64,000 nt of DNA from Gammaproteobacteria bacterium (GTDB taxonomy: Bacteria > Pseudomonadota > Gammaproteobacteria > GCA-001735895), in contig JAOTYD010000012.1 of assembly GCA_029862005.1 (NCBI GenBank), forward strand, positions 1 through 64,000, read 5' to 3'. This document shows, one piece after another, positions 1 to 64,000 of the stretch; position 1 is the first letter of the stretch, and each line of letters opens with the position of its first letter. The position numbers and the translations under genes were made by a program. The notes under the pieces were generated by a model. It made no database searches and was not told the DNA's origin. It was given only the letters and a program-made list of their open reading frames with translations.

Positions 1-173
<173 letters not shown>

Positions 174-174
174 T

Positions 175-207
175 ATAACACCCAAACAACTTTATGTTGT
201 GTGTTAT
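175..207 (+). other. Hairpin directly after 23S (processing stem candidate)
   Basis: ATAACAC (175-181) pairs with GTGTTAT (201-207), and ACAAC (186-190) pairs with GTTGT (196-200) around a TTTAT loop; four unpaired bases (182-185) bulge on the left side. It starts within a few bases of the mature 23S end, so it may be a processing or spacer stem. There is no T-tract, so it is not a terminator. Confidence 0.5.
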
Positions 208-258
208 GTCGCGTCAAAGATGCAACATTAACTTTATTACAGCATTCAAATTGAGGTT

Positions 259-352
259 TGAAGAAGTACGGGGACAGTATACTTAATTCCAACTGTCCTC
301 CGTGGTCATAAGGGTATTAGCGGAATTAAGTATACTGTCCCCGGATTCTTCA
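259..352. repeat. Long inverted repeat in the 23S-5S spacer (REP/MITE-like)
   Basis: The 21-base arm at 270-290 (starting GGGGACAGTATACTTAATTC) is the exact reverse complement of 322-342. Beyond a short mismatch the arms continue as TGAAGAA (259-265) and TTCTTCA (346-352). The centre is about 31 bases. There is no ORF inside. A GGGGACAGTATACTTAATTC-type sequence is, from memory, typical of palindromic repeats linked to REP-associated tyrosine transposases, so a non-autonomous palindromic element inserted in the spacer is the likely reading. In the rRNA transcript it would form a long hairpin. Confidence 0.65.
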
Positions 353-366
353 GATCATAACCGAAT

Positions 367-486
367 TGCTTGGCAACCATAGCGTTCTGGACCCACCTGA
401 TCCCATCCCGAACTCAGAAGTGAAACGGAACAGCGCCGATGATAGTGTGGGGTCTCCCCATGTGAAAGTAGGTCATTGCCAGGCAT
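367..486 (+). rRNA. rrf: 5S ribosomal RNA
   Basis: A complete 120-base 5S gene. It opens with TGCTTGGCAACCATAGCG and closes with the complementary CATTGCCAGGCAT. Conserved internal blocks are CCCACCTGATCCCATCCCGA, ACTCAGAAGTGAAAC, and GCGCCGATGATAGTGTGGGG. It is the last gene of the rRNA operon and is followed at once by a terminator. Ends were set by pairing the 5' and 3' strands of helix I. Confidence 0.95.
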
Positions 487-495
487 TAAACTTCA

Positions 496-530
496 AAACC
501 CCAGCCGACTTCGTCGACTGGGGTTTTTTC
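496..530 (+). terminator. Rho-independent terminator of the rRNA operon
   Basis: The stem AACCCCAGCCGAC / GTCGACTGGGGTT has one internal mismatch and a TTC loop, and is followed by TTTTTTC. It lies 10 bases after the 5S gene. Confidence 0.85.
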
Positions 531-544
531 TTTTTTGGTTCAGT

Positions 545-627
545 GGCAATGACCTACTTTCACAGTAAGGAAGGTCAGACCCAAAGCGTTCGCTACGCTC
601 ACGGGGCCGGCCCTTGCCAGGCATTAA
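545..627. pseudogene. Scrambled 5S rRNA 3'-end fragments
   Basis: Bases 545-564 are the exact reverse complement of 461-480, inside the 5S gene. Bases 614-627 (TTGCCAGGCATTAA) are a direct copy of the 5S end at 476-489. The ~49 bases between them are unlike 5S and contain a small hairpin, AGCGT/ACGCT. This is a rearranged piece of an rRNA operon tail lying between two terminators, with no sign of function. Confidence 0.6.
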
Positions 628-632
628 TTCGA

Positions 633-664
633 AAGCCCCGTACCGTTGGTACGGGGCTTTTTTT
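633..664 (+). terminator. Second Rho-independent terminator
   Basis: A perfect 12-bp stem, AAGCCCCGTACC / GGTACGGGGCTT, with a GTT loop followed by an uninterrupted T run. It probably belonged to the rRNA operon copy from which the neighbouring 5S fragment came, and gives the operon a tandem terminator. The stretch 665-802 up to the next gene shows nothing further. Confidence 0.85.
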
Positions 665-802
665 ATGCAGTGGCCGCACTGCCAGTTTCTGATTATCACG
701 AGACTTCTAAAGGCTGGATGAAGTCAGCCGACATGATAAAGCCGGCGATGTGGGTTACGCTTGGCCAATCTTATTTGACGAAGATAACCAGCAGAGAGAG
801 TA

Positions 803-1090
803 ATGGCATACGTATTGGCGGTAACCTGGACCGCGAAACCGGGTCACGAGGCGGAAATCAGTGAAATCTTGCAACAGCTCGGTGAAGCGTCGCGCGAGGA
901 AGCAGGCATTATTACCTACACGACGCACGTTGATCCGGATAATCCGCGAGAGTTCTTTATCTACGAAAAGTATCACGATGCCGATGGGTTGGCCGCCCAC
1001 CAGGAAACCGCGCATTTCAAGGAACTCGTGCTGGAAAAGGCAATCCCCTTACTCGAATCCAGGGTTCGCAGGCAATTTGTTGATTTTTAA
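803..1090 (+). CDS. Antibiotic biosynthesis monooxygenase (ABM) domain protein
   Basis: A 95-residue protein with the size and pattern of the single-domain ABM/YgiN family: a first beta strand (AYVLAVTWTAKPG), a helix rich in Glu and Gln, the central EEAGIITYTTHVD stretch, then FIYEKYHDADGLAAHQETAHFK, which is the family's typical 'E-x-W/Y … H…ThH F' block. These dimeric ferredoxin-like proteins act as cofactor-free monooxygenases on quinols or small aromatics, or have no known reaction. The ATG at 803 follows an AGAGAGAG purine run. It is a single gene with no operon partner, and its substrate cannot be told. Confidence 0.8.
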   Translation: MAYVLAVTWTAKPGHEAEISEILQQLGEASREEAGIITYTTHVDPDNPREFFIYEKYHDADGLAAHQETAHFKELVLEKAIPLLESRVRRQFVDF

Positions 1091-1134
1091 GGGCGGCACG
1101 GGCCAGGTCAATCAGATCCGATCGAGCGCATCGG

Positions 1135-1509
1135 TTAAACCGGTAATTGACCAACGTGGCTGGAATTGAACGTAATCATTGTACCGCCCGGCTCGCGCAG
1201 TTCGAAGTAATCGTGAATCTGGCCGTGTTCGATTTCGCCTGGCTCGAGGCCCAGTTGGGTATAGTGCTTGTGAGTAGCGTCGAGGTCTTCGACCATAAGG
1301 TCAAAGCTTCCCCTTATTAGTTTTGATTCCGCGTCCGTCGTCAGTACCAGGTGCGTGCCGCCACGCATTTCCAGTATCGCATATTCATCGCCACTGGCGA
1401 TCAGGCGCATTCCCACGAGTTGCATGAACTCGCTGGATTCGCGCAGGCTTGAGGTGTGCATGGCCACGTGCCCAATCCAGACCGGGGGCCGTTTTTCAGT
1501 CGTATTCAT
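1135..1509 (-). CDS. VOC (glyoxalase/dioxygenase fold) family protein
   Basis: 124 residues forming one vicinal-oxygen-chelate module. It opens IGHVAMHTSSLRESSEFMQLVGMRL, the usual beta-alpha start with a histidine metal-ligand candidate, and continues with a central strand (YAILEMRGGTHLVL) and a C-terminal DYFELREPGGTMITF segment carrying the Glu expected as the last metal ligand. Proteins of this length normally dimerise. It sits 20 bases downstream of the DUF4202 gene on the same strand and may be the last gene of a three-gene operon. Substrate unknown: it could be a glyoxalase-like isomerase, an extradiol-type enzyme or a binding protein. Confidence 0.8.
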   Translation of the reverse strand: MNTTEKRPPVWIGHVAMHTSSLRESSEFMQLVGMRLIASGDEYAILEMRGGTHLVLTTDAESKLIRGSFDLMVEDLDATHKHYTQLGLEPGEIEHGQIHDYFELREPGGTMITFNSSHVGQLPV

Positions 1510-1529
1510 GGGCCGATTTATCCTGTGTT

Positions 1530-2144
1530 TTATGTGGGACCAGCAACTGCCTTATGAATCAGGGGCACCAGGGTCTCGGGCAACTTGACCGCCCCGGACA
1601 ATGCGAACTGGTGTGCATTGTCGGACATCTTGTGCCAGGTTTTCTGGATAATCTCTATCCACTTTTCCTCGCTGTAATCGGGGTGCTTGTCAACAAATTC
1701 GAGCATGTAGTGCTCCATGAAGCAAAGGTCCGTCACGTCCTCCAGTAGCTGCGTGTCCGGGTTACCCTTGATGTTTTTCTTGGCGACCGCGTTTCGAACC
1801 CGCTCTACATCCTCGTCGCCATATCCTGCTTGCTGCAATAATTCGGCGGCAGTATTCGCCTGGATCTTGTACAGGTCCTTGCGCCACTTCAGGTAGCCGA
1901 TGCGATCCATGGGGTAAGCATTGCGTGGTGATTTCCAGCGCTCGATATGCTGTGCCCGTATGGCGAGCTTCATCGCGTCATCGGCATCGGGTCTGTAGCG
2001 CTTCAGCATGTCTGACATGCGTTCGGAGTAGAGGAGTTCCTTGGGCCATTCTTTACCGTCAACGGATACCTGGTTGGGGTCTGCGCTGTTAGCGGCATCG
2101 ATTAACGCCCTGGCCTTTTCGTAGGTTGATTGATTTTGAGACAT
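1530..2144 (-). CDS. DUF4202 family protein
   Basis: 204 residues from the ATG at 2144; an in-frame TTG at 2162 is less likely. It starts with the motif ALIDAANSADPNQV and contains RAQHIERWKSPRNAYP, YLKWRKDLYKIQA and a KNIKGNPDTQLLEDV stretch that I recognise as DUF4202. The conserved His, Asp and Glu residues suggest an all-helical metal-dependent fold reminiscent of HD-type proteins, but that is inference. It lies 33 bases after the methyltransferase gene, so the two are probably co-transcribed. The function is not established. Confidence 0.75.
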   Translation of the reverse strand: MSQNQSTYEKARALIDAANSADPNQVSVDGKEWPKELLYSERMSDMLKRYRPDADDAMKLAIRAQHIERWKSPRNAYPMDRIGYLKWRKDLYKIQANTAAELLQQAGYGDEDVERVRNAVAKKNIKGNPDTQLLEDVTDLCFMEHYMLEFVDKHPDYSEEKWIEIIQKTWHKMSDNAHQFALSGAVKLPETLVPLIHKAVAGPT

Positions 2145-2177
2145 ACAGTTATTTTCGATCAAGCAAATAGAATGTTA

Positions 2178-2969
2178 TTAAACGAGCTCCGGTTTTCGTC
2201 CGCGCAAGTGGGTCGGGCGCAATTGCCCCTGGTCGATGGCAATGATCATCTTGTCCCAGACATCAATTTCGTGCTCCAGAAATTCGGTTCCGACCTTTGA
2301 TGCCAGGCCATCGTACAGGACGCCGCCCATTTGTTCGCGTTCCTCGCGGGCCTGTTGGCGATACCAGTCATTGCGGTCGACAATTTCGATATCGGTAAAT
2401 CCGGCGCTCTCCAATGCATCCAGATAGGTGTTGGCGGATGCGAGTCCGAAATCCAGGCCCTCCGCAATGAGATATTCCTGCATTTCCCGCGATGGTTCGC
2501 CATCATAGCCAGCCAGCCAGTCGCTGGCGACAAACCAGCCATCCGGCTTGAGCACTCGATAAACGTCGACGGCCAGATCATGTTTATTCGCAATGTGAAT
2601 GATCGAATCCTTGCTGGTGACGATGTCAAAGCTCTCGCTATCAAACGGTAACGGACCAGGATCGACGCAAACGAACCTTGATTGAGCCACGACATTATAC
2701 TTTTGCGCCAGTAGATTGCAGCGCTCAATCAGAGCCGGGTCGACGTCAATGCCGGTTACCAATGCTGCCCCATGCTGCTGCACCAGGTGAATGTCAATGC
2801 CACCGAGACCGCAGCCGATATCGAGCACAGATTTTTCATCGAGACTAATCCCGGCCAGGTAGCGATCAACCTCATCAGTACCACCGGGTGACATGAAGCC
2901 TTCCCCCCAGACGGCTTCCAGAAAAGCCATCAAATTTTCATCATATTCCTGGGTTGGCGGTTCGCTCAT
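2178..2969 (-). CDS. Class I SAM-dependent methyltransferase
   Basis: 263 residues from the ATG at 2969, chosen because AGAGGA lies 8 bases upstream; a longer frame to 3038 lacks such a site. SAM-binding motif I is LDIGCGLGGID, followed by an acidic GIDVDP loop and a post-motif block SKDSIIHIANK; motif III is YRVLKPDGWFVASDW. The DSIIHI and VASDW arrangement resembles small-molecule N-methyltransferases of the phosphoethanolamine/sarcosine type. The substrate is not proven, though methyl transfer to an amine would fit the osmolyte theme of the window. It heads the operon with the DUF4202 gene. Confidence 0.8.
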   Translation of the reverse strand: MSEPPTQEYDENLMAFLEAVWGEGFMSPGGTDEVDRYLAGISLDEKSVLDIGCGLGGIDIHLVQQHGAALVTGIDVDPALIERCNLLAQKYNVVAQSRFVCVDPGPLPFDSESFDIVTSKDSIIHIANKHDLAVDVYRVLKPDGWFVASDWLAGYDGEPSREMQEYLIAEGLDFGLASANTYLDALESAGFTDIEIVDRNDWYRQQAREEREQMGGVLYDGLASKVGTEFLEHEIDVWDKMIIAIDQGQLRPTHLRGRKPELV

Positions 2970-3200
2970 TACTTTAAATCCTCTGGTGTGATCGTAACTA
3001 TAAAATTTCAGTTCCCAATATGAAAGCAGGTTTTCCATTAAAGACGCATAGCCAGTGGCAGATTTCCAGATTAGACATAATTATTCAGTCACGCCAAATA
3101 TTCGCACCACTTGCCACGGAAGTTCGGCGCATTTTCCTCGAACAGCAACAAGCAGATATAATATGCGATTCCTGACAGCACACTAAAGTAGAGGATTAAT

Positions 3201-4178
3201 TTGAAACCGGTTTTGTTGATACAGGGGGCAGAGCAGATTGAAGATGTGCCCCGTCTTGGTGAACTCTGCGAGCAGGCTGAACTGCGATTTGCGACAACTA
3301 CCGATGAATTGCGTGCAGCGCTCTCCGGGGCTGAAGCCATGTTGGGCTGGAACTTTCGCGCTGACAGCCTGCGCGAGGCCTGGGATAGTGCAACCGAGTT
3401 GCGCTGGATCCACTGGGCAGGCGCGGGTGTGGATGCCGCGATGTTTCCAGAACTGGTTGACAGTGACGTTCAATTGACCAATGCGCGCGGTATTTTTGAT
3501 GTGCCGATTGCCGAATGGGTGCTTGGGATGATCATTTGCTTCGCCAAGCAGATTCCCGAGACACTCGAGTTCCAGGCGCAGGCGCAGTGGCGGCATCGAC
3601 TGACCGAAATCGTTGCGGGCAAGCGTGCCCTCGTGGTTGGAGTTGGTTCGATAGGGCGCGCGATCGGCCGCCTGCTGCAGGCGGCAGGCATGGAGGTTGA
3701 AGCCATTGGTCGCAGTGCGCGCGATGGTGGAGCGGATTTTAGCCATATTCACGCGGTGGATGATTTGCATGCGCACCTGGCCGGTGCAGATTACGTGGTA
3801 CTGATCACCCCTTTGACTGAACACACCCGCAACCTTTTTGGCGCTACAGAATTTGCCGCCATGGCCTCGCACGCGCGCTTCATCAACGTTGGCAGGGGCG
3901 CGCTCGTGGTCGAGGATGCGCTGCTCAAGGCCCTGAACGAGCAACAAATTGCCGGCGCTGCACTCGATGTTTTCGTGGACGAGCCACTGCAGCCGGACAG
4001 CCCGTTCTGGAGCGCGACCAATTGCCTGGTTTCGCCCCATATGTCAGGTGACTATATCGAGTACGAGGCGGCGATGGCGAAACAGTTTTTAGATAATTGG
4101 ACGCGCTACGCGGCCGGTAATCCGTTAAACAATATCGTCGATAAGAAGCTGGGTTTTGTGCCGGGATCCGCCGTCTGA
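3201..4178 (+). CDS. D-2-hydroxyacid dehydrogenase (NAD(P)-dependent)
   Basis: 325 residues, TTG start at 3201 with GAGG 8 bases upstream. The Rossmann motif GVGSIG sits near residue 148. Catalytic residues are visible: Arg in NVGRGALV, Glu in DVFVDEPL and His in SPHMSG. N-terminal ARGIFDVPIAEWVLG is the usual substrate-domain block. The GhrA-like layout suggests reduction of glyoxylate or hydroxypyruvate, or oxidation of a D-2-hydroxyacid. The gene stands alone, followed by 165 bases that hold the leader of the next gene. The exact substrate is open. Confidence 0.85.
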   Translation: MKPVLLIQGAEQIEDVPRLGELCEQAELRFATTTDELRAALSGAEAMLGWNFRADSLREAWDSATELRWIHWAGAGVDAAMFPELVDSDVQLTNARGIFDVPIAEWVLGMIICFAKQIPETLEFQAQAQWRHRLTEIVAGKRALVVGVGSIGRAIGRLLQAAGMEVEAIGRSARDGGADFSHIHAVDDLHAHLAGADYVVLITPLTEHTRNLFGATEFAAMASHARFINVGRGALVVEDALLKALNEQQIAGAALDVFVDEPLQPDSPFWSATNCLVSPHMSGDYIEYEAAMAKQFLDNWTRYAAGNPLNNIVDKKLGFVPGSAV

Positions 4179-4343
4179 CCCGGCTAGTTTATGCTTAGCC
4201 ACGACCAACCGTCGGGCAAAATTCGGGTGGCGCCCCAGATGCCGATTGCACCGCTTAAGTAACTTGGGATATGCTTGCAGCCATAAGGCGCAGCCGATTA
4301 ATAATTAAACTGAATAAGACATTCCGAAGAGGAGGAGTCACAA

Positions 4344-6005
4344 GTGAGATCCAAAGACGATAAAAAAGTTGATCTGAGCGCGGGCGTGTCCGATCTCGAG
4401 GTCGCGGATAAAATCAAAGATATTCAGCAGTCATTCGAGTCGGGAAAACTGTCCCGCCGCAGTTTTATGACCGGCGCCCTGGCGATGGGTGTGTCGTTGA
4501 CCGCGGCATCGGCCATTCTCAACAAGGTCGAAGCGGCAACCCCGAAAAAAGGCGGGCGTCTGCGGGTCGGCCTGACCGGTGGTGCTACCACCGACACCTT
4601 GGATCCAGGCCAGATTCTCGACCTGTACATGATTCATCTGCAGTTTGGCCAGTTGCGCAACAGCCTGACCGAGGTTGCCGCCAACGGTCAGCTGACGCCT
4701 GAACTGGCGGAAAGCTGGGAAGCCAGTCCGGACGCCAAAAACTGGCATTTCAAGATCCGCAAGGGCGTCGAGTTCCACAACGGCAAGAGCCTGACCTCGG
4801 AAGACGTGATCGCGTCGATCAACCATCACCTGGGCGAAGATTCGAAGTCGGCCGCCAAGGGCATCATGGCTGGTGTGGTTTCGGTCAAGGCCGACGGCAA
4901 ACATGCGATAAACGTTGAACTCAGCGGCGGCGACGCCGATTTCCCGTTCCTGCTGACCGATTACCACATGAATATCTGCCCGGCTAATAGCGATGGCACG
5001 ATCGACTGGGCATCCGGGATCGGTACCGGTGGGTACGTGTTGAAACAGCATGATGCAGGGGTACGTTCATTCACCACGCGCAACCCGAACTACTGGAAAG
5101 AAGGCTTTGCGCATTTCGATGAAGTCGAAATCACGCAGATCGCCGATGCAACCGCGCGCAGCCAGGCGTTGCAGGGTGGTCAGCTCGATGTGATCAACAA
5201 CGTGCCGACCCAGACTATACACCTGATGAAGCGGGTTCCGGGAATCAAGATCGAGGCGACCACCGGTAACAAACAGATTACGCTGCCGATGCGCACCGAC
5301 ACGGCGCCATTCGACAACAACGATGTGCGCACCGCGGTCAAGTACATCGTCGATCGCGAAGAATGGCTGAGGAAGGTGGTGCACGGTTTCGGTCAGCTGG
5401 GTAACGATCATCCTATCGGCCCGGCCAATATCTACCGCGCCACCGAGGCCGAGTTGCCGCAACGCCAGTACGATCCGGACAAGGCAAAGTTCCATCTGAA
5501 GAAGGCCGGTTTGAGCAAGCTCGACATCGATTTTCATGCGGCCGAAACCGGTTTTGGCGGCGCCCTCGATGCCGGGCAATTGATGGCCGCTTCGGCCCGT
5601 GCGGCCGGTATTAACATCAATGTTGTGCGCGAGCCGGACGATGGATACTGGAGCAACGTCTGGATGAAGAAGCCTTTCAGCGCCTGTTACTGGAGCGGCC
5701 GCGCCACCGAGAACTGGATTTTCTCGCAAATTTATGCTGCGGACGCGAGCTGGAACGATACTTACTGGAAGCATGATAAGTTCAACAAGCTGTTGGTGTT
5801 GGCCCGCGCCGAACTCGATCCGAACAAGCGGCGGATACTCTACGTCGAGATGCAGCAAATCGTGCACCATGAAGGCGGCGTCTGCCTGCCATTGTTCCGC
5901 AGCGATGTCATGGCATATAACGAACGCCTGCACGTGCCCGAAGTGATCGGTAACAACTGGGAGCTCGACGGTGCCAAGAACTCCGAGCGCTGGTGGTTTG
6001 CCTAG
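4344..6005 (+). CDS. Orphan ABC solute-binding protein, family 5 (peptide/opine type), Tat-exported
   Basis: 553 residues; GTG start with an excellent AGGAGGAG site 5 bases upstream. A twin-arginine signal (SRRSFMTGALAMG, ending near VEAATPKKGG) is preceded by an unusually long ~38-residue acidic n-region. The mature part is an SBP_bac_5 protein: the LAESWEASPDAKNWHFKIRKG block and the WxHDKFN and C-terminal WELDG…WWFA parts. No permease or ATPase is adjacent. It is a clear paralogue of the binding protein at 32008-33612, sharing the same Tat layout and WWFA end, so it may feed that transporter. It ends at a bidirectional terminator. Confidence 0.88.
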   Translation: MRSKDDKKVDLSAGVSDLEVADKIKDIQQSFESGKLSRRSFMTGALAMGVSLTAASAILNKVEAATPKKGGRLRVGLTGGATTDTLDPGQILDLYMIHLQFGQLRNSLTEVAANGQLTPELAESWEASPDAKNWHFKIRKGVEFHNGKSLTSEDVIASINHHLGEDSKSAAKGIMAGVVSVKADGKHAINVELSGGDADFPFLLTDYHMNICPANSDGTIDWASGIGTGGYVLKQHDAGVRSFTTRNPNYWKEGFAHFDEVEITQIADATARSQALQGGQLDVINNVPTQTIHLMKRVPGIKIEATTGNKQITLPMRTDTAPFDNNDVRTAVKYIVDREEWLRKVVHGFGQLGNDHPIGPANIYRATEAELPQRQYDPDKAKFHLKKAGLSKLDIDFHAAETGFGGALDAGQLMAASARAAGININVVREPDDGYWSNVWMKKPFSACYWSGRATENWIFSQIYAADASWNDTYWKHDKFNKLLVLARAELDPNKRRILYVEMQQIVHHEGGVCLPLFRSDVMAYNERLHVPEVIGNNWELDGAKNSERWWFA

Positions 6006-6032
6006 ATACCGCGACCGTTAAAACGCAACGAA

Positions 6033-6062
6033 AAAGGGGTAGCATTGCTACCCCTTTATTTT
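6033..6062. terminator. Bidirectional terminator between the binding-protein gene and hspQ
   Basis: The stem AAAGGGGTAGCA / TGCTACCCCTTT has an A-run on its left and TTTATTTT on its right. It can end the rightward binding-protein transcript and the leftward hspQ transcript. Confidence 0.85.
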
Positions 6063-6082
6063 ATGTATAAAGACCGGCTGGT

Positions 6083-6412
6083 TTAATTGCGGTAGCTATC
6101 CGGCAGCGCGTAACTGTCGCCCTTAAACTCACCGAACATCTCAGGGACCTGAGGGTGATTAACGGGTTCGCCGCTTTCGTCGCTTAAAAGATTCTGTTCA
6201 GACACGTAGGCTTCGTAAGCCATGCTCTCGTTTTCCGCCAGCAGGTGATAAAACGGCTGGTCCTTGTGAGGCCGTAGCTCTTCCGGAATCGATAGCCACC
6301 ATTCCTCGGTATTGTTGAATTCGGGATCGACATCGATGATGACGCCACGAAAATCGTACAGTCGGTGTTTGACGACCTGTCCGATTGTAAACTGTGTATT
6401 CGTTATGCTCAT
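6083..6412 (-). CDS. hspQ: Heat shock protein HspQ / YccV-like
   Basis: 109 residues. The family signature is clear: FTIGQVVKHRLYDFRGVIIDVDPEF at the start, EEWW, then KDQPFYHLLAE, YEAYVSEQNLL and an acidic tail ending near the last residues. HspQ is a small beta-rich protein that binds hemimethylated oriC DNA and specificity-enhances the Lon protease in E. coli. Length is normal. It has its own promoter region to the right (after 6412) and shares the terminator at 6033-6062 with its convergent neighbour. Confidence 0.93.
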   Translation of the reverse strand: MSITNTQFTIGQVVKHRLYDFRGVIIDVDPEFNNTEEWWLSIPEELRPHKDQPFYHLLAENESMAYEAYVSEQNLLSDESGEPVNHPQVPEMFGEFKGDSYALPDSYRN

Positions 6413-6489
6413 AGAGTGTATATATATGCAATACGAATTATATCAAGGGTGACGTGTTTCGCATTTCCCTGGAATTCTCCATATTGCGG

Positions 6490-7365
6490 CTAGTTTAGCC
6501 CCAGTTTGGCTCGCGCTGCGCCAGGGCCCAGTATCCGGGCACCCATACGCTCGATTATTTCAACCGCCCGTTCGACCAGCATGCCATTGCTGGCGAGCAC
6601 TCCGCGATCGAGATAAATATTATCCTCCAGTCCAACGCGGACATTGCCACCCAGCAGTACCGCCTGGGCCACCATCGGCATTTGCATTTTGGAGATCCCG
6701 AAACCAGCCCAGACTGCATTCTCGGGGAGAGCCTGTTTCATCGCGGCCATGGTTTCGGTGTCGGCGCCGGCGCCCCAGGGTATGCCGAGACAGATCTGGA
6801 ACATGGGTGGTGCATCGATCAGGCCATCGTCAATCAGGCTGCGCGCGAGACGGATCTGCCCCAGGTCGAAGACTTCCAGCTCCGGTTTAACGCCCAACTC
6901 CTGTGTGATTTTTGCCATTGTGCGCAGGTAGGGCGCGGTATTTATGTAAGTGTAGTTGCCACCAAAATTCATAGTGCCGCAGTCGAGGCTGCAAATATCG
7001 GGCTTGCATTCAACCACGTGCGCCAGTCGGTCTTCGGGCCCGATCATATCGGTTCCCGGTCCCGGCAGCGACGGGTCCCCGTCGCTCGGCACCCAGTCAC
7101 CACCCATGCCGGCGGTCAGGTTGATAATCATATCGACCCTGCTGTCGCGAATCATGTCCACGGTCTCCTTGAACAAAGCGGGATCGCGGGACCCCTGGCC
7201 GGTTTCCGGGTCACGCACATGCACGTGGACCACCGCGGCGCCGGCTTTGGCGGCCTCGATCGCCGAGTCCGCAATCTGGCGTGGCGTTACCGGTACCAGG
7301 TTACTGCGGCTGGTGGTGTCGCCGGCGCCCGTTACGGCGCAGCTGATGATGACGTCGTTATTCAT
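6490..7365 (-). CDS. BKACE family beta-keto acid cleavage enzyme (probable dehydrocarnitine cleavage)
   Basis: 291 residues, DUF849/BKACE family. Visible: a metal-binding [10 protein letters not shown] with its HxH pair, a second-shell INLTAGMGG motif, [26 protein letters not shown] and a closing [14 protein letters not shown]. The family transfers or cleaves beta-keto acids with acetyl-CoA. Members beside carnitine dehydrogenase convert 3-dehydrocarnitine plus acetyl-CoA to betainyl-CoA and acetoacetate. The upstream neighbour at 7395-8345 is such a dehydrogenase, so this is the probable substrate. Last gene of the leftward arm of the carnitine cluster, 29 bases after the dehydrogenase. Confidence 0.85.
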
Positions 7366-7394
7366 AGATCAAGTTCTCCCGGTTGGTAATAGCA

Positions 7395-8345
7395 TTACTG
7401 GTTTTTTAATTTTCGTTTCATTTTCGCAATTTCGACCAGCCCGTCATTCATCTTTTTGCTTAAACTCGCAAAATCCTGGCCCGCGGTCATCTCGACGCAA
7501 CCGTCGATCATGGCTTTCCTGAGATCATCGGTCAGTTCCGGCGCTATCAGGCGCGTCCACGGCAGCTTCAGCGCGGGCCCGAACTGATCGAGGCAGTAGG
7601 CCATGCCGCCCTCGCCACCGCCGACATGAAAGATTTCGCAGGGTCCCATCAGGGCCCAGCGTGGTCCCGGGCCGTTGACCACCGCCTGATCGATCTGCTC
7701 GACGGTAGCTTCACCATTGGCAACCATGTGCAGCGCCTCGCGCCAGATGGCTTCCTGCAGGCGCGTGGCGATGAATCCCGGGATTTCCTTCTTCATGACC
7801 AGTGGTGCCTTGCCGGCATGTCGGTAAAATTGTTCGGCCCATTCGACCGTGTGCGGACTGGTTTTTTCGCCGCCGATCATTTCAACCAGCGGTAACAGGT
7901 AGGGTGGATTGAAGGGATGCGCGACCACGGTGCGTTCTGGTGTCGCGCATTCGGCCTGGATATTGGTCATCGACAGCCCGGAGGTGCTCGACGCGATTAC
8001 TACGTTGGCGTCCACTATTTCACCCAGGATCTTGTACAGGCCCTGTTTCAGCGTCAACACCTCGGGCACGCTTTCCTGGATAAACTCGGCCTTTTCGGTT
8101 GCCTTGCCGAGGTCGGTCGTCCAGCTGAAGTTGTCCATCGAGGCGCCGTCGGCGAGACCAACTGCCTCGAGACTCGACCACGCGGTTTCGAGCAGCCGCA
8201 TCAATGCATCGTACTCGGATGCATCATGCAGGTAACTGGTGACAAGGTATCCCTGGGCCAGGAAGTGCGCAGCCCAACCGCCACCAATCGGGCCGGCGCC
8301 AATACAGGCGATTCGACGCACGTTTTCGGGTGCCTGGTTTAACAT
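7395..8345 (-). CDS. L-carnitine dehydrogenase-like 3-hydroxyacyl-CoA dehydrogenase family protein
   Basis: 316 residues from the ATG at 8345, one base after the stop of the preceding gene (TAACATG) and after an AAGGG site. A much longer frame extends upstream but overlaps that gene and lacks family similarity. NAD-binding GAGPIGGGWAAHF lies near residue 15; the ASSTSGLSMTNIQ and VVAHPFNPPYLLPLVEMIGG blocks are the catalytic core; IPGFIATRLQEAIWREALH belongs to the C-terminal helical domain. The length matches stand-alone carnitine dehydrogenase (~320), which oxidises L-carnitine to 3-dehydrocarnitine. The BKACE gene next to it supports this. Confidence 0.85.
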   Translation of the reverse strand: MLNQAPENVRRIACIGAGPIGGGWAAHFLAQGYLVTSYLHDASEYDALMRLLETAWSSLEAVGLADGASMDNFSWTTDLGKATEKAEFIQESVPEVLTLKQGLYKILGEIVDANVVIASSTSGLSMTNIQAECATPERTVVAHPFNPPYLLPLVEMIGGEKTSPHTVEWAEQFYRHAGKAPLVMKKEIPGFIATRLQEAIWREALHMVANGEATVEQIDQAVVNGPGPRWALMGPCEIFHVGGGEGGMAYCLDQFGPALKLPWTRLIAPELTDDLRKAMIDGCVEMTAGQDFASLSKKMNDGLVEIAKMKRKLKNQ

Positions 8346-8346
8346 G

Positions 8347-9159
8347 TTAACGACCCTTGAACTTAGCGTCGCGCTTTTCCACGAAAGCCTTGACTCCCTC
8401 GCCGGCATCCTCCGAAGACAGCATTGCGCGGTAGGTCGGAAGATCTTCGTAACGCATTTTGTGAAACGCTCGCTCGGTCGGTTCGCATTCGATAGCGCGC
8501 AGTACTTCTTTAACCGATTGCAACGCGAGGGGTGCAACCTGTGACAATTGGTCGGCCCAGTCGCGCGCCGAGTTCATCAATTGATCCGCCGCGACGACCT
8601 TGTTGATAAGGCCGTAATGCATCGCTTCGCTGGCGCTCATGCGACGACCCAGGTACAGCATTTCGAGCGCGATATTGTAGGGCAAGCGTTTCGGCAGGCG
8701 CTGCACGGCACCGGCGTCGGGGATCAGTCCGAGCGGTAACTCCGGCAGCGCAAACTCAACATGCTCGGCCGCGATGATCAGGTCGCAGGCGAGCGCTATT
8801 TCGAAGCCTCCACCGATAGTCAATCCATTGAGTGCGGCGATGACGGGTTTGTTGAGGTTCCACATTTCGGTGATTCCGGCAAAGCCGCCCAGTTCCGGGT
8901 CCTCGGCCTCCCACCAGTTCTCCAGCGGCGTATCGCCGCTGTCCAGCGCTTTCAAATCCCAACCCGCGCAAAATATCTTTTCACCGGCACCGGTAACGAT
9001 GGCTACCTTGAGCTCAGGATTATCGCGAAAGTAGACAAATGCCTCGCCCAGCTTGCGGCTGGTAGGTAGATCGATTGCGTTTGCCTTGGGGCGATCGATG
9101 GTGATCACCATCACCGAATTATCGACGGTAACCCGTACCTCGTCATCACCTGGAATCAT
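8347..9159 (-). CDS. caiD: Carnitinyl-CoA dehydratase / crotonobetainyl-CoA hydratase (CaiD-like)
   Basis: 270 residues; the ATG at 9159 follows TGAGGA. Crotonase fold. It resembles E. coli CaiD strongly through its length: DRPKANAID, TGAGEKIFCAGWDLKA, GGFAGITE, NLNKPVIAALNG, GGGFEIALACDLI, FALPELPLGLIPDAG and the closing EKRDAKFKGR. Oxyanion-hole glycines are in GWDLKA and GGGFE. CaiD interconverts L-carnitinyl-CoA and crotonobetainyl-CoA. First gene of the leftward arm; 108 bases separate it from the divergent acyl-CoA dehydrogenase, so the promoters share that gap. Confidence 0.88.
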   Translation of the reverse strand: MIPGDDEVRVTVDNSVMVITIDRPKANAIDLPTSRKLGEAFVYFRDNPELKVAIVTGAGEKIFCAGWDLKALDSGDTPLENWWEAEDPELGGFAGITEMWNLNKPVIAALNGLTIGGGFEIALACDLIIAAEHVEFALPELPLGLIPDAGAVQRLPKRLPYNIALEMLYLGRRMSASEAMHYGLINKVVAADQLMNSARDWADQLSQVAPLALQSVKEVLRAIECEPTERAFHKMRYEDLPTYRAMLSSEDAGEGVKAFVEKRDAKFKGR

Positions 9160-9267
9160 CGTTATCCTCAATCAAAGCCTTGCTGTCGGATCCACGCAGT
9201 TTAGTAGACTCGAATAACAAATGGTATAAGATTGGCAGCGTTTGTTAGTCCACCGGGACCAGGCTTT

Positions 9268-10428
9268 ATGAATTACAATCTGACCGCCGAGCAGGACATG
9301 ATCATCCGTTCGCTGCGTGCTTTTCGCGAGCAGGAACTCGAGCCGCACGAGGCCGAGGTAGATCGAACTGGCGAAGTACCCGAGGAACTGGGTCGGCATA
9401 TCAAGCAAAAGGCCATTGAAATGGGTTTTTATGCACCCAATCTGCCCGAAGAGATAGGCGGTGGCGGTCTCGACTATAAAACCTTGGCCCTGTTCGAACG
9501 CGAACTGGGGAAAACCAGCTATGGCTTGCACGGGTATATCCACCGACCCTCGGAAATCTTGATGGCCTGTCGTGACGACCAAGTTGAGAAATATTTAAGA
9601 CCCTGTGTCACTGGCGAAAAGAAAGAGGTTTTTGCGCTAACCGAACCCGGCGCCGGCTCGGATATTCTGTCGATGGCAACCACCGCCAAACGCGATGGCG
9701 ACGATTTCATTATTAACGGCTCTAAGCACTTTATCAGTAGCCCGGTAATTCCGGATTTCGCGATACTGTTTGCCTGGACCGGGGTGCAGCAAACCAAGCG
9801 CGGCGAACGCAAACTGGTTACCGCATTTCTGATCGATCAGGGTGCACCCGGCTTTGAGATCCAGCGTGGTCCGCGCTGTGCGGCCCAGCGTGCCTACCAC
9901 ACCTGGCAGTTGTCATTTAACCAGTGCCGGGTACCCCGGAGCCAGGTCCTCGGTGAAGAGGGTCAGGGATTCGATCTCGCCGACAAGTGGCTCAAGATGG
10001 GGCGTGTCTGGGTGGCTGCCGCCGCCTGCGGAAAAATGGAACGCCTGCTCGAACTGGCCACCCGCTATGCCACGGAGCGCAAGCAATTCGGTCAGGCGAT
10101 CGGTAAATTCCAGGGAACCTCGTTCAAGCTTGCCGATATGGCAACCGATCTGCAGGCCGCCGACCTGCTGGTGATGCATGCTGCCGCTAAAGCCGACCAG
10201 GGTATCATGGAGCCTGACGATGCGGCCATGGCCAAGCTGTTTGCGTCGGAGGCAGTCGGGCGAGCGGCCGACTGCACGATCCAGATTTACGGTGGTATGG
10301 GATTGATGGAGGAGTTGCCGATCGAACGTCTGTGGCGCGACGCCCGTCTCGATCGGATCTGGGACGGCACTTCGGAAATTCAACGCCATATTATTTCACG
10401 CTCATTACTGCGCCAGTATGAATCCTGA
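9268..10428 (+). CDS. Acyl-CoA dehydrogenase (possible gamma-butyrobetainyl-CoA dehydrogenase)
   Basis: 386 residues from the ATG at 9268 (GGGACCAGG upstream). Usual ACAD signatures: FALTEPGAGSD in the middle domain, YATERKQFGQAIGKFQG, and at the C-terminus IQIYGGMGLMEELPIERLWRDAR with IWDGTSEIQR. FAD-dependent; it makes an enoyl-CoA and passes electrons to ETF. In this cluster the natural substrate is gamma-butyrobetainyl-CoA, giving crotonobetainyl-CoA for the CaiD-like enzyme, but this is inferred from neighbours. TGATG overlap with the next gene couples their translation. Confidence 0.82.
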   Translation: MNYNLTAEQDMIIRSLRAFREQELEPHEAEVDRTGEVPEELGRHIKQKAIEMGFYAPNLPEEIGGGGLDYKTLALFERELGKTSYGLHGYIHRPSEILMACRDDQVEKYLRPCVTGEKKEVFALTEPGAGSDILSMATTAKRDGDDFIINGSKHFISSPVIPDFAILFAWTGVQQTKRGERKLVTAFLIDQGAPGFEIQRGPRCAAQRAYHTWQLSFNQCRVPRSQVLGEEGQGFDLADKWLKMGRVWVAAAACGKMERLLELATRYATERKQFGQAIGKFQGTSFKLADMATDLQAADLLVMHAAAKADQGIMEPDDAAMAKLFASEAVGRAADCTIQIYGGMGLMEELPIERLWRDARLDRIWDGTSEIQRHIISRSLLRQYES

Positions 10429-12533
10429 TGCCGGGATTGCCTGAGAACCTGCGCCGGCTGCTATCTCCGAGGCATATCGCCTTTATCGGCGGCAGCGATG
10501 CCGATTTCAGCGCACGCCAGTGCGCGGCGCAGTTCGATGGCCCCGTATGGGGTGTTAATCCCCGGCGCAAGACGCTCGGTGGCGTGCCCTGTTACCCCAA
10601 GGTCGAAGATCTTCCGCAAGTGCCGGATGCAGTGTTCCTGGCGACGCCGCGAGCGGCGGCGACCGAAATCGTTGAACAACTCAGTCGTATCGGTGCCGGT
10701 GGCGTGGCCTGTTTTACCGCGGGCTACGGCGAACTTGGCAAGGCCGGTCAGCGTGCCGAGGCTGAACTGGTGGCAGCGGCCGGCGACATGGCCCTGGTCG
10801 GACCGAATTGTTACGGCCTGGTCAACTATACCAATGGCGCCGTGCTATGGCCTTTTGGCGCCGGCAATCACCGTTGCCATCGGGGTGTTGCGCTAATCAT
10901 GCAAAGTGGCATGCTGCCGGCGAACATGATCATGAACGATCGCTCGGTGCCGATTACACACGTGATTTCTGCTGGTAACCAGGCTTTGCTCGCAATCGAG
11001 GATTACATCGACGTGCTGGTGGATGACCCGGCCGTGGTCGCGATCGGCTTATACATCGAGGGGATACGCAGTATCAAGAAATTTGCCGATGCCGCGATCA
11101 AGGCGATCACCACTGGAAAACCAATCGTAGTGTTAAAGGCCGGTAAGTCGAGCCTGGGCGAGCAAATTTCGATAACCCATACCGGTTCGCTGGCTGGCAC
11201 CGATCAGGCGTTTCAGGCGCTGTTCGACCAACTGGGAATGATCCGGGTCGGATCGCCGGTTGAGATGATGGAAACACTCAAGTTCCTGTCGATTTCGGGC
11301 GCGCCAAAAGGTAACAAGCTCGCGGCTTTTACCTGTTCCGGTGGTGATGCAGCGCTGGTCGCCGATTATTGTGATCGAGTCGGTCTTGCCCTCGTGCAAC
11401 CCTCGAACACGGCTAAAAGTGCGCTGGTGGAACTCTTGCCCGATATCGCTACCGCGTCCAACCCGCTCGATTACACAACACCGCTTTGGGGCAATACCGA
11501 GGTCATGCCCGAAGTTTTCCATACCATGGTCGGTGATGGTTACGATGCCGCGGTGGTGATACAGGATTTTCCACCGGCACATATCCATGCGGACAATAGT
11601 TATTATCGTAACGATGCCAAATCCTTTATCAAGGCTTGCCAACCGCTCGGCGTTCCAGCCGCTGTTTGTAGCGATCTGCCCGAAAATATCGACCGCGAAT
11701 CGCGCGAGATCATGATCGCAGGCGGCGTGACCCCGCTGCAGGGTCTCGATGCCGGTCTCGATGCAATCTCAAATGCGTGTCGCTTCGGATTGATGCGCGA
11801 CCAGGTTCTGTCGGATGTGAGAACCTTTGATTTCGGAGTTATCGAAGTCCCGGGCAGAGAGGACGCTACTCAAGTCGTCGACGAGTGGCAGGGCAAGCAG
11901 AGGCTGAGAGAGTGGGGGATCGAAGTACCGACAGGACAGATAATTGATATTGATGCTGTCGACGGGATAATTGAAGATCTGCAGTATCCGCTGGTAGTGA
12001 AGGCTGTTTCAGCAGAATTGCCGCATAAATCGGAGTCGGGGGCGGTTAAAATCAATTTGCAGGATGCTGCGCAGCTTCGCAATGCAATCGAGGAAGTGCA
12101 AAATTCGGTTTCGAAAACTGTTCCCGGAATCGTGCTCGAGCAGGTCATGGTCGAATCCATGATCGAGGATGTCATCGCCGAGCTAATGATCGGCATCAAT
12201 ACCGATCAGCAATTTGGTCAACTGTTGGTGATTGCCAGCGGTGGTGTGTTGGTTGAGTTAATCAGTGATATAAAAACCTTGCTCTTGCCGACCAGCGATA
12301 CACAAATTCTTAACGCCTTGCAGGGCCTCAGGTGTTTTAAATTGTTACAGGGTTTTCGCGGTAAACCGGCGGTCGATATCGACATGCTAGTCACCAGCAT
12401 TCGCGCGCTGGTGAATTTTGCGGCTGCCCAGAATCGTAGCCTGGTGGAAATGGATATTAATCCGTTGATGGTGACCCTTGATCGATGTATCGCCGCCGAC
12501 GTGATGATACGAGAGGTCGACGACCCGATTTAA
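10428..12533 (+). CDS. ADP-forming acyl-CoA synthetase, fused alpha and beta parts
   Basis: 701 residues. N-terminal CoA-binding Rossmann domain (IAFIGGSDADF), succinyl-CoA-ligase-like domains with LVGPNCYGLVNY, and the phosphorylated-histidine loop ITHTGSLAGTD near residue 246. The C-terminal ~230 residues are an ATP-grasp domain (YPLVVKAVSAELPHKSESGAVKI, then MDINPLM). It converts an acid plus ATP and CoA to acyl-CoA, ADP and phosphate. In this operon it would supply the CoA thioester of carnitine or gamma-butyrobetaine in place of the AMP-forming CaiC. Its last four bases overlap the convergent MarR gene. Confidence 0.83.
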   Translation: MPGLPENLRRLLSPRHIAFIGGSDADFSARQCAAQFDGPVWGVNPRRKTLGGVPCYPKVEDLPQVPDAVFLATPRAAATEIVEQLSRIGAGGVACFTAGYGELGKAGQRAEAELVAAAGDMALVGPNCYGLVNYTNGAVLWPFGAGNHRCHRGVALIMQSGMLPANMIMNDRSVPITHVISAGNQALLAIEDYIDVLVDDPAVVAIGLYIEGIRSIKKFADAAIKAITTGKPIVVLKAGKSSLGEQISITHTGSLAGTDQAFQALFDQLGMIRVGSPVEMMETLKFLSISGAPKGNKLAAFTCSGGDAALVADYCDRVGLALVQPSNTAKSALVELLPDIATASNPLDYTTPLWGNTEVMPEVFHTMVGDGYDAAVVIQDFPPAHIHADNSYYRNDAKSFIKACQPLGVPAAVCSDLPENIDRESREIMIAGGVTPLQGLDAGLDAISNACRFGLMRDQVLSDVRTFDFGVIEVPGREDATQVVDEWQGKQRLREWGIEVPTGQIIDIDAVDGIIEDLQYPLVVKAVSAELPHKSESGAVKINLQDAAQLRNAIEEVQNSVSKTVPGIVLEQVMVESMIEDVIAELMIGINTDQQFGQLLVIASGGVLVELISDIKTLLLPTSDTQILNALQGLRCFKLLQGFRGKPAVDIDMLVTSIRALVNFAAAQNRSLVEMDINPLMVTLDRCIAADVMIREVDDPI

Positions 12534-12976
12534 TTACGATAGTCGCCGAGAAATTGCCTGATATCGGCCAGCAAGGGCACGATCTTCGAGATTTTATCTT
12601 CTGCAAAATGCTTGCGCACCGCGTCGAGGTCCGGGGCAATATCGGCGATCGCCTGGTCGCGAAACGCGCGTCCAGCCGCGGTGATGAATACGCATTTGCT
12701 GCGTTTATCTTTCGGATTAGGCCTGATATCAATTAACTGGTGTCGTTCCAGTACCGTCAGGGTATGCGTCATCGTCGTCTTCGGTACCTGGAATGCACGT
12801 GCAATGACCAGCGGTGTCTGCCCGTCTTTTACGCGGATCAAATGATTCAGTACGCTGAAGTGAGAAACCAGGAATCCGCGCGGTAATTTTGCTTCCAGCG
12901 TTGCGCGGCTGTGTCGCTCGATAATAGCGATCTCGTTGAAAAAAACGAAGTAAGGCCCGAGGTCTGGATTATTCAT
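12530..12976 (-). CDS. MarR family transcriptional regulator
   Basis: 148 residues. Winged-helix pattern: FLVSHFSVLNHLIRVKDGQTPLVIARAFQVPKTTMTHTLTVLERHQLIDIRPNPKDKRSKCVFIT, the DxRSK wing being diagnostic of MarR. It ends in a leucine-rich dimer helix. It converges on the acyl-CoA synthetase gene with a 4-base overlap, and is the only regulator of the carnitine-type cluster, so it is the likely sensor of a pathway intermediate. An autoregulatory site would lie to the right of 12976. Confidence 0.87.
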   Translation of the reverse strand: MNNPDLGPYFVFFNEIAIIERHSRATLEAKLPRGFLVSHFSVLNHLIRVKDGQTPLVIARAFQVPKTTMTHTLTVLERHQLIDIRPNPKDKRSKCVFITAAGRAFRDQAIADIAPDLDAVRKHFAEDKISKIVPLLADIRQFLGDYRN

Positions 12977-13445
12977 TGAGCAGTTTGGTCTCCGGCGACT
13001 AACGCAATACGGGATTTGCTGATGCGAAAAATCGGGTGATCTTAGCCCGGCTATTGTCTCGCTGGAAGTTCAGATTGGATGCCGATATTGCGTAAAACAG
13101 CACCTTATTAGTGGTTTTTTCGAATTTTCCGGCATTTTTCGAGGCTTTCATTGCAGTATAGAGTCTCCTGGCGGTGACAAAGACGCTTGTACCAATATCT
13201 GCCGGGGCAATAAAACCAGCAGCGGATACCGCTAGTATTTAACGAAAAAATATTCTCATGAATATTGTCAAAAATAGTACGATTTCGCACAATATAATGT
13301 GACATCAAAATGAAATCAATAAAATGTTCATCTCATTATCACATTGATTAGTAATCGCCCAGCGCGAAAATTATTGTTACGATTATGCGAGCGTAATCCA
13401 AATCAAAGAAATTAAAAGCGCTAGATCAATAATAAAGGAGGACTA
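12977..13445. other. 469-base intergenic region, AT-rich, divergent promoters
   Basis: Lies between the MarR start (leftward) and the tctC start (rightward). It is much more AT-rich than its surroundings from about 13240 onward, and should hold both promoters. I see TGTGACAT at 13299-13306 and ATTATCACATTGAT near 13336, but their spacing does not make a CRP box. There is no gene, repeat or terminator I can support. The tct ribosome site AAGGAGG is at 13435-13441. Confidence 0.6.
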
Positions 13446-14447
13446 ATGTCAATGATCCACAAAATAAAACCACAATTACGGCACCTGTTAACGATTCTTT
13501 TTGCCAGTTTTATAAGCATGGCCTTGATTCTACCTAGCGGCCAGGCAGCGCCAATGATCGACTCAATTCATTTTCTAATTCCAGGTGGCGCAGGTGGTGG
13601 TTGGGACGGTACCGCACGCGGCACCGGCGAAGCTCTAACCAAATCCGGTCTGGTCGGTACGGCTTCGTTTCAGAACCTGTCCGGCGGTGGTGGCGGAAAA
13701 GCAATCGCTCATATCATCGAGACTGCCGATCAACAAAAGGGAACCCTGATGGTGAATTCAACGCCCATCGTGGTGCGTTCCCTGACCAAGGTTTTCCCGC
13801 AATCATTTCGTGATTTGACCCCTGTTGCCGGCACAATCGCGGACTACGGCGCATTCGTGGTGCGTGCAGATAGCCCGATTAAAAGCTGGAAAGATGTTGT
13901 AGCCGGATTCAAGGAGAATCCCCGAAAAATGAAATTTGCCGGTGGATCTGCCAAGGGTAGCCTGGATCACCTGGTGCCGGCTGCTGCAATCAAGGCCGAA
14001 GGCCTGGATCCGAAGACCCTGCGATATATTCCCTATGATGCGGGTGGCAAGGCGATGGCGGGCCTGCTATCCGGTGAAGCCCAGCTACTCTCAACCGGTT
14101 TGGGTGAAGCGCTCGAAATGAGCAAGGCGGGCCAGGTTCGTATTCTTGCGATCACCGCGCCGGAACGGGTCAGTGATGCACCCGATGTTCCGACGCTGGT
14201 GGAAATGGGTAATTCGACGGTGTTTGCCAACTGGCGTGGATTTTTCGGCGCACCCGGGCTTTCCAAGGCCGAGGCTAATGCATATGCGGAGGTACTCGGC
14301 AAGATGTATGAAACTCCGGAATGGGAAACTGTGCGTGCCCGAAATGGATGGGTAAACCTCTACAAGCCAGGCGCCGAGTTTTACAGTTTTCTTGAAGAGC
14401 AGGAGAAACTGGTCGGCGACTTGATGCGCGAGCTGGGATTTCTGTAA
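13446..14447 (+). CDS. tctC: Tripartite tricarboxylate transporter substrate-binding protein (TctC/Bug)
   Basis: 333 residues. AAGGAGG lies just upstream; ATG at 13446 (spacing 4) or at 13452 (spacing 10) could be used. A long Sec signal peptide (hydrophobic HLLTILFASFISMALILPSG) ends near QAAPM. Mature part: IHFLIPGGAGGGWDGTARG, the Bug family's carboxylate-binding loop, then YDAGGKAMAGLLSGEAQL and the C-terminal helix. It binds a carboxylate in the periplasm for the TctBA membrane part encoded next. The GWD motif resembles members of the glycine-rich 'citrate/aromatic' subset. Ligand unknown. Confidence 0.88.
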   Translation: MSMIHKIKPQLRHLLTILFASFISMALILPSGQAAPMIDSIHFLIPGGAGGGWDGTARGTGEALTKSGLVGTASFQNLSGGGGGKAIAHIIETADQQKGTLMVNSTPIVVRSLTKVFPQSFRDLTPVAGTIADYGAFVVRADSPIKSWKDVVAGFKENPRKMKFAGGSAKGSLDHLVPAAAIKAEGLDPKTLRYIPYDAGGKAMAGLLSGEAQLLSTGLGEALEMSKAGQVRILAITAPERVSDAPDVPTLVEMGNSTVFANWRGFFGAPGLSKAEANAYAEVLGKMYETPEWETVRARNGWVNLYKPGAEFYSFLEEQEKLVGDLMRELGFL

Positions 14448-14568
14448 GCGGGCAAATTCAGACTGCTTAATGCGGCCGTCGCTCTCGTAATCAAAGCCCG
14501 TTTGGCAGCGCCTGGCTTAGGCTGTTGTGATCGAGAGCGCCCGGCCCCCAACTAATCGGAATCGCATT

Positions 14569-15027
14569 ATGATCCTTTCCAAAGAACGTATCGGTGCGCT
14601 GTTTTTTCTCGTCGTTTCAATTACTTATGGCTATTTGGCCAGCGAGATAAAACTATACCCGGGTGATGAGCTTGATCCGATGACGGCTCAGACTCTGCCT
14701 TATGTGTTGGCGGGGATGGGCGTCGTTTTGTCGCTTTTCCTGCTGGTTAGTGGGGATCATAAAGCAATTGAATCAGGTGGCGCGCGGCTTAACTGGAAGC
14801 CGGTGATTTTGCTGATGTTGCTTACCCTGTTCTACGGATTTTCACTGGATTGGCTCGGCTTTCTGATTTCGACGACCGTTTTTCTGATCGCCGGGTTTCG
14901 TATTCTGGGTGAAAAACGCATCAAGGTATTGTTACTGGTCGCGGTCCCGTTTGTTTTTATTTTCTGGTTTGGTTTAACCCAGCTGCTTGATATCTACCTG
15001 GCACCCGGGCGAATATTCGGGAGTTAA
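14569..15027 (+). CDS. tctB: Tripartite tricarboxylate transporter small membrane subunit (TctB)
   Basis: 152 residues from the ATG at 14569; a GTG at 14527 in the same frame is upstream but has no better site. Four predicted hydrophobic segments: IGALFFLVVSITYGYLA, LPYVLAGMGVVLSLFLLVSG, PVILLMLLTLFYGFSLDWLGFLIS and VLLLVAVPFVFIFWFGL. The size and TM pattern are those of TctB. It lies 121 bases after tctC and 4 bases before tctA, between its partners, as in other tct operons. Confidence 0.87.
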   Translation: MILSKERIGALFFLVVSITYGYLASEIKLYPGDELDPMTAQTLPYVLAGMGVVLSLFLLVSGDHKAIESGGARLNWKPVILLMLLTLFYGFSLDWLGFLISTTVFLIAGFRILGEKRIKVLLLVAVPFVFIFWFGLTQLLDIYLAPGRIFGS

Positions 15028-15031
15028 AGAT

Positions 15032-16564
15032 ATGTTAGATGGCATTATTACCGGTCTGCAGACTGCTCTGCTACCCACCAATTTATTCATGGTGGTACTG
15101 GGTTGTTTCGTCGGGACCTTTATCGGCATGCTGCCGGGGCTTGGCCCGGTTTCGGCGATTGCGCTAATGATACCGATCACCTACGGGATCGATCCCGCGT
15201 CTGGCATTATCCTAATGGCCGGTGTTTATTACGGCGCTATATTTGGCGGCTCGACGTCATCGATTCTGATTAATGCACCCGGTTGCTCGGGTACTGTTGT
15301 CACAGCCTTTGACGGTTATCCGATGGCTGCCAAGGGGCAGGCGGGCAAGGCACTGGCACTGGCGGCTTATTCTTCGTTTTCAGGTGGAACCATATCGGCG
15401 ATTTTCCTGCTGTTGGCGGCGCCGACGCTGGCGAAGGTTTCGCTTAGCTTTCAGTCTGCCGATTACTTCGCGTTGATGGTGCTAGGACTCTCGGCCGTAG
15501 CAGCCTTTAGTGGTAAAGGCCAGATCCTCAAGGCACTGATCATGACGGTTTTCGGGCTGATGCTTTCAACCGTTGGCACCGATCGAGCGACCGGCGTCGA
15601 GCGCTTTACCTTTGGTTCAATCGACCTGCTGGACGGCATCAGTTTCCTGCTGCTGGCAATGGCTACCTTTGCGCTTGCCGAGGCGATGATGTCGGTGCTG
15701 GAACGGGTTGACGAGGGTGCGGAAACGCAGGATATGACACAGCTCGGCAGTATGAAACTGAGCAAGGAGGAAGTGAAGGAGGTCGCACCGACGGTCGCGC
15801 GCTCCTCGGTACTGGGCTTCCTGGTGGGCGTACTGCCTGGCGCGGGTGCGACGATAGCCGCCTTCCTGGCATACGGGGTTGATCGTAACCTGGCCAAGGG
15901 CGACAAGAAAGACGAGTTTGGCAGCGGGTCGTTACGCGGGCTCGCTGCTCCGGAATCTGCCAACAACGCTGCCTCGTCCGGTTCCTTCGTGCCGCTGCTG
16001 ACCCTCGGTATTCCGGGCTCCGGAACCACTGCTATCATGCTGGGCGCGTTGATTTCATACGGCATCCAACCGGGCCCCAGGTTATTTGTCGATAATCCCG
16101 AAGTGTTCTGGTCGGTCATCATCTCGATGTATGTTGGTAACGTGGTGTTGTTGATACTCAATTTGCCGCTGATTCCCTATATCTCGCGCCTGCTCATTAT
16201 TCCGAAGCCGATCCTGGTACCGATGATCCTGTTATTTTCGATAACCGGTGTTTACCTGGTATCGTTTAACTCGATGGATATTCTGATCATGGCCGGAATC
16301 TGTGCGCTGGCCATCTTTCTGCGCCTGCTGACCTTTCCGATGGCGCCGTTGCTACTCGGATTCATACTGGGCGGCATGATGGAGGATAATTTACGACGCG
16401 CCCTGTTAATCAACGATGACAGCCTGAGTTTTCTATGGGAGCGCCCGATTACACTCACTATCATGCTGATTACCTTGCTGATCCTGATTGCCCCGTTATT
16501 CCAGAAAACGATTAAAAGGATTTTTCATGTTGAATCGAGCGATGAAATCCTGACGATCGACTAG
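15032..16564 (+). CDS. tctA: Tripartite tricarboxylate transporter large membrane subunit (TctA)
   Basis: 510 residues from the ATG at 15032, after GGGAG. About 11-12 membrane segments. Conserved TctA features: FIGMLPGLGPVSAIALMIPITYG near the N-terminus, YYGAIFGGSTSSILINAPG, and the repeat of that motif in the second half, VGVLPGAGATIAAFLAYG with LLTLGIPGSGTTAIMLGAL. These paired glycine-rich loops form the substrate path of a sodium- or proton-driven symporter. It completes the tctCBA operon. Confidence 0.92.
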   Translation: MLDGIITGLQTALLPTNLFMVVLGCFVGTFIGMLPGLGPVSAIALMIPITYGIDPASGIILMAGVYYGAIFGGSTSSILINAPGCSGTVVTAFDGYPMAAKGQAGKALALAAYSSFSGGTISAIFLLLAAPTLAKVSLSFQSADYFALMVLGLSAVAAFSGKGQILKALIMTVFGLMLSTVGTDRATGVERFTFGSIDLLDGISFLLLAMATFALAEAMMSVLERVDEGAETQDMTQLGSMKLSKEEVKEVAPTVARSSVLGFLVGVLPGAGATIAAFLAYGVDRNLAKGDKKDEFGSGSLRGLAAPESANNAASSGSFVPLLTLGIPGSGTTAIMLGALISYGIQPGPRLFVDNPEVFWSVIISMYVGNVVLLILNLPLIPYISRLLIIPKPILVPMILLFSITGVYLVSFNSMDILIMAGICALAIFLRLLTFPMAPLLLGFILGGMMEDNLRRALLINDDSLSFLWERPITLTIMLITLLILIAPLFQKTIKRIFHVESSDEILTID

Positions 16565-16685
16565 TGATTGCGAAATTCGTCGTTCGCTGCTCCAGCGTTT
16601 ATTTGCGCCGTAAATCAATAATAATCCGCTGTGTGCCCAGACCGGCCTGAACTGAGCGGGCCGGCAAGTAATTGAGCGAGAGCTT

Positions 16686-17924
16686 TTGTCACAGCTAGAA
16701 AGCAATATTCGTTTGTATCCCTGGTTTCGTGCCGCGTCCGACGGGCATGCCTGGATTACCGTGTTCTTTTTGTACATGAGTCAGACGTTGTCATTGGACC
16801 AGGTGATCCAGCTTTCCGCGGTCTACTACCTGTCGGTTTTCGTGCTGGAAGTTCCGTCGGGTTATTTTTCAGACCGTATTGGTCGGCGCACCACCCTGTT
16901 GATAGCAGCCTGTGCACTGATCCTTTCTTACAGCTGTTTTATCGTTGGTGCTAACTTCTGGTGGTTTGCAACGGGCCAGTTCCTGTTAGCGACGGGGATC
17001 GCGATGCAGTCGGGCACCGATACCGCGTTACATTATGATTCACTCAAGGCCCTGGGCCGGGAAAGCGAGTATGCACGGCGCGAGGCCAGGGCGGAACAAT
17101 GGGGTTTGACGATGCTGGCGCTTGCGACGCTGTCAGGTGGTGTACTGGGATTGATTGATCTGCGCCTGGCCTATGTTTTTTCATTGCTGAGCGCGCTGAT
17201 CATGGCCGCTTTGGTATGGAGATTTTCTGAGCCGCAGCATGCGGATGAGACCACGACGTTACCGCAAAGTTTTTTCACCGTTATCCTGAGCTGTCTCGCA
17301 AGACTTCGAGATCCATTGCTCGGCTGGGTGTTTCTTGTAGTAATCGTGTTGTACGCAATGGCGCATATCGTCTTCGAGTTTTACCAGCCCTATATCACCT
17401 TGCTCCAGCTACCGCTGCTAGAAGCATCTGCTTATGCACCTTTAATATCCGGCCTGGTTATATCGACCTCGATGTTTGGTGGCGCGATCGGTGCCAGGGC
17501 CAGTATTGCATGGCAATCGAAACTGGGCCTGGTGGGCGTGTTGGCAGCCGCGATGTCGATTCAACTGGGTATCGTTGCAGCCATGGCGATCACAATCAGT
17601 CCGCTCGTGCTGGCGTTGGTGTGTGTGCGCAATTTCCCTATGGCACTGGTGCATGCCCCAGTCAGGGCCGCTATTGCGCCACGCATTACGCGCGCGCAAC
17701 GCGCAACTTATCTATCGTTGCAGGGTCTTTCCGAGCGCTTGTTTTTCGCACTGCTACTGCTTGGACTGGCCTCGGGACTGGAGAAGGGTGCTCCGGTTGA
17801 AAAGATGACGTTGCTGGATATTTTAACCTCGACCTTATGGATCGGTATTGGCATGGCAGCCCTGTTGTTTCTTTTCTCTGAAAAGATTCAGCGTGCCATT
17901 AAGACCGATTCACGGGACGGGTAG
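16686..17924 (+). CDS. MFS transporter
   Basis: 412 residues, TTG start at 16686 (weak GAG site upstream). Twelve hydrophobic segments. The loop between TM2 and TM3 reads GYFSDRIGRRTTL, the classic MFS motif A (G-x-x-x-D-R-x-G-R-R). A central loop carries charged residues around EPQHADETTT. The substrate is unknown; its family looks closest to drug/metabolite exporters of unknown function. It converges on the OmpA lipoprotein gene with 9 bases between. Confidence 0.83.
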   Translation: MSQLESNIRLYPWFRAASDGHAWITVFFLYMSQTLSLDQVIQLSAVYYLSVFVLEVPSGYFSDRIGRRTTLLIAACALILSYSCFIVGANFWWFATGQFLLATGIAMQSGTDTALHYDSLKALGRESEYARREARAEQWGLTMLALATLSGGVLGLIDLRLAYVFSLLSALIMAALVWRFSEPQHADETTTLPQSFFTVILSCLARLRDPLLGWVFLVVIVLYAMAHIVFEFYQPYITLLQLPLLEASAYAPLISGLVISTSMFGGAIGARASIAWQSKLGLVGVLAAAMSIQLGIVAAMAITISPLVLALVCVRNFPMALVHAPVRAAIAPRITRAQRATYLSLQGLSERLFFALLLLGLASGLEKGAPVEKMTLLDILTSTLWIGIGMAALLFLFSEKIQRAIKTDSRDG

Positions 17925-17933
17925 AACTCGCGA

Positions 17934-18611
17934 TCAGGACTCTTCAGTTATCGGAATCAGCGATAACTCGACCCGTCGATTTAGGGATCTTCCTTCCGCT
18001 GTCGCGTTATCAGCAATTGGCGTATCCTCGCCGAAGCCGACCGCCTCGATGCGCGCTTCGATCACTCCCTTCGAGAGCAGATATTTTGCTACCGAATTGG
18101 CGCGTCGTTCGGACAGGGCCTGGTTGTACTCGTTCGATCCCTTGCTGTCGGTGTGGCCGGCTGCCACGATTATGGTTTGATTGAACTCCTGTAAGACGAT
18201 GATCACCGAGTCCAGCACTTCGTAAAAATTAGCATTAAGATCGTGACCGTTGGTGACAAAGGTAATGTTACCGGGCATAACCAGATTGATATTGTCACCA
18301 TCGCGCTCGACGCTGACACCGCTGGCGCGCAAGGTTTGTCTGAGCTTGGCTTCCTGCGAGTCCATGTAGTAGCCGATGCCACCACCGGTGATTGCTCCGA
18401 TCCCAGCGGCCTGGAGCATCTTTCTTTTGCGCGTTTTGCTGCTTTCGTCCTTGTTTGCAAGATAGCCGAGTACGGCACCAATTCCGGCACCTATGCCGGC
18501 GCCCTTGGCAGTACTGGAGGTCTTTTTCTCACCGGTGTAGGCATCGAATGTTTCGCATCCGGACAGAAAGGACAGGCTAACGATGCTGATTATAACGAGT
18601 AGCTTTTTCAT
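17934..18611 (-). CDS. OmpA-family lipoprotein (YiaD-like)
   Basis: 225 residues from the ATG at 18611 (AGGA upstream). Signal peptide MKKLLVIISIVSLSFLSGC has a lipobox ending at Cys19. Two glycine-zipper hydrophobic stretches follow (GAGIGAGIGAVLGYLAN, then GIGAITGGGIGYYMD). The C-terminal OmpA domain has GHTDSKGSNEYNQALSERRANSVAKYL and ends RVELSL, and would bind peptidoglycan diaminopimelate. It probably anchors the outer membrane to the wall. Length and layout match E. coli YiaD (219). Confidence 0.88.
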   Translation of the reverse strand: MKKLLVIISIVSLSFLSGCETFDAYTGEKKTSSTAKGAGIGAGIGAVLGYLANKDESSKTRKRKMLQAAGIGAITGGGIGYYMDSQEAKLRQTLRASGVSVERDGDNINLVMPGNITFVTNGHDLNANFYEVLDSVIIVLQEFNQTIIVAAGHTDSKGSNEYNQALSERRANSVAKYLLSKGVIEARIEAVGFGEDTPIADNATAEGRSLNRRVELSLIPITEES

Positions 18612-18721
18612 GGGTATTCCTGCAGGTAAAAGGATTGATGGTCGATCTGTTAATCGACAGAGTATAGGCAATCGGGGCGAGATTATAAAAATAATTTTTT
18701 ACCAGTACAGAGCTTAAAAAA

Positions 18722-19048
18722 TTATTCGGAACCTGGAAGTTTGTAGGCTTCGAGCTTGATAGATTTCAGTGTCATGCCTTCCAGAACTAATCGCCCATGA
18801 TAACGTCGATCGCCGGTCGAAGAAAATTCAAACTGGTAAGTTCTTCTGAAAGCAAGGTTACCCCCGGAAGTGCGTATCGGCCAAAAGCCGGTAATGACCA
18901 TGCTTTGATCCAGCAGTTGCAAATCCAGTTGACGACAATGCTCCGTGGCTAATTGACGCGCTTTGCCCTTGAATAGTCCGCTCTGCCACCAGTAGAACGC
19001 TCCCAGGCCAGCCAGGACCAGGAGCAGCAAATTAACGAGGCTGAACAC
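18722..19048 (-). CDS. DUF3301 family small membrane protein
   Basis: 108 residues: one N-terminal transmembrane helix (VNLLLLVLAGLGAFYWW), then a short soluble domain with EHCRQLDLQLLDQS and RRTYQFEFSSTGDRRYHGRL. This HC-x-x-x-x-L pattern and the closing FSSTG…Y.G are DUF3301, common in Gammaproteobacteria and of unknown role. The gene stands alone on the minus strand. Confidence 0.8.
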   Translation of the reverse strand: MFSLVNLLLLVLAGLGAFYWWQSGLFKGKARQLATEHCRQLDLQLLDQSMVITGFWPIRTSGGNLAFRRTYQFEFSSTGDRRYHGRLVLEGMTLKSIKLEAYKLPGSE

Positions 19049-19119
19049 AGGGGATTCTTAACTTATCCATAATTAGGGAAATGCCGGCGGCTGTTCCCAT
19101 ATTTTAACGCGAACGCCGG

Positions 19120-19890
19120 TCAGGCCTGTGTTGATTCGATAGACTGAATTATTGATTTCATTTTCCGGGCAGCCACTTCGCTGCCTTCATCGCGTTGCCA
19201 TTCGATGTATTGCGAGCAGAATGCAGCCACTTCGGCCTTGTCGGTCAATGCATTCAGATCTTCGACAGTGCGAACACCAAAGCCGACAGCCAACGGTAAA
19301 TCGGTATGTTTGCGGATTTCGGCGATATAGTTCTGGAACTTTTCCCCCCATTGAGTTTCGTGACCGGTAACGCCCATGCGTGACACCACGTAAATCATGC
19401 CGCGTGAAGCCCGGGCGATTTTTTCCACACGTTCCGCCACAGTATTGGGTGTGACCATCAATATCGGCGACAAACCGAGCTTATCGAGGGTCGGCAACCA
19501 GGATTCGATCTCTTCTAGCGGCCAGTCAGGCACGATCATGCCCTTTATGCCCGCCGCCGAGGCCTGTTCGAACAATTCCTGTAAACCATAGCGGTACAGC
19601 GGGTTCAGGTAACTCATCAGGATAAAAGTCACCTCTGGGTGACGCGCGCAGACGATCTTCGCCAGGTCCAGCGTTGCCTGCACCGAGCCACCGTGTTTGA
19701 GAGCCTCGTAACAGGCATTGACCAGGGTGTGTCCGTCGGCGACGGGGTCGCTGAAAGGGACCTGTAATTCGATCAATTTAACTCCGGCCTCGGCCAGACC
19801 CGCGATCGCTTTTTCGTTTTCGTCGAGACTCGGAAATCCGATCACGGCGTGGGACATTATTTGCAGGTTTTCGTATTGTGCTGGAAACAT
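19120..19890 (-). CDS. trpA: Tryptophan synthase alpha chain
   Basis: 256 residues. TIM barrel cleaving indole-3-glycerol phosphate to indole. Catalytic Glu is in LIELQVPFSDP and Asp in SDPVADG; SRMGVTG is the mobile loop-6 region, and VGFGVRTVEDL the phosphate site. The N-terminus is about 10 residues shorter than E. coli TrpA, and the usual TAGDP block reads IGFPSLD, so the protein is divergent, but the core residues are kept. It starts 3 bases after the trpB stop, and the two would form the alpha-beta complex. Confidence 0.93.
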   Translation of the reverse strand: MFPAQYENLQIMSHAVIGFPSLDENEKAIAGLAEAGVKLIELQVPFSDPVADGHTLVNACYEALKHGGSVQATLDLAKIVCARHPEVTFILMSYLNPLYRYGLQELFEQASAAGIKGMIVPDWPLEEIESWLPTLDKLGLSPILMVTPNTVAERVEKIARASRGMIYVVSRMGVTGHETQWGEKFQNYIAEIRKHTDLPLAVGFGVRTVEDLNALTDKAEVAAFCSQYIEWQRDEGSEVAARKMKSIIQSIESTQA

Positions 19891-19892
19891 GG

Positions 19893-21152
19893 TTAATGTC
19901 CTCGCTTTTGCGCCAGTGCTTCGGTCGATCGCGCTGCTTCACGTTGCAGGACCTCGGTCCACTCACGTTGCGGGAAGGCACGTGCCACCGTGAAGATGTC
20001 TTTATCGCCACGTCCGCTCAGGTTGATGACGAGATTCTGATCCGGCTTCATCTGTTTTGCACGCTTGAAACCACCGGCGAGCCCGTGGGCCGATTCCAGT
20101 GCCGGAATAATGCCTTCAGTTTTCATTAGCAGGCTGAAAGCCTCGGTGACCTCATCGTCGGTAGCCGATTCCGGGACTACGCGACCCTGTTGCGACAGGT
20201 AGGCGAGAATCGGTGAAACTCCGACGTAATCAAGACCGGCTGCAATACTGTGTGTATCGCCAAGCTGGCCATCGTCGTTTTGCAGGAACAGGGTTTTGTA
20301 ACCCTGCGCAATGCCGATTTCACCGGTGTCCTGCGATAGGCGTATCGAGTGTTTACCTTCTTCGAGACTGATTCCGCCAGCTTCAACCCCCACCAGGACG
20401 ACCTCCGGGACTTCGAGAAATGCACCGAAAGCGCCCATGGCGTTCGAGCCACCGCCGACGCAGGCGACAATTTCGTCAGGTAAGCGACCCATCTGCCGCA
20501 TCGACTGTTCCTTGATCTCATCGCTGATGATACTTTGAAAATAGGAAACCAGTTCCGGAAAAGGTGCCGGTCCGCAGGCGGTGCCAAGCACATAGTGGGT
20601 GGTTTCAACCGATGCCGCCCAGTCGCGTAAGGCTTCATCCAGGGCTTCTTTCAGGGTTTGCGCACCGGTGGTCACGCCAACCACGTCAGAGCCGAGTTGA
20701 CGCATCCAAAATACGTTGGAATATTGCCGCTCGATGTCTTCTGCGCCCATGTAGATGGTCGCTTCAAGACCGAGACGTGCCGCCATAATCGCAGTCGCAA
20801 GCCCGTGCTGTCCGGCGCCAGTTTCCGCGATAACGCGTTGCTTGCCCATACGCTGCACCAGCAAGCCCTGACCGAGGACATTATTGACCTTATGCGCGCC
20901 AGAATGATTCAAATCCTCGCGTTTAAGCCAGATTTGAGCACCGCCGAGCTGCTTCGACAGGCGTCGTAACGGCGTGAGTGGCGTTGGCCGGCCGCTGAAT
21001 TCCTGGCAAAGCGTGACGAATTCCTGCCAGAAAGCAGGATCGTCGCGCAGGCTGAAGAATAAATCTTCGAGCTCGGTGAGAGCAGGTAGCAGGATTTCGG
21101 GGACAAAGCGCCCACCAAATTCGCCAAAAAAACCATTTTCGCTGCGAATCAT
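19893..21152 (-). CDS. trpB: Tryptophan synthase beta chain
   Basis: 419 residues from the ATG at 21152, which follows GGAGG; an extended frame to 21191 runs into the operator and is rejected. FGEFGGRFVPE opens the protein; HSGAHKVNN holds the PLP lysine; AETGAGQHG, CVGGGSNAMG (phosphate loop) and LSGRGDKD are canonical. Condenses indole with serine. The promoter region contains the palindrome 21191-21211 and a divergent TetR gene, an unusual arrangement for trpBA. Confidence 0.95.
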   Translation of the reverse strand: MIRSENGFFGEFGGRFVPEILLPALTELEDLFFSLRDDPAFWQEFVTLCQEFSGRPTPLTPLRRLSKQLGGAQIWLKREDLNHSGAHKVNNVLGQGLLVQRMGKQRVIAETGAGQHGLATAIMAARLGLEATIYMGAEDIERQYSNVFWMRQLGSDVVGVTTGAQTLKEALDEALRDWAASVETTHYVLGTACGPAPFPELVSYFQSIISDEIKEQSMRQMGRLPDEIVACVGGGSNAMGAFGAFLEVPEVVLVGVEAGGISLEEGKHSIRLSQDTGEIGIAQGYKTLFLQNDDGQLGDTHSIAAGLDYVGVSPILAYLSQQGRVVPESATDDEVTEAFSLLMKTEGIIPALESAHGLAGGFKRAKQMKPDQNLVINLSGRGDKDIFTVARAFPQREWTEVLQREAARSTEALAQKRGH

Positions 21153-21190
21153 CGTAGCCTCCGGGCATAAAGCGTATTCAAGTAATGACA

Positions 21191-21211
21191 TATACTAAAC
21201 GGTTTAGTATA
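21191..21211. promoter_or_regulatory. Perfect palindromic operator between trpB and tetR
   Basis: TATACTAAAC, one central G, then GTTTAGTATA: 10-bp arms with no mismatch. It lies 38 bases upstream of the trpB ATG and 34 upstream of the TetR ATG. Both arms contain TATACT, close to a -10 hexamer in either direction. The shape (ACTAAAC…GTTTAGT) is typical of TetR/AcrR-family operators, so the divergent TetR protein probably binds here and controls itself and trpBA. Confidence 0.75.
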
Positions 21212-21245
21212 GTTTGCACAAATCCTGTCGGGAATCAACCCTGTA

Positions 21246-21707
21246 ATGGCGCAAAAATCCAAGAAAGATCACATCGCCGCTGCCGCGCTACCCCTTTTTA
21301 TCGAAAATGGTTTCAAGGGGACATCGATTGATATGGTCGTTAAGGTGAGCGGAGTCTCGAAACCTACTGTTTACAACCATTTTCCCGACAAATCTGCGTT
21401 AATGCTTGCCGTACTGGCGCGCTGGATCGACAACAACAAGCCGTTGATTTTGCCGATCAAGGATCTAGCCGAGCTGGAAGCCTTTGTTCGTAATCACTGG
21501 CTCACTGACGAAACGGTCAGACTCTACGCGATCGTTATCGGTGAAGGCTGGCGTTTTCCGCTGGCCAAAAGGCTGTTTTGGGAACAGTTTGACAGGCTTT
21601 GGCGCATTGCCTTCGACTACGTATGTGAGCATTCGCCGCAACTTGATCGGTCGGTAATCGATCGACAACTCGATCGGCAGTTACTAGAACGTTTGCGAGC
21701 ACTGTAA
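21246..21707 (+). CDS. TetR/AcrR family regulator
   Basis: 153 residues, ATG at 21246. N-terminal helix-turn-helix: AAAALPLFIENGFKGTSIDMVVKVSGVSKPTVYNHFPDKSALMLAVL, the typical FxxxGFxxT…YNHFxxKxxL pattern, at residues 11-57. The C-terminal ligand domain is short for the family (usually ~190-210 total), with no ending motif recognised. It is divergent from trpB, with a palindromic operator between them. The ligand could be an aromatic compound or an unrelated molecule; nothing here decides. Confidence 0.88.
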   Translation: MAQKSKKDHIAAAALPLFIENGFKGTSIDMVVKVSGVSKPTVYNHFPDKSALMLAVLARWIDNNKPLILPIKDLAELEAFVRNHWLTDETVRLYAIVIGEGWRFPLAKRLFWEQFDRLWRIAFDYVCEHSPQLDRSVIDRQLDRQLLERLRAL

Positions 21708-21835
21708 AACCCGAATTACCTGGAATCGTGTTTTTTATTCACGGCATCTGAACCTTTTGTTGCGCCCTAAAAAGGATTCCCTGGCGGATCGCAATCGCTA
21801 TACTGGCAACTTCCCATCAGAATAAAATTACGGTG

Positions 21836-22891
21836 ATGAATCAGGACGAGGTGCGCAGCAAGCTCGAACTCGACGAAGGGCGCGTTGTCATTCCGACAGA
21901 TGAAATTGTCGCACTGGTAAGCGGGATCTTCGAAAACATCGGTTGCAGCGTCGAGGTATCCCGCGAGGTGGCCGGGCACCTCGCCGATTCAAACCTGTGC
22001 GGCATGGAATCGCATGGATTGATGCGTACGCTGCAGTACGCCGACCAGTTCGAATCAGGGTATATGCAGCCTGACGTGAGTCCTGAGATCAAGATGACCG
22101 ATCGTGGTGCGACGATTGTCGATGGTAACGGCGGTATTGGAATCCCCGCAATGCGCCTGGCGATTGAGGAGGGATGCCGGGTTGCCAGGGAGCAGGGTGT
22201 CTCCGCGGTCGCGATTCGTAATGTCGGTCATACGGGCAGGCTGGGTGCCTTCACCGAGGCTGCTGCCTACCAGGGATTCCTGAGCATCTGCTTCGGCGGC
22301 GGCGGCCGTGATAAATGGCGCCAGGTCGCTCCTTATGGTGGCAAGCGCGGGATGTTACCGACCAATCCCTACAGTATCGCTGTTCCGGGAGGAGATCGCG
22401 GTCCGATGATGTTTGATTTCGCGACCTCGAAGATTGCCGGCGGCTGGATTTACGCGGCACGCAGCGCCGGGGCGAAGCTACCCGATAACGTGTTGATGGA
22501 TCCCGAGGGTAACGTGACGCGAGACCCCGAGGATTATTTTCGCGGCGGCGCGATCATGCCTTCCGGTGGACACAAGGGATACGCGTTGGCGCTGGCGGCC
22601 GAGATCGTCGCCGAAGCCATGCTGGGTCCGACCGAAACCGAGGGCAGCTGGCTTTTACTCAACGTGGATACTGCGCGTTACCGCGAACCGGGCCGGCTGC
22701 AGCGAATTGCCGAGGAAATCCTGGACGAATTACGTAACTGCCCGCCAGCGCCAGGGTTCGAGCGCGTCGAAATTCCGGGAGAGCGTGAGCGCGAGTACCG
22801 CGAGCGGATCCGGGACTCGGGTATTCCGTTGCCCCGGCAAACTCTGCGGCAGATCCAGGCATTATCGAAGCGGCTCGAGGCGGCTAATTGA
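21836..22891 (+). CDS. Malate/L-lactate dehydrogenase family (Ldh2) oxidoreductase
   Basis: 351 residues (ATG at 21836; a second ATG one codon earlier). Ldh2-type enzymes use NAD(P) with a fold unlike classical lactate dehydrogenase. Visible: SNLCGMESHGLMRTLQYADQ (substrate and catalytic His region), VRNVGHTGRLGAFTEAAA, MLPTNPYSIAVPGG, DFATSKIAGG, GGHKGYALALAAEI. Substrates in the family include malate, lactate, ureidoglycolate, sulfolactate and 2,3-diketogulonate. It is a single gene, so the substrate stays open. It converges on the OsmC-like gene. Confidence 0.87.
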   Translation: MNQDEVRSKLELDEGRVVIPTDEIVALVSGIFENIGCSVEVSREVAGHLADSNLCGMESHGLMRTLQYADQFESGYMQPDVSPEIKMTDRGATIVDGNGGIGIPAMRLAIEEGCRVAREQGVSAVAIRNVGHTGRLGAFTEAAAYQGFLSICFGGGGRDKWRQVAPYGGKRGMLPTNPYSIAVPGGDRGPMMFDFATSKIAGGWIYAARSAGAKLPDNVLMDPEGNVTRDPEDYFRGGAIMPSGGHKGYALALAAEIVAEAMLGPTETEGSWLLLNVDTARYREPGRLQRIAEEILDELRNCPPAPGFERVEIPGEREREYRERIRDSGIPLPRQTLRQIQALSKRLEAAN

Positions 22892-22904
22892 ATTGCAGCT
22901 CGAT

Positions 22905-23303
22905 CTAGTATTCGGGCAGTTCGTGCATATTGACCGACACCGGGTATTCGCGCATGCGCTCTTTGATATAGTCGATCGTTGCCTTCTGCGGATCACCGCC
23001 CCGCAACGTCGCATCGACACTAACCTTTACCTGTTGAATTTTCCAGTCATCTCCGGCACGCAGGTCGAGTTCAATCTCGGAATGATCCAGTAACAAACCG
23101 CGTTCACTGCAGTTGGCGTGAAAGTATGTGTGTTGGCAAATCAAGAAGGAATAAACAAAAATCAGGAAGCCGGGCGACGAGTTACCGATTTCCAGGTTGT
23201 TCCAACTGTTATCGGAGCAGGCCTGCGCGCTGATCTGATCGATATTGTTGTCGTCACCACTGTAGTCAAACGATGCCCGCAACTGAAAAGGATGGTCTGA
23301 CAT
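22905..23303 (-). CDS. OsmC-like protein (divergent)
   Basis: 132 residues. The central part SSPGFLIFVYSFLICQHTYFHANCSERGLLLDHSEIELD follows the OsmC order: a buried helix with the first peroxidatic-type Cys (ICQH) and then a strand. The C-terminal REYPVSVNM occupies the place of the usual CPVS motif but has Tyr instead of Cys. It therefore may lack thiol-peroxidase chemistry. Family assignment is by eye and tentative. It is flanked by convergent Ldh2 and by recQ. Confidence 0.5.
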   Translation of the reverse strand: MSDHPFQLRASFDYSGDDNNIDQISAQACSDNSWNNLEIGNSSPGFLIFVYSFLICQHTYFHANCSERGLLLDHSEIELDLRAGDDWKIQQVKVSVDATLRGGDPQKATIDYIKERMREYPVSVNMHELPEY

Positions 23304-23431
23304 GCAATTGCCTCGGTCGATTCGTAATGGAAGCTAATCAATCATTACGCTCCGAGGCTGTTTATACAATATCCAGGAAAGGTTAGTGGTTTCCCGAACA
23401 GGGATAGGGTCGTGCTGCACGGCCACCCGGT

Positions 23432-25267
23432 TTAGACGAGATCGACATCAGGTTCTACCCTGGATTCGTCGCGCGGGTACTGCTGAATTATTTGGATCAA
23501 GTCAGGCCCATAGAGCTTTAGCTTACGCTCGCCAATGCCCGGAATCGATTCCAGTTGCTCGATGCTTTCTGGCCGATGTTCGCAAATCGTCGTGAGGGTC
23601 TTATCGTGCAGGATGACAAAAGGCGGTACACCCTGCGCTTGCGCCAGTTGTTTGCGGTGCAGTCGCAGCGCCTCGAATAGCGGCGTATCGACGCTACCCA
23701 GTTCGGCGGCAATTTTGCCCGCGCTTACCTTTTTCACTTTTGTCGGCTTCGCGAACTTGCGCAGCAGCAACTGTTTTTCACCTCTGAGCAGCGGTCTGCA
23801 GTCGGGGGTCATCTTTAACGCGCCGTAATTATCAATATCGGCAAAGAGGTAACCGAGTGCAATCAACTGACGGAACAGGCTGCGCCACTCGTTGTTATCC
23901 AGCTCACCAATACCAAAAGTACTGATTTGATCATGTCGGTTCTGCACGATACGGTCCCTGGCATTGCCCATCAGGACGTCGATGACGTAATTTACACCAA
24001 ATCGTTGGCCGGTCCGGTAAACGCAGGACAGCGCCATGCGCGCGGCTTCGGTCGCATCCCAGGTCACCGGTGGGTCAACGCAATTGTCGCAGTTGCCGCA
24101 GGGCTGTTCCAGGATCTCGTCGAAGTAAGCCAGCAGGGTCTGGCGACGACAAACGGTTTGTTCGCAAAAACCCAGCATCGCTTCCATCTTCTGGTGCAGG
24201 ACACGTTTAAATTGTTCATCGGCATCGCTTTGCGCCATCATCTGGCGCAGCGTAATGACATCCTGCATACCGTAGGCCATCCAGGCATTGGCGGGATCGC
24301 CGTCGCGTCCGGCGCGGCCGGTTTCCTGGTAATAGGATTCGAGGTTCTTGGGCAGGTTCAGATGTGCGACGAAGCGCACATCGGGCTTGTCGATGCCCAT
24401 ACCAAAGGCGATGGTCGCGACGACGATAACGCCCTCCTGCTGCAGGAAGATGCGTTGATGCTCGACGCGGGTGTGCTTGTCGAGTCCGGCATGATAGGGC
24501 AGGGCGATGCGGCCCTTGTCACCCAGCCATTTGGCCGTTTCCTCGACCTTCTTGCGCGACAGGCAGTAAACGATACCGGCGTCGGTCGCGTGGTTGGCCT
24601 GGATGAAAGACCACAGGCGCTGCCGGTTGTTATCGCCCTGGGTGACGCGATAAAAGATATTGGGTCGGTCGAAACTGTGCACGAAACGCTGCGCCTCCCC
24701 GAGCCTGAGTTGTTGCTCGATTTCCCGCAGCGTGCGCCTGTCGGCAGTTGCCGTGAGGGCAATGCGGGGAACGCCTGGAAAGCGCTCGTGCAAGCGGGTG
24801 AGCTTCTGGTAATCGGGTCTGAAATCGTGCCCCCACTGCGACACGCAGTGCGCCTCGTCGATGGCGAATAGCGCGATCCTGCAATCGGCGAGCATATCGA
24901 GAAAGTCAGCGCCGAGCGCTCGCTCAGGCGCCACGTAGAGCAAATCGATATCGCCGCTGCGCAATCGTTGCCTGACCTGTTGCTGCTGCTCGAACGATTG
25001 GGTCGAATTCAGAAACGCCGCGTTGATCCCGTTTAGCGCAAGCGCGTCGACCTGGTCCTGCATCAGCGCAATCAGTGGTGAAATAATAATGCCGGCACCG
25101 TCGCGCACCATTGCCGGGATCTGGTAACACAGCGATTTGCCCCCCCCGGTCGGCATCAACACCAGCGCATCCTGTCCTGCAATCAGGGAGTCGATGATCT
25201 GCTGCTGTTGAAAACGAAACTGTGTGTAGCCAAAGCGGCTGCGCAGAATATCAAGTGCTTGAGACAT
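23432..25267 (-). CDS. recQ: ATP-dependent DNA helicase RecQ
   Basis: 611 residues. Q-motif [13 protein letters not shown], Walker A PTGGGKS (39-45), Walker B with IDEAHC, motif [12 protein letters not shown], zinc site CGNC-x2-C after [11 protein letters not shown], and a C-terminal HRDC domain ([25 protein letters not shown]). 3'-5' helicase that unwinds replication and recombination intermediates. Length is normal (E. coli 609). A 314-residue open frame on the opposite strand at 23927-24871 is its shadow. Confidence 0.97.
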
Positions 25268-25298
25268 GGTGATATAGTCTTCCTTTTATCAATTGTTT

Positions 25299-25748
25299 AT
25301 GAACTGTCCTTGTCATTCCGGTCAACTTTTTGACCAGTGCTGCGGTCGATTTATATCACATCGCGAGCTGCCTGAAAACGCGGAGCAGCTAATGCGTTCT
25401 CGATATAGCGCCTACGTGCTTGATGATGTTGAATATTTATCCCAAACCTGGCATTCGGATTTCAGACCCCGGGAGTTGACAGTCGACCCCGACATCCACT
25501 ACATAGGGCTCACGATTAACACCAGCGATCAACAGGGCAAGCAGGCGGTAATAGATTTCGAGGCGCGCCTGCTGGCAAATGGGCAGGTACAGGCGATGCA
25601 TGAAAAAAGCACCTTTGTTGAAAATGATGGGAAATGGATGTATACCATCGGTGAGATGTTAACGCCCAGTTTTCAGCCCTGGAAACCGGGAAGAAACGAA
25701 ACCTGCCCCTGCGGCAGCGGCAAAAAGTTTAAACGATGCTGTACCTGA
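25299..25748 (+). CDS. ychJ: YchJ family protein (SEC-C zinc motif)
   Basis: 149 residues from the ATG at 25299. The two characteristic zinc motifs are present: N-terminal CPCHSGQLFDQCCGRF and C-terminal ETCPCGSGKKFKRCC, both CxCxnCC. The middle is an NTF2-like fold (MRSRYSAYVLDDVEYL, then TWHSDFRP). Function not established in E. coli; similar SEC-C motifs bind SecB or ribosomes. It is divergent from recQ and converges on the CBS gene. Confidence 0.92.
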   Translation: MNCPCHSGQLFDQCCGRFISHRELPENAEQLMRSRYSAYVLDDVEYLSQTWHSDFRPRELTVDPDIHYIGLTINTSDQQGKQAVIDFEARLLANGQVQAMHEKSTFVENDGKWMYTIGEMLTPSFQPWKPGRNETCPCGSGKKFKRCCT

Positions 25749-25752
25749 CGCC

Positions 25753-26160
25753 CTAGAGCAGACGGTCACGAATACCATGCAGTACGATATCGGTATACCC
25801 GACTATGCCGATCACCTTGCCACCCTCGAGCACCGGTGCACGACCGATGCCGAAGTTTTCGAACAGGCGCGCGCAATAGCGAATATCCATCCCCGGGTCA
25901 ACACTGACCACGGGTTTCGACATGATCTCGTAGATATTGATTCGTTCTGGCGCCTTGTTCTTGGCGAGCACCTTCCTCGCGATATCCGATAACATTACGA
26001 TCCCGTATTCGTCGTTCTCATGTCGAGTATCGACGATGAAACACTTGGATTCGGGGTGACTTGATTTCTTTAGGACCTCCGCCACGGTATCCATACCATC
26101 GACGAGATCGAAATCCGGCGTCATCACATCCTTTACTCGAACGATAATTTTTTCACTCAT
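25753..26160 (-). CDS. CBS-domain pair protein of the DUF1538 operon
   Basis: 135 residues made of two CBS motifs: MTPDFDLVDGMDTVAEVLKKS…FIVDTR…GIVMLSDIARKVL and MSKPVVSVDPGMDIRYCARLFENFGIGRAPVLEGGKVIGIVGYTDIV. CBS pairs bind adenine nucleotides and act as energy sensors. The gene overlaps the PII-like gene by 4 bases (ATGA), and the whole set runs DUF1538-A, DUF1538-B, PII-like, CBS. It may be the regulator of the membrane pair. Confidence 0.88.
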   Translation of the reverse strand: MSEKIIVRVKDVMTPDFDLVDGMDTVAEVLKKSSHPESKCFIVDTRHENDEYGIVMLSDIARKVLAKNKAPERINIYEIMSKPVVSVDPGMDIRYCARLFENFGIGRAPVLEGGKVIGIVGYTDIVLHGIRDRLL

Positions 26161-26507
26161 ATCTCTTCCTCAACAATTCCAGACAATTGGTTGACCTGTT
26201 GCATTACGCCGACCGCATCTTCGACATCGATACTGAAAGCGATACCGGAACCAGGATTGGCTTCAAACTCCCCGGTAGCTTCGATGCTTTCGAGGATATC
26301 GCGACACATATGTTCTTCGACCAGTAGCAATACCACATCTCTTTGTGTTTCCAGGCTCAGGCCGAGAAAAGTCTTGGCAACCTGCATCCCCTCGCCGCGG
26401 GCGCTGGAAATAACGGTTGATCCGGTGGCGCCTTTATTCCTGGCGGCTTCGACAACTTTTTCAGTGATCGAATCCTCGGTCAGTGCAATGATTAGTTTAA
26501 AGTGCAT
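26157..26507 (-). CDS. PII-like signal protein of the DUF1538 operon
   Basis: 116 residues. PII-family pattern: MHFKLIIALTEDSITEKVVEAARNKGATGSTVISSARGEG, then a T-loop-like stretch, then RDVVLLLVEEHMCRDILESI and a GSGIAFSIDVEDAVG terminal strand. The usual GlnB T-loop uridylylation tyrosine is not seen. PII proteins bind ATP/ADP or cyclic nucleotides and gate transporters by plugging them. It stands between two DUF1538 genes (9 bases upstream) and a CBS gene (4-base overlap). Confidence 0.88.
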   Translation of the reverse strand: MHFKLIIALTEDSITEKVVEAARNKGATGSTVISSARGEGMQVAKTFLGLSLETQRDVVLLLVEEHMCRDILESIEATGEFEANPGSGIAFSIDVEDAVGVMQQVNQLSGIVEEEI

Positions 26508-26516
26508 GATGATTTC

Positions 26517-27308
26517 TCACGAGGTTGTGGTCTTCTTGCCGCGCCTGGCGCTCCATTCAGACAACTGGGCATAGGCAAGTACAGACATTATCGGAAACAG
26601 GCTGGCAAAGGCAATCAAGCCGAAGCCGTCGAGCAAAGGGTTGCGACCGGGCACGGTACTGGCAAGCCCGAGCCCGAGTGCCGCCACCAGAGGTACCGTC
26701 ACGGTAGATGTAGTAACACCGCCGGAATCGTAAGCCAGCGCGATAATCAGGCGCGGCGCAAACATGGTTTGTATCAACACAAACACGTAACCCGTAATTA
26801 TGTACCAGTAAAGCGGCGTGCCGGTGACAATGCGGTAAACCCCGAGGGCGATGCCGATGGCGACACCGATCGCAACCGCGATGCGCAGGCCCCAGACACC
26901 GATACTGCCAGCCGAGACCCGGTTGGCCTTGATCGCGACCGCGAGCAACGAGGGTTCGGCAATGGTGGTCGAAAAACCGATGGCGAATGCAAACAGGTAA
27001 ACCCACTGGTAATCCCACCATTCGAGTACCCGGCCGATATCATCTCCGGCAATGAAGGCGGGGTCGGTCAACTGCTGCGCCATCAATTTGCCAAGCGGAA
27101 ACAGCGCCGCCTCAAGGCCCTCGAGAAAAAATGCGAGGCCCAGTAGTACCAGTAAAAAGCCGGCGATTGCTTTTTTTCGATTTGCGATCGGTTTGCGAAA
27201 TGCGAGGCGTTGGAAGCCGAACAGGATTACCACGATGGGTAACACATCCCAGACGGTTGCCACCAGCGTGTGAAATAAATCGATGAAGATCTGCATCATG
27301 GGTGTCAA
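26517..27308 (-). CDS. DUF1538 membrane protein B (putative transporter half)
   Basis: 263 residues, about seven hydrophobic segments. Two conserved motifs lie in the second half: [15 protein letters not shown] and then [17 protein letters not shown], followed by [23 protein letters not shown]1538 is a conserved membrane family with no proven function that I know. The same motifs occur in its partner. Starts 4 bases inside the partner gene (ATGA overlap). With a PII-like and a CBS protein encoded next, a nucleotide-gated ion or solute transporter is likely (inference). Confidence 0.87.
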
Positions 27309-28036
27309 ACCACCATGCCGTAGGCCATGACGAAAATCATCGGCGTCAACGATGCAAACGCGATCAGGCCGAAACCATCGACCATCGGGTTGCGCCCCTT
27401 GATTGAGCTTGCGAGCCCAACCCCCAGCGCGGTTACCAGGGGTACCGTGATCGTCGACGTGGTAACGCCGCCGGAGTCATAGGCGATGCCGATTATTTCT
27501 TTAGGTGCGAAAAACGTCATGATGACGACCCCGGTGTAGCCAACCACGATCAGGTACTGAATCGGCCAGCCCTTGATGATTCGAAAAACGCCAATCACGA
27601 TCGCAAAACCGACCGAGAGCGCAACCGTTAAGCGCAGGCCCGTTGCATAGGAAGCCATGGATTTTTCGCTGGCTTCGATCATGCCGCCAGTAGCCGCAAT
27701 CTTTGCGGCCTCGCCGGCTACCGCGATCAGCGCCGGTTCGGCAACCGTGGTACCGAATCCGAGTGCAAAAGCGAAACTTAATAACCAGAACAGGCTACCC
27801 TTGCTGGCGAACTCGAAGGCCATGGTTTCACCGATCGGGAACAGACCCATGTTGAGCCCCTGCACAAACAGGGTTAAGCCGATGACTACAAAAACAACTC
27901 CGAGGACTATTTCGCCGAAATTCGGAATCGGTTGTTGTAATACCGCAAACTGAAAAAAGCCGATCACCAGGATGATCGGCAGCAAATCGCGCAAACTGTC
28001 AAGCAGTGCGTTTAGTATCGACCTCAGTAATTTCAT
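27305..28036 (-). CDS. DUF1538 membrane protein A (putative transporter half)
   Basis: 243 residues, about six to seven membrane segments, first gene of the four-gene operon. Motifs parallel protein [53 protein letters not shown]. Two unequal copies in one operon suggest a heterodimer. The TT-x-AEP and TTST-x-TVP loops look like discontinuous-helix motifs of ion-coupled carriers, but that is inference. It starts 142 bases after the Opp operon, with a terminator between them. Confidence 0.87.
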
Positions 28037-28106
28037 TTAAGCCCGTCTATGAAAGGCCCGATGGTTCACTATATCAGGACCTCGGACATAGACCCATGCT
28101 CGAGTC

Positions 28107-28133
28107 AAAAAAAAAGCCCACCTAAAGGTGGGC
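28107..28133 (-). terminator. Terminator of the Opp-type operon
   Basis: Reading the minus strand, GCCCACC-TTTA-GGTGGGC is followed by nine T's. It closes the leftward transcript ending with the ATPase gene (stop at 28178), and stands before the DUF1538 operon. Confidence 0.85.
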
Positions 28134-28177
28134 ATGATAAAGTGAGCGCCTGACCCGGTCAGTTGATCGGCACGGAT

Positions 28178-29827
28178 TCAGGGTTGATTAACCTCGGTAT
28201 TGCTATCGACACCACGCTCTTCGAGCAGGGTTGTCAACCAGTCCGGGTCCATTTCCGGTACCGAGGACAGCAACAGGTCGGTGTACGGGTGATGTGGTGG
28301 CGTGAACATTTCATCTTTCGGCCCCTGTTCGACCACCTTGCCATACTGCATGACCACGACTTCATCGGCAATAGAACGCACTGTTGCGAGATCGTGGGTG
28401 ATGAACATGTAGGCGAGGTTCATTTCTTTTTGCAGCTTGTCGAGGAGGCGTAGAATACCTTCCGCCACTAGTTGGTCCAATGCACTGGTCACCTCGTCGC
28501 AGATGATGAACGTGGGTTCTGCCGCGAGGGAACGGGCTATGCCGATACGCTGTTTCTGGCCGCCGGAGAGCTCCGGTGGATAGCGGTTGTAGTACAGCGA
28601 AGGATCCATTTCGATTAAATCCAGTATTTCGTCAACGCGATTTTTAAGCTCCGGTCCATGCAGGCCACTGTAAAAAGCAGCGGGGCGTCCAATGATCTCG
28701 CTGATTTTAACTTTTGGATTGAGCGCGGTATCCGCCATTTGATAAATCATTTGCGCCTGGCGCAGCTGATCCTTGGTGCGATCCCGGTAATCTGGTGGCA
28801 GCGGCGTACCCTGGAATAAAACTTCTCCCTTGGTCGGCGGTAACAAACCGGTGATGCATCGGGCCGTGGTCGATTTGCCCGAACCTGACTCACCCACTAC
28901 CGCAACCGTCATTCCGGAATAGATATCGAACGATACATCTTCCAGCACGGGTGTATCTCCGTAAGCTGCGTCAACATGCTGTACCGAAATCAGTGGAACC
29001 GTGTCAGCGGGGCGTGGCACCTGATCCTTTTTAAAATCACGCACCGCCCACAGCGACTTGGTGTAGTCATCCTGGGGATTTTCCAGCATGGTCCTGGTAT
29101 CGGCTTCCTCAACCTCGTCTCCCTTGAGCAGCACTTTAATGACATCAGCCATCTGCGCCACGACCGCCAGGTCATGGGTAATGTATATGGCCGCGGTATT
29201 AAACTGATCAACGATATCGCGAATCGCCGACAATACTTCGATCTGGGTTGTGACATCGAGTGCAGTCGTCGGCTCGTCAAAGATGATCAGGTCGGGTCGA
29301 CAGGCCATCGCCATTGCCGTCATCGCGCGCTGTAACTGCCCGCCCGATACCTGGTGTGGATAACGAAAACCGATTTCCCTGGGGTTGGGCAAACGCAAAC
29401 GCTCATATAGCTCCATTGCGTCTTCCTGGCTTTCCAGACGTTTCTGTATCCGATACTGTAACGGTGCCTCGGTATGTTGGTCGATCAATTTATGCGCCGG
29501 GTTGAATGAGGCGGCAGCCGATTGCGCGACATAGGCAATGCGTGCACCCCGTAAAGACTGAAGATCTGATGCCGGGGTTGTGGTCAGCTCCAGGCCATCG
29601 AATTCGATCGAAGAGCCTTCCGATATACGACAACCATCACGGGTAAATCCCATCGCTGCCAGTCCAATCGTCGATTTTCCGGCACCCGACTCACCGATCA
29701 AACCCATGACCTCACCACGGTGCAGCGTCAGGTCAATACCATGCACGATTTCGATCCAGTGTTCGTCGGAGTACCCTTCGATACGTAGATTCTTAATATT
29801 GAGCAGTATGCTTTTATCTTGACTCAT
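28178..29827 (-). CDS. Fused dipeptide-type ABC transporter ATPase (DppD-DppF in one chain)
   Basis: 549 residues with two nucleotide-binding domains. First: Walker [10 protein letters not shown] (45-53), signature VSGGQ (160-164), Walker [13 protein letters not shown]. Second: Walker [10 protein letters not shown] (312-320), then [16 protein letters not shown] and [13 protein letters not shown]-terminal [20 protein letters not shown] is the Opp/Dpp oligopeptide-transporter C-terminus type, here matching the HPYT motif. Energises import with the two permeases and the binding protein of the same operon. The last gene of the operon, 5 bases after the permease gene. Confidence 0.92.
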
Positions 29828-29832
29828 TTCGA

Positions 29833-30894
29833 TTACTCCTTCAGACCGGACGAGCGGTAAAGCATCCAGTCGACAACAAAGTTAACGGCTACCGTCAGCA
29901 GCGCGATTGCTGCTGCTGGTATCAGCGGGGTTATCTCCCCAAAGGAAATCAGGGTTGCGTTTTCGCGCACCATCGAGCCCCAGTCCGCGGTCGGCGGCTG
30001 AATGCCGAGGCCGAGGAAGGACAGGCCTGCTACCAGTAGAAATACGAAACAGAATTCGAGGCCGAACTCGGCGATCAACGGTGCTGTCGAGTTCGGTAGT
30101 ATCTCTTTGCGAATCAAATACCAGGTGCCTTCGCCCCTCAGCTTGGCAGCTTCAATATAATCCATGACCACGACATTTCCGCCGACCGATCGTGCCAGCC
30201 TGAATACACGCGGAGCGTAAATGATCGCGATAACGATTATCAGGGTAACGGTATTGGTACCGAAAATACTGAGCAGCAGCAGAGAGAATATCAGCGATGG
30301 GATCGACATGATGACATCCACGACCCGCCCCAGAAACTGGTCGAGTTTGCCGCCCTTGGTGGCCGCATACAAACCCGCGGTAGCCCCCATGGCAAATGCC
30401 AGGATTGTAGCCAGTAGTGCCAGGCCGACCGTATTCCGGGCCCCGTAGATGATGCGGCTGAACATATCGCGCCCGAGCTGATCGGCACCCAGCAGCATAT
30501 TTTCATCGGCCGGTGCGAACGCGGATGAAATCACTTCGGCCTCACCGTAGGGTGCAATAATAGGCGCAAATATGCCTGATATCGCATAGGTGAAAATCAC
30601 GAATAATCCGAATCCGGCAGTTAGCGGTGCGGTGCGCATCTCCTTGGCGAAGTCCTCAGGTAGCAGAATAATCAGGAATTCACGGAAGGAGTAAGATACG
30701 CCCGCCGAAAAAGCAATTAATCCGGCAAGTATGGTTACGCTCCACAGCATCGCTTCGCCGCCAACGATACCCATGACAAAAGATACCAGGGTCAGCGAAA
30801 ATAACAGAATGAACATAGTGCGCTTTTGATAAAAAGCGGCCAGCGTGGAAGCACCGATGACCAGGGCGTAAAAACCAATAATAAAATAATTCAT
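29833..30894 (-). CDS. Dipeptide/oligopeptide-type ABC permease (DppC-like)
   Basis: 353 residues. An extended N-terminus with three hydrophobic segments precedes the usual DppC core, which begins near FAKEMRTAPLTAGFGLFVIFTYAISGIFAPIIAPYGEAE and LLGADQLGRDMFSRIIYGARNTVGLALLA. The EAA loop reads YIEAAKLRGEGTWYLIRKEILPN. The ~100-residue extra N-terminal membrane part is longer than E. coli DppC (300). Pairs with the permease at 30905. Confidence 0.9.
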   Translation of the reverse strand: MNYFIIGFYALVIGASTLAAFYQKRTMFILLFSLTLVSFVMGIVGGEAMLWSVTILAGLIAFSAGVSYSFREFLIILLPEDFAKEMRTAPLTAGFGLFVIFTYAISGIFAPIIAPYGEAEVISSAFAPADENMLLGADQLGRDMFSRIIYGARNTVGLALLATILAFAMGATAGLYAATKGGKLDQFLGRVVDVIMSIPSLIFSLLLLSIFGTNTVTLIIVIAIIYAPRVFRLARSVGGNVVVMDYIEAAKLRGEGTWYLIRKEILPNSTAPLIAEFGLEFCFVFLLVAGLSFLGLGIQPPTADWGSMVRENATLISFGEITPLIPAAAIALLTVAVNFVVDWMLYRSSGLKE

Positions 30895-30904
30895 GATTCA
30901 GCCC

Positions 30905-31861
30905 TCACTTCGGATGACGCAAACGCGGGTTGGTCAGAATCGACCCCACGTCGGCGGCCAGGTTTAACAGGATGAAGGTTGCCGCGAAGATCAGGCAGCA
31001 GGCCTGCACTACCGGGAAATCCCGCTTGGTGACGGCGTCAACCAGCAATTGCCCGATGCCGGGATAAACGAATACCACTTCAACCAGAACCACCCCGGTG
31101 ACCAGGTAGGCGAGGTTCAAAGCGATGACGTTGATGACCGGCGCCCATGCATTTGGCAGCGTGTGCTTGACGATGACCTTCCATGCCGGCACACCTTTGA
31201 GGCGCGCCATTTCAACATAGGGCGATGCCAGTAGGTTGATGATCGAGGCCCGGGTCATGCGCATCATGTGGGCTACCACGACCAAAACCATCGTCAGCGC
31301 GGGCAGGAAGGTCCGATCGAGCCTATCGATTAAAGTCATGCCATCGTCTAACTTCGCGATTGCCGGGAAATACTCGCCCTTGACGGCAAGAAATAGAATC
31401 AGAATATAGCCCAGGAAAAACTCTGGAGACGAAATCGACGTCAGGGTAACCACATTGGCAACCCGGTCGAAAACCGAGTTCCTGAACAATGCCACCAGCA
31501 CACCCAGGAAAATAGCGACTGGAACCGCTATGATAGCGGCATATAATGCGAGGAAAAGAGTATTGATAAAACGAGCGCTGATCGTTGCCGTAACTGGTTG
31601 TTGCGATACCAGCGACACGCCGAAATCCCCCGTTACGGCATTACCCAGCCACTCGACGTAGCGGATCGGTGCCGCGCGGTCGAGCCCGAGCTGCTCGCGA
31701 AAAGCAGCAAGGTTTTCCGGGGTAGCTCCCTGTCCCAGCACCGCCTGGGCGATGTCGCCGGGCAACAGTTCTACCGCACCGAATATAATGATTGATATGA
31801 CCAGGAGTGTTACCAAACCCAGGCCGAGTCGTTTTGAAACAATGGATAATATGTCGCCCAT
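30905..31861 (-). CDS. Dipeptide/oligopeptide-type ABC permease (DppB-like)
   Basis: 318 residues from the ATG at 31861, after a GGGGG-containing site. DppB pattern: RLGLGLVTLLVISIIIFGAVELLPGDIAQAVLGQGATPE, FRE(QLGLDR)AAPIRYVEWLGNAVTGDFGVSL, EAA loop YVEMARLKGVPAWKVIVKHTLPNAW, and C-terminal VEVVFVYPGIGQLLVDAV. Six membrane segments. An 11-base gap separates it from the DppC-like gene. Confidence 0.92.
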   Translation of the reverse strand: MGDILSIVSKRLGLGLVTLLVISIIIFGAVELLPGDIAQAVLGQGATPENLAAFREQLGLDRAAPIRYVEWLGNAVTGDFGVSLVSQQPVTATISARFINTLFLALYAAIIAVPVAIFLGVLVALFRNSVFDRVANVVTLTSISSPEFFLGYILILFLAVKGEYFPAIAKLDDGMTLIDRLDRTFLPALTMVLVVVAHMMRMTRASIINLLASPYVEMARLKGVPAWKVIVKHTLPNAWAPVINVIALNLAYLVTGVVLVEVVFVYPGIGQLLVDAVTKRDFPVVQACCLIFAATFILLNLAADVGSILTNPRLRHPK

Positions 31862-32007
31862 AGAGCTATTCCCCCTTAAAGTGACCTCAAACTTCTGAAG
31901 CACCTTAGATTTATTATTAAGCTTACCTGGGCCCTCCGGCAATGCCGGGGACCCAGATTCACCTATGCCATCTAGTTGTCCCTAATTAACCAACACCGGG
32001 GTAGATA

Positions 32008-33612
32008 TCAGGCAAACCACCAGCGATGTGATCCGCGACCACCATCGAGCTCCCATGCAGATGCGAGGTTGGGTCCGTGTTGTACCTTTTTGTTTCGCGC
32101 ATAGACAAAGTTGGCGAAAAATGGGATCACGGTGCCACCGTCATCGCTCGCGATCTGGCACATTTCGCGATACTGCGCGGCGCGTTTGGTGTCATCAAGC
32201 TCTGCCTTAGCCTGCAGTAACAACTCGTTAAACCGTTTATTCTGCCAGTGCGCCTCGTTCCATGGGGCGTCGTCCTTGTAGGCCAGGGTAAACATCTGGT
32301 CGGGAGTCGGGCGAGCACCCCATTTGACGAATACCCAGGGTTTTTTCAGCCAGACATCCGACCAGTAGCCGTCGTTCGCCTCGCGTACGACATTGATATT
32401 GATGCCGGCCTTTTTGGCATGTTCGCTGTAAAGCACACACATGTCCACGGCGCCCGGTAAGATACTGTCCGCGGCAGACAAGTCCACATTGAGCGAGCTA
32501 TGTCCTGCCTTTTTAAGGTGAAACTTCGCCTTGTCGAGATCATAAGGCCGTTGCGGGATATCAGTCGGCGCGTACGGCATGGCGGGAGACACATGGTAGT
32601 CATTGCCTATCGTTGCCGTGCCAAACATGATTTTCTCGACGATGTCCTTGCGATCGATCGCATATTTAAGTGCCAGCCTGACATCGACATTGTCAAAGGG
32701 CGCGACGTCGCAAAACATCGGCAGTGTAATGGCCGAGCCGCTGGGCACGTTTTCGACGATGAGATTCTTGTTACGCGCCATCAAGGCCATGGTTTTCAGA
32801 TCGACCGAGGTGATCGCATCGACATCACCGGTAATCAATGCGGTCTGGCGTGCGTTTGGATCGTTGAGTCCGATAAATTCGATTTCATCGAAGTACGCGC
32901 CTTCACGATGCCAGCCGTCATGCCGTACCAGCTTGGTGCCGATGCCCGGTTTATGCTCGGTAATTTTATAAGGACCAGCACCTATTTCACCTTGCCATGC
33001 CAGTGTGCCATCGGCATTGGCGGGACAAATAGCGAGGTGGTAGTCAGTCATTACAAAGGGTAGATCAGCAAATCCCTGGTTAAGCTCGATGACGATGGTA
33101 TGGTCGCCTTTCGCCTTGATATCGGTGACCGACGATAACAGGGCCGCTGCTGCCGAAGTTGAATTTTCACCGCGGTGGTGATTCAGCGATGCAATGGCGT
33201 CTTTGGAGGTAAACTTCTTGCCATTGTGAAAAGTGGCATTCTTGTTCAGCTCGAAAGTCCAGACCTTTGCATCGGGTGTCGCACTCCAGGAATCCGCCAT
33301 ATCCGGACCAAGTCCGTTTTCGGGCGTAATTTCGGTCAGGTAACTGCGGTGGGTATGCGCGAGTTGTATCATGCCGACGCTTAAATAGGTACCTGGATCG
33401 AAGGTGTCGGACGTATTCACATCATGTGCGCCAATTCGGAACTTGCCGCCTCTTTTCGGGGTAGCCGCTGCAACCTCGCTGGTCCAGAGTCCGGATGCCA
33501 GGGGTATCGTCATACCCGCCGCCACGGCGAAACGCATGAAGTCACGACGACCCAGCTTGCCGCTTTTTGCGTCCGCGGTCAGCAACTCTTTGAAATCTTT
33601 TTTAGTGCTCAT
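32008..33612 (-). CDS. ABC solute-binding protein, family 5, Tat-exported
   Basis: 534 residues; ATG at 33612 with GAGGAGAG upstream. Twin-arginine signal (LGRRDFMRFAVAAG), cleavage near EVAAATPKRGG. SBP_bac_5 body: MADSWSATPDAKVWTFELNKNATFHNGKKFTSKD, later FDNVDVRLALKYAIDRKDIV, end WELDGGRGSHRWWFA. First gene of the Opp-type operon: binding protein, DppB, DppC, fused ATPase. The orphan at 4344 is its paralogue. Tat export suggests the protein folds in the cytoplasm, as in other family-5 members of marine bacteria. Ligand not clear. Confidence 0.9.
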   Translation of the reverse strand: MSTKKDFKELLTADAKSGKLGRRDFMRFAVAAGMTIPLASGLWTSEVAAATPKRGGKFRIGAHDVNTSDTFDPGTYLSVGMIQLAHTHRSYLTEITPENGLGPDMADSWSATPDAKVWTFELNKNATFHNGKKFTSKDAIASLNHHRGENSTSAAAALLSSVTDIKAKGDHTIVIELNQGFADLPFVMTDYHLAICPANADGTLAWQGEIGAGPYKITEHKPGIGTKLVRHDGWHREGAYFDEIEFIGLNDPNARQTALITGDVDAITSVDLKTMALMARNKNLIVENVPSGSAITLPMFCDVAPFDNVDVRLALKYAIDRKDIVEKIMFGTATIGNDYHVSPAMPYAPTDIPQRPYDLDKAKFHLKKAGHSSLNVDLSAADSILPGAVDMCVLYSEHAKKAGININVVREANDGYWSDVWLKKPWVFVKWGARPTPDQMFTLAYKDDAPWNEAHWQNKRFNELLLQAKAELDDTKRAAQYREMCQIASDDGGTVIPFFANFVYARNKKVQHGPNLASAWELDGGRGSHRWWFA

Positions 33613-33810
33613 TGAACATCTCTCCTCGGTTTTACTTTAACTAGTTTTTATAAAATTATAATTATGCAAACAAAATATGTTTACATTTATTAAGGTTATT
33701 ACAGAAGGGATATTACCTGATTGTTACCAAAGTTTCGAGTCCTTAGGTTTGATCCCTGCTGAACCCCGGCTTTTCGCTTAAGATCCGTGGATTTAGGGTG
33801 GCAGGAGAGG

Positions 33811-34965
33811 TTAGCGAATAATCAGGGTTTCGGGGGTACGGTGTGTCAGATTTTCCGCGCCTTTCTCGGTCAGCAGTACGGTGTTGGAAATGAAATAATC
33901 GACGACATCGGTGTTGGTGAACCACGAATGCGCATGAAAGGTCATGCCGGTTTTAAGTTCTCTGGTACTGCCGGGTTGCAGGCTGGTCACCATGCTGCCA
34001 CCGGTCCAACTCGGTGGAAAACCGATGCTGACCATGTAACCGCAATGATGTCGATGGTAGTCCTTGAGGCCAGCGCTGTCGGCGACATCTTTCCAGGCCT
34101 GGTAGACCTGTCCGGCAGTAGCTCCGGGTTTGAGCGCATCACAGATGGCCTGCATTCCCCGTATGGCAAGCTCTGCCGATCGCTCAGCACCTGGCGGTGC
34201 CGATCCCACGTAAACCAGGCGTCCCATCGGCGCCTGGTACTTACGGTAGGCCCCGCCGACCTCGAGGAATACGGCGTCGCCATTGTGAAAAACATCACCG
34301 CGCCAGGTCGTGTGTTCTTCGCCAAGACGGGTAGTCGGCCGAATAAACGGACCAAAACCAGGATATTCACTACCTGCCAGGATCATGGCTCGATTACATT
34401 CGGCGGCGACTTCATAGTCACTGGCGCCATCCCGAATCGCGTCGATTGCGGCCAGGGTTCCGGCATCCGCCGCCGCGGCTGATTTGCGGGTGTATTCCTG
34501 CTCCAGCGGCGATTTGACCAGGCGCAGGTTGTCGACAATTCCGGATCCATCTGACCACTCTGCTCCGGGGACAGCTGCGAGAATCAATTCGTATATGCGC
34601 GGCGTCATGAAAAGACTGCGTTTTTCGATGCCAAGCTTTTCCCTGGATAATCCCCGATCGGTCAGTATTTTCAGCACGTAGTCCGACAATTCTTCAGTAT
34701 CGCCATGACCGTAAAAGTCGGCATTGTCGACCTGGTTTTCGATCGTGATGCGCTCCATCGCCCGGCAGGCCAGCGCCATGCGACCTTCAGCAGGCACGAC
34801 CAGTACATGGCAGGCGAAGAAGCCCCAGTGATCGAGGCCCGTCAGGTAGTAGATATTTTCAGGTACCGAAACCACGAGTGCATCGAGGCCGCGCTCTTGC
34901 ATGATGCGCCTGACTTCGGCCAGTCTCTGATTAAGTTCGGTTTCGGGGAATACATTGTGATCCAT
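33811..34965 (-). CDS. M24-family protein, ectoine hydrolase (DoeA)-like
   Basis: 384 residues. Creatinase N-domain (RMQERGLDALVVSVPENIYYLTGLDHWGF-type block) and pita-bread C-domain. The core reads GDAVFLEVGGAYRKYQAPMGRLVYVG and YMVSIGFPPSWTGG…GMTFHAHSW, which is very near my memory of Halomonas DoeA (ectoine hydrolase). The two Asp metal ligands of true Xaa-Pro peptidases are absent, which is also a feature of DoeA and creatinase. So it probably hydrolyses a cyclic amide or C-N bond, not peptides. Lies 198 bases upstream of the Opp-type operon. Confidence 0.75.
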   Translation of the reverse strand: MDHNVFPETELNQRLAEVRRIMQERGLDALVVSVPENIYYLTGLDHWGFFACHVLVVPAEGRMALACRAMERITIENQVDNADFYGHGDTEELSDYVLKILTDRGLSREKLGIEKRSLFMTPRIYELILAAVPGAEWSDGSGIVDNLRLVKSPLEQEYTRKSAAAADAGTLAAIDAIRDGASDYEVAAECNRAMILAGSEYPGFGPFIRPTTRLGEEHTTWRGDVFHNGDAVFLEVGGAYRKYQAPMGRLVYVGSAPPGAERSAELAIRGMQAICDALKPGATAGQVYQAWKDVADSAGLKDYHRHHCGYMVSIGFPPSWTGGSMVTSLQPGSTRELKTGMTFHAHSWFTNTDVVDYFISNTVLLTEKGAENLTHRTPETLIIR

Positions 34966-35083
34966 ACGCTTTGTGCTTTATTGGAACCTTTGTCGACAGC
35001 ATATCGAGAGCGAGTCATTTGCCCAAGCGAAATTCACGTTGCCGATGAAATTCCTGGCGAATGGTCAACGATAGGGATTAGCT

Positions 35084-35995
35084 TTATTCCGCGGCGACGA
35101 GCTGACTGGTCAAATTATAGCGATTTAGGAAACCGATGGCTTTGTCTTCTGCATCACCACCGAACAGGAACATGGACATATGACCGCGCCAGCGATGCAG
35201 ATAGAGTTCGGCGTCGACATCGGACGCACGCAGGGCCTCGTAATAGTCGCTCGCCTGGTCTTCGCTCACCAGATTATCGAGCTTGCCATGGTAGAGAAAA
35301 ACAGGCGGATCGTCGCTGGAAATGTGGAAGGCCGGTGATGCTTCGGCGTAACGTTCGGGCATTTCATCGCGGTCGCCACCCATGAAGCGAATCACTATCG
35401 GGCTGCCGGTGTATTTGCGCAGATCCGCAGGGATACCACCCGCCACTACGGACCGGATAGCCGGCAAAGGTTTGGCGTCCGCTGCCAGCGGATCACCGTG
35501 ATCAATAGCGCCGATCAGGGCAGCAAGATGGGCGCCGGACGAGTAACCCCAGGTATTGACGCGCTCGAGGTCGAGACGGTATCGATTCGCATTTCCAGCG
35601 ATCCACGACAAGGCCTGTTGCAGGTCGTGAACTTGTGCCGGATAGGTATATTGCGGGGCAAAACGGTAGTTCACATTGATCACCGCATAACCCTGGCGCA
35701 CCAGTTTACAACTGATACCGGCCATATCATCACGGCTGCGGTTTGCCCAACCGCCCCCATGGATCATCAGCACAACCGGTCGCAGCCCTCGTTTTTGTGG
35801 CAGGTACAGGTCGGCGTGGAGCGGCTTTGGCCAGACAGCGTTGGTATAGACGATATTTTCGATCTTGCGATCGAGGGTAAAGGTAACGTCAGCCGATGAT
35901 TCGCCGGGCTGACCGTTAATGTAGGTGTAACAACCGGATAAAGCAGCGACAGCGAGTAGAATGACGGCGGGTATGAACGGTGGATTATTTAACAT
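35084..35995 (-). CDS. Alpha/beta-hydrolase lipoprotein (esterase)
   Basis: 303 residues. Signal with a lipobox ending LSGC near residue 22. Hormone-sensitive-lipase-like oxyanion motif HGGGWANRS, nucleophile Ser in GYSSGAHLA, an Asp in YHGKLDNLVSE, and His in RWRGHMSMF. An outer-membrane or periplasmic esterase or acylhydrolase. Substrate unknown. It stands by itself, 118 bases upstream of the DoeA-like gene on the same strand. Confidence 0.85.
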   Translation of the reverse strand: MLNNPPFIPAVILLAVAALSGCYTYINGQPGESSADVTFTLDRKIENIVYTNAVWPKPLHADLYLPQKRGLRPVVLMIHGGGWANRSRDDMAGISCKLVRQGYAVINVNYRFAPQYTYPAQVHDLQQALSWIAGNANRYRLDLERVNTWGYSSGAHLAALIGAIDHGDPLAADAKPLPAIRSVVAGGIPADLRKYTGSPIVIRFMGGDRDEMPERYAEASPAFHISSDDPPVFLYHGKLDNLVSEDQASDYYEALRASDVDAELYLHRWRGHMSMFLFGGDAEDKAIGFLNRYNLTSQLVAAE

Positions 35996-36114
35996 GTCCT
36001 GGGGCTCAAGGTCGGGTATTGGATCATTTCATACCAATGGCTACGCACCCGAGTGCTAACTGGATCAATCCCGGTATAGCGAAATAGTTCATATGCCTGA
36101 GAAAAATCAGGTAT

Positions 36115-37071
36115 TTATGAAAACCGTTTGCCGGTTGCCGTGACACGTTCGCGCCATGCGGTAATGACACCGGCGGACCCGATCAGGATCATGCCGATGA
36201 TTGACTGGCCGGTCGGCCATTGATCGAAGATCGCGCGACTCCAGAACGCGGCGAAAATCAGGTAACTGAAATCTATCGGCGCAAGCCAGCTTGCGTCCGC
36301 GGTCTGGTAGGCCCGACTGAGGCAGATGTTGCCGGTCAGGTTGAGTACCGATGCGAATAACGCAAATCCCACAATCAGCACGGTAAGTTCGGGCCAGCCG
36401 ATAGCGACAAACGGTATACTGGCGCGAATTTCCGCAGATAAAGGGAATATCGACAACAACAGAATACCGAGTATGCCGGAAAAAATAAAAGCAACACCCA
36501 CCGCGAATGCTAGCGCCAGCGTGCTTTCCTGGCGGCAGGCTTTACGCAGCGTCAATATATTCGTGGCATAGAAAAAACCGGCCACGATGGGAAGGATCTG
36601 AACCGCCGAAAAGTCCGCATCCCAGGGACTGAGTATCACAGCGGCACCGATTGCACCGATCAGTAGTGCCGCCGTGCGCCAGGGACCCACGGTTTCACCC
36701 AGGATCGGCCCCGCCAGCAGTGATACGAACAGGGGGTAGGTATAAAGCCCTGCCGCCATCTGTGGCACTGTCAGGGAGGGCGCGCCGGCGAAGAAAAAGA
36801 ACATACAAACCGTTAAAAATACAGCGCGCAGATAGACCGGGCGCCAATTTCTGGGAATGATGAGGCCGAGGCTACCGCTTGCCATCGCCAGAATTAGGAT
36901 GAAACTGAGATTGCCAATCGAGCGCAGGGTTTGAAACTGCCAGAACGAAGTGTCCGACGACATTAGTTTGATCAGAGAATCCTGCAGTGCGAGCGCAAAC
37001 ACACCCAGCAATAGCAGGGCGAGTGCGACCACTGGCCGGTCGCCTTGAGGCTGTTCAAACAGGCTTTTCAT
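36115..37071 (-). CDS. DMT/EamA family transporter
   Basis: 318 residues from the ATG at 37071; an in-frame TTG at 37110 would add 13 residues, and neither has a convincing ribosome site. Ten hydrophobic segments in two EamA repeats (LLLLGVFALALQDSLIKLMS…; VLTVLIVGFALFASVLNLTGN…). Metabolite export is usual for the family. Substrate unknown. A second EamA protein is at 53363-54292. Confidence 0.82.
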   Translation of the reverse strand: MKSLFEQPQGDRPVVALALLLLGVFALALQDSLIKLMSSDTSFWQFQTLRSIGNLSFILILAMASGSLGLIIPRNWRPVYLRAVFLTVCMFFFFAGAPSLTVPQMAAGLYTYPLFVSLLAGPILGETVGPWRTAALLIGAIGAAVILSPWDADFSAVQILPIVAGFFYATNILTLRKACRQESTLALAFAVGVAFIFSGILGILLLSIFPLSAEIRASIPFVAIGWPELTVLIVGFALFASVLNLTGNICLSRAYQTADASWLAPIDFSYLIFAAFWSRAIFDQWPTGQSIIGMILIGSAGVITAWRERVTATGKRFS

Positions 37072-37125
37072 TTCAGAATGGGTTGATTTTTTATTTCTGC
37101 CGTATTGCAAGAATGGGGAGTGTAA

Positions 37126-37149
37126 AACAAAAATCTGGCGCGGAGCCAG
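37126..37149 (-). terminator. Terminator candidate behind the antiporter operon
   Basis: On the minus strand, CTGGC-TCCGC-GCCAG is followed by ATTTTTGTTTT. It lies about 90 bases past the antiporter stop and could end the metallophosphatase-antiporter transcript. Three more short hairpins lie just to its right. Confidence 0.65.
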
Positions 37150-37240
37150 TTCGGTGCGAACACCGCCGCGCGATGCATCCGCGGATGCCTGTGACGGGCT
37201 ATAGCCGGGGTATGACTTGGCCAGCTTTGGTCAAAGACTG

Positions 37241-38461
37241 CTAGCCGGCTGGAGTGTCTTCGATCAGGTGGCCGTAGTAGCGGTAGAACAGGCGCAGCCA
37301 AAAGGGAGTGAACAACGTGGTGTAAGCGATGACAATGACCACGGTGGTGTAGATTTCTGTGTTGAACAGGCCCGTGTGGCGGCCAATTTCGGCAAATACG
37401 AGACCGACCTCACCACGCGGAACCATCGACATGCCGATGATGACGCGGCGTGGCAACTTTTCGCGAATCAGCAGCCCGGCGCAGATCTTGCTCAGGATCG
37501 CCACGCAGGCAAGCGAAATCGAAAATATCCAGAAAAACAGGGAAGTCCAGTCCAGCGTGCTTAAATCCAGCGAAAGCCCGACAGCGGCGAAGAATATCGG
37601 TGTGAATAGCTGTATCACCGGTTGCATCTGCTTGTTAACGCGTTGTGAAAATTTGGGATCGGCCTTGAGGGCAACGCCAAACGGCAGAAAAAACCGTCGC
37701 GACAGTGCAAGTCCGGTAGCAAATCCGCCCAGTAGTTCAGGAATACCGATCGCGTGCGATAACCAGGCCAGGAAAAGCACGAGGGATACGACCGTCGTCG
37801 GCACCATACCCGGAGTCTCGCTAACCTTTTCCCAGCGCCGAATGATGTAACTGATCGATTTTGCCATTGCAGGTGCGATCAGAAAGAAGACAACCATGAA
37901 TAGCAGGACTTTAAATGTGCTCACCATATCGACCGATCCGCTGGTGATAAAATTGAACAGGATCGCCAGCAGCAATACACCCATGATATCGTCAAGCACC
38001 GCGGCGCCGAGAATGATGCGCCCCTCCTTGCTCTGTCCGCGGCCCAGGTCCGACAGGGTTCGCATCGTGATGCCGATACTGGTTGCGGTCATGGTACCCG
38101 CGATCAGTAACGACACCATTTGGTCCAGCTCAAACCAGTAATGGCTGAGGGCAAAACAGGTAATGAAAGGCAACACGAACCCGGTGATCGCAACGACAAC
38201 GGACTTGGCACCGGAGCTGACGAGTTTACCGATATCGGTTTCGAGTCCGATCTGGAACAGCAGCAGGATGATTCCGATTTCCGCCAGCACCCAGATCAGG
38301 CCCTCGGCTTCGATCAAACCGAGCATCGATGGCCCAAGAATAATTCCGGCCACGATCTCCCCGATTACGGAAGGAACTCCAAAGCGTGCAGCGACCTCGC
38401 CCATGACACGCGCAGCGATCAGGATCGTTGCTACATGTAATATGGCCGTCGAAGTATCCAT
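37241..38461 (-). CDS. Cation:proton antiporter, CPA2 (Kef/Nap-like)
   Basis: 406 residues, about 12 membrane segments. Core blocks: FGVPSVIGEIVAGIILGPSMLG, a membrane segment with LDDIMGVLLLAI (the ion-binding Asp-Asp), GGFATGLALSR, FFAAVGLSLDLS and PRGEVGLVFAEIG. No C-terminal RCK/TrkA domain is attached, unlike KefB/KefC. K+/H+ or Na+/H+ exchange. The metallophosphatase gene precedes it by 3 bases. Confidence 0.88.
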   Translation of the reverse strand: MDTSTAILHVATILIAARVMGEVAARFGVPSVIGEIVAGIILGPSMLGLIEAEGLIWVLAEIGIILLLFQIGLETDIGKLVSSGAKSVVVAITGFVLPFITCFALSHYWFELDQMVSLLIAGTMTATSIGITMRTLSDLGRGQSKEGRIILGAAVLDDIMGVLLLAILFNFITSGSVDMVSTFKVLLFMVVFFLIAPAMAKSISYIIRRWEKVSETPGMVPTTVVSLVLFLAWLSHAIGIPELLGGFATGLALSRRFFLPFGVALKADPKFSQRVNKQMQPVIQLFTPIFFAAVGLSLDLSTLDWTSLFFWIFSISLACVAILSKICAGLLIREKLPRRVIIGMSMVPRGEVGLVFAEIGRHTGLFNTEIYTTVVIVIAYTTLFTPFWLRLFYRYYGHLIEDTPAG

Positions 38462-38464
38462 TTT

Positions 38465-39085
38465 TTATTTAAACAACATTCCGAAGTTCCAGCATTTGAC
38501 GATGGCCTCGTTTCCCAGTGCGAAAGTTTCCACGCTCATATCGGGTAACGATAGAATCATGCAGCTATGGTTGAAAACCGAGCTCCCCGGATTAACGACC
38601 AGCACCTTGCCGATCTGCTCGGCATAGACCTGGTGGGTATGGCCGACGATCAGCACATCATAGTCAAATCCGGACAGGGCCAGCGCCCACTCGTTTATTC
38701 TCTCCTCGATAATCTCGCCATGCTGATCGAGCAGTTTTATTCCGCCATGCTGTTCGCAGGGGGGATTGGCGTGGACTGCGTACAGGTGCTTCTGCTCAAT
38801 TTCCAGGGCCAGGAAAAGCGGCAGATTCTGCAGGTAGTCTCGAATCGAATGATCATCCTCCAGGATTGGCTTTTCGAGGTATTCCTGATCGTGGTTGCCG
38901 GCGACGGCCTTGCAGTTGGACGCAATCAGTAACTCGATAGTCGGCAACAGGGTATCGTAATAACCGGCAATATCCCCGGTGCAGATAATTTCATCGACCT
39001 GTTCTCTGCGGAAAATTTCCAGCGCCTGCCGAAGCGGCTCCGGGCTGGAATGAACGTCACTTACGAGCCCTATTCTGGTAGTCAT
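38465..39085 (-). CDS. Metallophosphatase (YfcE/MJ0936-like)
   Basis: 206 residues of the calcineurin-like phosphoesterase fold. Metal motifs: SDVHSS near residue 9, GDIAGYYD, AGNHDQEY, AVHANPP, and VGHTHQ. These make a dinuclear metal site. It is likely a phosphodiesterase for small substrates. The antiporter gene starts 3 bases after it, implying a shared role, perhaps in signalling through a nucleotide, but that is inference. No ion-channel or cyclic nucleotide link is shown. Confidence 0.87.
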   Translation of the reverse strand: MTTRIGLVSDVHSSPEPLRQALEIFRREQVDEIICTGDIAGYYDTLLPTIELLIASNCKAVAGNHDQEYLEKPILEDDHSIRDYLQNLPLFLALEIEQKHLYAVHANPPCEQHGGIKLLDQHGEIIEERINEWALALSGFDYDVLIVGHTHQVYAEQIGKVLVVNPGSSVFNHSCMILSLPDMSVETFALGNEAIVKCWNFGMLFK

Positions 39086-39127
39086 TCGATTAATATCAGG
39101 GTGGCCACCTTTAGCCGTCAGGATTTG

Positions 39128-39727
39128 TTACTGCACAGAACGCTGATTTGCCCTGAGTTCCCGTTTCAGTGCATGGATCTCGGCCTGGGGTTTCCAGGCG
39201 TAACCGATATCTGCCAGCGTTGGTGCCCAGTACAACTGACCGGAATGACGCCAGGAATCGAGCACCAGCCCCCGGTATATCGATTCTCCCCGGGCGCTGA
39301 CAATAACAGTGCTATGCTCCAGCCGAAAGGCGGTTTCGTAGTTTGCGATAGCCCAATGCAGGTCGAGGCTGTAGAAACGCTCCTGTTTCAGGCGGGTGAG
39401 TAAATCGGTTGTCCAGTCGATGCAAAGTCCGCGTTGTTTTATTCCCAGGTTCACGAGAAAATTATGCATTACTGGCGATGTCGAGATTTCATATTGCCGT
39501 GCCAACTCGTGGCTGTACTCGATCGATATCAGCGCTGCACGCTGTGCCTCGCTCGGATCGATCGAATCACCCAGGTTCAATATCGCGTTACTTAAATCCT
39601 GGATGCGTTGCGTTTCAACCATCGGTGGCAGCTCGACCGGCGGTCGCGAGCTCGCACAGCCCTGAACCAGGATTAATGCAAGGGCCAGGATGCAAATCGT
39701 TAATTTTGACTGAAGGTCAACTGCCAT
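39128..39727 (-). CDS. Putative lipoprotein, unknown function
   Basis: 199 residues. Signal peptide with lipobox LVQGC, lipidated Cys at residue 24. A Pro-rich linker (RPPVELPPMVETQRI) follows, then helical sequence with SNAILNLGDSIDPSEAQRAALISIEYSHELARQYEI and WAIANYETAFRLEHSTVIVSAR, which has a DUF-type look but no name I can give. Lies 42 bases before the metallophosphatase gene, so it probably leads that operon. Confidence 0.65.
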   Translation of the reverse strand: MAVDLQSKLTICILALALILVQGCASSRPPVELPPMVETQRIQDLSNAILNLGDSIDPSEAQRAALISIEYSHELARQYEISTSPVMHNFLVNLGIKQRGLCIDWTTDLLTRLKQERFYSLDLHWAIANYETAFRLEHSTVIVSARGESIYRGLVLDSWRHSGQLYWAPTLADIGYAWKPQAEIHALKRELRANQRSVQ

Positions 39728-39846
39728 AAAAATAGTTTAGTGTATCGACAGGGCAAAGGTATCCCAATAAACATTAATTTGTCGAGCGATTGCGAGAATA
39801 TCTCTGGTACACTTTGGCCACATTCTTGTAGCGCACCGATACAATC

Positions 39847-40782
39847 ATGAGCAGCCTGAACGAGCGTCTGGATAAAAAAGAAATTCTGCTACTCGACGGA
39901 GGAGTCAGTACTGAAATTCGCAGGCGCGGCGTCGCACTTGATGCAAATGTCTGGAGTGGGCTGACCACGAAAACCAATCCTGATGAAGTGTGCCAGGTAC
40001 ACGAGGATTATATCCGGGCAGGTGCGCAGATTATTACGGCAAACACCTATTCCACGGCTCGGCATGTGCTCGAAAGTATCAATCTGGGTCACGAATCGAA
40101 ACTGTTGAATTTCAAGTCGGTGCAATTGGCCCAGCAGGCACGCGAAAACGCGGCCCAGGGGGATGTCTATGTTGCGGGTTCGATGTCGAGTATGCCGCCG
40201 CTGACAAGTCATCGGGAGGTAGCGATTGACGGCCAGGTCGAATCCAGCTACCAGGAGCTTGCCGAAGTACTGGCTGAAGCCGGTGTCGATCTCATCATTG
40301 CCGAAATGATGCGTGATATCGAAAACGCGGGCATCGTCATCAAGGCCGCAGTCGCAACCGGGTTACCGGTATTTATCGGCTTTAGTGCGATGATGGCCGA
40401 TAACGGTGTCGATGTGCGCAGCCTGCGCTGGAAGAACATCGACGATACCACCTCGGCGCACGATTTCGGCGACATGATCGAGGCACTGAAACCACTGGGT
40501 GGCCAGGTGGCAGGGATCATGCACACCCGGGTCGAGGATATCGTGCCTGCACTTGAGGTCCTGAAGCAGCACTGGTCGGGTCCCCTGATGGCCTATGCCG
40601 AGACCGGTAAACTGATTTTGCCCGATTGGCGCTATGAAGCATCCAGCACACCAGAGGATTATGCGCATGAAATCGAAGGCTGGATTCAGAATTACGGCGT
40701 TCAGGTGGTAGGCGGGTGTTGCGGTACCGGTCCGGAACACATTCGAGCACTGCGACGATTACTGGATAGGCTTGCCGACTAA
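39847..40782 (+). CDS. Homocysteine S-methyltransferase family protein with altered zinc site
   Basis: 311 residues. LLDGGVSTEIRRRGV, GAQIITANTYS, and VGGCCGTGPEHIRAL are the family signatures. The zinc ligands of the family are three Cys: two in the GGCC pair (291-292 here) and one in a GxNC motif. In this protein the third ligand site reads GIMHT (His226), and YPNSG is replaced by YAETG. It may use His as a ligand or not bind homocysteine. Single gene, followed by the nqr operon. Confidence 0.8.
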   Translation: MSSLNERLDKKEILLLDGGVSTEIRRRGVALDANVWSGLTTKTNPDEVCQVHEDYIRAGAQIITANTYSTARHVLESINLGHESKLLNFKSVQLAQQARENAAQGDVYVAGSMSSMPPLTSHREVAIDGQVESSYQELAEVLAEAGVDLIIAEMMRDIENAGIVIKAAVATGLPVFIGFSAMMADNGVDVRSLRWKNIDDTTSAHDFGDMIEALKPLGGQVAGIMHTRVEDIVPALEVLKQHWSGPLMAYAETGKLILPDWRYEASSTPEDYAHEIEGWIQNYGVQVVGGCCGTGPEHIRALRRLLDRLAD

Positions 40783-40907
40783 TCCTGGCAGCATTCAATC
40801 CGTTTAGAAGCACCAAGCGGCTGTCTGCCTGATTCCTCACTGATTCCTTTCACGTCCGGCGCGGTCGTCATCGGGGTGGGTGCCAAGTAATAAAACCCTT
40901 TCGCTAG

Positions 40908-40921
40908 CTGATCTAGGTCAG
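40908..40921 (+). promoter_or_regulatory. FNR/CRP-like palindrome upstream of nqrA
   Basis: CTGAT-CTAG-GTCAG is nearly self-complementary. It has the 5-4-5 layout of FNR boxes (TTGAT-N4-ATCAA), matching 7 of 10 positions. It lies ~60 bases before the nqrA start. This is a weak candidate only. Confidence 0.3.
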
Positions 40922-40981
40922 TAAAAACCATTGCCTGATGGCTAGAATTTGCTCCCATATAGTCGCGCCAAAGGGAGTTCT

Positions 40982-42184
40982 GTGTCGGTGTTATCCGGGC
41001 TTGAGACCAAGTATGTAACGCGTGCCGCTTTACTCGGCTCTGATTACCGTGGTGTCAATTTCGAAATGCTGTGCGAGGTAGGTGACGAGGTGAAAGTCGG
41101 CGCCGCAGTGATGCGCGACGTGCGACGGCCCCAGATAAAGTTTACTGCGCCGCTATCCGGCAGAGTCGCCAGCATCGAGCGGGGCAAGCGCCGCAAGTTG
41201 ATTAGCCTGCAAATCGACGTGGACGATTCCATGGCTGTCGCGAGCCAGCAACCTCCTGCCGGCAATGACGGCGTATCGCTTCGCAATTTCATGCTTGAAT
41301 CAGGTGCCTGGAGTATGCTGCGCACGCGCCCATTCGGTAATATTCCTGATCCTGACGCCGAACCCGCCGCAGTTTTTGTAACCGCACTTGACGCTGAGCC
41401 CCTCGCACCGGAACCGCGCTCAATTATCGAAACCTATCAGCAAGAGTTTAATAGTGCGGTAAATGTGCTTGCAGACTTAAGCGATGCACCGCTATACGTT
41501 TGCCATGCACCGAATCACGTGCTCGGCTTCGAAAACTCGAGCAAGATTCGGAGCGTCAGTTTTGCGGGAGGATACGCTGCGGGCTTACCCGGTGTACATA
41601 TAAACGCGCTCTGCCCGATTGGATTTGGTGGTGGCGAAGTCTGGCATATCGGTTACCAGGATGTCATTTCGCTCGGGCACTTGCTACTTCACGGCGAGCC
41701 CTGGTTGCAGCGAGTCATATCCCTCGGTGGCAACGCGGTCAGAAATCCACGTGACCTGGCAGTTTATCCAGGCTCGAAGATCAGTGAATTACTGGTAAAC
41801 GAAATCAGTGAAGTCGCGCCACGAACTCTCATGGGGTCAACGATTTACGGGCGCGAATCGGCTCCAGGCTCCGCTTTTCTCAGTGCACGACAACGACAGA
41901 TTACCGTGTTCGACTCGACAACCGGCGAGGCGGCGGGCACCAAAGCATCGAGCCCCGGTGCATTGATTCCGAACGAGACGCTGGAAAGTTTAATACTGCC
42001 CGGTATTTACCCCGTGCCGCTGATGCGTGCATTACAGTTGGGGGATGCCGAGCGAGCGCGGGAACTCGGTGCACTGGAACTGGTGGAAGAAGACGTGATG
42101 CCACTCAGTCGTGCCTGCGTCTCCAGCAGCGACTATGCGATGTTGTTGCGCGATGTGCTCGACCAACTCGAGAGTGTCCGTTGA
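40982..42184 (+). CDS. nqrA: Na+-translocating NADH:quinone reductase subunit A (divergent)
   Basis: 400 residues from GTG at 40982 (AAGGGAG at 5 bases); an upstream TTG (40949) adds 11 residues. Matches NqrA at EVGDEVKVG, IKFTAPLSGRV, GLPGVHINAL, VWHIGYQDVI, LGGNAVRNP and GYAAG. Divergent from Vibrio: the N-terminus lacks about 18 residues, with an in-frame stop immediately upstream of the TTG, and the C-terminal TFVCP region reads SRACVSSSD. Soluble subunit at the quinone site. Confidence 0.9.
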   Translation: MSVLSGLETKYVTRAALLGSDYRGVNFEMLCEVGDEVKVGAAVMRDVRRPQIKFTAPLSGRVASIERGKRRKLISLQIDVDDSMAVASQQPPAGNDGVSLRNFMLESGAWSMLRTRPFGNIPDPDAEPAAVFVTALDAEPLAPEPRSIIETYQQEFNSAVNVLADLSDAPLYVCHAPNHVLGFENSSKIRSVSFAGGYAAGLPGVHINALCPIGFGGGEVWHIGYQDVISLGHLLLHGEPWLQRVISLGGNAVRNPRDLAVYPGSKISELLVNEISEVAPRTLMGSTIYGRESAPGSAFLSARQRQITVFDSTTGEAAGTKASSPGALIPNETLESLILPGIYPVPLMRALQLGDAERARELGALELVEEDVMPLSRACVSSSDYAMLLRDVLDQLESVR

Positions 42185-43266
42185 TGGAAATATTGTTCTC
42201 GAATTCAGGAAACGGACGCAAGCGTATGCTCCAGCTGCAGCTGCTGGCACTGCTCCCGGTCGTCATTGCGGCCCTGGTAAATACCGGCTATCAGTACCTG
42301 GCGGCAATTGCGCGGAATCCCGCACTTGTCACCGATGACTTTCGCAGTCAGATTGCGCTTGGCCTCGGTGCCAACCACGAACGCCTCGGTTTGTACGATA
42401 TGTTTGCGGCCGGTTTCGCACACTTCGTACCAGTCTTGCTGGTGGCTTTACTGGTGGGTGGTTTCTGGGAGCGAATTATCACCGAGCGGCGGCAAGCTTC
42501 GATCGAACCGGGATTCGTTCTGGTCGCCCTTTTGTTCACTTTGCTAATGCCAGGTGCTGCCGCCTGGGTTCACGTTGTATTCGGTATGTCATTTGCGATG
42601 CTGCTGGGCAGGGGGATTTTCGGAGGTGAAGGCAAAACCTTTCTGAGCCCGGCCCTGCTTGGCGTCGCTATCGTACAGGTCAGTTTTCCGGGTGTCGCGG
42701 ATCAGCATCCGTTATGGAGCGGATTGGCCGGGTACGCGGGAAGTGATGCGATCGCGCTGTTTCACCGCGGTGGTGATGCGGCATTGAGCGCTGCCGATAT
42801 CAATTTATGGACTGCATTTATTGGCAGGACTCCGGGGACCATGGGAACCACTTCGGTCCTCGCGGTCGCTCTCGGTGCTGTGCTGTTGCTGATAGAGCGC
42901 CTGATCTCGTGGCGCCTGCTTGCCGCGCAGATTATCGGATTGTTCGTGTTTGCTACGATATTCAATATCCTCGGAGCAGATACCGGCGCCAGCGCAATGC
43001 CGGCCTACTGGCACTTGCTGCTCGGAAGCTTTGCCTTTGGTGCGGTTTTTATTGCCTGTGATCCGGTCGCATCGGCCTGTACCAATCCCGGCAGGTGGAT
43101 CCAGGGATTTCTGATCGCTGCGCTGGTGGTGCTGATTCGAGTGGCTAACACCACGCACCCCGATGCCGTTATCCCGGCCCTGCTGCTTGCGTCGATCGTC
43201 GCACCACTGATCGATCACGCCGTATTAGCCTGGAATATTCGTGGCAGGGCACGCCGCCATGTCTGA
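42184..43266 (+). CDS. nqrB: Na+-NQR subunit B
   Basis: 360 residues; ATG at 42184 shares a base with the nqrA stop (TGATG). Membrane subunit with about 10 segments. GTMGTTSVLAVALG carries the Thr that takes the covalent FMN, and GDPVASACTNPGRW-like FIACDPVASACTNPGRW is the family loop. Shorter than Vibrio NqrB (415), lacking N-terminal residues before ANTGYQYLAAI-type start. Part of the sodium-pumping pathway. Confidence 0.92.
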   Translation: MEILFSNSGNGRKRMLQLQLLALLPVVIAALVNTGYQYLAAIARNPALVTDDFRSQIALGLGANHERLGLYDMFAAGFAHFVPVLLVALLVGGFWERIITERRQASIEPGFVLVALLFTLLMPGAAAWVHVVFGMSFAMLLGRGIFGGEGKTFLSPALLGVAIVQVSFPGVADQHPLWSGLAGYAGSDAIALFHRGGDAALSAADINLWTAFIGRTPGTMGTTSVLAVALGAVLLLIERLISWRLLAAQIIGLFVFATIFNILGADTGASAMPAYWHLLLGSFAFGAVFIACDPVASACTNPGRWIQGFLIAALVVLIRVANTTHPDAVIPALLLASIVAPLIDHAVLAWNIRGRARRHV

Positions 43267-44041
43267 AGTTGCGCTAAAAGACAGCACTACCCGGGCGCTC
43301 GCCATGGCAATCACGGTCGCGTTTATCTGCGGTCTGCTGGTTTCCGTGGTCGCGGTCAGTCTGCGACCGATTTACAAGGCAAACATCGAGGCCGAACGCA
43401 TCGCCCAGCTCGAACTGGTGCTGGGCGCACTGTCGGATATTGGACGTGTACTGACGATCGATAACCTCGAGGCCCGTATCGTCGACCTTGAGAGTGGCGA
43501 GTTCGACGATAGCATTGACGTTGCCACCTTTGACGCCGAGAGAGCGGCCGCGAAGCCTGCTACCAGTGCGACGATTCCCGCTGATCTCGATCTTGCCGGT
43601 CTCAAGCGACGCGCGCTGCACGCACCCGTTTACCTGGTGCGGGACGCCAGTGAACAGATAGACCTGGTTATTCTGCCGGTGTCAGGACGTGGCTACCAGT
43701 CGACATTGCGCGCCTGGCTAGTGCTCGATGGCGACACGCAAACCGTGCGCGCGCTCAAGTTTTACCAGCATGGAGAAACGCCGGGCGTGGGGGCCCGTAT
43801 AGAGGAGCCGGAATGGGAGGCGCAGTGGCGTGATTTACGTGCTTTCGACGATGCCGGTGTACTGCGCATCGGGGTCCGGTCCCAGGCGGGTGGTGCCTAC
43901 AGTGACGACGCCGAATACCAGGTCGATGGTATTTCGGGCGCGACACGAACCACCCAGGGTGTCGACGGCATGCTACGTTTCTGGCTCGGCGAGTTTGGAT
44001 TTGCGACCTTTTTACAGCGTATTCGCGAGGAACGACTCTGA
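43259..44041 (+). CDS. nqrC: Na+-NQR subunit C
   Basis: 260 residues from the ATG at 43259, overlapping nqrB by 8 bases. One N-terminal transmembrane helix ([21 protein letters not shown]), a periplasmic domain with [15 protein letters not shown] and [27 protein letters not shown] contains the SGATxT flavinylation motif for covalent FMN. Ends TGATG into nqrD. Confidence 0.93.
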
Positions 44042-44700
44042 TGCAGGATAACAACTGGAGAATCCTGACGCGTCCACTGATTGATGACAATCCGTTAACC
44101 CTGCAGATTCTCGGAATCTGCTCGGCACTGGCGGTAACAACCTCGCTCGATACCGCGTTGCTGATGAGCCTGGTGGTGGTTTGCGTGCTCGCCCTTGGTA
44201 GTGGCTCGGTGAGCCTGATTCGCGGTCATATACCGCATTCTGTGAGAATTATCGTACAAATCACGATCATCGCGACTCTCGTTATCGTGGTCGACCAGGT
44301 ACTTCAGGCCTACGCTTTTGAACTGAGTAAACGCTTGTCCGTGTTTGTTGGTTTGATCATTACCAACTGTATCGTTCTCGGTCGAGCCGAGAGTTTCGCG
44401 ATGCACAATGGCTTCGTCGCCAGCACGCTTGACGGAATCGGTAACGGGCTGGGTTATTCACTGATCCTGGTGATCGTCGGCGCCATCCGCGAGTTCTTTG
44501 GCAAGGGTAGCCTGCTGAATATCCAGATTCTGATCCCGACCAGCCAGGGGGGTGCGTTCGAACCACTGCACCTGATGCTGTTGCCGCCGAGTGCATTTTT
44601 CATCATCGGCGGCATTATCTGGTTCATTCGCCGCAAGCGGCCGCAGCAAGTAGAGAAACCCGAGTTTACACTGCGCGCACGAGAACAGGAGTCGAAATGA
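44041..44700 (+). CDS. nqrD: Na+-NQR subunit D
   Basis: 219 residues, six membrane helices. [40 protein letters not shown] and [26 protein letters not shown] are diagnostic. The Cys in [10 protein letters not shown] and in TNCIVLGR bind an intramembrane iron centre with NqrE. Overlaps nqrC by 1 base and nqrE by 4. Confidence 0.95.
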
Positions 44701-45302
44701 ACGCCTTTTTCGAACTGTTTCTGCGATCGGTTTTTCTCGACAACCTGGCACTGTCATTTTTCCTCGGCATGTGCACCTTTCTGGCAGTCTCCAAACGCGT
44801 CGATACCGCTTTTGGCGTGGGGCTGGCAATGATGGTCGTGCAAACTGTAACAGTACCGGTCAACAACCTGATTTATAACTTTCTGCTGGCGCCCGGGGCA
44901 CTGGACTGGGCCGGGCTCGGCGATGTCGATCTTTCGTTTTTACGCCTGATTGCGTTTATCGGTGTTATCGCGGCGATGGTGCAGGTACTTGAAATGACGC
45001 TCGAGTTTCACGTACCAAAGCTGCACCGGGCGATGGGCATTTTCCTGCCATTGATCACGGTCAATTGCGCGATTCTTGGCGGCAGTCTGTTCATGGTCGA
45101 GCGCAGCTACGGGTTTGCCGAAAGCGTGGTCTTCGGCTTCGGGACGGGGTTGGGCTGGGCGCTTGCGATCGTGATATTTGCCGCGATTCGAGAGCGGCTC
45201 AAATATGCCGATATCCCCGAAGGCCTGCAGGGACTCGGGATAAATTTTATCGTCGCCGGCATCATGTCACTCGGTTTCATGGCGTTTGCAGGGATGGGCT
45301 GA
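44697..45302 (+). CDS. nqrE: Na+-NQR subunit E
   Basis: 201 residues, six membrane helices, homologous to NqrD in inverted topology. [20 protein letters not shown] and [15 protein letters not shown] carry the two Cys that complete the iron site. [23 protein letters not shown] is the standard central block. The gene begins 4 bases inside nqrD and ends TGATG into nqrF. Confidence 0.95.
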
Positions 45303-46522
45303 TGCTGGAAGCGACACTCGGAGTATTATTCTTTACCGGCATCGTCTTACTGTTGACGCTGTTTGTGCTGGCGGCGCGGCGCGTACTGGTACCGCACGGC
45401 GAGTGTCAAATCGAGATCAATGCGCAAAAGAAAGTCAGCGCCCAGATCGGACAACGGTTGCTCGGGGTTTGCCAGCAAGCCGGCATTCACCTGCCCAGCG
45501 CCTGCGCCGGCGCCGGCACCTGTGGATTGTGCAAGGCCCGGGTCGTCAGCGGTGGTGGCGAGGCAGGACCACAGGAACTCGCGCACCTGAGCCAGCGCGA
45601 GGCGCGCAAGGGTACCCGCCTTGCCTGCCAGGTGGCAGTACTGGGTCCGATGTCAATCGAAGTTGACGACGCATATTTTGATGTCAAAACCTGGCACTGC
45701 GAGGTCCTGCAAACGCGCAATGTCAGTACCCTGATCCGGGAGATCGTGATGAAATTGCCCGCAGGCGAACCGATGGAGTTTCGCGCCGGGGGTTTTGTCG
45801 AGCTTACCAGCCCCGCCTACCAGGTCGCCTTCAGCGAATTCGAGATCGAACCCGAGTTTCACGATGTCTGGGATCGGTTTAACCTTTGGAAGCTTACTGC
45901 CGGCAGCGATACCGAGGTAACACGTGCCTACTCGATGGCCAACCATCCTGCTGAAAAGGGACTCATTATCCTCAACATACGCATTGCTTTGCCGCCCCCG
46001 GGGCACCCAGGGATACCACCCGGAGTGGTTTCGAGCTGGCTGTTTTCATTGAAGCCGGGTGACCCGGTATCGATTCGAGGTCCGTATGGGCACTTCGCGG
46101 TTGAACCCTCGGACCGGGAGCTGGTATTCATCGGTGGCGGTGCCGGCATGGCGCCGTTGCGGGCACAGATTCTCGATTTGCTCGAGACCCACGATTCACA
46201 GCGCAAGATAACTTACTGGTACGGTGCGCGTTCTCGCCGGGAGCTGTATTATGAAGACGTGTTCGACAAACTGCAGCATGAACACGACAATTTTGAATGG
46301 CATCCGGCATTGTCCGAAGCGGAGCAAAGCGATGCCTGGGACGGCTTTACCGGTTTCATTCACCAGGTTGCCTATGACAATTACCTGGCGCAACACCCGG
46401 CACCTGAAAGCTGCGAGTATTACCTTTGTGGACCGCCGATGATGGTGCAATCGGTACTTGCGATGCTCGATGAGCTCGGGGTTTCAATGGAGAATATTCA
46501 TTATGATGATTTTGGCAGTTAA
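45302..46522 (+). CDS. nqrF: Na+-NQR subunit F (NADH dehydrogenase subunit)
   Basis: 406 residues from the ATG at 45302. N-terminal membrane helix (GVLFFTGIVLLLTLFVLA), 2Fe-2S ferredoxin motif CAGAGTCGLC with a later Cys in LACQV, then a ferredoxin-reductase module with RAYSMAN (FAD), GGGAGMAPLRAQILD (NADH) and CGPPMMVQSV. It takes electrons from NADH. It is one base after nqrE and 21 bases before nqrM. Confidence 0.96.
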   Translation: MLEATLGVLFFTGIVLLLTLFVLAARRVLVPHGECQIEINAQKKVSAQIGQRLLGVCQQAGIHLPSACAGAGTCGLCKARVVSGGGEAGPQELAHLSQREARKGTRLACQVAVLGPMSIEVDDAYFDVKTWHCEVLQTRNVSTLIREIVMKLPAGEPMEFRAGGFVELTSPAYQVAFSEFEIEPEFHDVWDRFNLWKLTAGSDTEVTRAYSMANHPAEKGLIILNIRIALPPPGHPGIPPGVVSSWLFSLKPGDPVSIRGPYGHFAVEPSDRELVFIGGGAGMAPLRAQILDLLETHDSQRKITYWYGARSRRELYYEDVFDKLQHEHDNFEWHPALSEAEQSDAWDGFTGFIHQVAYDNYLAQHPAPESCEYYLCGPPMMVQSVLAMLDELGVSMENIHYDDFGS

Positions 46523-46543
46523 CCACCAAGGGAGAGTCACGTT

Positions 46544-46684
46544 ATGGCGACTATATTAATAGCGATCCCTCTATTTATACTGGCAGTGGTCGGACTGGGA
46601 ATCGGTCTCTTGCTCAGGCAGAAACCACTTTGTGGTAGTTGCGGTAACTGCAGCGAGTGCGTGATACGCAGGGCCAGATCATGA
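46544..46684 (+). CDS. nqrM: NqrM, Na+-NQR maturation protein (short form)
   Basis: 46 residues, too short for usual gene lists. GGGAGAG lies upstream; ATG at 46544, stop at 46682-46684. A single N-terminal hydrophobic helix (ILIAIPLFILAVVGLGIGLLL) is followed by RQKPLCGSCGNCSEC, four Cys in a CxxCxxCxxC run. NqrM (DUF539) delivers iron to the NqrDE centre, and usually has ~70 residues with four Cys. Position right behind nqrF supports the call. It overlaps the CBS gene by 4 bases (ATGA). Confidence 0.88.
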   Translation: MATILIAIPLFILAVVGLGIGLLLRQKPLCGSCGNCSECVIRRARS

Positions 46685-47085
46685 GTACCGGTATCGAAAA
46701 ATACATGGCCACCGAACTTGTCAGCTTTGCGCCCGACGATGATATTATTCATGCCATGCGTGTTTTGCTGGATAAGCATTTATCGGGTGCGCCGGTGCTT
46801 GATCAGGGCGGGCAGATGGTAGGAATTTTGTCGCAAAAGGATTGCCTGGCGATTGTTTACCAGGCCGCTTATCACCAGGACTGGGGCGGTAAGGTCGAGC
46901 AGTACATGAGCCGCGAAGTGGAACATATCGACGTCGAAACTACCATCTACGATGCCGCCGATAAATTCCTGCACTCGAGTTATCGTCGTTTTCCGGTATT
47001 GCGTGACGGGCAACTGGTCGGCCAGATAAGTCGGCACGATATCATGCGCGCGCTGGACGAAAACTACCTGCGCGACGCGCTTTGA
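46681..47085 (+). CDS. CBS-domain protein coupled to the nqr operon
   Basis: 134 residues from ATG at 46681, overlapping the nqrM stop (ATGA). Two CBS motifs: YMATELVSFAPDDDIIHAMRVLLDKHLSGAPVLDQGGQMVGILSQKDCL and YMSREVEHIDVETTIYDAADKFLHSSYRRFPVLRDGQLVGQISRHDIMRAL. CBS pairs bind adenosyl ligands. Tight coupling to nqrM suggests a sensor of the NADH/ATP state for the pump, but no direct evidence. Its last 22 bases overlap the 3' end of the convergent kinase gene. Confidence 0.9.
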   Translation: MSTGIEKYMATELVSFAPDDDIIHAMRVLLDKHLSGAPVLDQGGQMVGILSQKDCLAIVYQAAYHQDWGGKVEQYMSREVEHIDVETTIYDAADKFLHSSYRRFPVLRDGQLVGQISRHDIMRALDENYLRDAL

Positions 47086-48875
47086 AATTCACTTGCAGCA
47101 TATCGTGCGTCGGGGATTTTTGACTGCGCGTCTCCCGGTATATCTAAATCGGGTTTCACCGGCAGTGTAAACATGATCGAGCAACCCTGCTGGTCACCGG
47201 CAGACTCCACGACGATACTCCCTCCATGAGCTTCGATTATTCGTTGCACCAGCGACATACCGATACCGGTCCCGTCGATTTCCGGATTAAGACGTTCAAA
47301 CAAATTAAAGATGCGGTCATGGTACTTTGGATCGATACCGATTCCGTTGTCCTCAACCCTGCAGATAACATCGCTATCATTTTGGACCGCGCTTATCCTG
47401 ATGCGGGGTACCGGTTGATCACCCATGAATTTTATCGAGTTTTCAATCAGATTCTGAAAGACTTCTAACAGGCGTAAACGATCTCCCCAAAATCGCGGCA
47501 TATCGGTGTCTATATCGAGTTCGACACCCCGGTTATCCAGCTTTTTCTGAACAGTTTCAACGGCCTGTTTTACCAGGTCGGTAAGTGAACCAGTCTCGGG
47601 AGGATTGACGATACGGCCTATCCGGCTTAATTCAAGTAATCCATCGAGGAGCTCTCCCATGCGATTAGCCGCCAGGGTGATCTGATTCAGATCGTTGTTT
47701 ATTTGCTTGGAGTCATTGGCGGCTATCGCTTTTTGTAACAGGCCGATGAATCCGTTAATCGTTACCAGCGGCGTTTTCAGATCGTGCGAAGCCGTATATA
47801 CAAATCGCTCGAGTTCAGCATTCTTGACTTCGAGTTCAGTAGTTAAGATTTCCTGTTCTTTGCGGATCGCTTCCTCGGAAGTGATATTGCGAACGATGCA
47901 GAGCACTTCGTCATCGCGGTATTTGACAATGCGCGCTTCGTATACCTGATTGGATTGGGGTAATTCTATTGCATAGATGTAGGTCCCGGCAGTCGTTAGC
48001 CCAATTTTAACTGCTTGTATTAGTCCCCGTTGCACCTCAATAGGGATCGATAACTCGTTCAGGAATTTGCCAACAATATTATCGTCTGCAATTTCCAGTA
48101 TTGTGTGACTGCCGATGGCCCCCAGGATCTTCCCATCAGAGTTCAGGCGCAGTACCGAATCGGGGAGTGCCTTTAGCAGGTTGTTCAGTTGTTGTTGGCT
48201 ATGCAGCAATTGCTGCTCAGATGAATGCAGCTCGGTAAGTGAACGATTGATCGAGTTCAGAGCCCACCGAATTAAAAAATAACTCAGCAATGCAAGTGTG
48301 ATCAGAAAGGCCACCAGACTCCAATTGTCGCGACGGCTAACTAAATCCAGTCGTTTAACCTGTTCCTTGTACTTAAGATCATGGGATCTCTCGAATTGCT
48401 CCACGCTCAACATCAGACCTTGAAGCATTAATCGTGCGTGAGCGAAAGCGTCGCTATTAACCGGATTACTTTCCGGTTGAGGTAAAAACAGTCGGTCGAG
48501 CTGAGATCCCAGCTTTATTGAAAGCGGATCAGCCGAGCCGAGTTTATTTTGCAGTTCGATAACATTCCCGAGATGGATTTGAAGTCTGTGCAGTGAAATT
48601 GCCGGGTTAAATCGGCCTCCGTATAAATCCTGGGAATGTATTCCTGATTTCGTGCCCGTTAACATTAGTTGTGCCAGGTAAAGTTGCATATTAGCCAGCT
48701 CTTCCTTCATTTTTACGCTATTTACAATGATGAGCTGGTGAATCGCGATCTCATCAGATATCTCGAGTTGGCTTCTTTCCTGCCATAAAACCGTGGCAAT
48801 CGCGCTGGCCAGAATAAATAGTGTGATCCCCATAAACTGGGTCAGCCGTTTTATGGATAATAATTTTGTCGGCAC
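47064..48875 (-). CDS. Sensor histidine kinase with PAS-like domain
   Basis: 603 residues. N-terminal TM (FMGITLFILASAIATVLW), a periplasmic helical domain of ~160 residues, TM2 (LVAFLITLALLSYFLIRWAL), a coiled-coil linker rich in Gln, a PAS-like part (LKALPDSVLRLNSDGKILGAIGSH), phospho-acceptor His in ASHDLKTPLVTINGF, and HATPase with ENSIKFMG, VEDNGIGID and GTGIGMSLVQRIIEAHGG. No response regulator gene is adjacent. It lies 9 bases after the PhnD-like gene, suggesting that protein senses the ligand for it. Confidence 0.92.
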   Translation of the reverse strand: MPTKLLSIKRLTQFMGITLFILASAIATVLWQERSQLEISDEIAIHQLIIVNSVKMKEELANMQLYLAQLMLTGTKSGIHSQDLYGGRFNPAISLHRLQIHLGNVIELQNKLGSADPLSIKLGSQLDRLFLPQPESNPVNSDAFAHARLMLQGLMLSVEQFERSHDLKYKEQVKRLDLVSRRDNWSLVAFLITLALLSYFLIRWALNSINRSLTELHSSEQQLLHSQQQLNNLLKALPDSVLRLNSDGKILGAIGSHTILEIADDNIVGKFLNELSIPIEVQRGLIQAVKIGLTTAGTYIYAIELPQSNQVYEARIVKYRDDEVLCIVRNITSEEAIRKEQEILTTELEVKNAELERFVYTASHDLKTPLVTINGFIGLLQKAIAANDSKQINNDLNQITLAANRMGELLDGLLELSRIGRIVNPPETGSLTDLVKQAVETVQKKLDNRGVELDIDTDMPRFWGDRLRLLEVFQNLIENSIKFMGDQPVPRIRISAVQNDSDVICRVEDNGIGIDPKYHDRIFNLFERLNPEIDGTGIGMSLVQRIIEAHGGSIVVESAGDQQGCSIMFTLPVKPDLDIPGDAQSKIPDARYAASEFQSASRR

Positions 48876-48884
48876 TGGAGGCCC

Positions 48885-49826
48885 CTAGTTTGGCTTGTCT
48901 GTATCTAACAAAGCTTCACTGTTCCTGGCAATTGTTGACAGCGAGTCAAAATATTCCGGATCCGCCGGTATGTATCCTATCGCGTTTAAGTGTTGTAGAA
49001 CGATAGCGTGATCTGCATTGTCAGGCGATAGTTGCAAAAATGCGTTGCGAACTCTCAAATTGAAGCTATCGATAAATTTTCGATGCGTAGCCCAGACATA
49101 GTTTGCGTATGGCGGCGTTTCCCACAAGATCCGGATTTCATTGGACCTGATCAGTTTACTATCCATCAGGGAACGAATCGTTGTTGCATTAACAACACCG
49201 ACATCAACTATGCCGTCTCGCACCCAATAGGCAGTTTTGTCGTGTGAGCCCGAGTATTGAACCGAGCTGAAAAACGATTCCGGATGAATGTTTTTCTGTT
49301 GCAGAAAGTATCGCGGCATCAGGTGACCGGATGTCGACAGGCGTGAACCGAAGGCAATTCCTTTGCCCTCTAGGCTTTCCAGTGTCTGCGCCGGGCTTTC
49401 TGTATTTACTATGAACAGGCTGGTAAAGCGAGTGTCAACCAGGCGCATTACCAGCGGTACTGCATGATCATTTTGCCGGGCTTTGATGAAACTGTAGCCG
49501 CCAAAATATGCGAGATCGATTTTTTGCTCATGAAAAAGTTTCAGCATTTCCTCGTAGGATTTTGGCACAATCAATTCGCAGCGTAGCTGTAAATAATTTG
49601 AAAGATAATCTAGTACCGGCTCAAACCGCTTTTTAAGCATTTCTGGATTTTGGTTCGGTAAAACACCGATACGCAGAATAGCAGGGGGCTCAGTCATGCC
49701 AGTAGAGGACTCATTGACATCAGGCATAAATAAAAGTATGCCAATGATCAGGGCCGATATAACGGTCAAACTCAAAACCGTTTTAAAAGTTCTCTTTATT
49801 GGATTACCTGATTTATTCGGTTGCAT
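48885..49826 (-). CDS. Membrane-anchored PhnD-like binding protein (kinase partner)
   Basis: 313 residues. A single N-terminal transmembrane segment (TVLSLTVISALIIGILLFM) without a cleavage site suggests it is anchored. Core: LRIGVLPNQNPEMLKKRFEPVLDYLSNYL, ELIVPKSYEEMLKLFHEQKIDLAYFGGYSFI, EGKGIAFGSRLSTSGHLMPRYFLQQK, the PhnD/SsuA-like phosphate/phosphonate binding fold. No phnC or phnE genes nearby, so it is more likely a sensory protein than a transporter subunit. First gene of a two-gene operon with the kinase. Confidence 0.85.
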   Translation of the reverse strand: MQPNKSGNPIKRTFKTVLSLTVISALIIGILLFMPDVNESSTGMTEPPAILRIGVLPNQNPEMLKKRFEPVLDYLSNYLQLRCELIVPKSYEEMLKLFHEQKIDLAYFGGYSFIKARQNDHAVPLVMRLVDTRFTSLFIVNTESPAQTLESLEGKGIAFGSRLSTSGHLMPRYFLQQKNIHPESFFSSVQYSGSHDKTAYWVRDGIVDVGVVNATTIRSLMDSKLIRSNEIRILWETPPYANYVWATHRKFIDSFNLRVRNAFLQLSPDNADHAIVLQHLNAIGYIPADPEYFDSLSTIARNSEALLDTDKPN

Positions 49827-49953
49827 TAATTATCAGGAGTCTATTTTGTATCGACCTTAGATGGAAACGAAACAGCGGATATTGTAGCAGGGGACCGCGG
49901 CCCGCGTTAATTATTATGCCTGGGCGTCGAGGTAATTTTTGCTCCTCTTTTAA

Positions 49954-51156
49954 TCAGGTTAAAGCCTGGTAGACCGCATCACGAAAATCCTTTCTGCCGG
50001 CGTGATGCAGCGACGGCATGTATTGTTGCATCAGGATTGCAACCAACGCCTGCTCCGGATCCACCCAGCAGTAAGTGTCTGCCAGACCTCCCCAGCCAAA
50101 ATCACCACGCGAACCCGACGCGGCTGTGGCCGACGGGTCCATGTTGATGGCGTAGCCGAGGCCGAAACCATAACCCCGAAAAGGCCCGGGTGCGACGCCG
50201 TTGAAGCTGAGCGGCAGCAGGTTCTCGGGGAGCTGGTTCCTGGTCATCATGGCCACCGTCTCTGCCGCTAGGATACGCTGCCCGTCCATTTTCCCGCGAT
50301 TCAACATCATCTGCGCAAAGCGCCAGTAGTCGTTCGCCGTCGATACCAGGCCGGCGCCACCGGAGTGCAGTCGTACGGGAATGCCTGAAATTGACGAGAT
50401 AAAAGGAGACCGATCGTTGGTTTCGAGCTGTGCCAGGGGATTATCTTCGTGGTAGCCATACAGGGTAGCAAGGCGATCGATCTGGTCGGCGCTCACCTCG
50501 AACGCGGTATCAACCATTTGCAGCGGATCAAAAATAGTGGATTGCAGGTAATCGGCAAACGGCATATCGCTGATCAGTTCGACGAGGTAGGCGCAGACGT
50601 CGGTCGCGATACTGTAATGCCACAGCGTACCCGGTTGGGCAACGAGCGGAAATTCGAGCACCTTTTGCATAACCTGTTGCAGCGTCTGATCCTGGATGCG
50701 CTGGCGCCAGACTTCGGCATAAAGCTTGTCGACCGGGGACGTTTCCGGTTCGAAGCCGTAACTGAAACCTGCTGTATGAGTCAATAGTTGACGAATCGTA
50801 ATATCCGAATCGAGCTTGCCCTGCCCATAAACTTCGAGTTTGCCGAGTGCGGGGATCCAGCGTTTCGCGGCATCGTCGAGCCCAAGATCGCCCCGCTCAA
50901 ACAGTGTCATCAAGGCCACACTGGTGATCGGTTTGGTCATGGAGTAAATTCGGAAGATTGTATTCTCGCGAATCGGGGTAGCGCTTTCGATATCGGCATA
51001 ACCGCGGCCGGAAATTTGTACGATTTCGCCGCCGCGACTGACCAGCGTCAACATACCGGCCGATTTGCCGTCAGCGATATAGGTTTCCATGAGTTCCTCG
51101 ATGCGCTGGAGACCCCTGGGAGAGAATTTCGGGTGGCTGGTTGCCGGTTTTGTCAT
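49954..51156 (-). CDS. Serine hydrolase, beta-lactamase (class C) family
   Basis: 400 residues. SxxK motif SMTK near residue 80; tyrosine motif YSIATDVCAY; the third motif region near the end (DFGWGGLADTYCWVD). It has no signal peptide, so it is cytoplasmic. Family members include EstB-like esterases and D-aminopeptidases. Overlaps the aminotransferase stop by 4 bases (ATGA), so the pair are co-translated. Last gene of the operon that begins at 54292. Confidence 0.85.
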   Translation of the reverse strand: MTKPATSHPKFSPRGLQRIEELMETYIADGKSAGMLTLVSRGGEIVQISGRGYADIESATPIRENTIFRIYSMTKPITSVALMTLFERGDLGLDDAAKRWIPALGKLEVYGQGKLDSDITIRQLLTHTAGFSYGFEPETSPVDKLYAEVWRQRIQDQTLQQVMQKVLEFPLVAQPGTLWHYSIATDVCAYLVELISDMPFADYLQSTIFDPLQMVDTAFEVSADQIDRLATLYGYHEDNPLAQLETNDRSPFISSISGIPVRLHSGGAGLVSTANDYWRFAQMMLNRGKMDGQRILAAETVAMMTRNQLPENLLPLSFNGVAPGPFRGYGFGLGYAINMDPSATAASGSRGDFGWGGLADTYCWVDPEQALVAILMQQYMPSLHHAGRKDFRDAVYQALT

Positions 51157-52442
51157 GGTGCGAATTTTTTCAGGGCGACATCGATCGCCTTCAGCGTGAT
51201 GTCGGCATCGGCCCGTGAAAAAGGCAACGGCGGGCGCAACTTCAGAACCTGGCCGAAACGACCCGAGGTGCCGGTAATCACCCCCTGCTCGACGATCAGG
51301 CTACCGAGGTGACGCATCTGCCCTGCAGGCATCGGCGCCCTGGTTTCAGGGTCGGTAACCATGTCGAGTCCCCAGAAGAGACCGCGCCCCTGGACATCCC
51401 CGATACGGCTATGGTTGTTGGCAAGTTCACGCAAACCGGCCTCGAGGTAAGCACCGGTGCTCGCGGCATTTTGCAACAAGCCTTCCTCTTCGATGACCTC
51501 GATCACAGCCTTTCCCACCGCGGCTGAAACCGGGTTGCCACCGAAGGTATTGAAGTAATGGTATTGCTGCGAGTAGTCATCGATGATTTCGCGCCGGGTC
51601 GACATCAACGACAGTGGATGACCAGCACCCATGGGTTTGCCACAGGTCAGGAAATCGGGTTTGAATCCATAGACATTGCAGGTCCACCAGTCCCGGCCGC
51701 TGCGGCAATATCCGGATTGAACCTCGTCGGCAATGACCAGGCCACCGCGTTTTCGCACTTCCTGGCAAAGCCCGAGCACGTAATCATCCGGTGCCACCAG
51801 CGGACCGTTGGAATCCCAGACCAGGTCGATCATGACCGCGGCCGGTTTGTGGCCCCGCTGTTCCAGCTTGTCGAGTTCCTGCCGTGCCTGTTCAAGGTAT
51901 TTTTCTCCTGCCTGCGCATCCTCGCGTCGGTATGGACCGCGGTACAGGTTGGGTGGCTCGATCACGGCAAGCCAGTCCGGTCTGTCCTGTGGTAGATAAC
52001 TGTCAGTCGAGAGCCTGCGCGTCAGTTCCGAGACACCGTGGTAGGATGCCTCGGTAACCACAACACCCTGATTGCCAGTGACGTGGCGCGCGATTTGCAC
52101 CGCCAGATCATTGGACTCACTCCCGGTGCAGGTAAATATGCAGGTGTCGATCTCGGCGGGTAGCCTTTCGACCAGCATCTCGCCGAGTTCGACAATACCC
52201 GCATGCAGGTAACGCGTATGGGTATTTAACGTGGCAGCCTGTTTGCAAAGTGCTTCAACCACTCGCGGGTGGCAGTGACCGACCGAGACGACATTGTTAT
52301 AGCAATCGACGTATTGCCTGCCGTCGGCATCCCACAGGGAAGTACCCGCACCGCGCACGAGGTGCAGGGGTTCGTCGTAGAAATTTTGATAGGTGGGGCC
52401 GAGGGTTGCCTTGCGCCTCTTCAGCAGGTTCCGGTCGTTCAT
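51153..52442 (-). CDS. Class III aminotransferase (PLP)
   Basis: 429 residues. Motifs: [59 protein letters not shown] and PLP-lysine [12 protein letters not shown]. Layout near AGXT2/ethanolamine-phosphate phospho-lyase and other omega-amino transaminases. The substrate could be an omega-amino acid or amino alcohol. 23 bases after the MBL gene; ATGA overlap with the next. Confidence 0.88.
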
Positions 52443-52465
52443 GTTCGGTATTCGGTTTTTTACGG

Positions 52466-53350
52466 TCAGTCGATTTCGATCCGGGTCTCACCACCAAGCA
52501 CCGGCTTGTTTAAATGGATGCGCATTCCTTCGGCGGCGCAAATGCTGCGGGCGGGTGCCCGGTGAGACTTGAGGTACTTTTCGTTTTCGATCTGAATTTC
52601 ATCGAGGTCTGAATCGCTACGATCAGGATCATGATGAAACATGACAAGTGCGCCGACCTCGGCGTCGGTAGCCAGTTGGCGCACCTGTGAAATCAACGAA
52701 TGCCCCCAACCGTGCTTGTGCGGCATATCGTTCTCGGTATATTGCGCATCATGGATCAAAACATCGACCCCGTGCAGGTAATCGACCCACTGGTCGTAGT
52801 TGGTGCTCGGTGCATAAGGTGGGTCGAGCTCATTGTCCGTGACATAGGCACAGGTTACGCCGTTTTCGGTAATCTTGTAAGCAACCCCGCCGCCGGGATG
52901 GTTGAGTGCCTGCGTGATTAACTCGATTCCCTCACTTTCGTAAAGCTCGCTCTCGATTCCCTTGAACCTGGGAACGTGGATCGAGGGCAGGTCCTCTATC
53001 CTGACCGGAAAGTGGGTGCCGTCCATTTGTTGAAACAGGGTGCTTAGCAGTTTACGCCCGGATTCGACGCTGATATAAACATTGATAATCCGGTCGGGCT
53101 GATAAATCGGCTCGAAAAACGGGTAGCCCTGAACGTGATCCCAGTGGCCATGTGATAACAGGATATTGGCGGGCATCGTTTTTTTTGCGAGCTTCTGTCC
53201 CAGTAAACGAATACCGGTGCCAGCATCGAGGATCAGGTCATGGCCGTTTTCGAGCTCGATGTGAACGCAGGAGGTATTGCCACCATACCTGGCGGTATTT
53301 GGACCGGGGACCGCGGTCGAGCCGCGCACCCCGTAAAATGTGATGATCAC
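52466..53350 (-). CDS. Metallo-beta-lactamase fold hydrolase
   Basis: 294 residues, GTG start at 53350 with AGGAG upstream. Zinc motif SHGHWDHVQG, a second His in LNHPGGG, and an Asp in IHDAQYTE, plus FHHDPDRSD. The family includes phosphodiesterases, ribonuclease Z-like and PhnP-type cyclic phosphate hydrolases. An opening VRGSTAVPGPNTARYGGNTSCV is usual for PhnP/MBL anti-anti sigma neighbours. Function unknown; neighbour of an aminotransferase. Confidence 0.85.
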   Translation of the reverse strand: MIITFYGVRGSTAVPGPNTARYGGNTSCVHIELENGHDLILDAGTGIRLLGQKLAKKTMPANILLSHGHWDHVQGYPFFEPIYQPDRIINVYISVESGRKLLSTLFQQMDGTHFPVRIEDLPSIHVPRFKGIESELYESEGIELITQALNHPGGGVAYKITENGVTCAYVTDNELDPPYAPSTNYDQWVDYLHGVDVLIHDAQYTENDMPHKHGWGHSLISQVRQLATDAEVGALVMFHHDPDRSDSDLDEIQIENEKYLKSHRAPARSICAAEGMRIHLNKPVLGGETRIEID

Positions 53351-53362
53351 TTCAGGCTCCTG

Positions 53363-54292
53363 TTAATAGGACTCTTCCACGTTGACGGAATTGTTAACAT
53401 CGGCAACCTCAGTTTCATCGTCGGGATTTACCAGCATTAATCCGAGCAACATAACGATAACCGACAGCCAGACCCAGATGCTATGTTGTTCGGAAAATAT
53501 CATGATACCCCAGATTACCCCTGAAATCGTCACCGCGTATGCGCACTGGCTCGCAAAAACAGGCCCCGAGATTTTGATCGAGTAAAAGAACATCGCGTAG
53601 GCAAGCCCGCTGCCAATGGCAATACCGGCTATTGCAAGTCCGGCATCGGTGGCAAGCCAGGTCCAGGATTCATCGACACCCAGGAAGATCGCAAGCGGGA
53701 ACTGAATCGCAGCGGCCACCAGGTTCGAACCTAATAACAGTTCGCGCACGTCGGTGCCCGGGACGATGCCTTTGCTGATGTAAACGTTTTCGACCGCATA
53801 GAGGATTGCACAAACGATAACCAGCAGGATCCAGAAGCTCGCATCATCGGTGCTGAGTCCCTGGTCTGGAATCACCAGCAGCAAGATCGCGATCATGCCG
53901 AGCACGATTCCCGAAAGGCGTCTTGCTACCACTGATTCGAAACGCAGCACCAGCATGATGGCGTAGGTGAACAGGGGCACTGTGGAAACTGTAATCGACA
54001 GGATACCCGCGGAAAGATGGGGTGCGGCATTGTAATAAAGCAGGTTGGGCACGGTAATCCCAACAATGGCCAGCACAACGTAGTAATGCATGTTCTTGAA
54101 ATTGAAAAGCGTGATTCCCGAAACCAGGCAAACCACCAGGAAGAACGCTGCAGTTAGCACCACCTGCCAGGCGGAGAGGCCAAGCGGGTGGGCGCCCTGG
54201 GCGGTCGCAATCAGCGTCAGTGAAAATACGAGCCCCCAGATTATGCCGGCGGCCAGGATAAGGAAGTATGGAAATAGTCGATGTTCGGTCAT
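53363..54292 (-). CDS. DMT/EamA family transporter
   Basis: 309 residues, ten membrane segments; starts FLILAAGIIWGLVFSLTLIATAQGAHP, with a second repeat (LAIAGIAIGSGLAYAMFFYSIKI). Leads the four-gene operon with 12 bases to the MBL gene. Probably exports or imports a substrate of the operon's aminotransferase. A second EamA protein is at 36115. Confidence 0.85.
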   Translation of the reverse strand: MTEHRLFPYFLILAAGIIWGLVFSLTLIATAQGAHPLGLSAWQVVLTAAFFLVVCLVSGITLFNFKNMHYYVVLAIVGITVPNLLYYNAAPHLSAGILSITVSTVPLFTYAIMLVLRFESVVARRLSGIVLGMIAILLLVIPDQGLSTDDASFWILLVIVCAILYAVENVYISKGIVPGTDVRELLLGSNLVAAAIQFPLAIFLGVDESWTWLATDAGLAIAGIAIGSGLAYAMFFYSIKISGPVFASQCAYAVTISGVIWGIMIFSEQHSIWVWLSVIVMLLGLMLVNPDDETEVADVNNSVNVEESY

Positions 54293-54476
54293 ACTGCCGA
54301 TCAGTCCCGTCCTGGCCCGTGAATGCAGGGATTATAAGTATCAAAGCAGTTCACTGAAATGGTTATTTTTATTGAAAGTGCCGACATTAGCCCAATATAA
54401 AAAATCCTTGCAGTTAAATTTGCTTCACGGCACATTTTACATCCGTTAAAATTATCGCTTAACTCAGGAACGCTTC

Positions 54477-55907
54477 ATGATGGATCACCTCAAGTTTTAT
54501 ATCGACGGCGAATGGGTAGACCCGGTCACACCGGCAACCATCGATGTGATCAATCCTGCGACGGAAAAACCCTTTACCCAAATCAGCGCCGGTAGTCCTG
54601 CCGATGTCGATCGAGCCGTGGCCGCCGCGCGCAAGGCTTTTATCGAATATTCTCAATGGAACGTCCAGCAACGGCTCGAGTTGCTGGAGAAAATCCGCGT
54701 GGTTTATAAAGACTATTTTGACGATATCGCACAGGCAATATCCGACGAAATGGGAGCGCCCGTGGACCTGGCCCGCGGGTCGCAGGCCAAGCTCGGAGCG
54801 GGCCATATAAAAAGCGCGATCAAGGCGCTGCTGAATTTCACCTTCGAAACCATCGAAGACGATATGATTCTGCGTTACGAGCCGATTGGTGTCTGCGGCA
54901 TGATTACGCCCTGGAACTGGCCCATGAACCAGGTCGCCGCCAAGGTGATTCCAGCCCTCGCCGCGGGTTGCACCATGATATTAAAGCCCAGCGAGGAATC
55001 GCCGCTCGATGCGATGATTTTTGCCGAGGCACTGCATCAGTCGGGCGTACCCGCGGGTGTATTTAACCTGGTGAATGGCTACGGTCCCGTGGTCGGCGAG
55101 GCAATGTCGAGCCACCCCGGTATCGACATGATGTCGTTCACTGGTTCAACCCGCGGTGGCATCGCGGTAGCCAAAGCCGCTGCCGATTCCGTCAAGCGCG
55201 TAAGCCAGGAGCTCGGCGGCAAGTCAGCTAACGTGATCCTGAAGGACATGGATATTTTCAAGGCGGTTACCGAAGGTGTGCATTACATGATGAACAACAG
55301 TGGCCAGTCCTGTAACGCGCCGACTCGTATGATAGTGCCGAACATTGATATGCATGTCGCCATCGAGGCAGCGAAAGTGGCTGCCGAAAGCATTGGTGTC
55401 GATGACCCGAAGAAGCACGGTGAGCATATTGGCCCGGTGGTTAATCAAACCCAGTTCGATAAAATTCAGGCGCTGATCCAGCAGGGTATCGACGAGGGAG
55501 CCACACTGGTGACCGGCGGTACCGGGCGACCGGATCATTTGCCGACTGGTTATTATGTCAAGCCGACCGTGTTCGCCAATGTCGATAACCACATGACCAT
55601 CGCACGCGAGGAAATTTTCGGCCCGGTGCTCGTCATCATTGGTTACGATACCGAGGATGAGGCGGTCGAAATTGCCAACGATACCGAATATGGGCTGGCA
55701 GCCTACGTTTGCTCAACCGAAACCGAGCGGGCCAAGATGGTAGCCCGGCGATTGCGCGCGGGGCAGGTCGCGATCAACTATGTCGGTGGTACCAGCGATA
55801 CACCGTTTGGTGGTTACAAGCAGTCCGGTAATGGTCGTGAGAAAGGCAAATGGGGGCTGATGGAATTTCTGGAGCTGAAAGCGATTACCGGAGCGAGAAC
55901 CGCCTAG
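54477..55907 (+). CDS. Aldehyde dehydrogenase family protein (betaine-aldehyde-like)
   Basis: 476 residues; two ATG in tandem, AGGAACG upstream. NAD-binding FTGSTRGG and MITPWNWPMNQ, catalytic Glu in ELGGKSAN, catalytic Cys in NSGQSCNAP. C-terminal GGYKQSGNGREKGKWGL is the usual end. Many NAD aldehyde dehydrogenases of osmolyte paths look like this; trimethylaminobutyraldehyde or betaine aldehyde is plausible here. Substrate not shown. The SDR gene follows 6 bases later. Confidence 0.87.
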   Translation: MMDHLKFYIDGEWVDPVTPATIDVINPATEKPFTQISAGSPADVDRAVAAARKAFIEYSQWNVQQRLELLEKIRVVYKDYFDDIAQAISDEMGAPVDLARGSQAKLGAGHIKSAIKALLNFTFETIEDDMILRYEPIGVCGMITPWNWPMNQVAAKVIPALAAGCTMILKPSEESPLDAMIFAEALHQSGVPAGVFNLVNGYGPVVGEAMSSHPGIDMMSFTGSTRGGIAVAKAAADSVKRVSQELGGKSANVILKDMDIFKAVTEGVHYMMNNSGQSCNAPTRMIVPNIDMHVAIEAAKVAAESIGVDDPKKHGEHIGPVVNQTQFDKIQALIQQGIDEGATLVTGGTGRPDHLPTGYYVKPTVFANVDNHMTIAREEIFGPVLVIIGYDTEDEAVEIANDTEYGLAAYVCSTETERAKMVARRLRAGQVAINYVGGTSDTPFGGYKQSGNGREKGKWGLMEFLELKAITGARTA

Positions 55908-55913
55908 TTTCGG

Positions 55914-56693
55914 ATGAGCACGGCCGCCGCCAAGTTTGATTTCAGCAATCAACGCGTATTGATTACCGGCGGTACCTCGGGCATCGGCGAGACTACCGCA
56001 GTTGCCTTTGTCGAGGCGGGGGCCCGGGTGGTCATTACCGGTCGCAACAAGAATCGCGCTCGCGCCATCAAGAAGCGCTGCAAAAAAGCCGCTGGCAGCC
56101 TTGCGTTTGTTGCGGGCGACATAACCAGTCGGCAGCAATGCGAACTGATCGTGACCGAGGCAGTCGGTATTCTTGGTGGCCTTGATATCGTCGTCAACAG
56201 CGCCGGCGTTATCTTTCATGCTACGGCGGAAGAGACTACCGACGAGCAGTGGCTGCAGACCATGGACGTCAATGTCAACGGCATGTTCTATATCTGCCGG
56301 GCCTCGATACCACAGCTGAGATCCAGCAAGGGCATCATTATCAATATTGCCTCGGATGCGGCACTATCCGGCAGTTACCATCTAACCGCGTACTGCGCCA
56401 GCAAGGGTGCGGTGCTGCAGATGACCCGGGCGATGGCACTAGATTATGCGCAGGAGGGGATCCGTATCGTGCCGATTTGTCCGGGTGATGTCGATACACC
56501 GATGCTGCGCGGAGAATTTCACGACCGTGATCTGAGTGTAAAAACCGGGCTAAGAGAATCTGCTGCAGCGGTGCCGTTAAACCGGGTCTGCAGTGCCCAG
56601 GAAGTGGCTGACATGGTGCTGTTCGCCTGCAGTAATTCAGCCGGCTTTATTACCGGCTATCCGCTGGTGCTGGACGGTGGTAATCGCGCCTGA
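55914..56693 (+). CDS. Short-chain dehydrogenase/reductase (SDR)
   Basis: 259 residues. Cofactor motif TGGTSGIGET at residues ~17-26; NSAG; catalytic Ser in IASDAALSGS, Tyr-x-x-x-Lys in YCASKGA; PGDVDTPM. NAD(H) or NADP(H) alcohol/ketone oxidoreductase. It overlaps nothing but is 6 bases from the aldehyde dehydrogenase, suggesting alcohol-to-acid oxidation of one compound. Confidence 0.88.
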   Translation: MSTAAAKFDFSNQRVLITGGTSGIGETTAVAFVEAGARVVITGRNKNRARAIKKRCKKAAGSLAFVAGDITSRQQCELIVTEAVGILGGLDIVVNSAGVIFHATAEETTDEQWLQTMDVNVNGMFYICRASIPQLRSSKGIIINIASDAALSGSYHLTAYCASKGAVLQMTRAMALDYAQEGIRIVPICPGDVDTPMLRGEFHDRDLSVKTGLRESAAAVPLNRVCSAQEVADMVLFACSNSAGFITGYPLVLDGGNRA

Positions 56694-56740
56694 CGAGGAC
56701 TGTCAGCGCGCCCGCTGCTAAAACCCGATCTGTTCACTCA

Positions 56741-56977
56741 GCAAGGCCATCACCCGGCGCCAATGGTGCGCTGGATGATTTTGTTCTTGCTGCAGCTGTC
56801 GATATGCCGCGTGGTATTCGGATCAACACGTTGAGCCCGGAAGTGCTCGAAGTGTCACGAGAAAAATACCACGGATTTTTTCGTGGCCACGCGCACGTGT
56901 CTAACGAGGCCGTGGGCCTGGCTTACAGCAAGGCCATTGAAGGTTGCCTGACCGGCCAGGTGTTTACCGTCGATTGA
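56741..56977 (+). pseudogene. 3' remnant of an SDR gene
   Basis: One frame reads …GANGALDDFVLAAAVDM, then PRGIRINTLSPEVLEVSREK, then a YHGFFRGHAHVSNEAVG block and CLTGQVFTVD-stop. This is the C-terminal third of a distinct SDR type (NmrA/YciK-like, with the family's 'LPRGIRIN.VSP' and 'GQV' blocks). No start codon or upstream Rossmann part is present, so the gene is broken. It is unlike the preceding SDR, so not its direct duplicate. Confidence 0.7.
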
Positions 56978-57009
56978 TCCGCAGCGAAATTCGAAGGCGC
57001 TGGTGAAAT

Positions 57010-57762
57010 CTAAGCTTGATCGACTCCATCCGGCGAGCTGTCCATTCCCAGAAAATTAGCCAGTAACGCGTTAAAAAGATGTGGTTTCTCCAGGTGTACG
57101 GCGTGTGAGCATCCTGGAACAACGGCCAACTGGGCACCTGCAATTCCGCGCCAGAGTTGTTCCGGCTGGCTCCACGGGTAAACCTGGTCGCCGTCACCCC
57201 AGAGCACCAGGGATGGCGTTGCAATCTTGGATAATGCTGATACACCTGACCAGGCTTCCATTGCAACGAGACCTGCCTGGGCCGCCTGCAGTGACGCCAT
57301 TACGGCGAGATGTGCACAGAAGCCATACTGATCCGCATTTTCTCCTTGCAGAAACCAGGTAGCGGCAATGCGCCGTCCGGTTGCTTCGACGCCTTCCTCG
57401 GTCAGTCTGCGTCGAGATTCGTCAATTGTTTCAAATCGCCCGGGCATCAGGCCGACCGGGCCGGTACCGTAGAGCACCAGGTGATCTACTCGATCGGGCG
57501 CCAGGGCTACCATCTCCTGAACCACCATTCCGCCCATGGAGTGTCCTAACAGGTGGAAGTTACTGACCCCGAGCCGTTCGAGTTCATCGAGAACGTAAGT
57601 CGCGAAACCGCCGATTGTTTGCGGCGGTTCCATTGCATTGTTTAGACCGAAACCCGGAAGATCAGGAGTGATTACATTAAAATGTTGCGAAAACACTTCC
57701 ACCTGATTAGCCCATTGGGGGCTGCCACCGAGGTAACCATGAACCAGCACCAGGTCTTTCAT
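57010..57762 (-). CDS. Alpha/beta-fold hydrolase
   Basis: 250 residues. Oxyanion HGYLGGSPQW, nucleophile Ser in GHSMGGMV, Asp in WGDGDQVYPW, His in GCSHAVHLEKP. Typical of esterases or thioesterase-like hydrolases. It follows proW by 54 bases on the same strand and could be the last gene of that operon. Substrate unknown; a betainyl-CoA or similar thioester is only a guess. Confidence 0.83.
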   Translation of the reverse strand: MKDLVLVHGYLGGSPQWANQVEVFSQHFNVITPDLPGFGLNNAMEPPQTIGGFATYVLDELERLGVSNFHLLGHSMGGMVVQEMVALAPDRVDHLVLYGTGPVGLMPGRFETIDESRRRLTEEGVEATGRRIAATWFLQGENADQYGFCAHLAVMASLQAAQAGLVAMEAWSGVSALSKIATPSLVLWGDGDQVYPWSQPEQLWRGIAGAQLAVVPGCSHAVHLEKPHLFNALLANFLGMDSSPDGVDQA

Positions 57763-57816
57763 AAACTGCGCCTGACCCTGAATTTCCTGGCGGTTAAACG
57801 CGTCATTCCAATGTGC

Positions 57817-59358
57817 CTACTTGCGTTCACCCTGAACGATTCGGTCGAGAATCATGGCACAGAACAGAATTGCAAAACCGGCTAGAATGCCCTGGCCGAC
57901 ATTGGCGTACTGAAGCGCTTCGAGTACATCCTCGCCGAGGCCCTTGGCGCCAATCAGGGACGCAACCACGACCATCGCCAGGCTCAGCATGATGGTTTGG
58001 TTGATCCCGGCGCGAATGGATGGGCTGGCGAGAGGTAAATCAACCCGCGTGAGCAGGTACCATTTACTGCCACCAAACGAGACTGCAGCCTCGCGCACAT
58101 GCTCTGGCACACCGCGCAGACCGAGCACGGTCAAACGCACTACCGGTGTTCCGCCAAAGATCATCGTGGTGACAACCGCGGCGGGTTTGCCCGTGCCGAA
58201 GAAGGCGATCACGGGAATCATGAAGACGAAGGCCGGCATGGTCTGCATGAAGTCCATGATCGGGCGAATGAAAGCATAGAATCGCTCCCGGCGTGCGCAA
58301 TACATGCCCAGTGGAATGCCGATGACGATCGACAAACAGGCAGCAGTTCCGAGCAGGGCCAGGGTTGTCATGGCTTTTTCCCAGAAACCCAGCAGCCCCA
58401 TGTACAGTAAAAAGGCACCTGAATAAACCGCAGCACGAGGACCTGCGGATAACCAGGTCAGCAGGATAATAAAGCTCGCGATCACCATCCAGGGGGTTTC
58501 CACGAAGATCAGTTCCAGCGCGTCCAGCACGCTGCGGATGCCATAGGTGATGGCGTCGAAAAAGACCTCGCCGTTGGTCACGCAAAAGGCGAAAAATTCT
58601 TCTACCCAACCGATACTGGTCAGGCGGATGCCGTGCTCGGTCGGAAACTGGATCAACCAGGGATAAAGCCCGGGAAAACTATAGTGGGTCACCGTCGCCA
58701 CCATGATCAGCACCACGAAGCTGCAGCTAAGTGCGATATGCCGCGGGGTCATACCGGATGAAATTCCCGGATCGGACAACCAGTCGGAAAATCGCTTCTC
58801 GAGCAGGGTATTGGCGATGATCGCCTGGCCGACCTTGATTGCAACTAGCGCGACAAAGCCCACGGCAGCGATCGTCATCCCGGTTCCCTCGAGTTGCTCG
58901 GCCTCCAGCCGGATCCCGCCGATCGCGTCTTCCAGCGATTCCACCGTGCGTCGGTAGACATCGATCTTGTCGGTATTGTTCTCGATAGCAGATTCCAGCT
59001 GCTGGCGCCTGAGTTCGAGCGTGCCCTCGATGTTGGCGATACGTTCCCAGGCTTTTGATGCCAGGTCGCCAAACAGGCCGCGCACGATTTGTACGGCTGC
59101 CATGGTTTCCAGGATCAGAAAAGCCAGGCCCCAGTTCCATATGCCGCGAGAACAAAACCAGATCGGGCCAAGTACACCGGCCCAGGTATTCGATGTCCAG
59201 ACAAACTTCGAATCGCTACCGATTTTCGCAAACTGGTTACGGTAGTAACCGGGGCTGGTTTTGACAAAGCGTTCGACCTGCTGTTCTCGCTCCGCGGCAA
59301 AGTATTCACTGTCGTCCGAAATCATTCCTGAAGGTGCATCGAGCGTTTTTTCATTCAT
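57817..59358 (-). CDS. proW: Glycine betaine/carnitine-type ABC permease with long N-terminal extension (ProW-like)
   Basis: 513 residues against ~350 for E. coli ProW. The C-terminal ~250 residues hold the binding-protein-dependent permease core (ACLSIVIGIPLGMYCARR…PAFVFMIPVIAFFG, VREAAVSFGGSKWYLLTRVDLPLASPSI). The first ~190 residues have a TM helix (TWAGVLGPIWFCSRGIWNWG), a coiled-coil predicted at ELRRQQLESAIENNTDK, and another TM. The N-terminal block resembles DUF2628. It overlaps proV by 4 bases. Confidence 0.88.
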   Translation of the reverse strand: MNEKTLDAPSGMISDDSEYFAAEREQQVERFVKTSPGYYRNQFAKIGSDSKFVWTSNTWAGVLGPIWFCSRGIWNWGLAFLILETMAAVQIVRGLFGDLASKAWERIANIEGTLELRRQQLESAIENNTDKIDVYRRTVESLEDAIGGIRLEAEQLEGTGMTIAAVGFVALVAIKVGQAIIANTLLEKRFSDWLSDPGISSGMTPRHIALSCSFVVLIMVATVTHYSFPGLYPWLIQFPTEHGIRLTSIGWVEEFFAFCVTNGEVFFDAITYGIRSVLDALELIFVETPWMVIASFIILLTWLSAGPRAAVYSGAFLLYMGLLGFWEKAMTTLALLGTAACLSIVIGIPLGMYCARRERFYAFIRPIMDFMQTMPAFVFMIPVIAFFGTGKPAAVVTTMIFGGTPVVRLTVLGLRGVPEHVREAAVSFGGSKWYLLTRVDLPLASPSIRAGINQTIMLSLAMVVVASLIGAKGLGEDVLEALQYANVGQGILAGFAILFCAMILDRIVQGERK

Positions 59359-60437
59359 GATGTTTCCGCCCCTTCTATGACTGTTTGCAGGATATCGGGT
59401 CGCGTAATCACGCCAATCTCGATCCCATCGTCGACGACAACAATCGGGGTATCGGCGTCAATGGCCAGCTGAATCAACCGGCTCAGCGATTCATCTTCGT
59501 TAACCCGCGGCGCGTCGTCGGGCGGCTGCTCGGCGTGCGCCAGGTATTTCTCCATGGGCTGCATCACCGCATGTGCGCGTACGATCTTCAGGCGCGAGAT
59601 GCCGGCGACGAAATCGGCCACGTAATCGTCGGCTGGATGCATGACAATATCCTCGGCGGTACCGATCTGAACCACCCTGCCATCGCGCATGATGGCGATG
59701 CGGTCACCAATACGCACGGCCTCGTCCAGGTCGTGGGTAATGAACATCGTGGTTCTTTTCATGACCGCGGACAGCTTGATGAATTCATCCTGCAACTGCC
59801 TGCGAATCAGTGGGTCGAGTGCGCTGAAAGGTTCGTCCATCAGCAGTACGTCCGGGTCGGCGGCAAGCGCCCGCGCCAGTCCCACCCGTTGCTGCATGCC
59901 ACCGGATAATTCATGCGCGTACTTGTTGCCCCAGGCATCCAGCTCGACCGTCTTCAACATGTTGGCCGCCCGGCGCATGCGTTCATTCTTGTTGATATTG
60001 CGAATCTCGAGCGGCATCGCGACGTTATCCAGCACCGAGCGGTGCGGTAACAGCGCGAAGTTCTGAAACACCATGCCGATTTTACGGTTACGGAATTCCA
60101 TCAACTCACTGGGGCCGAGCGCCATAACATCGGTGCCGTGAATTACTATTTTGCCGGCAGTCGGCTCGAGCAGGCGGTTGAAATGGCGGACCAGTGTGGA
60201 TTTGCCGCTGCCGGACAGCCCCATGACGCAGAAAATTTCGCCTTTTTTGACATCGAGGCTGACATCCGCGACCCCGACCACCGCGTTATAGGTCTCGAGG
60301 ACCTCTGCCTTGCCCAGCCCTTGTTCCTGGATGGCGCGTAAGGCGACATCGGCCTGTTCACCGAATATCTTCCAGACATTGGAGATTTCGAGAACGGTTT
60401 CGCCTGCTGACTGACTGGATTGATCTGACACGGCCAT
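59355..60437 (-). CDS. proV: Glycine betaine/carnitine-type ABC ATPase (ProV-like)
   Basis: 360 residues from the ATG at 60437 (GGGGGAG upstream). Walker [14 protein letters not shown], signature [16 protein letters not shown], Walker [14 protein letters not shown]. The N-terminal helix with [13 protein letters not shown] and the C-terminal CBS-like tail ([22 protein letters not shown]) belong to ProV/OpuAA. The CBS part senses ionic strength in relatives. It starts 88 bases after proX and overlaps proW by 4. Confidence 0.93.
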
Positions 60438-60525
60438 TTCTCCCCCGGTGGCTATGAAAAACCTGCTGACAGCTGTGCCGGGGTCGACACGACGCCGACC
60501 CCGCACAGGTTTTTATGTCAAGCGA

Positions 60526-61491
60526 CTAGAGGCCTAACCAGGCGTCTACCCGCTCCGGGTTTTTGGCGATCCATTCGCTGGCAACCTCTGATGCCTTGCG
60601 GCCTTTGCCCGATATCTCGTAGGCAAAACCACTGACATCGTCCGCGGTCAGCGAGAAACGCTCGAAGAATTCGACGATGGCCGGGGAACGGTCTTTCAGC
60701 GAGTTGGACCATGCAATCTGCACGCGCTTGAGTGCATCCTTGCTCGCAACCTTGGACTCCTGGTACCAGTCCGGAGAATCAGACGGTTGCACCATGACAT
60801 ATTTCGCCGGGTCATACTTGGGTTCCGACAGCATGGTGACGTCGAACATGTACCAGATCGCATGCGGCTTGTAGCAGTAGAACGCGTAGCCTTCCTGCTT
60901 CGCAATCGAGTCCTTTACCCGGGCGGTCTTTACGCTCTCTTCTGCCCGTATCGGCTCGATAAACGATAGCAAGTCGTAATCACGAACCTTGACCTCGTTT
61001 ACATTTGCCGAGGCCCAGCCCGGCGCGCCAATCCACATTTCACCCTTGCCATTGCCATCGCTATCCATCTTCATGGCCACGTCGGGGCGGCCGAGGTCCG
61101 CGATATCGGTGATACTGTTCTCCTTGGCAAAATCCTGGGAGACACAGAACCCCTGGTTGCCTTCATAGGCATTCTTGCTCAGGGTTACGGTTTTCTTTCC
61201 ATCGACATACTTCTTGGTGAAGCTTTCCTGATTGGGTAGCCAGACATCGGGGTGTACATCGATATCTCCCTTACCCTGGTCCATGCCCTGGAAGATAGTG
61301 GCATTGTTGCCCGGTACCAGGTTCGCCTCGCCACCAATACGCTCGACCACAACCGCCTGTAACAGCGCGGCGATAGCTTGCGCCCCGGTCCAGGCCGGGG
61401 TTCCTATATTGACCTTCTCAGCGCTAAATGCCGTCGCCGATGACAGGGTTAAAGCTAGCGTGAAAGCCACGCCCAGTATATGTTTTTGCAT
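60526..61491 (-). CDS. proX: Glycine betaine/carnitine-type binding protein (ProX-like)
   Basis: 321 residues, signal peptide MQKHILGVAFTLALTLSSATAFSA. Core VNIGTPAWTGAQAIAALLQAVVVERIGGEAN, with DVHPDVWLPNQE; further Trp residues in WIGAPGWAS and IWYMFD could form an aromatic box for quaternary amines. First gene of the transport operon; upstream lies a leader with tandem repeats (61511-61526). Betaine or carnitine is the inferred ligand. Confidence 0.9.
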   Translation of the reverse strand: MQKHILGVAFTLALTLSSATAFSAEKVNIGTPAWTGAQAIAALLQAVVVERIGGEANLVPGNNATIFQGMDQGKGDIDVHPDVWLPNQESFTKKYVDGKKTVTLSKNAYEGNQGFCVSQDFAKENSITDIADLGRPDVAMKMDSDGNGKGEMWIGAPGWASANVNEVKVRDYDLLSFIEPIRAEESVKTARVKDSIAKQEGYAFYCYKPHAIWYMFDVTMLSEPKYDPAKYVMVQPSDSPDWYQESKVASKDALKRVQIAWSNSLKDRSPAIVEFFERFSLTADDVSGFAYEISGKGRKASEVASEWIAKNPERVDAWLGL

Positions 61492-61804
61492 TTTCGACTC
61501 CTCGATTGGATATTTGTATATTTGTATAGGGCTCCTGCCCTTATGATTTCGTCCCTGTCGTAATCAAGGTTTATTATCCGCGTTTCCATGCATTACAGGA
61601 AGGATTTTTTATTGCACCCGTTAGATTGGGTAATTCTGGACCAGGTTTTACCAATAGATGCGCAGTTCCCGGTGACCGGCAGACTGGATCCAAATGAACT
61701 CGAAATGAGGCCCAGGTCTAAATTTTCCACAGATTAAATCGTTGAGTTGAAAATGCCGCCCGGGGCCATGATATTATCGGTAGAAAATAACCAGGTTAAC
61801 GGAT
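61492..61804. other. Intergenic region between proX and the HDOD gene
   Basis: 313 bases between divergent genes. Near proX: the ribosome site GAGGAG (61498-61503, minus strand), two tandem TATTTGTA copies (61511-61518 and 61519-61526), and a small hairpin AGGGC-TCCT-GCCCT (61528-61541). The rest carries no ORF or terminator I can support; both promoters must lie here. Confidence 0.55.
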
Positions 61805-63043
61805 TTGACTGAAATAAAGATCCCGAATATTTCCACGCTTCGACGTATCAAGGCGATTTCCGAATTATCGGAGGGCCATTTGATCGCCCTGGCTAATCAG
61901 CTCAAGGTTTTCTCGGCCAGGGAAGGGGAGTTTCTGCTCTGGAACGGTTCAACCGAAAAGACCAGCCTCTATATTGTCCGGGGTAAAGTGTCCCTGATGG
62001 CGCGGGATAAAAAGGTGAAGGTCATCGAGGTTGACGAAAGCCAGGAATTAAAGCCTGTCGCGCAATTACGACCCAGTATATACGATGTGAAAGCCCTGGG
62101 CTCTGTCGACTACCTGAAAATCGACCGGCAAACGCTTGTTGACTATGCAGAGTTATCAGAAGGCATCGCAGACGACATCAGCGTGCATTCACTGTTTACC
62201 AATTACGATGAAGAAGACAATTCGATTGTCAGCCATCTTTACCGTAATTTAATGGACCAGAGCATCAGCTTACCCTCGCTGCCATCGGTGGCTGACCGAA
62301 TTCAAAAGATTTATAAAGGTAAATCGACCAATCTCGAGGACATGATACACATACTTTCATCTTATCCGGATGTCGCCAGAAAAATTAATAATGTCGCCCG
62401 AAGTGCGAAGAATACAGATCTCAGGGCAACTGAAAAAATTCGTTACTCGATAAGTCACCTGGGTATATTGCCGGTGTATTGCCTGATCATGACTTACGCG
62501 GTTGGACGGCTTGTCAAACGCCTGCCCGCTGACCAAATGCAGCGCGTTCGCTCGTTTTGGGATCATAGCCTGAACGTGGCCGCGATCAGCAGGATTCTGG
62601 CGAAGCAGACCCGCTCCTTTCCTCCTGATCTTGCAATGTTGGCCGGCCTGATTCACGGTATCGGGGTGTTGGTCGTCGATGACCGGCTCCTGCATCATCA
62701 TGAACTGATGCTGGATCACCTGGAAATTGACCACGCGATTCAGGTCATGCGCCCCGAAATTTCGAGCCTGTTATTGCGAAAATGGGATCTCGATGACAGC
62801 TTGATACTGGTGGTGGAAGAGTGCGGCAACTGGTCACGTGACAACGAGGGTCCAGCCGACCTGTGTGACCTGGTTCTGGTCGCGAATTACTACGGTATGC
62901 TGCACAGTGATCAAAATCATTCACTGCCGCAGGTCAGCGCTATTCCCGCAATACAAAAGCTGGGAATTACACCGGAAGAATGTATTGAAGCGATAAAAGA
63001 ATCAGCCATTGTAAGACGTAACATAGAGAAAATCTTTACCTGA
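61805..63043 (+). CDS. HDOD-domain protein with cyclic-nucleotide-binding-like N-terminus
   Basis: 412 residues, TTG start at 61805 with a weak AGG/GGA site. Residues ~15-110 look like a cNMP-binding beta-roll (FSAREGEFLLWNGSTEKTSLYIVRGKVSLMAR). Residues ~155-360 are HDOD: LPSLPSVADRIQKIYKG, YPDVARKINNVARS, ISHLGILPVYCLIMTYAVGRL, and DHSLNVAAISRILAKQ with LIHGIGVLV in place of the metal-binding LLHDIG. A signalling protein of unknown target. Confidence 0.87.
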   Translation: MTEIKIPNISTLRRIKAISELSEGHLIALANQLKVFSAREGEFLLWNGSTEKTSLYIVRGKVSLMARDKKVKVIEVDESQELKPVAQLRPSIYDVKALGSVDYLKIDRQTLVDYAELSEGIADDISVHSLFTNYDEEDNSIVSHLYRNLMDQSISLPSLPSVADRIQKIYKGKSTNLEDMIHILSSYPDVARKINNVARSAKNTDLRATEKIRYSISHLGILPVYCLIMTYAVGRLVKRLPADQMQRVRSFWDHSLNVAAISRILAKQTRSFPPDLAMLAGLIHGIGVLVVDDRLLHHHELMLDHLEIDHAIQVMRPEISSLLLRKWDLDDSLILVVEECGNWSRDNEGPADLCDLVLVANYYGMLHSDQNHSLPQVSAIPAIQKLGITPEECIEAIKESAIVRRNIEKIFT

Positions 63044-63073
63044 GAGGCCGACTGTAACTACGCCAATCGGGAT

Positions 63074-63433
63074 TCAGTGCGTCACGGAGGCGATATAGGC
63101 TTCGTAATATTGCCTTGATAATTTCCGCGCAGTGGTGATTTGCCTGGCAGACATATGTCGTTCAATTTTCTTGAGCTTTAATAATGCACGGCGAGAGTGT
63201 TGAGACGCCGATACCTTGCACCAGGCATAAGCCTTGATGTAATTCTGGGTAACACCGGTTCCCCTTGCATACATGCTGCCCAATCGATGTTGCGCCCTGC
63301 GATAACCCTGCTTGGCCGATTGCAGGTACCACTGGAAGGCTGATCTATAGTTCCTTGCGCTGTCATCTTTCTCGAACATTTCAGCGAGTTCAAACTGCGT
63401 GATACAGGTGCGGTCTTCAGCGTAGATAGCCAT
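63074..63433 (-). CDS. Sel1-repeat protein
   Basis: 119 residues. One to two Sel1/TPR-like repeats: SAFQWYLQSAKQGYRRAQHRLGSMYARGTGVTQNYIKAYAWCKVSASQHSRRALLKLKKIE. SLR proteins scaffold protein complexes. Short single gene, convergent with the HDOD gene (30 bases). No signal peptide. Confidence 0.8.
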   Translation of the reverse strand: MAIYAEDRTCITQFELAEMFEKDDSARNYRSAFQWYLQSAKQGYRRAQHRLGSMYARGTGVTQNYIKAYAWCKVSASQHSRRALLKLKKIERHMSARQITTARKLSRQYYEAYIASVTH

Positions 63434-63884
63434 GGTTATATCCTCCCTGTTTTACTTATTGGTGGGAAGTTGAAACCATACAAAATACAGCAAGCTGGTG
63501 CGCTATTCTGTGATTGGATTAACAAACCATATCTTTTTCACTGCCCGCTATAACGACTAACCGAAGATGTTTACCGAGTTAACTTCGAGTCGGCGAATGT
63601 CCATGATCGGCGCGCTCAAGACGATAAAAAAAGCCATCCTCTTTCGACACCTACCGTTTGTCGGTTTTTTTAGTCCTGAGCGCACGCAATAAATGCTCTA
63701 AACACCGACGCGTGACAATTGTGCAAGGTTAGTAAGTCAAAATAATCAGTAACATACGCAAATAACTAAAAGTAATTTATCGTATCTGGTGTGACAGCCG
63801 ACACCGTCTGTTGCTGCTGTCAAATCCTTGACATCGAGGTTAGCCAAACTATTAGTTAATCCTGGCCCTTCGAAGGATTTCGCT
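63434..63884. other. Intergenic region with a nested hairpin
   Basis: 451 bases with no supported gene. A 77-residue open frame on the minus strand (63746-63979) has no ribosome site or family resemblance and overlaps the start of the next gene. The only structure seen is the inverted repeat at 63612-63683. Confidence 0.55.
63612..63683. repeat. Imperfect nested inverted repeat
   Basis: GCGCTCAAGAC (63612-63622) pairs with GTCCTGAGCGC (63673-63683), one mismatch. Inside, a run of seven A's (63626-63632) faces seven T's (63665-63671), and the centre holds CGACA/TGTCG (63645-63649, 63659-63663). It lacks the core sites of integron attC elements. It could be a terminator for either strand or a structured RNA. 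Confidence 0.5.
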
Positions 63885-64000
63885 ATGAACAAGTTTGGAA
63901 GAGGAATTTCCTCGCTCGGTTGCATGTCTCTCTCCCAGGCTATCCACCCTCGTTTTGGACAACGCATCGGCTTGACCAAGTTAGTTCTGTTGCTGGTATT
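63885..64000 (+). CDS. Start of an unidentified protein (runs off the window)
   Basis: ATG at 63885, with AAGGA 8 bases upstream. 38 codons remain open to the edge: MNKFGRGISSLGCMSLSQ, then AIHPRFGQRIGLTKLVLLLV. The hydrophobic stretch at the edge suggests a first membrane helix after a basic loop. Family not recognisable from this piece. Confidence 0.5.
   Translation, partial: MNKFGRGISSLGCMSLSQAIHPRFGQRIGLTKLVLLLV

Follow-up and report, generated by a model that had tools for sequence, protein, structure and literature searches.

The window analysed here, a stretch of 64,000 nucleotides, lies on a contig of 96,014 bases (C12) from an uncultured gammaproteobacterium and carries two neighbouring genes, for a substrate-binding protein and a histidine kinase. 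Both ORFs were found where the sequence-only reading had placed them, on the minus strand with the first gene 9 nt upstream of the second. The pair comprises the following features:

48885-49826, minus strand: gene for a PhnD-family substrate-binding protein (SBP), 313 aa, ATG start
49725-49781, minus strand: hydrophobic stretch of the SBP, residues ~16-34, read from the sequence as a probable N-terminal membrane anchor
48876-48884, minus strand: spacer of 9 nt, in frame, from the SBP stop (TAG) to the kinase start (GTG), read from the sequence
47064-48875, minus strand: gene for a membrane histidine kinase without a receiver domain, 603 aa, GTG start
48783-48839, minus strand: kinase TM1, residues ~13-31, placed by eye (computed from residue 12 in the orthologs L099 and L100; AF2 helix 3-73)
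48315-48782, minus strand: periplasmic helical sensor (putative docking) domain, residues ~32-187, from HMM, hhalign and AF2
48258-48314, minus strand: kinase TM2, residues ~188-206, placed by eye (computed from residue 187 in L099 and L100; AF2 helix 141-214)
47871-48212, minus strand: putative PAS-like cytoplasmic linker, residues ~222-335
47616-47813, minus strand: HisKA dimerisation/phosphoacceptor domain with His364, Pfam match
47154-47486, minus strand: HATPase_c catalytic domain, residues 464-574, Pfam match

No ABC ATPase or permease was found near the pair, which does not have the make-up of a PhnCDE-type ABC transporter. This agrees with the earlier claim that phnC and phnE are absent beside it; the two ABC-type ORFs recognised by motif in the window lie elsewhere, at 28178-29827 and 59355-60506. 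The local absence of a receiver was also borne out, with no match to PF00072 on the whole 96,014-base contig; the search of the whole genome gave 53 receiver matches. Moreover, no arsenic enzyme gene was noticed adjoining the pair. Read-through or frameshift as the origin of the two genes was considered and rejected, because the kinase part of a single chain would lie on the wrong membrane side and because across 45 pairs the estimated gaps occur in all frames, between -56 and +66 nt.

The SBP belongs to PF12974 (223.7 bits, cut-off 27) and to TIGR01098 (180.2 bits, cut-off 112.05). It scores below the cut-offs of the PhnD equivalog TIGR03431 (147.1 against 261.1 bits) and of the putative selenate SBP TIGR04553 (211.1 against 250 bits), the latter being the top of its four NCBIfam matches. 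The nearest solved chain is 7s6g (E 2.9e-39). The hydrophobic stretch comes after a basic N-terminus and lacks a lipobox cysteine, so that an uncleaved membrane anchor, as claimed earlier, is likely, although signal peptidase might still cleave it. In a plasmid collection 989 records match the SBP, all with less than 60% identity. Among the 30 of these matches listed, identities are 26-34% and most are annotated as transport SBPs; two have no annotation under the match.

The window SBP is 24-31% identical to Pm_PhnD, PtxB and 7s6g and has the phosphite-contacting residues in common with them. All three are phosphite/phosphate transport SBPs, whereas the window SBP adjoins a kinase and not PhnC/PhnE. 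From the list of seven phosphite-site residues of Pm_PhnD (Y46, S126, T127, S128, H158, D205 and the cap residue Y206) six are kept, and Tyr91, STS 164-166, His195 and Tyr243 are invariant in 45 signalling SBPs. Since two Asp of the reference phosphite site are Asn in the window SBP (D205 is N242 and D13 is N58), the ligand may differ. The C-P lyase gene PhnJ (PF06007) was found in none of the 31 genus genomes and, among 14 controls, only in E. coli; a context of phosphonate catabolism was set aside on this ground, which leaves room for other phosphonate enzymes. The phosphonate-type ligand proposed earlier thus fits in so far as the pocket matches that of Pm_PhnD, which binds phosphite and methylphosphonate, but "phosphonate" is too specific given the two Asp-to-Asn replacements and the missing PhnJ. 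The predicted ligand is most likely a small oxyanion that is sensed rather than imported.

The kinase has clear HisKA (44.7 bits, cut-off 26.9) and HATPase_c (85.2 bits, cut-off 26.4) domains and no receiver match, and is hybrid-free as first described. The periplasmic domain called large earlier has about 155 residues between the two TM helices. Because the linker has no Pfam PAS match, the label "PAS-like" is our inference; this linker is missing in three orthologs, as an alignment gap in L080 and L082 and in the short kinase of L081.

The SBP-kinase pair is present in 6 of the 31 genus genomes, in at least two gene contexts, and four orthologs share the spacer length of 9 nt while a fifth has 18 nt. 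In two genomes, G016 and G020, a regulator following the kinase gene would go unseen, because the 3' end of this gene lies at the contig end or no more than 150 nt from it. A wider survey took the best 80 of 505 relatives from the collection scan. Downstream of the SBP, 46 of these 80 have a signalling protein and 29 an ABC ATPase. The signalling partners are kinases, hybrid kinases, HWE/HisKA_2 kinases and GGDEF-EAL proteins (a GGDEF partner in 7 of the 46), and 43 of 45 estimated gaps between SBP and partner fall between -29 and +21 nt. SBP relatives with this antenna span several phyla and different signalling outputs. As the adjacency recurs in six genus genomes and in 46 of the 80 best loci, with various outputs, it is, judged by gene order, more than chance.

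The SBP could be imagined as a spare transport binding protein that happens to lie beside a kinase and serves an ABC transporter whose genes are elsewhere. Its closest solved relatives are indeed transport SBPs, and the genome has two PhnD-type ABC operons. However, both operons carry their own SBP: the two strongest of the other PF12974 genes each stand with an ABC ATPase and two permeases. In addition, the pair is conserved in more than one context, the sensor domain of the partner tracks the SBP across outputs, and the SBP tree sets apart, as a starred group, 33 SBPs labelled ABC together with 3 unassigned ones. We consider this explanation improbable, and the pair is very probably an SBP-dependent sensor and not a transporter. 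In that tree and in the comparison of pocket residues L177 was labelled ABC by default, and 29 of those 30 ABC labels rest on an observed ATPase; L146, labelled hybrid, is actually a HisKA_2 kinase without a receiver. The clade test for the 45 signalling-labelled rows gave a p-AU of 0.0355, which at face value speaks against one clade, but we use it neither way because the contrast set includes L139 and L109 (a partner cut by the contig end, with TM and YHLL motif visible) and because two long-branched ABC rows lie on the signalling side.

The partners have in common a TM-helical-TM sensor domain, found with HisKA, hybrid, HWE and GGDEF-EAL outputs alike, for which there is no Pfam family. A leave-group-out HMM built from 38 non-genus partners found the genus kinases, among them that of the window, whose residues 7-206 matched with E 2.9e-13; the next best match outside the training loci had E 0.57 (1,891 ORFs in all). 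By hhalign the window-type sensor matched two separately built partner sets at 98.4 and 98.0%, and these comparisons among sets of different outputs were completed by a third at 99.7%; a helical sensor of an unrelated type reached 0.4 and 0.5%. AF2 modelled the sensor domain with a pLDDT of 91.4, and SBP and sensor together with a pLDDT of 89.8 and a pTM of 0.84, from an alignment (A9) that combined 12 read-through with 31 SBP-only rows. In this model the SBP is predicted with confidence to pack against the sensor domain, which agrees with the complex proposed earlier as far as a read-through fusion tethering both parts, run without a decoy, allows. A mixed alignment of 94 rows (A8) was dropped, its 31 sensor-only rows having been placed mostly on the SBP half.

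A profile search of the PDB with the sensor domain gave weak and mixed matches (best E 0.0047), and Foldseek with the sensor model gave none at E 0.001 or better, QseG-QseE (9m08) being at E 0.084. The helical-bundle sensor folds of XylFII-LytS (5xsj), QseG-QseE (9m08, 9m07) and NarQ rank near the model, 5xsj in VIA-align with a Z of 12.4 over 113 residues (rmsd 2.9), and the titles of 5xsj and 9m08 present both as complexes with partner proteins. This likeness of fold is weak evidence, because helical bundles, by the tool's own warning, often give Z values below about 13, and because bundles designed de novo rank higher; as helical bundles of many kinds tie in the VIA-align list, we claim no fold family. 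On the comparative side the proposed two-protein sensory complex appears well supported: the pair is co-inherited, the sensor tracks the SBP and the two strongest other PF12974 genes of the genome have transporters of their own.

A genome search for an orphan regulator, as had been suggested, led to one candidate:

Contig C1 of the same genome (G000), 17488-17940: single-domain receiver, 151 aa, unlinked to the pair

The claim that the kinase has no response regulator is thus true locally, but this unlinked receiver is a fair candidate. Its operon also encodes an HDOD protein and a REC-PAS-GGDEF-EAL protein. The receiver is present in 18 of the 31 genus genomes, exactly those in which the scoring of at most 23 candidates per genome revealed kinases of this core. 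In 11 genomes no kinase lies upstream of it; its own kinase has often been lost, and the operon is retained where that kinase is gone. The DHp of the window kinase has 55% identity to that of the receiver-adjacent C1 kinase and at most 30% to those of other correctly read kinases, apart from the closest one in the genome (61%), which belongs to a kinase that is probably decayed; of the 28 kinase rows in the table, C2:9852 was read on the wrong strand and does not count, and its core score is low (81.0 bits).

Most occurrences of the receiver and the core kinases fall within one clade, which leaves few independent events behind their correlation. This favours the view that the pair works as proposed while the kinase signals to a different regulator among the 53 receiver matches, or lacks one of its own. 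Against it, the receiver-adjacent kinase stands out from the other intact kinases by its DHp similarity, and the receiver operon persists after loss of its own kinase. We regard such a different wiring as possible but doubtful, and lean slightly towards the C1 receiver as the regulator of the window kinase.

From the gene pairing, the shared sensor domain, the oxyanion-site residues, the kinase core and the receiver co-occurrence, all of them read in sequences, we infer binding, docking, phosphotransfer and output as follows. The anchored PhnD-like SBP would close on a small oxyanion of tetrahedral shape, namely phosphite, methylphosphonate, phosphate or an analogue with sulfur or selenium, and dock on the periplasmic helical domain of the kinase. 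Docking would alter the helix packing through the membrane and, with it, how the HisKA-HATPase core balances kinase and phosphatase activity. Having no neighbouring regulator, this core would most likely phosphorylate the unlinked C1 receiver. A two-protein oxyanion receptor signalling to this receiver is probably the best explanation of the whole.

Receptors that depend on an SBP have been known case by case, for arsenite and polyamines, and for thiosulfate as a fusion. We somewhat favour a broader picture, in which a PhnD antenna and a docking domain form a plug-in receptor, not described before, that is used across phyla with varied outputs, and in which sensor-swapped orphan kinases of the genus converge on one unlinked receiver whose own kinase is often lost. 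If true, the reuse of this module would explain why some PhnD-type genes, which are easily annotated as transporters, stand without a transporter, it would offer new sensors for small oxyanions, and the partners of orphan kinases would become predictable.

The pair has the parts of a two-protein receptor, a separate SBP gene and a membrane signalling protein with a periplasmic sensor, of the kind of TorT-TorS, LuxP-LuxQ and NspS-MbaA. On our best reading from the sequences it is a sensor that works through its SBP, as in AioX-AioS or NspS-MbaA. In the arsenic oxyanion three-component systems (AioX-AioS-AioR, ArrX, ArxX) the first component is described as a PhnD-fold SBP encoded together with a membrane histidine kinase, as in the window (PMC5908839). 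Unlike in AioXSR, no regulator is adjacent and the 96-kb contig has no receiver, so that the window does not hold a three-component system. The pocket residue Cys106 of AioX is said to correspond to Gly65 in PhnD (PMC5908839); the window SBP has Gly109-Gly110, set beside Cys106 through that description and not by direct alignment.

The polyamine SBP NspS and the membrane c-di-GMP enzyme MbaA form a receptor that, as described, two ligands drive in opposite directions, with association of apo-NspS and MbaA as part of the model (PMC8967002). This lends some colour to the idea that the kinase senses something else with the SBP as modulator, or that the SBP acts in its apo form with reverse logic, which we nonetheless consider rather unlikely. 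The ligand-bound SBP as the docking form stays our preferred reading, although the evidence gathered here fits this alternative as well as activation by a ligand. NspS-MbaA resembles the present group in joining an SBP to a membrane signalling protein, the more so for the seven relatives with a GGDEF partner, and differs from the window pair in ligand and in the kinase output. The SBP class of NspS is presumably also different.

In the titles and abstracts searched, with subscription papers mostly outside, no separate PhnD-like SBP with a GGDEF protein or a helical-sensor kinase is described, arsenic systems aside. In our best reading the pair is new in its sensor domain and wiring, the sensor sequence of AioS standing outside this comparison. 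In ThsS-ThsR and TtrS-TtrR a PhnD-like oxyanion domain is reported as the input of the histidine kinase, fused to it (PMC5408782), whereas the window pair has separate ORFs with a stop between them, a helical sensor domain within the kinase and no adjacent regulator. The genome of the window also has such a PhnD-like-kinase fusion, with a LuxR-type regulator (L045).

Two adjacent genes in the window likely constitute a sensor pair. They were recognised as open reading frames in the sequence:

48885-49826, minus strand: PhnD-family binding protein (SBP), 313 aa
47064-48875, minus strand: histidine kinase, 603 aa

The kinase gene lies 3' of the SBP gene after a spacer of 9 nt, and its product contains HisKA and HATPase_c domains and no receiver domain in the Pfam scan, which bears out the sequence-only reading of an SBP gene 9 bases upstream of a receiver-free kinase. 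The same reading had claimed that no receiver-domain gene is found nearby, and indeed none of the 53 receiver matches in the window's genome (G000) falls on the window's contig. In profile searches the SBP scored 223.7 bits against PF12974 and passed the cut-off of TIGR01098, and it fell below those of the PhnD equivalog and putative selenate-SBP profiles. About 155 residues separate the two TM helices of the kinase, and its PAS-like linker, which has no Pfam match, is missing in three orthologs. The kinase gene converges on a plus-strand gene (46657-47085) encoding two CBS domains, and the two genes share their terminal 22 nt. Adjoining the pair, at 40949-46522, is a gene run that resembles an Nqr cluster (Na+-translocating NADH:quinone reductase). 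PF12974 also matches the window a second time, marginally (13827-14162; 29.3 bits, cut-off 27), 35 kb from the pair.

A protein search of 57 genomes, 31 of them from the genus (G000 counted), identified close SBP orthologs in G023, G016, G014, G030 and G020 (54-67% identity over best segments). In all five loci a same-core kinase (E 1e-40 or better; at most 23 candidates scored per genome) is placed directly 3' of the SBP, with spacers of 9, 9, 9, 9 and 18 nt. No receiver was found beside any of these pairs within the stretches read, which in G016 and G020 reach no more than 150 nt past the 3' end of the kinase, where the contig stops. A beta-lactamase-family protein, an aminotransferase and other neighbours are common to G000, G023 and G016; the neighbourhoods in G014 and G030 are unlike these, and the G020 contig is too short to judge. 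Two copies are damaged: in G020 a frame change splits the SBP, and in G030 unread bases interrupt the kinase.

A scan of a genome contig collection gave 505 SBP relatives, of which the best 80, including five genus copies (L099-L102, L172), were analysed. Among these best 80 of 505, a signalling protein is encoded directly downstream of the SBP in 46, and an ABC ATPase adjoins it in 29 (26 by motif, three by reading the sequence; L177 was counted as ABC with no ATPase seen, and L139, L163, L165 and L174 were left out of both classes). The 46 partners comprise 24 receiver-free HisKA kinases, 12 hybrid kinases, two HWE/HisKA_2 kinases, seven GGDEF(-EAL) proteins and one protein cut by the contig end; those of L107 and L117 are broken by a frame change. 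Receiver-free pairs exist beyond the genus, in the stretches examined, for example in Nitrospinaceae (L103), Gammaproteobacteria (L105, L112) and Rhodospirillales (L107), and at other pairs, such as L104, L113, L115 and L124, a receiver gene adjoins the kinase. At L104, L108 and L113 the pair is followed by a two-receiver protein, with a further hybrid kinase at L104 and L108; these arrangements would be longer phosphorelays. In the Rhodospirillales partner (L107:7416-8756), a hemerythrin domain (43.2 bits) forms the end of the kinase part.

In the SBP tree, a starred group holds 33 ABC-labelled and three unassigned rows; the other side holds 45 signalling rows, two unassigned rows and two long-branched ABC rows. 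Outputs are mixed inside signalling subgroups, as for the L112 kinase with the L136 GGDEF protein. At L139:3395-6777 (Oleiphilus), an SBP on the signalling side has no helical-sensor partner; the gene before it encodes a product that by eye resembles methyl-accepting chemotaxis proteins and whose sensor part is unrelated.

Common to the signalling partners is an N-terminal TM-helical-TM region, in which a YH(L) motif follows TM1 and a QL.RLH motif precedes TM2. No Pfam family reached its cut-off on this sensor part in nine partner proteins or the window kinase. Genus kinases, other kinases and GGDEF proteins were each made into a profile of their own, and these match pairwise with probabilities of 98.4, 98.0 and 99.7%; the values for an unrelated helical sensor, taken from the family of the kinase on contig C1, were 0.4 and 0.5%. 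An HMM from 38 non-genus partners recovered the window kinase (E 2.9e-13) and its five genus orthologs (each 2e-9 or better). Among 1,891 ORFs of at least 200 aa, including other HisKA kinases of G000 and eight same-core congener kinases where the fetched flanks reach, the next best beyond the training loci had E 0.57. The profile matches and the specificity of this HMM for SBP-linked partners indicate, at the sequence level, that the sensor domain tracks the SBP and not the kinase core.

AF2 modelled the sensor alone as four helices (pLDDT 91.4, pTM 0.83). An SBP-kinase complex is predicted: the complex model proposed in the earlier reading gave pTM 0.84 and pLDDT 89.8, with a low-confidence linker at 265-285, for a tethered, single read-through chain of SBP and sensor only. 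Since the SBP makes up about half of this chain, we infer from the pTM a defined placement of both parts. The SBP half resembles PhnD, PtxB, ArrX and AioX structures. For the sensor, Foldseek gave no hit with an E-value of 0.001 or lower, and with VIA-align many helical bundles ranked alike, the XylFII-LytS complex included.

The SBP pocket was aligned to Pm_PhnD using the residues listed in PMC5700983. Y46, S126, T127, S128, H158 and the capping Y206 correspond to Y91, S164, T165, S166, H195 and Y243, and none of these positions varies among the 45 signalling or the 30 ABC-labelled SBPs. This conserved pocket argues for a small tetrahedral oxyanion as candidate ligand. D205, a ligand contact according to PMC5700983, is replaced by N242 (N in 8/45 signalling vs 0/30 ABC-labelled SBPs), and D13 by N58 (D in 40/45 and 30/30, respectively); Asn in the pocket may shift preference to a fully ionised oxyanion. 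PhnJ was found in none of the 31 genus genomes. The two strongest other non-fused PF12974 genes of G000 (C5:13492, C55:5580) each adjoin ABC_tran and two BPD_transp_1 genes.

The genome search suggested earlier for an orphan regulator of the window kinase gave one unlinked candidate, whose partnership with the kinase is predicted only:

G000:C1:17488-17940: 151-aa single-domain receiver, candidate regulator

We take this receiver to be Rcp1-like. Kinases with the window core occur in at least 18 of the 31 genus genomes, and the receiver (at least 73% identity) is present in exactly the 18 where they were found, the other 13 giving weak matches or none. In the RecA tree (23 of 31 genomes) the trait falls mostly in a single clade, 12 of whose 14 rows have it, and therefore the kinase-receiver match rests on few events; G011 has it outside the clade, and G005 (86% complete) and G007 (62% complete) lie inside with neither gene. 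The window DHp (the dimerisation/phosphoacceptor region) is 55% identical to that of the receiver-adjacent C1 kinase, 61% to that of a C22 kinase whose core match covers just 82 residues, and at most 30% to those of other correctly read G000 kinases. The C22 kinase (L273:3600-5015), lacking a full core match, is probably decayed.

A same-core kinase stands just upstream of the receiver in 5/18 genomes. It is missing in 11/18, since the sulfatase that precedes the G000 kinase (Pfam-checked in one locus, L275) stands directly upstream there; the remaining two were left out of this count. The receiver is thus kept in 11 of these operons (L199-L216) with no kinase between it and the sulfatase. A second receiver ORF starts about 1 kb downstream in 16/18 loci, and HDOD and REC-PAS-GGDEF-EAL genes follow in G000 (Pfam), G016 and G030 (by eye). 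Eight further same-core kinases (L191-L198) carry varied sensors, by eye multi-TM, PAS, GAF-like and SBP_bac_3-like, and represent a sensor-swapping kinase family. No receiver gene lies beside them, except at L197, where a stretch of the neighbouring convergent gene weakly resembles a receiver (32 bits).

The pair resembles AioX-AioS (PMC5908839) in combining a PhnD-fold SBP with a kinase, ThsS/TtrS (PMC5408782) in input chemistry and NspS-MbaA (PMC8967002) in design. It does not form an AioXSR cluster, is not fused as in ThsS/TtrS and has no ABC transporter genes beside it; we place it among the SBP-dependent receptors. The same genome also has a ThsS/TtrS-like arrangement on contig C5 (L045:4968-7456), where a PhnD-like domain is fused to a kinase with a LuxR-type response regulator adjacent.
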